24,892 nt of DNA from positions 1 to 24,892 of IMG/VR virus record IMGVR_UViG_3300048838_000632; one strand, written 5' to 3'. This document shows, piece by piece, positions 1 through 24,892 of this stretch. The notes beneath the pieces are model-generated. The model made no database searches, was not told the DNA's origin, and was given only the letters and a program-made list of their open reading frames with translations. Both the position numbers and the translations under genes were made by a program. The DNA is from a virus. Within the stretch, counting starts at the first letter, position 1, and the number at the start of each line of letters is the position of its first letter.

Positions 1-150
1 TAACCGGGCATTGCACCTCCCCACGCCACGGCCTATTTCCCTTCCTCAGGCCCGTAAAAGGTGGTAGGGGGGGGGGGCAAGCCCTGACGGCGGGGGGTTG
101 TTTGCAGAGGTGGTCAGTGGCGGGGAGGAAAAAGGTCTGGGAGGGGGTAA

Positions 151-184
151 TTCCGGGGGGTTATGGCTGGTTAATCCCGCGGGG
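151..184. repeat. Dispersed 13-8-13 palindrome, copy 1
   Basis: The left arm TTCCGGGGGGTTA (151-163) and right arm TAATCCCGCGGGG (172-184) are separated by the 8-base spacer TGGCTGGT. Nine Watson-Crick pairs, three G-T wobbles and one mismatch can form, and AA at 149-150 can extend pairing with TT at 185-186. The arms and the 8-base spacer match the copies at 6080, 8566, 17908 and 22186. Function unknown. Confidence 0.7.
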
Positions 185-236
185 TTTGTCCCTAGTTTTC
201 CTCCGACCCCGCCATCCCAGCCGCCCGCCATTGTCC

Positions 237-265
237 TTGACTAACCCGTCAACGCAGTGTAGGCT
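237..265 (+). promoter_or_regulatory. Candidate sigma70-like promoter for the packaging/structural operon
   Basis: A TTGACT box at 237-242 and a TAGGCT box at 260-265 are separated by 17 bases. The -35 box is close to consensus; the -10 box keeps the important T1, A2 and T6. The short inverted repeat TTGAC (237-241) and GTCAA (248-252) overlaps the -35 box and could be an operator. A start near 272 would give a short leader before terS at 299. Confidence 0.45.
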
Positions 266-298
266 ACCACCCAATAACTGCCCATGGAGGGCCCGGCC

Positions 299-790
299 AT
301 GTCAGCCCCGCTTATCGGCACGGAAAGTGCCGCGAACAGCATCGCCCGAGTCAAGTACACCCACGACGCTATGATCGACCTGATCGTGGCGAATCCGGCA
401 CTTTCCCAGAACGAAATCGCGGCGCACTTCGGCTACACGACGCCTTGGGTTTCGCGGGTCATGAACTCGGACGCCTTTCTCGCGAGGCTGGCCCTTCGCA
501 AGGCCGAACTCGTCGATCCCGCGATCGCTTTCAGTATCGAAGAGAAGTTCAAGGCCCTCGCGGACAAGTCCCTCGACGTGGTGCTGGAGAAGCTCACGAT
601 CACGAACTCCGCTGATCTCGCTCTTAAGGGGCTGGAAATCGCCTCGAAGGCCCTCGGATACGGCGCTCGGCAGCAAAACCTCAACGTTCAAACCAATTTC
701 GTTGTGGCGCTGCCGGGGAAAGCAGACTCCGCGGAGAGCTGGGCCGCCGCTCATGGGGCGCAAGCCTCTACCATCAACGCAATTGTTTAA
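299..790 (+). CDS. terS: Putative terminase small subunit (HTH DNA-binding protein)
   Basis: This 163-residue protein would recognise phage DNA and deliver it to the large terminase. Residues roughly 30-55 resemble a helix-turn-helix (ALSQNEIAAHFGYTTPWVSRVM), followed by a helical stretch and a short variable C-terminus. The ATG at 299 is preferred over an in-frame ATG at 284 because GGAGG at 286-290 sits 8 bases before it, while nothing SD-like precedes 284. Size, HTH and position as first gene of the packaging block fit a small terminase, although the large subunit is not the next gene. Assignment is by architecture and context; a different phage DNA-binding protein cannot be excluded. Confidence 0.65.
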   Translation: MSAPLIGTESAANSIARVKYTHDAMIDLIVANPALSQNEIAAHFGYTTPWVSRVMNSDAFLARLALRKAELVDPAIAFSIEEKFKALADKSLDVVLEKLTITNSADLALKGLEIASKALGYGARQQNLNVQTNFVVALPGKADSAESWAAAHGAQASTINAIV

Positions 791-799
791 GGAATTGCC

Positions 800-2485
800 A
801 TGGCACAAGTTATCGGGTATCCCCAAGGCGGGGCTTTGCTCAGTGGTACGAATGAATCTGCGGCTCCGCTGCCTGTGGGGTATAATAGGCTGCCGGAGTT
901 CGATGGGGTTGGCCCTGCGACGATGCCGGTCATGGCTACAACGGGGCCGGGTGGGGGGATTAAACTCGCGGCGGGTACGGTCGTGTCTGGAATTCGGCGC
1001 GATGTCATGAGTGACCCGTCGTGGATGCGCCCGAGTCACATCCCGATCTTGCAGCCGGTGCTGCATGCGGGGATGACTGCGCTAGTCAGCCCCGCAGACG
1101 GAACCACCGGCAATGTTTTAACAGTCAGTCACGACGCGAGCACAAGCAAGCGCGGATTCGGCTCTATTAAAGCGGCGCTCAATGGAGCGGCGACAAACCG
1201 CCGCGTTACGCTTCCGCTTCCGACCCCGACCGAAGTTGGCATCCCCGCCACGAAAGTTCGGGCTGGTGGGACTGTGCGATTCCGCATTAAGTGCACAGAC
1301 TGGACCAAGGTCGAGCACCTTTTCATCGGTTTCACGCCCGACAACGGGACAAACCAATGGTCAATGCGGATTGTGGAGTTCGGCGGTATTTCGAGGTTCG
1401 GCTGCACGGACCCGGTATACAGTAGCCGGTGGAACAATCAGTGGCGTAGTTTTGCGCTGACATCCCGCGACGGGAACAAGATGGGCAACCCCGCGCCGTG
1501 GGGGGTGGATGAAAAGTGGTTTGAGTTTGACAAGCTGTACTTTGACGTTACATCGACTGCGGCTGTCGATATTCATATTGACGAAATTTACTCAGAGGAA
1601 TGGCCTGTTGGTGTAGTGACGCATATCCTGGACGGCTGTTACAAGTCGGCGCGCGATTTGATGGTTCGTGATTTTTTGCCCAGAGGGTGGGGCTGGGGAG
1701 TCAGCGCAAACCGAGTCGACGGCACGGGCATTTACCCGAGCATCGCTGATCTGAAAGCGCAAAGTGACCTAGGCGCGGATGTATTTTGTCACGGGCACGT
1801 ACTCACCGGCGCGAACATCCCCGACCCACTGGCGACAGACGGTAGCACGCCGGAGTCCGCATTCTCGCCCGTGTTCTATCATCAGCGCCGCGCGTTGCTT
1901 GAAGCGGGCGTCAATCCGGTCGGGATGCGCTGGCATCAGTGGTTGCAGAATCGCGGCAGGCTGGCGGAGGGCACCGACGTAGCGGCGGCGCTGCGGAAAT
2001 TCGGCGTTGATGCGGCGCGGGCAGATACGGTTGATGGGGAGTTTGGATGGAACCCTTTCCTTACGTCGATCAACCGGAATATGTGGTTCAACGCTGGCCC
2101 GTTGATCCCGCGAAATGGCCGCTTTAATCGTCCGCACATGGGCACAAACCGCAATAGGGCGGCAAACAGAGACGACTACAGCTTTTTTGACGGGACGAAT
2201 TTTACGGTACGGAAAGAACTGGAATATGTCGGGCTGGCGGGGCTGCACCTAACGACCTACGACCACGAAATACTGGATGGGGGGTACGGTAATTATGATG
2301 ACACGCTGACCGCGTATCGTGATCGTGTCGCGCACATGGACGAGCTTGAGCGTGCCGGAAAAATCGTCGTGCTGAAGCCGACTGAGGTCGAGCAGCTTAC
2401 GCACTGGCGCACCGGAGACGACTGGTTTGTCGATTGGCAGGGCGAGTGCGTCTATCGGCACGATCCGACCAAGATCGCGTTCTAA
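800..2485 (+). CDS. Putative tail spike / depolymerase with polysaccharide-deacetylase-like C-terminus
   Basis: The protein has 561 residues. Residues 1-110 are glycine/proline-rich, as in virion attachment segments. Residues about 120-270 look beta-rich and carbohydrate-module-like. Residues about 270-560 resemble a NodB/CE4 polysaccharide deacetylase barrel. VVTHILDGCYKS aligns with the TFDDGY motif, keeping the second Asp (a metal ligand in the family) but replacing the first, catalytic Asp with Leu. DVFCHGHVLTG aligns with the HTxxH motif but with altered His spacing. TTYDHEI near the C-terminus resembles the last conserved motif. Removal of acetyl groups from host surface polysaccharide is therefore plausible but unproven, and binding without catalysis is possible. 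An AAGGA sequence precedes the ATG. The position between the two terminase genes is unusual, and the gene looks more AT-rich than its neighbours. Confidence 0.6.
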   Translation: MAQVIGYPQGGALLSGTNESAAPLPVGYNRLPEFDGVGPATMPVMATTGPGGGIKLAAGTVVSGIRRDVMSDPSWMRPSHIPILQPVLHAGMTALVSPADGTTGNVLTVSHDASTSKRGFGSIKAALNGAATNRRVTLPLPTPTEVGIPATKVRAGGTVRFRIKCTDWTKVEHLFIGFTPDNGTNQWSMRIVEFGGISRFGCTDPVYSSRWNNQWRSFALTSRDGNKMGNPAPWGVDEKWFEFDKLYFDVTSTAAVDIHIDEIYSEEWPVGVVTHILDGCYKSARDLMVRDFLPRGWGWGVSANRVDGTGIYPSIADLKAQSDLGADVFCHGHVLTGANIPDPLATDGSTPESAFSPVFYHQRRALLEAGVNPVGMRWHQWLQNRGRLAEGTDVAAALRKFGVDAARADTVDGEFGWNPFLTSINRNMWFNAGPLIPRNGRFNRPHMGTNRNRAANRDDYSFFDGTNFTVRKELEYVGLAGLHLTTYDHEILDGGYGNYDDTLTAYRDRVAHMDELERAGKIVVLKPTEVEQLTHWRTGDDWFVDWQGECVYRHDPTKIAF

Positions 2486-2493
2486 TCCCCCTC

Positions 2494-2519
2494 GCGCGCC
2501 CATCCCCAAGGTGGCGCGC
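2494..2519 (+). terminator. GC hairpin after the spike gene, possible weak terminator
   Basis: GCGCGCC (2494-2500) pairs perfectly with GGCGCGC (2513-2519) around a 12-base loop. No T-tract follows, so this is a stem-loop that could attenuate transcription or protect an mRNA end rather than a classical intrinsic terminator. It lies in the 119-base gap between the spike gene and the large terminase; the rest of that gap is C-rich. Confidence 0.35.
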
Positions 2520-2604
2520 ACCTGACCTGGCAGGCTCCGGGGCGCCGAGACAATCGGCACCCGCAACACCTTCCCCGAAAAGCACAACCCCAAGCCCCCC
2601 CGAC

Positions 2605-4083
2605 ATGCCCCTACCCCCCTCCAGCCAGCAGATCCTCTGGCAACCGCAGCCCGGCCCACAGACCGCTCTCCTTGAGTGCCCGGTCTTTGAGGTCTTCTAC
2701 GGCGGAGCTCGGGGAGGGGGGAAGACCGAATCCTCCATCGGGGACTGGCTTCAGCACTCATCCCTCTACGGCGAAGCCGCGATTGGTATCTTCTTCCGCC
2801 GAAAGCTTGTCCAGCTCGCGGAGGTCATCGCGCGGACGAAGCAGATCTTCACCAAACTCGGGGCGAAGTACAACGAGCAGGCGAAAACCTGGACAATGGC
2901 GAACGGCGCCCGCCTTAAATTCGCCTACCTCGAACGCGACAGTGACGCCGAGGAATACCAAGGCCACTCCTACACCCGCGTTTACGTCGAGGAAGTCACC
3001 AACTTCCCTTCCCCTGCCCCAATCGACAAGCTCCGCGCAACGCTACGCTCCGGCGCGGGTGTTCCAGTCGGTATGCGTTTGACCGGAAACCCCGGCGGAG
3101 CGGGCCACAACTGGGTCAAAAAACGCTACATCGACCCGAACCCCGCTGGCTATGAGGTTATCACCGAATCCACTGAAGTCGAAATCGACGGAGTTAAGCA
3201 AACCGTCTCCCTCGATCGCGTCTTCATCCCCTCAAAAATCGGGGATAACCAGCTCCTCATGCGGAATGACCCGACCTACATTCTCCGCCTGCGTCAGTCC
3301 GGCTCCGAAGCCCTTGTCAAAGCCTGGCTCGAAGGGAACTGGGACATCGTTGACGGAGCCTTCTTCGACGAATGGGACGAGGCTCGCCATGTTCTCCCCT
3401 CTGCAGCTTTTGCGCCTGTGCTTGCAAACCCAGGTATTCTGCGCTTCCGCGCTTTTGACTGGGGCTCGGCTAAGCCTTTCAGTGTGGGCTGGTACGCTGT
3501 CCTCGACAAGGACTACGAGTGCGCCGGACGTTCCCTGCCGAAGGGCGCCATTGTTAAGTATCGTGAGTGGTACGGGGCAAAAGGCCCGAACGTTGGCCTT
3601 AAAATGACCGCAGATCAAGTCGCGGATGGGATCGTTCTCCGCGAAAAAGGTGAAAGGATTCGGTATGGCGTGGCTGACCCAGCTATTTTCATCCGTGACG
3701 GCGGACCTTCCATCGGTGAGACTATGGCAATTCACCGTTGCTCTTGGCGTCGCGCGGACAACAAACGCAAAGCGGGCTGGGAACAGCTACGCCAAAGGCT
3801 TACGGGCGAGGCTGGCGTCCCGATGATGTATTTCTGCGACTGCTGCGAAGACACCATCCGCACTCTCCCGGTCCTTCAGCACGACGAAATCGACTCGGAA
3901 GACCTTGACACTGACGGGGAGGACCACGCTGCGGACGAGACGCGCTATGCCGTCATGTCGAGGCCTTGGATTCCCCGCATCACACCTCCACCGACTTCGC
4001 GCTTGCCGAAGAATCCGGGGGAAATGACAATCTCCGAGTTGATTGAAAAGCATCGTCAGGCTAGACTGGCGGCAACCGAATAA
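2605..4083 (+). CDS. terL: Terminase large subunit (packaging ATPase/nuclease)
   Basis: This is the DNA-packaging motor that pumps DNA through the portal and cuts it. At 492 residues it has the usual length. The Walker A motif GGARGGGKT is at 33-41 and the Walker B-like strand RVYVEEV at 125-131. The C-terminal RNase H-like nuclease has candidate metal-binding acidic residues Asp285 (in FDWGSAKPF), Asp358 (in GVADPAIF) and Asp444 (in HAADETRYA). The start at 2605 is chosen because the reading frame upstream is low-complexity and overlaps the spike gene; there is no clear SD sequence, so translation start is the least certain part. The portal gene follows after 14 bases. Confidence 0.93.
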   Translation: MPLPPSSQQILWQPQPGPQTALLECPVFEVFYGGARGGGKTESSIGDWLQHSSLYGEAAIGIFFRRKLVQLAEVIARTKQIFTKLGAKYNEQAKTWTMANGARLKFAYLERDSDAEEYQGHSYTRVYVEEVTNFPSPAPIDKLRATLRSGAGVPVGMRLTGNPGGAGHNWVKKRYIDPNPAGYEVITESTEVEIDGVKQTVSLDRVFIPSKIGDNQLLMRNDPTYILRLRQSGSEALVKAWLEGNWDIVDGAFFDEWDEARHVLPSAAFAPVLANPGILRFRAFDWGSAKPFSVGWYAVLDKDYECAGRSLPKGAIVKYREWYGAKGPNVGLKMTADQVADGIVLREKGERIRYGVADPAIFIRDGGPSIGETMAIHRCSWRRADNKRKAGWEQLRQRLTGEAGVPMMYFCDCCEDTIRTLPVLQHDEIDSEDLDTDGEDHAADETRYAVMSRPWIPRITPPPTSRLPKNPGEMTISELIEKHRQARLAATE

Positions 4084-4097
4084 AGGACACGAACGCC

Positions 4098-6116
4098 ATG
4101 CCCTCCCAAACACCTTCCACCGAAGTCGCCGGCTGGCTGCAGGAACTCTCCGACGCGGCCAAGCGGGAAAAGGACTGGCGTCAGTCCGCGGCGGATCTCG
4201 TCACCCTCTACGAATGCGGGCGGGCCGAGACCACCCAGTTCAACATCCTCTACAGCAATACCGAAACCCTCGCTCCGGCGCTGTACAACAACCTGCCGCG
4301 GCCTGACGTCCGCAGGCGCTTCCACGACGACCGCCCAGTCGCGAAGGTCGGGGCTCTGGTCATCCAGCGGACGCTTTCCTATCTCCTTGACAACGGCTCG
4401 GACGCTACCCCTTCCGCGGACGAGCTTTTCGCCCAGGCTGTCCTTGAAGCCCTTGTCCCGGGCCGGGGACTGGTGTGGTTCCGCTACGATGCCCAGATCG
4501 TCGAAGAGCAGCTCACCTCCGAAACGGTTGTCGGCGAATTTGTGCCCTGGGATCGGTTCTACCATGGCTATGCGAAGCATTGGCGCGATGTGCCGTGGGC
4601 CGCTCGCGAGCACTTCATGTCTCGCGAGGAGTTCAAGTCCAATTTCGGTGATTCCGGGGCGCAGGTTCAATTCACTATCTCCAGCAAAGCCTCCAATGAA
4701 TCCTCTTCGGAGGAGCGGGATTCCGCCGGCGACGGGGATGATGGGGAGGTTATGCTCGCCCAAGTCTTCGAGATTTGGGATAAGGCTTCTCGGGAAGTCC
4801 TGTTCATTGCCCCGACCGCACCGGCAGCGCCGATCAAGCGCGTGAACGACCCTCTCGGGCTGCAGGGATTTTTCCCCATCCCGAAGCCTTTGACCTTCTT
4901 CGACAAGATCAAGGATCTCACTCCCGTCCCTCTGTACGAGGCATATCGGCAGCAGGCGGAGGAACTCAACACCATCACCTTGCGTATCAACCGCATCGTG
5001 AAGGCGCTCAAGGTTCGCGGCTTCTACGATTCGACGCTTGAAGGCCTGGACAAGCTCCTGTCCTCGGAGGATAACACCCTCATCCCTGCGGAAAACGTTG
5101 CCGCCCTGCAGCAAGGCCTTTCCCTCGAAAAGGCCATCTACCTGATGCCGATCGAGAAACTGATCTCGGTTCTGCAGCAGCTCTATATCCAACGGGAGCA
5201 GGTCAAAACCGTGATCTACGAGATCACAGGGATCAGCGACATCCTGCGCGGCGCTTCCGTCGCCTCCGAAACCGCGACGGCGCAGAACATCAAAAACCAG
5301 TGGGGAACCCTCCGCCTCAAGCGGATGCAGAAAAAGGTCTCTGTATTTGTCAGGGACTGCCTCCGCCTGATGACGGAGATCGCCTGCACCAAGCTCTCCC
5401 CGGAAACCATTGGGGAGATGACTGACATCACCCTCCCCAGCGAAGCGCAGAAAGCCCAGGCACAGGCACTTCTCGGGCAAGCTCAGGCAACTCCGAACGC
5501 CCCTCCGCAGGTCGCCGCGCAGCTTGAGAAACTTCAGTCAATCCTCTCCCAACCTTCTGTGGAGGAAGTCACCTCTCTCCTGCGTAACGACACTCTCCGC
5601 GCCTATCGCGTGGAAGTGGAAACCAACTCCACTGTCGACGCCGAGGCGACCGAAGACAAGCAGAACATGGGGGAGTTTCTCAATGCGATTTCCCAGTACT
5701 TCAACGGCATCGCGCCGATGGTGCAGAGCGGCACGCTCCCCTTCAACGCGGCCAAGGCAATCCTTCTCGGAGTTACCCGGCGGTACCGCTTCGGCACGGA
5801 CGTGGAGGATGAAATTGCCAAGATGGCGGCGCCCCAACAACCTGCACAGGACCCGAAGGCGCAAGAGCAGCTAGCCAAAGCTCAAGAGGAGCTCCAGGCA
5901 AAAGAGCTTGAACTCGAAATGGCGAGGAAAGAGTTTGAGCTGGAAAAACGCTTCGCGGCGAAAGAAATCGACATGATGAAGAAGATGGCGATGAAAGAGA
6001 TCGAAATGGAGAAGTCGCTGGCGGTGAAGGAATACGGTGTGGCGTTGCGGGAGCAGTCCGCTGCCCATGCGGCGGCAAATTCCGCCGGATTAAACAGCAA
6101 TAATCCCGCGGAGTAA
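4098..6116 (+). CDS. Portal (head-tail connector) protein
   Basis: This 672-residue protein would form the ring at the capsid vertex through which DNA enters and leaves. The N-terminus (GWLQELSDAAKREKDWRQSA, then NILYSNTETLAPALYNNLPRPDVRRRF) is typical of large podoviral portals. The middle carries a long helical segment with EITGISDILRGAS and ATAQNIKNQWGTLRLKRMQKK, a pattern common in these portals. Residues about 575-650 are a charged Glu/Lys/Met coiled coil, which may form the barrel that extends into the capsid. The length fits large portals. The last codons are built from a dispersed palindrome (6080-6113). It follows terL, as expected. Confidence 0.88.
   Translation: MPSQTPSTEVAGWLQELSDAAKREKDWRQSAADLVTLYECGRAETTQFNILYSNTETLAPALYNNLPRPDVRRRFHDDRPVAKVGALVIQRTLSYLLDNGSDATPSADELFAQAVLEALVPGRGLVWFRYDAQIVEEQLTSETVVGEFVPWDRFYHGYAKHWRDVPWAAREHFMSREEFKSNFGDSGAQVQFTISSKASNESSSEERDSAGDGDDGEVMLAQVFEIWDKASREVLFIAPTAPAAPIKRVNDPLGLQGFFPIPKPLTFFDKIKDLTPVPLYEAYRQQAEELNTITLRINRIVKALKVRGFYDSTLEGLDKLLSSEDNTLIPAENVAALQQGLSLEKAIYLMPIEKLISVLQQLYIQREQVKTVIYEITGISDILRGASVASETATAQNIKNQWGTLRLKRMQKKVSVFVRDCLRLMTEIACTKLSPETIGEMTDITLPSEAQKAQAQALLGQAQATPNAPPQVAAQLEKLQSILSQPSVEEVTSLLRNDTLRAYRVEVETNSTVDAEATEDKQNMGEFLNAISQYFNGIAPMVQSGTLPFNAAKAILLGVTRRYRFGTDVEDEIAKMAAPQQPAQDPKAQEQLAKAQEELQAKELELEMARKEFELEKRFAAKEIDMMKKMAMKEIEMEKSLAVKEYGVALREQSAAHAAANSAGLNSNNPAE
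6080..6113. repeat. Dispersed 13-8-13 palindrome, copy 2, carrying the SD of the next gene
   Basis: TTCCGCCGGATTA (6080-6092) and TAATCCCGCGGAG (6101-6113) flank the 8-base spacer AACAGCAA, with one mismatch and one wobble. It encodes the portal C-terminus (SAGLNSNNPAE), and the stop codon follows immediately at 6114-6116. GGAG at 6110-6113 is also the SD sequence for the ATG at 6120, so folding of the mRNA would hide it. Confidence 0.8.
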
Positions 6117-6119
6117 CTC

Positions 6120-6530
6120 ATGCCCACTTACCTTTTCCGCTGCCCGTCCTGCCATTCGACTTTCGAGCGGCTACTCCGCCTCGCGGAATACGACTCTCCG
6201 CAGAAGTGCGCTTGCGGGGAGTTTGCCGAGAGGCGGATTTGCGCACCTGCCGTCAGGGGGGATTACCCCGCGTATCAATGCCCGATTACTGGCCGCACCA
6301 TCGAAGGGCGCAGGGCGCACGAAGAAAACCTGCGCCGGCATGGCTGTCGGGTGCTTGAGCCGGGGGAAACCCATGACGCAAGTCGGCGGGCCGAGGCGGC
6401 CGACAGCGCCTTCGAAGCAATGCTCGATCGTACAACAGAAGAATTCGTGGCAAACTTGCCGTCACGGAAACTTGAACAACTGGCAAGTGAGGTGCAGTCC
6501 GGAGTGACTGCTACTGTGGAACGACAGTAA
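6120..6530 (+). CDS. FmdB-like zinc-ribbon protein
   Basis: The protein has 136 residues. The N-terminus MPTYLFRCPSCHSTFERLL with Cys8/Cys11 and then Cys30/Cys32 (KCACGE) is the small zinc ribbon of the FmdB/CxxC_CxxC family; the second pair is CxC here. After residue 40 the sequence departs from that family and includes a charged segment (TIEGRRAHEENLRRHGCRV) and a helical tail. Similar zinc-ribbon proteins are often found between portal and capsid genes in podoviruses, where their role is not established. The SD sequence (GGAG at 6110-6113) is 6 bases before the ATG, inside the palindrome that ends the portal gene. Confidence 0.75.
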   Translation: MPTYLFRCPSCHSTFERLLRLAEYDSPQKCACGEFAERRICAPAVRGDYPAYQCPITGRTIEGRRAHEENLRRHGCRVLEPGETHDASRRAEAADSAFEAMLDRTTEEFVANLPSRKLEQLASEVQSGVTATVERQ

Positions 6531-6541
6531 GGAGAATTACC

Positions 6542-7564
6542 GTGGGAACGGAAAACGAAGATTTTGATGTGACCAGCGCCGTCGACTCGATCTCGGCGGA
6601 TCTTTTCGGTGGGGAAGAAGCACCCCCTGTCGAGGTGGTGGAGGAGGGGGATGATCTCCCCGAGCTGGCTGAGGGCGACTCCGCGGAGCCGGCTGAAGGC
6701 GGGGAAGAGCTCACGGAAACACCTGCCCCCTCCGAGCCGGCTGACGAAGAAACTCCGGCGGCAGAACCGCAGCTCGCACCGCCCAAAACCTGGCGCCCGG
6801 AGGCTGCCGCCAAATGGCAGGCCCTTCCGCCGGAGGTTCAGCGGGAAGTCCTCAAACGCGAAGACGACATTTTCCGCGGCATCGAAAGCTACAAAGCCGA
6901 TGCGGAGGTCGGGAAATCCGTTCAGCGAATCCTCTCCCCGTACATGCCGATGCTTCAGGCCGCCGGCCTCAGCCCTCTCGACCAAGTTGACGGCCTGATG
7001 AAGGCGCACCACCTCCTCGCCACTGGGACGCCCGAGCAGAAGTCACTGCTCTTCCAGCGGCTGGCGCAGGACTACGGGGTGTCGCTCGAAAACCTTTCCG
7101 GCGAGCCGTCTTTCATCGACCCGCAAGTTGCCACCTTGCAATCGCAGCTCGCAGGGCTACAATCCCGTCTCATGGAACGCGAGGCACGCGAGGCCAACGC
7201 CGCCCGTCAGGCCCTCCAAGAAGAGCTCAACACCTTCGCCTCCGATCCTGCCCATCAATACTTCGATGAAGTCGCCGGCGATATCGCTGCCCTGCTCCGT
7301 GCGGGTGCCGCAAGTTCCCTCGCCGACGCTTACGAGAAGGCCGTTTGGGCTAACCCGGCCACCCGCGCCAAGGAACAAGCCCGTCTGACGGCGGAGTCCG
7401 AGGCGAGTAAGGCTGTGGAAGCCAAGCGGAAAATTGAAGAGGCTCGCAAAGCCTCTTCCGTGAACGTCACAACCCGCCCCAAAGCGGTGAGCGCAGCGGC
7501 TCCCGTTGGAAGCATCGACGACACGCTCAATGCGACTCTGGCAGCGATTCGCTCCAGGGCGTAA
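6542..7564 (+). CDS. Putative capsid scaffolding protein
   Basis: This 340-residue protein starts with GTG at 6542, preceded by AAGGAG. Residues 1-80 are extremely acidic and rich in Pro, Glu and Ala, as in many scaffolds; residues about 85-180 contain a conserved-looking block (TWRPEAAAKWQALPPEVQRE). The rest is largely helical, with a coiled-coil-prone region around 195-225 and a basic C-terminus. Acidic start, helical body, basic end and a position just before the capsid gene together suggest the internal scaffold that guides shell assembly. No protease domain or catalytic motif is seen. Confidence 0.8.
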   Translation: MGTENEDFDVTSAVDSISADLFGGEEAPPVEVVEEGDDLPELAEGDSAEPAEGGEELTETPAPSEPADEETPAAEPQLAPPKTWRPEAAAKWQALPPEVQREVLKREDDIFRGIESYKADAEVGKSVQRILSPYMPMLQAAGLSPLDQVDGLMKAHHLLATGTPEQKSLLFQRLAQDYGVSLENLSGEPSFIDPQVATLQSQLAGLQSRLMEREAREANAARQALQEELNTFASDPAHQYFDEVAGDIAALLRAGAASSLADAYEKAVWANPATRAKEQARLTAESEASKAVEAKRKIEEARKASSVNVTTRPKAVSAAAPVGSIDDTLNATLAAIRSRA

Positions 7565-7588
7565 TCCGAACTTTTCAGGAGCCAAGCC

Positions 7589-8560
7589 ATGCCCTCTCCG
7601 AATGCCGTCTTCACGGAACTGGTCTCGACGACCTTCCGCAAGCACCGCAAGGACATCACCGACAACGTTTCCAAGAACAACGCCCTGCTTCGTCGGATCT
7701 ACGACAAGAAGCAGGTGCGCAAGGAAGACGGCGGCCTGTCCATCGTTACCCCGCTCGACTACGCCGAGAACGCGACCTATCAGCGCTACAGCGGCTATGA
7801 CGTTCTGAACATCGGCGCGAGCGACGTGATCTCCGCGGCCGAATACCAGTGGCGCCAGATCGCCATCAACGTCACTGCCAGCGGCCTCGAACTCCGCACC
7901 AACGCCGGCGACAGTCGCATCATCAACCTGGTGAAGTCCCGCGTCAAGAATGCCATCCGCACGTTCAAGAACAACTTCTCCGCCGACATGTACAGCGACG
8001 GCACGCTCGCCAACCAGGTCAACGGCCTGCAGGCCATTGTCGCCAACGCAGGCACCGGCACGATCGGCGGCATCGACTCGTCGACCTGGACGTTCTGGCG
8101 CAACAAGGTTCAGTCCGCTGCGGCCCCGCTCCAAGGTGGCGCCGCCATCACCCCTGGCCCGACCACGATGGAAAGCCTGATGCTTCCGCTCTGGCTGGCC
8201 CTCACCCGCGGCGACGACCAGCCCGACCTGATCGTGATGGACAACAACTACTTCACGCTCTTCGAGCAGTCGCAGCTCTCCCTCAAGCGCTACACCGACG
8301 AGACCAAGGCCAACGCCGGCTTCGTGTCCCTGAAGTACAAGAACGCGGACGTGATCTTCGACGGCGGCAGCGGTATTCCGACCAACTCGGCGTACTTCCT
8401 GAACACCGACTACCTGGAACTCGTCGTCCACAAGGACGCTGACATGGCCGTGATGGACGAACTCCGTCCGACCAACCAGGACGCCGCCGTGGTTCCGGTG
8501 CTGTGGATGGGCAACCTGACTTGCTCGAACCGCAGCCTCCAGGGCGTCATGAAGGCCTGA
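7589..8560 (+). CDS. Major capsid protein
   Basis: This 323-residue protein is the likely shell subunit, probably of the HK97 fold used by tailed phages. It begins TELVSTTFRKHRKDITDNVSKNNALL, a pattern typical of podoviral capsid proteins, with NVTASGLELRTNAGDSRI and IRTFKNNFSADMYSDGT further in. AGGAG lies upstream of the ATG. Codon use is strongly biased toward C/G-ending codons, more so than in neighbouring genes, as expected for a very highly expressed protein. It sits between the scaffold and a small capsid-accessory candidate. The fold assignment is inferred from the family pattern. Confidence 0.9.
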   Translation: MPSPNAVFTELVSTTFRKHRKDITDNVSKNNALLRRIYDKKQVRKEDGGLSIVTPLDYAENATYQRYSGYDVLNIGASDVISAAEYQWRQIAINVTASGLELRTNAGDSRIINLVKSRVKNAIRTFKNNFSADMYSDGTLANQVNGLQAIVANAGTGTIGGIDSSTWTFWRNKVQSAAAPLQGGAAITPGPTTMESLMLPLWLALTRGDDQPDLIVMDNNYFTLFEQSQLSLKRYTDETKANAGFVSLKYKNADVIFDGGSGIPTNSAYFLNTDYLELVVHKDADMAVMDELRPTNQDAAVVPVLWMGNLTCSNRSLQGVMKA

Positions 8561-8562
8561 TG

Positions 8563-8602
8563 AATCTCCGCGGGATTATGCAATAGTAACCCCGCGGAGA
8601 TT
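8563..8602. repeat. Dispersed 13-8-13 palindrome, copy 3 (best copy)
   Basis: CTCCGCGGGATTA (8566-8578) and TAACCCCGCGGAG (8587-8599) flank the 8-base spacer TGCAATAG. AAT and ATT outside the arms extend it to 16 bases per arm with a single A-C mismatch. It starts 2 bases after the stop codon of the capsid gene. As RNA it would be a strong hairpin that could stabilise the capsid mRNA 3' end; there is no T-tract, so termination is less likely. Confidence 0.85.
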
Positions 8603-8628
8603 CCAACCAACACTGAGGAGCATTCGCT

Positions 8629-8886
8629 ATGCCTTTCGTCATCCCGATGGTGGGTCCCAACCCTTCCCGCCGCACCGCCGACAAGGAGTTCAAGCTCGGC
8701 ACCGCTCAAATCGACGATTCCAATCAGACCTGGGTCTACGTTCGCGCCAGTGAAGCCGTGGCCACCGGTACCTGCACCGTCAGCGCCGCCTTCGCTCTGA
8801 CCGACGCCGCCGGCAGCTACACCGCCGACGCCGCCTTTGCCAGCGGCGAATACGGCTGGGTTCGCAAGACTACCTCTCCGCTGTAA
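8629..8886 (+). CDS. Small capsid-accessory (decoration/head fibre) candidate
   Basis: This is a beta-rich 85-residue protein with no Cys other than one in TGTCTV, many Ala/Thr residues and no signal peptide. GAGGAG lies before the ATG. Position directly after the major capsid gene, small size and capsid-like codon bias suggest a stoichiometric virion component such as a decoration protein. No specific family is recognised with certainty; a head-tail joining role is an alternative. Confidence 0.6.
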   Translation: MPFVIPMVGPNPSRRTADKEFKLGTAQIDDSNQTWVYVRASEAVATGTCTVSAAFALTDAAGSYTADAAFASGEYGWVRKTTSPL

Positions 8887-8893
8887 CCTCTCA

Positions 8894-8909
8894 AGGGGCT
8901 TCGGCCCCT
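8894..8909 (+). other. TTCG-loop hairpin without T-tract
   Basis: AGGGGC (8894-8899) pairs with GCCCCT (8904-8909) around a TTCG tetraloop, shortly after the stop codon of the 85-residue gene. Lacking a T-tract, it probably protects the 3' end of the capsid transcript rather than terminating it. It shares the core GGGCTTCGGCCC with the terminator just downstream. Confidence 0.6.
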
Positions 8910-8934
8910 GCCACCGCCCACCTCCCACGGTGTT

Positions 8935-8962
8935 GGTCAGGGCTTCGGCCCTGACCTTTTTT
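8935..8962 (+). terminator. Rho-independent terminator after the capsid genes
   Basis: GGTCAGGGC (8935-8943) pairs perfectly with GCCCTGACC (8948-8956) around a TTCG tetraloop and is followed by six T residues (8957-8962). This is a textbook intrinsic terminator. It separates the heavily expressed capsid genes from the tail genes, and probably acts as a partial terminator because no clear new promoter is seen before the next gene at 8988. Confidence 0.93.
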
Positions 8963-8987
8963 GGGAGGGCACTTGTGGGAGTATCTC

Positions 8988-9599
8988 ATGGTTCAAATCG
9001 CAGAAGCCCGTCCGCCCTACGTGACCTTCGAGTTCCGTGCGGAAGAAGACCGGGCCGCCAGCATCGAGGCTGGCCACTACGTCAGCAAAGACGTTGCCTA
9101 CGCCCTGATCACGCCGATGGGGTCGAAGGATCGGATCGAGCGCGTCGCCGAGGAATGGCTGGAAAAGCTCCGGCAGGACGTGGATGAAGGTCGTTTTCCG
9201 CGGGAATGGTTCCAAGCCTTCAAAGGCGCCTTCGCGGACTGGAAGTCCGGCCGGGAAAGCCCCGTGGAAGGGACGGCCATCGAACTCTGGCCGCCGGCGT
9301 CCCCGGCGCAAGTTCGTATGCTCCTCGACCTCCGCATCAGGACCGTCGAAGACCTCGCCCATGCCAATGAAGAAGCCCTTCGGCGCATCGGCATGGGCGG
9401 TCGGGCTTTGAAGCAAAAAGCGGTGGACTGGCTTTCGGCGGCGGTCTCCGGCGGCAAGCTTGCGGAGGAAATCGGCAGCCTCCGACAGGAAAACGAAACT
9501 CTCCGCGCTCGGAACGACCAGCTCGAAGGCCAGCTCCGTGACCTCGGGGCGAAGGTCGATGCCTTGTCCGCCCTGCAATCCGGTGCGAAAAAGCTCTAA
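8988..9599 (+). CDS. Conserved-type phage protein with helix-hairpin-helix-like segment and coiled coil
   Basis: The protein has 203 residues. The ATG at 8988 is preferred over an in-frame TTG at 8961 because GGGAG lies 7 bases upstream and the TTG is within the terminator T-tract. The N-terminal half (YVTFEFRAEEDRAASIEAGH) has an unknown fold. Residues about 100-145 (SPAQVRMLLDLRIRTVEDLA, then GRALKQKAVDWL) resemble a helix-hairpin-helix, often used for non-specific DNA binding. Residues about 155-195 form a coiled coil. Its place between capsid and tail genes suggests a head-associated or DNA-related role. Function is not known. Confidence 0.6.
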   Translation: MVQIAEARPPYVTFEFRAEEDRAASIEAGHYVSKDVAYALITPMGSKDRIERVAEEWLEKLRQDVDEGRFPREWFQAFKGAFADWKSGRESPVEGTAIELWPPASPAQVRMLLDLRIRTVEDLAHANEEALRRIGMGGRALKQKAVDWLSAAVSGGKLAEEIGSLRQENETLRARNDQLEGQLRDLGAKVDALSALQSGAKKL

Positions 9600-9625
9600 C
9601 CAATACGGCAACGGGAGAGGCTGCT

Positions 9626-11365
9626 ATGGCTTTCAGTTCCAGTACCAGCACAAAAACTTACGGAATCCTCGGCCCGTTTGCTGCGTCGGCTTCCGATTCT
9701 GTCGCAGACTCTCTCCCTGTTGTCAGCACGCAAACTACCCTGTTCGCGCAACTCGCTGCCGGAACGAAGTTCTCCCCGGCAACTGGTGTGCTCCACTCCG
9801 TAAGTGTCCTCTTTGAAGTCTACAACGTAGGTATTCAGCAATCTCGATCCGGCGCAGGTAGCGCGGGTGGTTACAGCACTTTCCGTGCAACGTGTACTGT
9901 CGGGGATGCGCCGCTTACCTTCACGATGCCTCCGCTCGCATCAGCTCCCGAGGACGGCGGCGGAACTTACAGCATTGACTGGCTGTTGCCGGAGGGCGGG
10001 GCAGCCTCCCCTTCCGCGGTCTTGCTCGTAACGACAGCTTCGGAAACGGCTCTTGTAGGCACTGGGGCGCTTCCCGACGTTTCCCCGGCCGTAGCGGTAA
10101 CTGCGGATAAAAATGCAGGGGACCCCAGTGGCGTAGTCAATACGATAGGGTATCAGGCGATCGGCGATTTCCCCTCCAGCATTTCTTTCACTTTCACCTA
10201 TTCCTACCTCCCCCACACGATGCCTTCGCTCTCCGCGTCCGAGAGCGTTCTCAGCGGGCTTGCTGTTACTTTCCCGCCCTCGCCGCCTGGTGGCTTCCCT
10301 CCCATCGAAGTCCCGATCTACAGCCTCCTTTCCGCTCCCGGCACTGAGCATTCCGCCGCCACTGTGACCAGCATCACCGGCGATCAAGATTTCGCCCTGT
10401 TCACCTTCACGCCGGACGACACCACGCTTTCCAGCGGGGGGAGTATCTCTTTGTCTGTCGGTTGCGCGGCCACCGCCCCAGGGAACTACACCAGCTCCGT
10501 TGAAGTCCTCCTGACCGAGTCTCCGGCCCCCTTCCCCTCCACCGCATACCAGCATACCCTGTCCTTCACGGTGTCCGCTACGGTGGAAGATCCTCCGACC
10601 CGCCTTTGCCCTGTGACGACAGCTCATCCTGTCCCGCCCGCGAACGCAAAAACCCTTCTCCAACTCGTGCAGGAATTTTGCCGCCGCCAAGGTCTTCCAC
10701 GCCCGACCGTTGCCGCCACAGCCAACGACGACATGATCGAGCAGCTGATCGGGCTCCTCAACGAAGTCGGGGAATACATCACCAGCCGCCGAAACTGGAC
10801 AGGCGTAACCTTCGAGACGGTCTTCCCTTCGATTGAAGGCGAACTCCAAGGCGCGCTGTCTGTCCTAGCGCCTCACGCTTTCAACCGCGTCCTGAACGAA
10901 ACCCTGCACGATCGCACGGACCAAGAGGCCATCCCCGGTCCAGTCAACCCGTCGGATTGGCAGAGTCGTCAGGCTTCCCCGGCTACCGGACCCGACCATC
11001 ACTACAGGATTCGTGGCGGGCAGCTCCTCATTCATCCGGCCATGCCAGCGGGGCACTGCCTTGCGTTCGAGTATGTCAGTTCCGCTATCTGCGTTGACAT
11101 GACCGGAGCGACTGACGTCTACAAGCCCTCCTTCACCCTCGACACTGACATCTCCTTGCTCGATTCGACGCTCCTGCTCTCCGGGCTTCGCTGGATATGG
11201 AAAAAGGAAAAAGGATTTCCCTACGCGGAAGACTTCCGCCTGTTTGAGATTCTCCTTGCCCAAGCCTCCGGCGCGGACGGCACCAAGCCTACCCTGAGCA
11301 TGGACGGAGACACGCGCAGCATCGGCCCGGCCATCCTCGTCTCTCCCGGTAACTGGAGGTTGTGA
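9626..11365 (+). CDS. Tail adaptor (T7 gp11-like) with large N-terminal beta extension
   Basis: This 579-residue protein appears to fuse two parts. Residues about 330-579 (NAKTLLQLVQEFCRRQGLPR, NDDMIEQLIGLLNEVGEYI, RRNW, then LLDSTLLLSGLRWIWKKEKG) resemble the podoviral tail tubular protein A or head-tail adaptor, which binds under the portal. Residues 1-320 are Ser/Thr/Pro-rich and beta-rich, with an Ig-like stretch around 220-320, and have no counterpart in the T7 adaptor of about 196 residues. The extension may decorate the tail or bind host surfaces; that is inference. A GGGAGAGG sequence precedes the ATG. The stop codon overlaps the next start (TGATG). Confidence 0.7.
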   Translation: MAFSSSTSTKTYGILGPFAASASDSVADSLPVVSTQTTLFAQLAAGTKFSPATGVLHSVSVLFEVYNVGIQQSRSGAGSAGGYSTFRATCTVGDAPLTFTMPPLASAPEDGGGTYSIDWLLPEGGAASPSAVLLVTTASETALVGTGALPDVSPAVAVTADKNAGDPSGVVNTIGYQAIGDFPSSISFTFTYSYLPHTMPSLSASESVLSGLAVTFPPSPPGGFPPIEVPIYSLLSAPGTEHSAATVTSITGDQDFALFTFTPDDTTLSSGGSISLSVGCAATAPGNYTSSVEVLLTESPAPFPSTAYQHTLSFTVSATVEDPPTRLCPVTTAHPVPPANAKTLLQLVQEFCRRQGLPRPTVAATANDDMIEQLIGLLNEVGEYITSRRNWTGVTFETVFPSIEGELQGALSVLAPHAFNRVLNETLHDRTDQEAIPGPVNPSDWQSRQASPATGPDHHYRIRGGQLLIHPAMPAGHCLAFEYVSSAICVDMTGATDVYKPSFTLDTDISLLDSTLLLSGLRWIWKKEKGFPYAEDFRLFEILLAQASGADGTKPTLSMDGDTRSIGPAILVSPGNWRL

Positions 11366-12969
11366 TGTTCCTCCCCGCGAATAATGCGGCTTCCCCTACC
11401 TCCTACGGTGATAGTTCGCCGGCACCTGTCGGCGGGTGGAATGCCCGCGATCCGCTTGCCATGATGGGGAAGTACGATGCGATCTTCCTCGACAACTTCT
11501 TCCCACGGCCTGGGGATATTCAGCTCCGCCGCGGCAGTGCCCCTTGGGCTGCGGTCCCGGAAGGCGAGCGGACCCGCTCGTTGCTCGTCTACAACGGGCT
11601 GAAGGGATTTTCCAAGATGTTTGCCTGCACTGACTACGGCATCTATGACGTGTCCAGGAGCAGGGAGGTTCCGCCCAAGGTCAGCGATTCCGCCAACGGC
11701 GCGTTTGAAGCGGTAAATATCTCCACAGCCGGCGGGAATTTCCTCTGGTGTTGCAATGGCAATGGCCCGGCGAAAGTCTACAACGGAGAGACCTGGACTG
11801 ATCTTTCCCCTACCTCCACTCCTCCGCTGACCGGCATCCCTTCCGAAAAAGTCACTGCCGTCACACTGTTCAAGTCCAGGCTATTCCTCTGCCGCCGGCA
11901 CTCGCTATCGTTTTACTATCTCCCTGTCAACTCCATCGCCGGGGAAGCGCAGGAATTCCCTCTCGGAGCGATTTTCCGCCGGGGCGGGTATATTGCTGCG
12001 ATCGGGACGTGGACACTTGATGGCGGCAACGGCCCGGATGACTACCTCGCCGTTGTCACTTCCGAAGGCGAGGTGGCGATCTACGCAGGCACTGACCCCT
12101 CCAATGCAGCGGCGTGGGGGTTGAAAGGGGTATACGAAATCGGAGCGCCGCTCGGAAAGCGCTGTCTGTTCAAGTTCGGCGGCGACCTGCTCTTTCTCTC
12201 TGTTCGGGGGCTGTTCCCACTGTCCAAAGCTCTCCAGTCCGCCGTTGTCGACGCCCGAAGCGCGGTGTCCGACAAGATCTCCAACGCTTGGGTTGACTAC
12301 GCTCAGCAGTACCAAAATCTTTTCGGCTGGCAGATCGAGAGCGCGCCGAACCTCTCCATGCTGCTTGTCAATGTTCCTGTGCAGTACCAAAACCCTGCCT
12401 TTCCGGTCGACAGTGTGCAGTTCGTCATGAACACACAGACAGGCTCGTGGACCCGCTTCACAGGGATGCCGGCGGAAGTCTGGGCGTACTTCAACTCCCG
12501 CCTGCACTTCGCCCGCGGAAACACCGTCTATGTCGCTTGGGAAGGCGGGAGCGATGTGCAGGCGGAATTTGCGGAACCCCAGCCGATTGAAGGAAGTGTC
12601 CGCACAGCCTTCTTCTACCCCGGCGGGCGAGGCAACCTGACCCGTGTGACGATGCTCCGCCCGCTGGTATCCTCCAACGGCGGCAATCTGTCCTTCCAGC
12701 TCGGCGTCGACCACGATTACGCCAACCGCGGTCTGTCCGGCAACCAGCTCACTTTCCCCCAAACCGGTTCCCTCTGGGACGTTGGGGAGTGGGATGACGC
12801 TCTGTGGTTCGACAACGACCCGCGAGCAGCCACGCTCACTGCTCAGTGGAAATCCGTCAATCACTACCCCGGCAGGGCTCTCGCTTTGCGCTTGCGTGTC
12901 CGGTCGAAGGACGTTAGCATGATCTGGACCGCAACAGATTTCATCCTGCAAAAAGGCGGAATGATGTGA
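11365..12969 (+). CDS. Tail nozzle / tail tubular protein B-like
   Basis: This beta-rich protein of 534 residues contains NARDPLAMMGKYDAIFLDN and FFPRPGDIQLRRGSAPWA near the N-terminus, a pattern common to podoviral tail nozzle proteins, followed by repeated blade-like segments (AAIGTWTLDGG, TSEGEVAIYAGTDPS, LFLSVRGLFPLSKA). T7 gp12 and related proteins form the lower tail tube. The ATG at 11365 is chosen over GTG at 11362 because GGAGG at 11355-11359 is 5 bases before the ATG but too close to the GTG. The end overlaps the next gene by 4 bases. Confidence 0.8.
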   Translation: MFLPANNAASPTSYGDSSPAPVGGWNARDPLAMMGKYDAIFLDNFFPRPGDIQLRRGSAPWAAVPEGERTRSLLVYNGLKGFSKMFACTDYGIYDVSRSREVPPKVSDSANGAFEAVNISTAGGNFLWCCNGNGPAKVYNGETWTDLSPTSTPPLTGIPSEKVTAVTLFKSRLFLCRRHSLSFYYLPVNSIAGEAQEFPLGAIFRRGGYIAAIGTWTLDGGNGPDDYLAVVTSEGEVAIYAGTDPSNAAAWGLKGVYEIGAPLGKRCLFKFGGDLLFLSVRGLFPLSKALQSAVVDARSAVSDKISNAWVDYAQQYQNLFGWQIESAPNLSMLLVNVPVQYQNPAFPVDSVQFVMNTQTGSWTRFTGMPAEVWAYFNSRLHFARGNTVYVAWEGGSDVQAEFAEPQPIEGSVRTAFFYPGGRGNLTRVTMLRPLVSSNGGNLSFQLGVDHDYANRGLSGNQLTFPQTGSLWDVGEWDDALWFDNDPRAATLTAQWKSVNHYPGRALALRLRVRSKDVSMIWTATDFILQKGGMM

Positions 12970-13373
12970 AAATCTGCTATGAGCAACGGCCCGATGCCCT
13001 TGCCCTCGCGGAAAACAAGTTGGAATTGAGCTTTCCTAGTGGTACGACATGGATAGCCAGCCGCTATGACGACGGCAGTCTCGCAGGAGTTGCCGTTTTC
13101 ACAAGCGTTGCAAAGGGGAATTGCTTCCTGCACGTCGCTTCCCAAAGCTCAAGATGGTTCAGCCCAGCGTTCTGCCGGGCGATGTTCTACCACCCCTTTG
13201 TAACACTTGGCTGCCGCCGACTAACGGCCAGCATTGCGGCGGATAATTCCGCCTGTTTGCGCTTGGCGCGGCATGTCGGGTTTCGAGAGGAAGGGTATCT
13301 CCGCGGGTTTGACTTCGGGGATCTGATAATGTTTGGGATGTTGAAGGAGGAATGCAAATGGGTGGAATTGTAG
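12966..13373 (+). CDS. GNAT-fold protein in the T7 gp13 position
   Basis: The protein has 135 residues. LTASIAADNSACLRLARHVGFREEG is the C-terminal acetyl-CoA-binding half of the GNAT fold (the SxxLxxxxGF-type ending), with VAVFTSVAKGNCFLHVAS as the central strands. The canonical Q/RxxGxG/A loop is not evident, so catalytic activity is doubtful. T7 gene 13, a virion-associated protein of similar size (138 residues), lies between the nozzle gene and the core genes, the same position as here. It starts with GTG overlapping the previous stop (GTGA) and runs 16 bases into the next gene, so translational coupling is likely. It may be an assembly or virion protein rather than an enzyme. Confidence 0.75.
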   Translation: MKICYEQRPDALALAENKLELSFPSGTTWIASRYDDGSLAGVAVFTSVAKGNCFLHVASQSSRWFSPAFCRAMFYHPFVTLGCRRLTASIAADNSACLRLARHVGFREEGYLRGFDFGDLIMFGMLKEECKWVEL

Positions 13374-14437
13374 ATTCGATCTTCGGTGGCGGGGAGAAGG
13401 CTCCCGACCCCTACGCAACCGCGCAAGCACAGAGTCAGGCTAACATCGACTCTGCACGGATTACGGCTGCCCTCAACCGGGCGAACCAGTACACACCGTG
13501 GGGGCAGTTGACCTGGACGCAAGACTCCTCTCGCGGACCGGATGCGTGGAATCAGACCATTTCTCTCGACCCGCAATCTCAAGCGTTGCTGGATCAGCAA
13601 CGCGCGCAGCAACTGCAGCTCGGCGGGGTGACGGACTCCACGATCAGTTCGATTCAATCCATGGGGCCGGTTGGAGAGCTTAACCTCCCCGGCGGGGCAA
13701 TGCCGACCTCGAATGAAGACTACCGCCGGCAAATCCAGGACGCGCTGTACAGCCAAGCCACCAGCCGTCTGGACCCGATGTTCCGTCAGCGGGAAGGGGA
13801 TTTGCAATCCTCCTTGGCCGCGCAGGGCATTACCCAAGGTTCGCAGGCGTATGACCGCGAAATGCAGAACATGAACCTCGCGCGGAATGATGCGTACCAA
13901 ACTGCCCTGAACAACGCCGTCACTCAAGGGGAATCGGCTGTCGCCGGGCAGTTCGGCCGGGATATGCAAGGGCGGCAGCAAGGAACGCAAGAAGCCATTG
14001 CCGACTGGCAATCCAGGCTTCAGGGCCGCGGGCAAGTCTTCAACGAACTTGCGTCACTTCGGCAGGGTACGCAGCTGCAGACTCCGCAATTCGGTTCCAC
14101 GCAAAGCGGGGCGAGTGTGGCACCTGCAGACGTCAGCGGGAATATCTGGAACGCCTACAACGCGAACCAAGCACAACAAACGTCGCAACGGCAAGGTCTG
14201 TTCGGCCTTGCCAATGCCGGCTTGACGGCATACGGTCTCGGCCTGTTCAGCGACCGCCGCCTCAAATCCAACATCCAGCGCATCGGGACGCACCCGCTTG
14301 GAATCGGGCTGTACGAGTACGACATTTTCGGCAAGCGCCAGCGCGGTGTCATGGCCGATGAAGTTGAGCAGGTCCTCCCGTCCGCTGTCACGACCCATTC
14401 CAGCGGCTTCAAGATGGTCGATTACAGCCAGCTCTAA
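13358..14437 (+). CDS. Putative ejection/virion protein with C-terminal S74 chaperone-like domain
   Basis: The protein has 359 residues. Residues 1-290 are rich in Gln, Ala and Ser with long helices (YATAQAQSQANIDSARITAA, QALLDQQRAQQLQLGG), as in podoviral internal or ejection proteins. Residues about 297-359 match the start of the S74/endosialidase intramolecular chaperone: SDRRLKSNI, LYEYDIFG, GVMADEVEQVLPSAV and a final KMVDYSQL. The long C-terminal helices of full-length S74 domains are absent. The ATG at 13358 is chosen because AAGGAGG is 7 bases before it but only 1 base before the in-frame ATG at 13352. It overlaps the GNAT gene. Confidence 0.75.
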   Translation: MGGIVDSIFGGGEKAPDPYATAQAQSQANIDSARITAALNRANQYTPWGQLTWTQDSSRGPDAWNQTISLDPQSQALLDQQRAQQLQLGGVTDSTISSIQSMGPVGELNLPGGAMPTSNEDYRRQIQDALYSQATSRLDPMFRQREGDLQSSLAAQGITQGSQAYDREMQNMNLARNDAYQTALNNAVTQGESAVAGQFGRDMQGRQQGTQEAIADWQSRLQGRGQVFNELASLRQGTQLQTPQFGSTQSGASVAPADVSGNIWNAYNANQAQQTSQRQGLFGLANAGLTAYGLGLFSDRRLKSNIQRIGTHPLGIGLYEYDIFGKRQRGVMADEVEQVLPSAVTTHSSGFKMVDYSQL

Positions 14438-14449
14438 CTGGAGACTAGT

Positions 14450-15778
14450 ATGTCGCAAAATCAGGTCAGCCTGTTCTCCTACGACCCGGAGGAGGAGAGC
14501 CTTCGCCGGAAAGAGTCTGTTATCCAGGCTATGCAGCAAAAGATGCAACGAGGGCTGCAGCCGGTTAGTGTTGGCGGGCACATCGCGGCTCCGTCGATGG
14601 GCAGTCTTCTCGCCGGCCTCGCGGAAAACTACATCAGCATGAAGGGTGGGGAGAAGCTCGGAAAGGAGCGTGAGGCCCTGGCCGACCGCCGGGCGCAAGA
14701 GCTTCGGGAAGGGTTCGAGCAGTTCGACCGCACTTCTCGCGGTGGGTGGGTCGAGCCTGGGAACGGGCAGGCCGGTCCTCCGCAAGCCGTTACCGGCGAC
14801 CGGCGCAAGGCGATCTTTGACGCCCTCGCAAGCCGCAATCCTGTGCTCCGGCAATTCGCCATGCAGCAGCTCGAAGCGGAGGGGAAGAATGCCTTGACTG
14901 TCAAGGACCTCCTCCCCCATGCGAGGGGGTCGGCGATCCCTGACATGCTCGTGCGCGGAACGGCGGGTTTCCAGCCCAAACGCGATATCGGCGAAGTCGG
15001 CGGGACGATCTACGACAAGGATGCGCTGGAGACTGTGCAGCTCGGCGGAGCGAAACCGATGCAGACAGTCATCAACGGCGACTTGTATGAGGTCAGTCCG
15101 TCGACCGGACAGATGCGGAAGCTGGACAACGCGCCGAAGGTTTCGACGAACGTCAGCGTCGGCGGGCCTGTCATTGCCGGACAGAAGGCGGGTTCGGAAG
15201 CCTATTTCAAGGGAGCGGCCGGGAAGGTTGAGGCGCTCGGGAACCAGGCTGGGCAGGCGGCAAACGTCAAGCAGACCATCGCGGAAATGCGCAATCTTGA
15301 CTCCAGGGGTATCTTCTCCAACGTGACCTCCGGTCCGGCGACTTTCCTGACCAACCTCGGAGAAGCCGTCGGGGTGAAAGTTGACGCCGCGAAGCTCGGT
15401 AACACCGAGACCTTCAACGCGCTGACGACTGACTTGTGGCAAGGACTGGTGTCGAAGTTCGGCGGCAACCGCGGCGTGACGAAAGAAGAAGCGCTGGAGA
15501 TCAAGAAAATGCTCCCCCTTGCAACTTCGAGTCCGCAGGCCCGGCAACAGCTCTACCAAATCCTGGACAACGTGGCCAATCGGCAGATTCAGCAATACCA
15601 AGCGGCTGACAAAGCGTTCAGTCAGGCTGTGTATCAGGATGATCCGCGGGTGTTTTCGGAAGGGTTTCAAGGGGTCTACCTCCCTGAACCGAACCAACCG
15701 CAGCCCGTGACTCAACCGGCCGGGCAAGGGTCTCCTGTCCGCCGTCGGTTCAACCCTGCTACTGGGAGGATTGAGTAA
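14450..15778 (+). CDS. Putative internal virion / ejection protein
   Basis: The protein has 442 residues, with no recognised enzyme motif, signal peptide or membrane segment. The N-terminal 80 residues are charged and helical (DPEEESLRRKESVIQAMQQK), the middle is mixed, and the C-terminal third (TFNALTTDLWQGLVSKFGGN, VTKEEALEIKKMLP) is helical and resembles segments seen in podoviral internal proteins. A basic tail ends the protein. By position it corresponds to one of the T7 core proteins gp14-gp15. GGAG precedes the ATG; the stop overlaps the next start by 1 base (TAATG). Confidence 0.6.
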   Translation: MSQNQVSLFSYDPEEESLRRKESVIQAMQQKMQRGLQPVSVGGHIAAPSMGSLLAGLAENYISMKGGEKLGKEREALADRRAQELREGFEQFDRTSRGGWVEPGNGQAGPPQAVTGDRRKAIFDALASRNPVLRQFAMQQLEAEGKNALTVKDLLPHARGSAIPDMLVRGTAGFQPKRDIGEVGGTIYDKDALETVQLGGAKPMQTVINGDLYEVSPSTGQMRKLDNAPKVSTNVSVGGPVIAGQKAGSEAYFKGAAGKVEALGNQAGQAANVKQTIAEMRNLDSRGIFSNVTSGPATFLTNLGEAVGVKVDAAKLGNTETFNALTTDLWQGLVSKFGGNRGVTKEEALEIKKMLPLATSSPQARQQLYQILDNVANRQIQQYQAADKAFSQAVYQDDPRVFSEGFQGVYLPEPNQPQPVTQPAGQGSPVRRRFNPATGRIE

Positions 15779-17931
15779 TGGCGCAAGAGATCGAAGTCCC
15801 TGGCATGGGGGTTGTGGAGTTTCCTGACGATATGTCGGACGCCGCCATTGTGGAAGTTCTCAAAGCTCAGCTCTCCCCGACGCGCCAAGCCGTTCAAGTC
15901 GGCCTGCCGAGCCAAGAGGAAGCTCGTTCTACCCACGAAACCTTCATTGGCGAAGCGCCGAAAGTTCTGGCCAGCGGAGTGTATGGCGGGGTGACAGCTA
16001 TCCCCCGTATGGTGATGGAAGCGGGGAATTGGCTGGAACAGGCTATGCCTACCCCGGAATGGTCGAAACTGCCTATCCCCGGTGGTGGTGCGATTGCGGG
16101 CTTGGATACGGCTATCCGTGAAGCCGTGCGGCCGGAGACTTCCGGCGGGCAGATGGCGGCGCGAGTCCTCGAATCTGGCGTGGCGGCCCTGACCGGTCCC
16201 GGTGCACTGACGGCACCGCGGACAGCTTTCGGCGTCGGCACAGCTGCAGGTCTCGGAGCCGAAGGCGCTGCCGCAGCTTTTGACGACAATGCACTGACCA
16301 GAACTCTCGGCGGCCTGACTGGCGGTCTCGCCGGAGGATTGGCTTCCGCCGCGAAGACCAACCGAGGCGCGCTCGCGCGGGAAGCCCTTGACGGCGTGCA
16401 GGAGAACGACCTGCTCGAAGCCCTTTACAGAATGGAGGCCGCGCAAAAAGCTGGTGTGCCGATCAACCTGAGCCAAGCCATGCCGCGAGCTTCGAATATC
16501 GACGCTTATGTGGAGGCGCTTGCCACCAGTCGGCATGGGAAAAACGTCATCGAGCAGCTTCGAGAGCAGCCTGCGCAAATCGCCCGGGCAGGTCAGCGCG
16601 CGGTTCGCAGGCTGCCGGGGGAAGTCCTCCCCAACCGTATCCTGTCCAATGAAGTGCAGGAAGGTGCGGATGCCGCGATCCGCGCGGGGATGGGGGAAGC
16701 CAGAGCGGCTTGGCAACGCCACGCACCGCTGGATGCCGTATTCCCCGAATCGGCGATCGCGCGCTTTGACCAGGAGCTGGCGCAGCGCGCAGCGCGCTTC
16801 GGGCCGACTACCTCCGAGCATCAGATTTACCAGGATGTGCGGAAGGCTCTCCGCGCCCCCAAAGCGCAGGCGGCGCCGGCTGGCCCTCAACTGCTCGGCC
16901 CGAACGGTCAGCCTCTCGCCCCTCCGCCGGCTCCCGGGCCGAAATACTTGTCCGAAGCCCTGATGGTCAAAGGTGCGGTGGACGATGCGCTGGAAAACTT
17001 CGGTGCGCGGAGACTCAACACTCCCGGACTTCAGGCAAAGGATCTGCGCGAGGCTGCGCAAATTCGGAAGATTTTCCGTGGGATTGTTGAGCGGGAAGTA
17101 CCTGAACTCGCCGCCGCCAACCGGGCTTTTGCTCAGGTCATGGAGGACACGGTCAATCCGATGAAGAAGTCTATCACCGGGGATCTGGCCGGGCGGCTCG
17201 GAGCGCAAGCTGATGTCAACGCGCCGCAAGGGAAGATTTTTGCCCTTTTCGATCGTGGAACGGCCTATGTCCCTGGACAGGCCAAACGCTCTGAAATCCT
17301 GACGCTTGAGCGGGATCTGCGGAAGGCCGGGGAGGAAGGTGTTTTCCTCGATGCAGGGAAAACCTGGATTGCTGACAGGTTTGCCAAAGCGATTGGCTCC
17401 GGGGAGGCAAGTAGCCGTGCGCCGGAAGAGATTGCAGGCAATCTGCTCAAGCTTTTCGGGGACCCGCGGAGCTTGAAGGCGCGGACTCCCTCCGTGCAGG
17501 CGCAGGGGCTGGACGACGTATTGGCGGGCATGGCGCGAGCGCAGGGCGCCCCGGACGCAGCGTATGTCAAGGGGTTCAAGAACTTCATGCAGATTGTGAC
17601 TGACGCTGCCCGGCGTCCGCGATCTGCCCGCGGGGTGAGTCCGGGGGAGATCAAAGAAGGCGCTTCCGAAGGCTTGACCCGCCGGCTCGGGCAGTTCAGC
17701 ATCATGACCCCAATCCGCCAGCCTGCGCTTCGCTGGGCGAGGTTCTTGGAGCAGGATTCGCTCAGCACCATGGACAAGCTCTTGACCTCGCCGGAAGGCG
17801 TGGCTACGCTGGTTAAACTCGGCAGGCAACCGCCGTATAGCCATTCGGCAGTATCAACAATTGCGACGTTCTTCGGGACTGTTGCAGGCGCGTCAGGGGA
17901 AGGTAATTCCCCCGGTATTACGGATCAATAA
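15778..17931 (+). CDS. Large putative internal virion / ejection protein
   Basis: The protein has 717 residues. Residues 1-35 resemble a short repeat found at the start of other phage structural proteins (VPGMGVVEFPDDMSDAAIVE). Residues about 55-200 are rich in Gly and Ala, with two hydrophobic stretches (VAALTGPGALTAPRTAFGVG and TLGGLTGGLAGGLASA) that could insert into a membrane during DNA ejection. The remainder is helical and charged. No lytic transglycosylase motif is seen, unlike T7 gp16. GGAGG precedes the ATG. The stop codon (17929-17931) is the first triplet of the right arm of a palindrome. Confidence 0.6.
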   Translation: MAQEIEVPGMGVVEFPDDMSDAAIVEVLKAQLSPTRQAVQVGLPSQEEARSTHETFIGEAPKVLASGVYGGVTAIPRMVMEAGNWLEQAMPTPEWSKLPIPGGGAIAGLDTAIREAVRPETSGGQMAARVLESGVAALTGPGALTAPRTAFGVGTAAGLGAEGAAAAFDDNALTRTLGGLTGGLAGGLASAAKTNRGALAREALDGVQENDLLEALYRMEAAQKAGVPINLSQAMPRASNIDAYVEALATSRHGKNVIEQLREQPAQIARAGQRAVRRLPGEVLPNRILSNEVQEGADAAIRAGMGEARAAWQRHAPLDAVFPESAIARFDQELAQRAARFGPTTSEHQIYQDVRKALRAPKAQAAPAGPQLLGPNGQPLAPPPAPGPKYLSEALMVKGAVDDALENFGARRLNTPGLQAKDLREAAQIRKIFRGIVEREVPELAAANRAFAQVMEDTVNPMKKSITGDLAGRLGAQADVNAPQGKIFALFDRGTAYVPGQAKRSEILTLERDLRKAGEEGVFLDAGKTWIADRFAKAIGSGEASSRAPEEIAGNLLKLFGDPRSLKARTPSVQAQGLDDVLAGMARAQGAPDAAYVKGFKNFMQIVTDAARRPRSARGVSPGEIKEGASEGLTRRLGQFSIMTPIRQPALRWARFLEQDSLSTMDKLLTSPEGVATLVKLGRQPPYSHSAVSTIATFFGTVAGASGEGNSPGITDQ

Positions 17932-17941
17932 CCCCGCGGAG
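17908..17941. repeat. Dispersed 13-8-13 palindrome, copy 4 (degenerate left arm)
   Basis: The right arm TAACCCCGCGGAG (17929-17941) is identical to that of copy 3; the spacer CGGATCAA is 8 bases. The left arm TCCCCCGGTATTA (17908-17920) has four mismatches. The right arm supplies both the stop codon of the upstream gene and the SD (GGAG, 17938-17941) for the fibre ATG at 17950. Confidence 0.65.
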
Positions 17942-17949
17942 AAACTATC

Positions 17950-18774
17950 ATGCCCCTTGATGGCTCTGGCTTCTACTCCCTCCCCACCCCTGCCTTTCCG
18001 GCAGTCCCGAACACACTGATCGCTTCCGCGGACTTCAACACCGTGTTGAATGACGTGGCACAGGCGCTGTCGAATTGCCTGTACCGTGATGGGCAGGCAA
18101 TCCCGAACGACGACTTTGACCTTGGGCACAACAAAATCATCCGGCTTGCTCCCGGCACTGCCCCGACCGATGCGGTCAATTTCGAGCAACTCTCGGCGCT
18201 GGAAACTTCACTGGAAACTTCGCTGGGAGGTGCGGTAGAGGATTTGCCGTCGGTGATCTTCCCTGTCGGCGCGATTTACATCACAGCAGGGAACACCAAC
18301 CCAGGCACTTTCCTCGGCGGCACGTGGACGCAGATTGCGGAAGGGCGCACGCTGATCGGTGTGGGCACTCTCGGCGGGGATACCTATGCAGCCGGTGCAA
18401 CGGGGGGCGCGGCATCGGTTTCGCTGACGATTGGGCAAATGCCAGCCCATGACCACGGCGGCGCCACCGGGGTGCAGAGCGCGGACCACACGCACTCGGG
18501 CACCGTGTCGAGCGCAGGCGGGCACACCCACGCCACCAGTATCAATGAACCGACAGAAAGCGGGATGGGTACTGGCAGCTATCAGACGACGAACGCCGTG
18601 GCATACGCCAGCGACGAAATCCAGACTGACAGTGCAGGCGGCCACACCCATACCATTACCCTGGACAACAGCAGCGCGAGCCACACCCACGCCGTGACGA
18701 CCCAAGGTGGCGGAGGCGCCCACGAAAACCGTATGCCATACCTCGCGGTGTACTTCTGGCAGCGCACGGCCTGA
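17950..18774 (+). CDS. Tail fibre / collar-type tip protein with five HxH motifs
   Basis: The protein has 274 residues. The N-terminal 95 residues (NDDFDLGHNKIIRLAPGTAP, DAVNFEQLSALE) are a virion-attachment region with a small trimerising helix. Residues about 103-274 match the tail-fibre tip seen in many phages: FPVGAIYITAGNTNPGTFLG, GGTWTQIAEGRTLIGVG, SLTIGQMPAHDH and the ending HENRMPYLAVYFWQRTA. Five HxH motifs occur at 167-169, 180-182, 192-194, 232-234 and 245-247. In T4 gp37, HxH motifs bind iron inside the trimeric needle, so the same is likely here. This protein probably contacts the host surface. Its SD is in the preceding palindrome. Confidence 0.85.
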   Translation: MPLDGSGFYSLPTPAFPAVPNTLIASADFNTVLNDVAQALSNCLYRDGQAIPNDDFDLGHNKIIRLAPGTAPTDAVNFEQLSALETSLETSLGGAVEDLPSVIFPVGAIYITAGNTNPGTFLGGTWTQIAEGRTLIGVGTLGGDTYAAGATGGAASVSLTIGQMPAHDHGGATGVQSADHTHSGTVSSAGGHTHATSINEPTESGMGTGSYQTTNAVAYASDEIQTDSAGGHTHTITLDNSSASHTHAVTTQGGGGAHENRMPYLAVYFWQRTA

Positions 18775-18786
18775 TCGGAGGGGAGC

Positions 18787-19026
18787 ATGGCAAAAGAACA
18801 TAACAATCGCCCGCCTTGCGACTATGACCTAGGGCTCTGTCAAATGGCTGACGAAGATGTGCTTGAGCGGATCGCTGAACGCGCAGCGGAAAAAGCCATT
18901 GAAAAGCTCACTGCGCAAATCTACCAGGAAATCGGGAAGGGGATCGTGAAGAAACTGTTTTACGTCACCGGCGCGATTGCTGTTGGCGCATTCTTTTGGT
19001 TAAAGTCTGGAGGGTTCATCAAATGA
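18787..19026 (+). CDS. Small protein with C-terminal membrane segment, lysis cassette candidate
   Basis: The protein has 79 residues. A soluble N-terminus with a CDYDLGLC segment and an amphipathic charged helix (DVLERIAERAAEKAIEKLTA) is followed by one hydrophobic segment at about 57-73 (KLFYVTGAIAVGAFFWL). GGAGGGGAG precedes the ATG. Its stop codon overlaps the start of the two-segment holin-like gene (ATGA), so the pair may be translated together. It could be a second holin, an antiholin or an inner-membrane accessory protein. The family is not recognised. Confidence 0.6.
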   Translation: MAKEHNNRPPCDYDLGLCQMADEDVLERIAERAAEKAIEKLTAQIYQEIGKGIVKKLFYVTGAIAVGAFFWLKSGGFIK

Positions 19027-19205
19027 GCAAAGAGATTGTGCAGGGGATTCTGCGGCACCTGCTCACTGGCGTAGGCGGGGCGCTGGCGGTGAAGTACCAA
19101 ATCGACGGAGCCGCGATTGAAGCCGTAGTAGGTGGAATCGTGGCTCTTGTCGGTGTTGTGTGGTCCATCCGGGCGAAGCGGCCTAACCGCCGCACTACGC
19201 CTTAA
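19023..19205 (+). CDS. Holin-like protein, two membrane segments
   Basis: The protein has 60 residues. Two hydrophobic segments (about 8-22 and 31-49) are joined by a short polar turn (YQIDGAAIEA), and a basic tail follows (RAKRPNRRTTP). The EAVVGGIVALVGVVWSI pattern resembles small phage holins of the Pam3-gp28 type. The ATG at 19023 overlaps the previous stop (ATGA) and is preferred over an earlier in-frame start at 18996. Holins open the inner membrane at lysis. No endolysin gene is found next to it. Its 3' end overlaps the converging gene by 11 bases. Confidence 0.7.
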   Translation: MSKEIVQGILRHLLTGVGGALAVKYQIDGAAIEAVVGGIVALVGVVWSIRAKRPNRRTTP

Positions 19206-20415
19206 CTTGCCCGGTTGCAGTCGGGAGGGCTTGCCCTGCGCTCAGCGTCATCGTCCCTCCCGACTGCTCAAGCTTGATATACCCCGCCCGCAGGCATCCC
19301 GCGAGGATGTCTTCAAAGTCCCGCATTGACGGGAAGTAGGAGTGAACGTAGCGGTAGGCTTCGTGGTAGGGGACCCGGCCCTTTGAGTGGACAAACCAGA
19401 TAAGCCGCTCGGCGTAGAGCGCATTGTCGGATTTGCCGATCTTCGAGAATACGAACTGCATGTCAGGTTCGAGGTCCGAAACCATTTGATCCGCAATCGC
19501 TAGATGCTCTGCGGAGATTTTCAGGTCGTCGGCGGTCGAGGCCGAAAGCACCATTGCGAGTTTGTGGATATGCGTCTGTTTCCGTGCGATGTAACCGCCG
19601 AAGCGGTCGTCGTCAAGGCTGGTGTTCCGCACGGTGTAGTGCTTTTGGTACCAAGCTTCCCCCCATCGAAGGGCCTCCAGTGTGAGTTGCATCTCGCCGG
19701 CAAGGCATGAAATGTGTTCGAGGTCGGACACGAGAGCCGCTGCCATTTCCGTATGGTTTTTCGGGACAGTTTGCCCAGGATAGGCTACGAACTTCGCTTT
19801 CTGATCAGCGTAGACGAACACACATCGGGAAGTAAATCCCCCGCCGATCATGTACTCTGGGAAATTCCCCGCAATCCATGAAGGTGTGGTGCAGGCGATA
19901 AGGTTAATCCAAGGGTTTTCGACGCTATCATTCCCGGAGTGCTTGGTCTTTTTCTCGAAAGTGCCGGGCTTCCCGTCCCACAGCGCCACAAGCAGGTCCA
20001 CCATGTCCTTATCCTGCGGGTTGAGGAGGTTGCCGAACTCGCTGGATTCGAGGGTCAGGGCGGACATGACGTGAACTTCGGAATTGAGCTCGAAGCCTTC
20101 AGTGGCTTCCGCGAAGGCGGAGATTAGCGCCGGCCAAGTCACTACATCCGGACCAAAGCGGATGCCGGGGACCTTGCGGAGAAGGTTCATGGCAATGCCG
20201 GCTGTAGTGGATTTGGAGACGATCCCAGGCGGCGCGACGAGCACGATGTAGAAGTTCGGAAACCACTTGAAATAGGCTTGGTCGATCCAGACCTTTCGCC
20301 GGAGAGCCCCCGCCACGGCAGAAACCCCGGACCAGAAGTACATATGGCGCGGGGCTTCGCCGTAGGAGGCGTAGTCCATGAAGGCGGAAAGCCAGTCAGG
20401 GAATTGGCGGGTCAT
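19195..20415 (-). CDS. DUF3987-like P-loop protein, putative replication helicase/ATPase
   Basis: The protein has 406 residues. The N-terminus (PDWLSAFMDYASYGEAPRHM, then GVSAVAGALRRKVWID) and the strand leading to the P-loop (FYIVLVAPPGIVSKSTT) resemble DUF3987-type phage replication proteins. The P-loop is unusual: Ser replaces the Gly before Lys68. SALTLESSEFGNLL is the likely Walker B region and INLIACTTPSWI a sensor strand. A helicase or primase-helicase role beside the DNA polymerase is plausible but not shown. The ATG at 20415 has GGGAGG 6 bases upstream and overlaps the polymerase stop codon (ATGA); an in-frame TTG at 20421 is less likely. Confidence 0.7.
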   Translation of the reverse strand: MTRQFPDWLSAFMDYASYGEAPRHMYFWSGVSAVAGALRRKVWIDQAYFKWFPNFYIVLVAPPGIVSKSTTAGIAMNLLRKVPGIRFGPDVVTWPALISAFAEATEGFELNSEVHVMSALTLESSEFGNLLNPQDKDMVDLLVALWDGKPGTFEKKTKHSGNDSVENPWINLIACTTPSWIAGNFPEYMIGGGFTSRCVFVYADQKAKFVAYPGQTVPKNHTEMAAALVSDLEHISCLAGEMQLTLEALRWGEAWYQKHYTVRNTSLDDDRFGGYIARKQTHIHKLAMVLSASTADDLKISAEHLAIADQMVSDLEPDMQFVFSKIGKSDNALYAERLIWFVHSKGRVPYHEAYRYVHSYFPSMRDFEDILAGCLRAGYIKLEQSGGTMTLSAGQALPTATGQVKA

Positions 20416-22784
20416 TCGCAACCTCCCCAGCTCTCGTTCGAAGTCTTAACTCCCACCGGGATTGTCAGCGGGTCACCGTCATACGGCAAAGGGATTTCCG
20501 CTGCCGCAACGATCCGCCGCACCATCCAATCCCCGAGGTGGGTCGGGAACTGCCCCGCAAGGCTGTCATGCACCTGGAGCAGGATCTGCACGTCCTTCAG
20601 TTCATTGTAGATTTTGACATACGCGCGATTGATCAGGCACGCCACGGTGGATTGAGGAATCCATGCGGCGGCTTGGTTGAAGATTGTCCCCTCAATCCGG
20701 TCGAAGAAATAGCACCGATACCCGAAAACATTCTGAACCATCCTGCGCTTGTACACTTGGTCCTTGAGATCGTCTTGCCAGCGCTTGATCTTCGGGAACC
20801 GCCCGAAATACCACTTTTGTGTTTGCTCGGCTTCGTGCACGCCTAGGCCGAGGCGCTCGGCAAGCCCTTTTGCAGTCCCGAGGTAATTCGTGCCATGAGC
20901 GAAGGACTTGAAGGTCTGCCGCCGAGGGTCGCGCTTGGTGATTGAAGGGTCGTGGTAAAACTCCTTGGCAATTTCAGTATAGGGGTCGAGGCCTTCTTTG
21001 AGCATTGCCTTGAACTCCGGCTCGTCCGCTTCCCAGACCACGATTCGGAGGTCCGCCGAGGACAGGTCAATGTCGAAGAAAGTCATCCCTGGATCGGGGA
21101 TAAACAGACTTCGAACGTTGGGCAATTCGAGGTCTGCGGAGTCGCCTCCTTTAGGGATATTTTGTAAGTTGAGGCCCGATCCAAAGGCGTTTTTGGAGGA
21201 GGAGAAACGGTAAGTTTCAGTCCCTGCGATGTTGAAAGAGCATCGCATGCGCCCATCAACATCGAGTGGAGCTGACACGAAGGTCGAGAGGAATACACCA
21301 AGGCTACGGAGCTCAGACACTTTTTTAACGAGTGGTAGCAGGATAGGTTCTCGTTCAGCGAGAGTTCGCAGCGCTTCGTCATTACAAGTAACATTACCAG
21401 TCTTTCGATCCAGTACTGGCTTTTGCCCGAGCGAGTCATAGAAAAGCTCCTTCATCTGGACAGGGGATTTGATGTTCAGCGGCATGCCGACAACATCAGT
21501 AACCCACTGCTCGCGCTTGGCGATTTCCTCCTGGAGTGTGAAGGCAAACTCCGCTCGCCGCGCGGTGTCAACACGCAGCCCGCGGTTCATCGTTTCGAGG
21601 ACAGGCCAGAAGAGTTCCTGCTGGAAGTCATGGACCTCTCGGAGTTTCATTGCGTCGACTGCAGCTTGTTGCGCGTCATCCACTTCAAAGGTGATAACGG
21701 CGTCTTTGCAGTTGTAGGTCCAGAGCTGGTCTTCCCCGGTTTTCGCATCCCACTCCTTCCCCTCGTCTTTCCAGTAGAGATGGTGCTCGCAGTACATCGA
21801 GGAGAGGAAGTCGAGACCTTTCGGGAGATTGGAGAACAGCACATGCTGCGCGAGCATTGTGTCCCGGTGGAGTCTGGGCAGGAAATGCCAATGCCGCCAG
21901 ATGTACTGCGCGTCGTAGAGGAAGTTCTGGCCGATGACCTGACAATTCGGGTGGATTAGAACTTGGTAGAGGGCGAAAACGATTGCGGCTTCCTGCTCGA
22001 CCGGCCAGTACCCATCCGCCCGCTCCATGCACATTAGTGGGATGCAAAGAGCCTCCCGCGATGACCATGCCACGCCGATGCAGGCAATGTGCCCGGCGCG
22101 CGTTTCGATGTCAACTGCGAGTTTCCCTTCACGGGCCTGGAGCTGCGAGTACAACTGAGAGAGGATTGTCAGTACGGTGGAGTAATCCGGCCGGATTATG
22201 AATTGATAATCCGGCGGAGAATACACCGCCGTTTTCGCCTCTTTTACCGCCCTACGCAGGTCCTGCACCGCTATCTGCCTCCACGACCATTGCCGCAGAA
22301 TCGCCGCTGGTGGGTAGACCGGAACGACCTTCGGGGCGTAGTCAAGGGCCAGGGGGAGGTCGGTCTGCATCACCGACCCCCGCCACGAAGTCACCCCCCA
22401 TTTCCCTGTCAAAGCCCACAGCGCTGTATTGCCAAGGGCGATGACCAGATTCGGGCGGCACATTTCGATCTCGCGCTTGAGAAGTTCAATCCCGTCCCTG
22501 ACGCAGGGGAGCACGAATTTATCCCGAAAGATGACGTGCTGTCCCGTAATGTCTTTCTTTTTCGCTGCGATGAAGGCTTCGATGGAGTTCCCTGGCGGCC
22601 GGATGCGGACTACGTTGGTCAGAAAGGAGGCCGACCGCGAAATACCAGCTTCGCCGAGCATTTTGGAAAGCTCCTGCCCGGCGAAGCCGACAAACGGCTC
22701 TCCGCGGGTAACTTCCTGCTCCCCAGGAAATTCCCCGACAATCATGATCTTCGCCGGGCATGGACCGACTGGTCTAACTTCCAT
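20412..22784 (-). CDS. Uracil-DNA glycosylase / family A DNA polymerase fusion
   Basis: The protein has 790 residues. Residues 1-185 match family 4/5 uracil-DNA glycosylases (GEFPGEQEVTRGEPFVGFAG at 17-36). At the second catalytic motif VYPPAAIL (156-163), Pro stands where the family has His, and only three Cys (9, 94, 109) could bind an Fe-S cluster. The 3'-5' exonuclease looks intact: Asp225/Glu227 (DIET), Asp291 and Tyr357/Asp361. The polymerase has motif A DLSSADLR (Asp573), motif B with Arg622, Lys626 and Tyr634, and motif C HDS (739-741). Asp578 replaces the usual Glu steric gate, and His630 occupies the E. coli Phe762 position. It probably replicates phage DNA; glycosylase activity is doubtful. 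GGAGG lies 6 bases before the ATG. Confidence 0.93.
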   Translation of the reverse strand: MEVRPVGPCPAKIMIVGEFPGEQEVTRGEPFVGFAGQELSKMLGEAGISRSASFLTNVVRIRPPGNSIEAFIAAKKKDITGQHVIFRDKFVLPCVRDGIELLKREIEMCRPNLVIALGNTALWALTGKWGVTSWRGSVMQTDLPLALDYAPKVVPVYPPAAILRQWSWRQIAVQDLRRAVKEAKTAVYSPPDYQFIIRPDYSTVLTILSQLYSQLQAREGKLAVDIETRAGHIACIGVAWSSREALCIPLMCMERADGYWPVEQEAAIVFALYQVLIHPNCQVIGQNFLYDAQYIWRHWHFLPRLHRDTMLAQHVLFSNLPKGLDFLSSMYCEHHLYWKDEGKEWDAKTGEDQLWTYNCKDAVITFEVDDAQQAAVDAMKLREVHDFQQELFWPVLETMNRGLRVDTARRAEFAFTLQEEIAKREQWVTDVVGMPLNIKSPVQMKELFYDSLGQKPVLDRKTGNVTCNDEALRTLAEREPILLPLVKKVSELRSLGVFLSTFVSAPLDVDGRMRCSFNIAGTETYRFSSSKNAFGSGLNLQNIPKGGDSADLELPNVRSLFIPDPGMTFFDIDLSSADLRIVVWEADEPEFKAMLKEGLDPYTEIAKEFYHDPSITKRDPRRQTFKSFAHGTNYLGTAKGLAERLGLGVHEAEQTQKWYFGRFPKIKRWQDDLKDQVYKRRMVQNVFGYRCYFFDRIEGTIFNQAAAWIPQSTVACLINRAYVKIYNELKDVQILLQVHDSLAGQFPTHLGDWMVRRIVAAAEIPLPYDGDPLTIPVGVKTSNESWGGCE
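22186..22219. repeat. Dispersed 13-8-13 palindrome, copy 5, in frame inside the UDG-polymerase linker
   Basis: TCCGGCCGGATTA (22186-22198) and TAATCCGGCGGAG (22207-22219) flank the 8-base spacer TGAATTGA, with two mismatches and one wobble. An extra partial right arm (TAATCCGG, 22183-22190) abuts it. On the minus strand it encodes about residues 189-200 (SPPDYQFIIRPD), exactly between the glycosylase and exonuclease domains. Confidence 0.75.
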
Positions 22785-23022
22785 TTTGAACCTCCTTGAG
22801 CACTTCGAGCAGCTTTTCCAGGTAGTGAATGCCCTTCCCGATTTCCTGCTCCGGAAGGTCTTTGTCCCCCATCCGCATCAGGTATTTGAGGGCATTGCCG
22901 CGGTAGTAGCCGATGCGCTGCTCCCGCGACCACGTATCCACTACGTCCCAGGTCTGCACTGCCTTGTTTTTGTAGTGGGTGCCGCCGACCTGACGGGTCG
23001 AAGCTCCTTTCCGTCGTTGCAT
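22774..23022 (-). CDS. DUF3310 family protein
   Basis: The protein has 82 residues. VGGTHYKNKAVQTWDVVDT followed by GNALKYLMRMGDKD is the signature of DUF3310, a small family widespread in phages, whose members are sometimes annotated as nucleotide-kinase-like without firm evidence. The ATG at 23022 has AGGAGG 5 bases upstream; the longer frame to 23190 overlaps the methyltransferase gene and has no SD. The end overlaps the polymerase gene by 11 bases and contains its SD, so the two are probably coupled. A DNA-replication or nucleotide-related role is suggested by context only. Confidence 0.85.
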   Translation of the reverse strand: MQRRKGASTRQVGGTHYKNKAVQTWDVVDTWSREQRIGYYRGNALKYLMRMGDKDLPEQEIGKGIHYLEKLLEVLKEVQNGS

Positions 23023-23045
23023 GGTTGCCTCCTGCCGTTCAGTGA

Positions 23046-24416
23046 TTAGAAGAGCGCGGGCTGTTCCGCTTGCCGGAGATCCTCCAGGCGCTTGAGCGCG
23101 ATCCCGTAGTATTCCGCTTCCTTTTCCAGTCCAACAGCTTTGACCTTGTAGGTATGGGCCGCAGGGAAAATTACCCCCGTTCCAGCGCAAACGTCAAGGA
23201 CTTCGTCCCCTGGCCGTACACTGCGCTGGAGAAGGTTCTGGAACAGCGCAACAGGCTTTTGTGCGCCGTGACCGAGGTTGTCGTCGCCGGATACTGCCAC
23301 AACATCAGGATAGATATGCGTGACGGGCTTTTTCCCCTTGATCGCGTAGAGAATGATTTCGTACTGGCGGCGCGGTCCCATGTCAGGGAGAGGGACTCGG
23401 CCGGAATTGAGCTTATGGACGACCAGCGGCGTGCGGAAGACATACCATCCGGCGGTTTCCATCAAGGACTTGAGTTCATGAAAGCGATCGAAATCGCAAA
23501 ACACGTAGGCATGGGCTTGGGGTTTGGTGACGGCGAAGGAGAGCGGCGCAAACTCCCGCATGAGGGCTTGCCAGGTCTCGTAGGAGTCGTCGTATTGATG
23601 GGTGATGCCAGTGAGCTTTCCCGCGGCATCGCCGAAACCGTCCGCCCCCATGCCATAAGGCGGGTCAGTCAGGATCACGTCGAACCGGGCTTGTGCTTCG
23701 TGGAGCTTCATCCACTCACGGAAATCCGTCTGAAAGAGTTGGTGCTCGCCGGCATTGAAGGTGGCGCCGACCGTTGCCGCAAGCTTGATGTTGCGCTGCC
23801 GTTCTTCCTCTTTCCGCAAGAGCTTGAAAGCCTCGTCGGCGGACTTCGCTTTGGCGACGACAGGATTGTCAAGATGTTTTGCGACGAGGATTTCCTTCCG
23901 GACGGTGTCTTGATACCCGCCGTCGCGGCGACCAGTAAGCTCTTCGGCAGTGTCGGCGACGGTCTGGGCGGGGGGAGGAGTAACCCGTTGTGCGGCAAGC
24001 GGGAGTTCCACGTAGGCCTGCTCCTTTTGCGCTTGCCGCAGGGCGTGGAGGCGGGCAACTGCCGCAGCGTGCTCTTGCCAGGTGAGGTCGCGACGCTTGA
24101 GGTTTTCGTCGAGTTCGGCTTCTTCGGCTTCGAGGAGGGACAGCGAGCCGAGGTCCGTGAAGGGAACGTAACCGTTATCGAAGACCTCACCGTTGTAGGT
24201 GAATTGCCCGCCAAGAGCGAAAATCTCCTCGATAGCCTTGAGCCTGCGCTCCCCGGCAACAAGTACCCAATCCTCGCCTTCTCGGCGGAGGACAGGGGCG
24301 TGAAGGAGACCTCGATCCTCGATGGAGTTCCTGAGTTCCTGCATCGCCTCGGGGTCGAATTCCTGGCGCTGGCGGTTGGCTTTGATGATGATGGAGGAGA
24401 GCTGGACTGTGTTCAT
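23046..24416 (-). CDS. ParB-like domain fused to DNA methyltransferase
   Basis: The protein has 456 residues. Residues 1-100 are a ParB/sulfiredoxin-like domain (NRQRQEFDPEAMQELRNSIE, GERRLKAIEEI with GERR at 55-58). Residues about 105-215 are a charged helical linker. Residues about 220-456 are a methyltransferase of the circularly permuted beta order: the catalytic motif DPPYGM at 251-256 precedes the S-adenosylmethionine-binding motif VLDVCAGTGVI at about 406-416. DPPY indicates N6-adenine or N4-cytosine methylation; target-recognition residues are not obvious. The ParB domain may bind or cut DNA, or hydrolyse a nucleotide. No restriction enzyme is adjacent, so protection of phage DNA or replication marking is likely. 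The SD is weak. It is the first complete gene of the minus-strand operon seen here. Confidence 0.9.
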   Translation of the reverse strand: MNTVQLSSIIIKANRQRQEFDPEAMQELRNSIEDRGLLHAPVLRREGEDWVLVAGERRLKAIEEIFALGGQFTYNGEVFDNGYVPFTDLGSLSLLEAEEAELDENLKRRDLTWQEHAAAVARLHALRQAQKEQAYVELPLAAQRVTPPPAQTVADTAEELTGRRDGGYQDTVRKEILVAKHLDNPVVAKAKSADEAFKLLRKEEERQRNIKLAATVGATFNAGEHQLFQTDFREWMKLHEAQARFDVILTDPPYGMGADGFGDAAGKLTGITHQYDDSYETWQALMREFAPLSFAVTKPQAHAYVFCDFDRFHELKSLMETAGWYVFRTPLVVHKLNSGRVPLPDMGPRRQYEIILYAIKGKKPVTHIYPDVVAVSGDDNLGHGAQKPVALFQNLLQRSVRPGDEVLDVCAGTGVIFPAAHTYKVKAVGLEKEAEYYGIALKRLEDLRQAEQPALF

Positions 24417-24422
24417 GGGATT

Positions 24423-24520
24423 TTCCGTGGGGTTATGGTTGGTGGGGAAATTGCCCGATTATGGGCGCGAAAAACCCGCCGGAACCGGGGTAAATCCGGC
24501 GCGTGGCGGGCGATTATGGG
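24423..24520. repeat. Degenerate half-sites of the palindrome and repeated GRTTATGG boxes upstream of the ParB-methyltransferase
   Basis: TTCCGTGGGGTTA plus TGGTTGG (24423-24442) closely matches the left arm and spacer of copy 1 but has no right arm. CGATTATGGG occurs at 24456-24465 and 24511-24520. TAAATCCGGCG at 24491-24501 resembles a right arm. The cluster occupies the leader of the minus-strand gene that begins at 24416 and could be a control region. No convincing promoter boxes were found on either strand. Confidence 0.5.
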
Positions 24521-24644
24521 GCGGGTGATGGTACGGCATGGGCGCGCATTTTTAACGCCCCACAATGCCCATATTTCGTCCGGGTGAAATGCGCTAAAAG
24601 CTTTTGACTCACGGGCAAGTGCCTTTCGTGACTGGACTAAGAGG

Positions 24645-24711
24645 AGCCCCGGCAGGACCGGGAGGCGGCGGCCTCGCGACAAGAAACTATGGGGATCGCG
24701 GTGCCGGGGCT
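24645..24711. ncRNA. Structured element A: 10-bp helix closing two hairpins
   Basis: AGCCCCGGCA (24645-24654) pairs perfectly with TGCCGGGGCT (24702-24711). Inside, GAGGC (24662-24666) pairs with GCCTC (24671-24675) across a GGCG loop, and GCGA (24676-24679) pairs with TCGC (24696-24699). The strand of expression is unknown. It may be part of an RNA leader, a small RNA or a DNA origin. No coding frame is convincing here. Confidence 0.5.
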
Positions 24712-24812
24712 TGAAGGGAACGGACTCTCTAGCTCAGATTGCGCCTGTATCACTGCCCGGCATCTGAGACGTTCAAGGTGATTTACGTCGAGTCCGCTCT
24801 CTTCAAGCGCCC
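24706..24812. ncRNA. Structured element B: helix of about 21 bp closing a branched loop
   Basis: Positions 24706-24727 can pair with 24790-24812 with one bulged G (24809), one A-C mismatch and one G-T wobble. The inner part CGGACTC (24721-24727) pairs with GAGTCCG (24790-24796), enclosing a 76-base span. Two hairpins fit inside: CTCAGAT (24733-24739) with ATCTGAG (24762-24768), and about ACGT (24769-24772) with ACGT (24785-24788). The 76-base span and 7-bp stem recall a tRNA, but no T-loop or anticodon arm is present. Confidence 0.5.
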
Positions 24813-24835
24813 CCGTATAGCCGGGGGCCACGCTT
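24805..24835 (-). terminator. Hairpin C, possible terminator for the minus-strand gene ending at 24850
   Basis: GCCCCCG (24809-24815) pairs with CGGGGGC (24822-24828) around a 6-base loop, and AAGCG (24805-24809) can pair with CGCTT (24831-24835) around a small bulge. It lies 15 bases beyond the stop codon of the partial minus-strand gene. No T-tract follows, so termination efficiency is uncertain. Its left side is shared with the outer part of element B. Confidence 0.5.
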
Positions 24836-24849
24836 AAACCGCCGGCCGA

Positions 24850-24892
24850 TTAGACGCGGGCCACGGCCTTGACTTCAGCGTAGATGTTCTCG
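24850..24892 (-). CDS. 3' end of a truncated minus-strand gene
   Basis: Reading the minus strand from the window edge gives ENIYAEVKAVARV followed by a TAA stop at 24852-24850. Only 13 residues are visible, which is too little to name a family. It points the same way as the ParB-methyltransferase gene and would be the preceding gene of the same early operon, separated by the structured 433-base region. Confidence 0.5.
   Translation of the reverse strand, partial: ENIYAEVKAVARV

Follow-up and report, generated by a model that had tools for sequence, protein, structure and literature searches.

A conserved three-domain structured element and a separate hairpin behind an SSB-like gene of a probable bacteriophage fragment

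The 24,892-base viral record analysed here over its whole length (the window) is probably a fragment of an uncultured bacteriophage genome. Its terminase and head genes are encoded by the plus strand, and the minus strand carries those for replication. The region of interest is a strongly structured gap between two early minus-strand genes. A preliminary description had reported three strong RNA helices (A, B and C) of no known family in this gap, read them as mutually competing and hence typical of a switch or attenuator, and named covariation among relatives and translation of the region as the points to be checked. The gap lies between the following genes:

24850..24892, minus strand: 3' end of the gene of a putative SSB-like protein with an OB-fold (stop codon 24852-24850; the window ends inside the gene)
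23046..24416, minus strand: ParB_N-N6/N4 DNA methyltransferase gene, downstream of the gap (Pfam PF02195 and PF01555)

The upstream gene is near-identical and complete in a related contig (L002/L031), and its product of about 150 residues had no Pfam and no PHROG match. Since its AlphaFold2 structure was predicted confidently (mean pLDDT 90.6) and the best solved match of the model was the OB-fold ssDNA-binding protein PrgE (8s4t; E-value 9.7e-05, probability 1.00, TM-score 0.55-0.59), the protein is referred to as SSB-like. In the product of the downstream gene a ParB N-terminal domain is fused to the DNA methyltransferase, and in most relatives this gene adjoins the hairpin D introduced below. 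Further along the minus strand (20412-22784) a second fusion gene encodes a family A DNA polymerase with an N-terminal uracil-DNA glycosylase superfamily domain (residues 6-175), followed by the 3'-5' exonuclease and pol A domains.

Related loci were fetched using the methyltransferase and the SSB-like protein as two queries. The set used for comparing C, B and A comprised eight sequences, namely the window, L031, L032, L033, L035, L036, L037 and the circular genome MW202489 (L030, i.e., MW202489.1), and L031 was 96% identical to the window over the element (9 substitutions in 208 nt). A DNA similarity search against isolated phages returned no long match, the hits being chance-like pieces and one match of 45 bp, which led to MW202489; the matches in genome collections were two MAG contigs of ~45 kb, which may be binned phage. 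Because MAFFT alignments of the full trio misplaced MW202489 and L037, the arms of C and A were assigned by hand before changes were counted, a procedure that biases the counting towards the structure. The ORF annotated in MW202489.1 as hypothetical protein UOF77843.1 (5603-5902) overlies the structured gap and is probably spurious.

Read on the minus strand, the gap contained the following structures immediately after the SSB-like stop codon, arranged in the order C, B, A in the window and its seven relatives:

24809..24828, minus strand: domain C, a 7-bp hairpin (GCCCCCG-GCUAUA-CGGGGGC) present in all eight sequences
24710..24807, minus strand: domain B, a stem of 7 bp, a 1x1 mismatch and 10 bp that closes a branched loop (arms 24801-24807/24710-24716 and 24790-24799/24718-24727)
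24749..24782, minus strand: inner helix of B, in which 24778-24782 pairs with 24749-24753
24645..24711, minus strand: domain A, terminator-like, with a 9-10 bp stem, a structured loop of 47 nt and a weakly U-rich tail (UCCUCUUAG)
24660..24665, minus strand: anti-Shine-Dalgarno-like motif CCUCCC, situated in the A loop

In the window the minus-strand fold (z -4.26; 0/200 dinucleotide shuffles as good) was favoured over the plus-strand fold (z -2.64; 3/200), and the plus-strand reading was rejected for its weaker fold, although this does not hold in every relative: the two strands of MW202489 and of L031 were about equal when compared with shuffles. An ORF crosses C, B and A in the window but is interrupted by a stop codon in the 96%-identical L031, which argues that the region is not translated and agrees with its earlier description as a non-coding intergenic element.

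Covariation was clearest in the stem of B, where seven pairs and 14 cells carried both-sided changes among the eight sequences, a level reached in 0/500 shuffles, and 96.8% of cells were paired (28-61% in slid controls). Its inner helix differed between the window and L031 by a compensatory change of U24781-A24750 to C-G. On the hand-assigned arms, C had both-sided changes relative to the window in six of the seven other sequences, and the perfectly paired stem of A was likewise retained in the relatives with changes on both sides. The stems proper of all three domains were retained in 8/8 sequences, and the domains abut throughout (linkers of 0-2 nt or overlaps of at most 1 nt). The check for covariation thus came out in favour of structure, also for D, and the sequence comparison indicates that C-B-A is a real, conserved, structured element of three contiguous and compatible domains. 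The helices reported before were recovered as such, being real and better than shuffles: A has its 10 perfect pairs (24645-24654 with 24702-24711), hairpin C is present at its place (24809-24828), and the helix of about 21 bp given for B corresponds to 22-nt arms (24706-24727/24790-24811) that are 86% complementary, of which the outer pairs are not conserved.

What did not withstand the comparison was the proposed exclusion of one helix by another. The conserved stem of B, ending at 24807/24710 in the window, overlaps A by 1-2 nt and is separated from C by a linker of 1 nt. A switch or attenuator with A, B and C as alternatives would draw on the outer extension of B into A and C, which makes 3/4 pairs in the window and L031 but 2/4 in every other relative, and since all three contiguous stems are at the same time kept in all sequences, the competing-helices reading was rejected. 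Mutually exclusive pairings were not conserved among the eight sequences, and we regard a switch or attenuator as very improbable.

The absence of a known RNA family was confirmed with Rfam 15, which gave no match at the gathering cut-off in the window and 16 relatives and chance-level matches at lax thresholds. A search with a model of domain B found no members outside the close lineage, so B belongs to that lineage. ARAGORN and Rfam were negative for tRNA and tmRNA. A tRNA-like origin of B was considered and dropped, these searches being negative and homology to tRNA-like stretches of L053, L058 and L073 not demonstrable. The latter stretches (L053 3491-3584, L058 ~3467, L073 ~3613) lie in the same gap and have either a T-arm (GGTTCGAATCC) with an acceptor-like stem and CCA or a D-arm-like sequence (GCTCATGGGTAGAGC), and neither ARAGORN nor Rfam called them.

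Domain A resembles intrinsic (Rho-independent) terminators with 3'-UTR-derived sRNAs in its stable G+C-rich stem of 9-10 perfect pairs, in the U tract of relatives and in its position behind a coding gene, but differs in having a structured loop of 47-59 nt (47 nt with a predicted inner hairpin in the window) instead of a short one and two more contiguous domains upstream. A simple terminator scan made no call for A because of this large loop. The U tail was good in L032-L036 and MW202489 (UUUUCUUUU, UCUUUUC) but the window (UCCUCUUAG) and L031 (UUCCCUCAA) have a poor one, so that termination in the latter two could be weak. More distant relatives had an ordinary small terminator or another large-loop one at the same place. 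Large-loop hairpins with T-rich tails were also found elsewhere in these genomes, apparently by chance, and A by itself is therefore weak evidence; a general detector for large-loop terminators was abandoned as too unspecific genome-wide.

We consider it probable, with moderate confidence, that C-B-A is the structured 3' UTR and terminator of the SSB-like message and that D is a separate cis element behind it. The minus-strand fold bias, the direct succession to the SSB-like stop codon, the U tails in relatives, the ordinary terminators at this place in more distant ones and the covariation of B, C and A argue for such a 3' UTR, and the covariation, single copy and constant location of D for the separate element, whereas the poor U tract in the window and L031, the chance large-loop hairpins, the scan that passed over A, the antisense fold in MW202489 and L031 and the restriction of the B model to the close lineage argue against this reading. 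We infer that an early replication message ending with the SSB-like gene would be transcribed from the minus strand, with C-B-A as its 3' UTR and transcription end. C, B and A would fold in succession and probably stack end to end. The large-looped A would serve as intrinsic terminator, and B and C upstream of it could form a compact 3' end that 3'-to-5' exonucleases enter with difficulty. The trio would then be a phage terminator region that has grown into a multi-domain RNA in one lineage, with relatives keeping a plain terminator.

The loop of A also bears on whether C-B-A might be released as a small regulatory RNA whose CCUCCC pairs with the Shine-Dalgarno sequences of host or phage messages. 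Of 18 clusters of large-loop hairpins, 14 contained CUCC, where dinucleotide shuffles predict 7.3; this enrichment was noticed post hoc in a hairpin set that includes some chance hairpins. By inspection CUCC lies in the apical loop of an inner hairpin in many relatives (e.g., UUUUCUCCCUG). The motif is common but not universal, the L032-L036 group being without it. This pattern is suggestive of an anti-Shine-Dalgarno role like that of the alpha-r14 sRNAs, which have the motif CCUCCUCCC in unpaired regions of three hairpins (PMC10746234), and a terminator would supply the 3' end of such an RNA. The alpha-r14 or 'cuckoo' sRNAs of alphaproteobacteria (NfeR1 and relatives) share with A highly variable stems and an unpaired CCUCC-type motif. 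They carry CCUCCUCCC unpaired in each of their three hairpins, whereas here A alone has CCUCCC and C and B are without it, which places C-B-A outside their definition; it is moreover phage-located and without Rfam match. With the motif in one of three domains and no promoter or processing site known, we consider a released anti-Shine-Dalgarno RNA rather unlikely.

Just behind A and outside the region covered by the preliminary description, a further structure was found that was better conserved than the C-B-A region:

24608..24632, minus strand: element D, a 25-nt hairpin (UCACG-AAA-GGC-ACUU-GCC-CGUGA)

A covariance model of D (R1) was built from 18 instances; it matched the window, itself a member of the training set, once in the record (E-value 5.5e-8) and found eight members from outside the training set (L053, L042, L106, L059, L092, L060, L105, L082). 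Over 25 sequences 95.5% of cells paired (at most 37% in slid controls) and 40 cells showed both-sided changes (10.7 in shuffles), and the eight held-out matches alone gave 95.3% and 13 cells (4.4 in shuffles). The common form is a bulged 5+3 bp hairpin whose bulge always contains AA and whose loop resembles A-Y-U-U. Exactly one R1 match per record was obtained in 19 of 24 phage records and none in five, those of L049, L058, L026, L024 and L078, although by inspection L049 has a divergent version (GCCCGAGGTAATTACCCGTGC). A pattern scan of all viral contigs gave 57 exact matches, of which five scored strongly with the model, and the remaining ones therefore look like chance; four of the five were checked or already known to be neighbours of an SSB-like gene or a methyltransferase gene, and the last one, L130, represents the same contig as L040. 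D was mostly located between the end of the upstream operon and the methyltransferase gene, at 90-200 nt from the start of the latter, and in many cases it immediately follows a terminator. The distance was ~390 nt in L036, and an additional small ORF seems to separate D from the methyltransferase in L060 and L084. On these comparisons D is most likely an independent conserved cis hairpin, separate from C-B-A.

Under the favoured reading D would be a cis hairpin ahead of the methyltransferase-polymerase operon and would probably bind a protein, whether in read-through RNA, in single-stranded DNA or as a palindrome in duplex DNA. Wobble cells were tried as a guide to the folding strand and did not decide (4 GU vs 3 CA). 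One tentative possibility is that a phage regulator recognises D as RNA, for antitermination or translational control, on transcripts reading through into that operon: the bulged 5+3 bp form of D is that of protein-binding hairpins and MW202489 has further terminator-like hairpins after D, but D lies behind a terminator instead of ahead of it, comes without a candidate binding protein, and has wobble counts that do not separate RNA from DNA. Phage nut/put antitermination sites are likewise small cis hairpins preceding an operon; D differs in being a single hairpin without a recognised boxA and behind a terminator. In the coat-protein operator hairpin of MS2-type RNA phages, about 5 bp, a bulged A and 2-3 bp are capped by a four-base loop. 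D is similar in form, but most copies have a three-base bulge, and the likeness seen is one of form; no such coat protein is known for this dsDNA phage. The D version closest to that operator is a subvariant with a single bulged A, missed by the model, which was seen behind the terminator in L043, L044, L046, L047, L049 and L072 (e.g., GCTTG-A-GGT-ATTT-ACC-CATGC, in L047 as RNA GCUUG-A-GGU-AUUU-ACC-CAUGC).

The single copy of D per record and its fixed place inside a replication gene cluster, together with wobble counts that do not favour a one-stranded RNA, would also suit a replication origin or single-strand initiation site for phage replication proteins in the gap, above all at D. No array of initiator-type repeats was seen, however, and the eight genomes showed no consistent GC-skew switch at the gap or D, a feature not strictly required of phage origins, so that we hold an origin to be distinctly improbable. 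A broader proposal, which we consider unlikely, is that a large, uncultured tailed-phage group combines a new single-copy D, read by a phage protein, with 3' UTRs in which the terminator loop serves as an anti-Shine-Dalgarno decoy; if this were true, D would control the methyltransferase-polymerase operon or the start of replication from a fixed point of the replication cluster. As a compact, strongly covarying, single-copy hairpin without known family, D may in any case mark a point of regulation or replication in a whole phage group from which very few isolates exist.

Two further sequence motifs were observed in this part of the gap. The motif CGCAATCGGCG occurs a few tens of nt downstream of D in L037, L051, L053, L073, L064 and L106, is followed by AGCTT in most of them and forms an imperfect inverted repeat, and GGGGCATTCC(C/T)GCG recurs before the methyltransferase start in several lineages.
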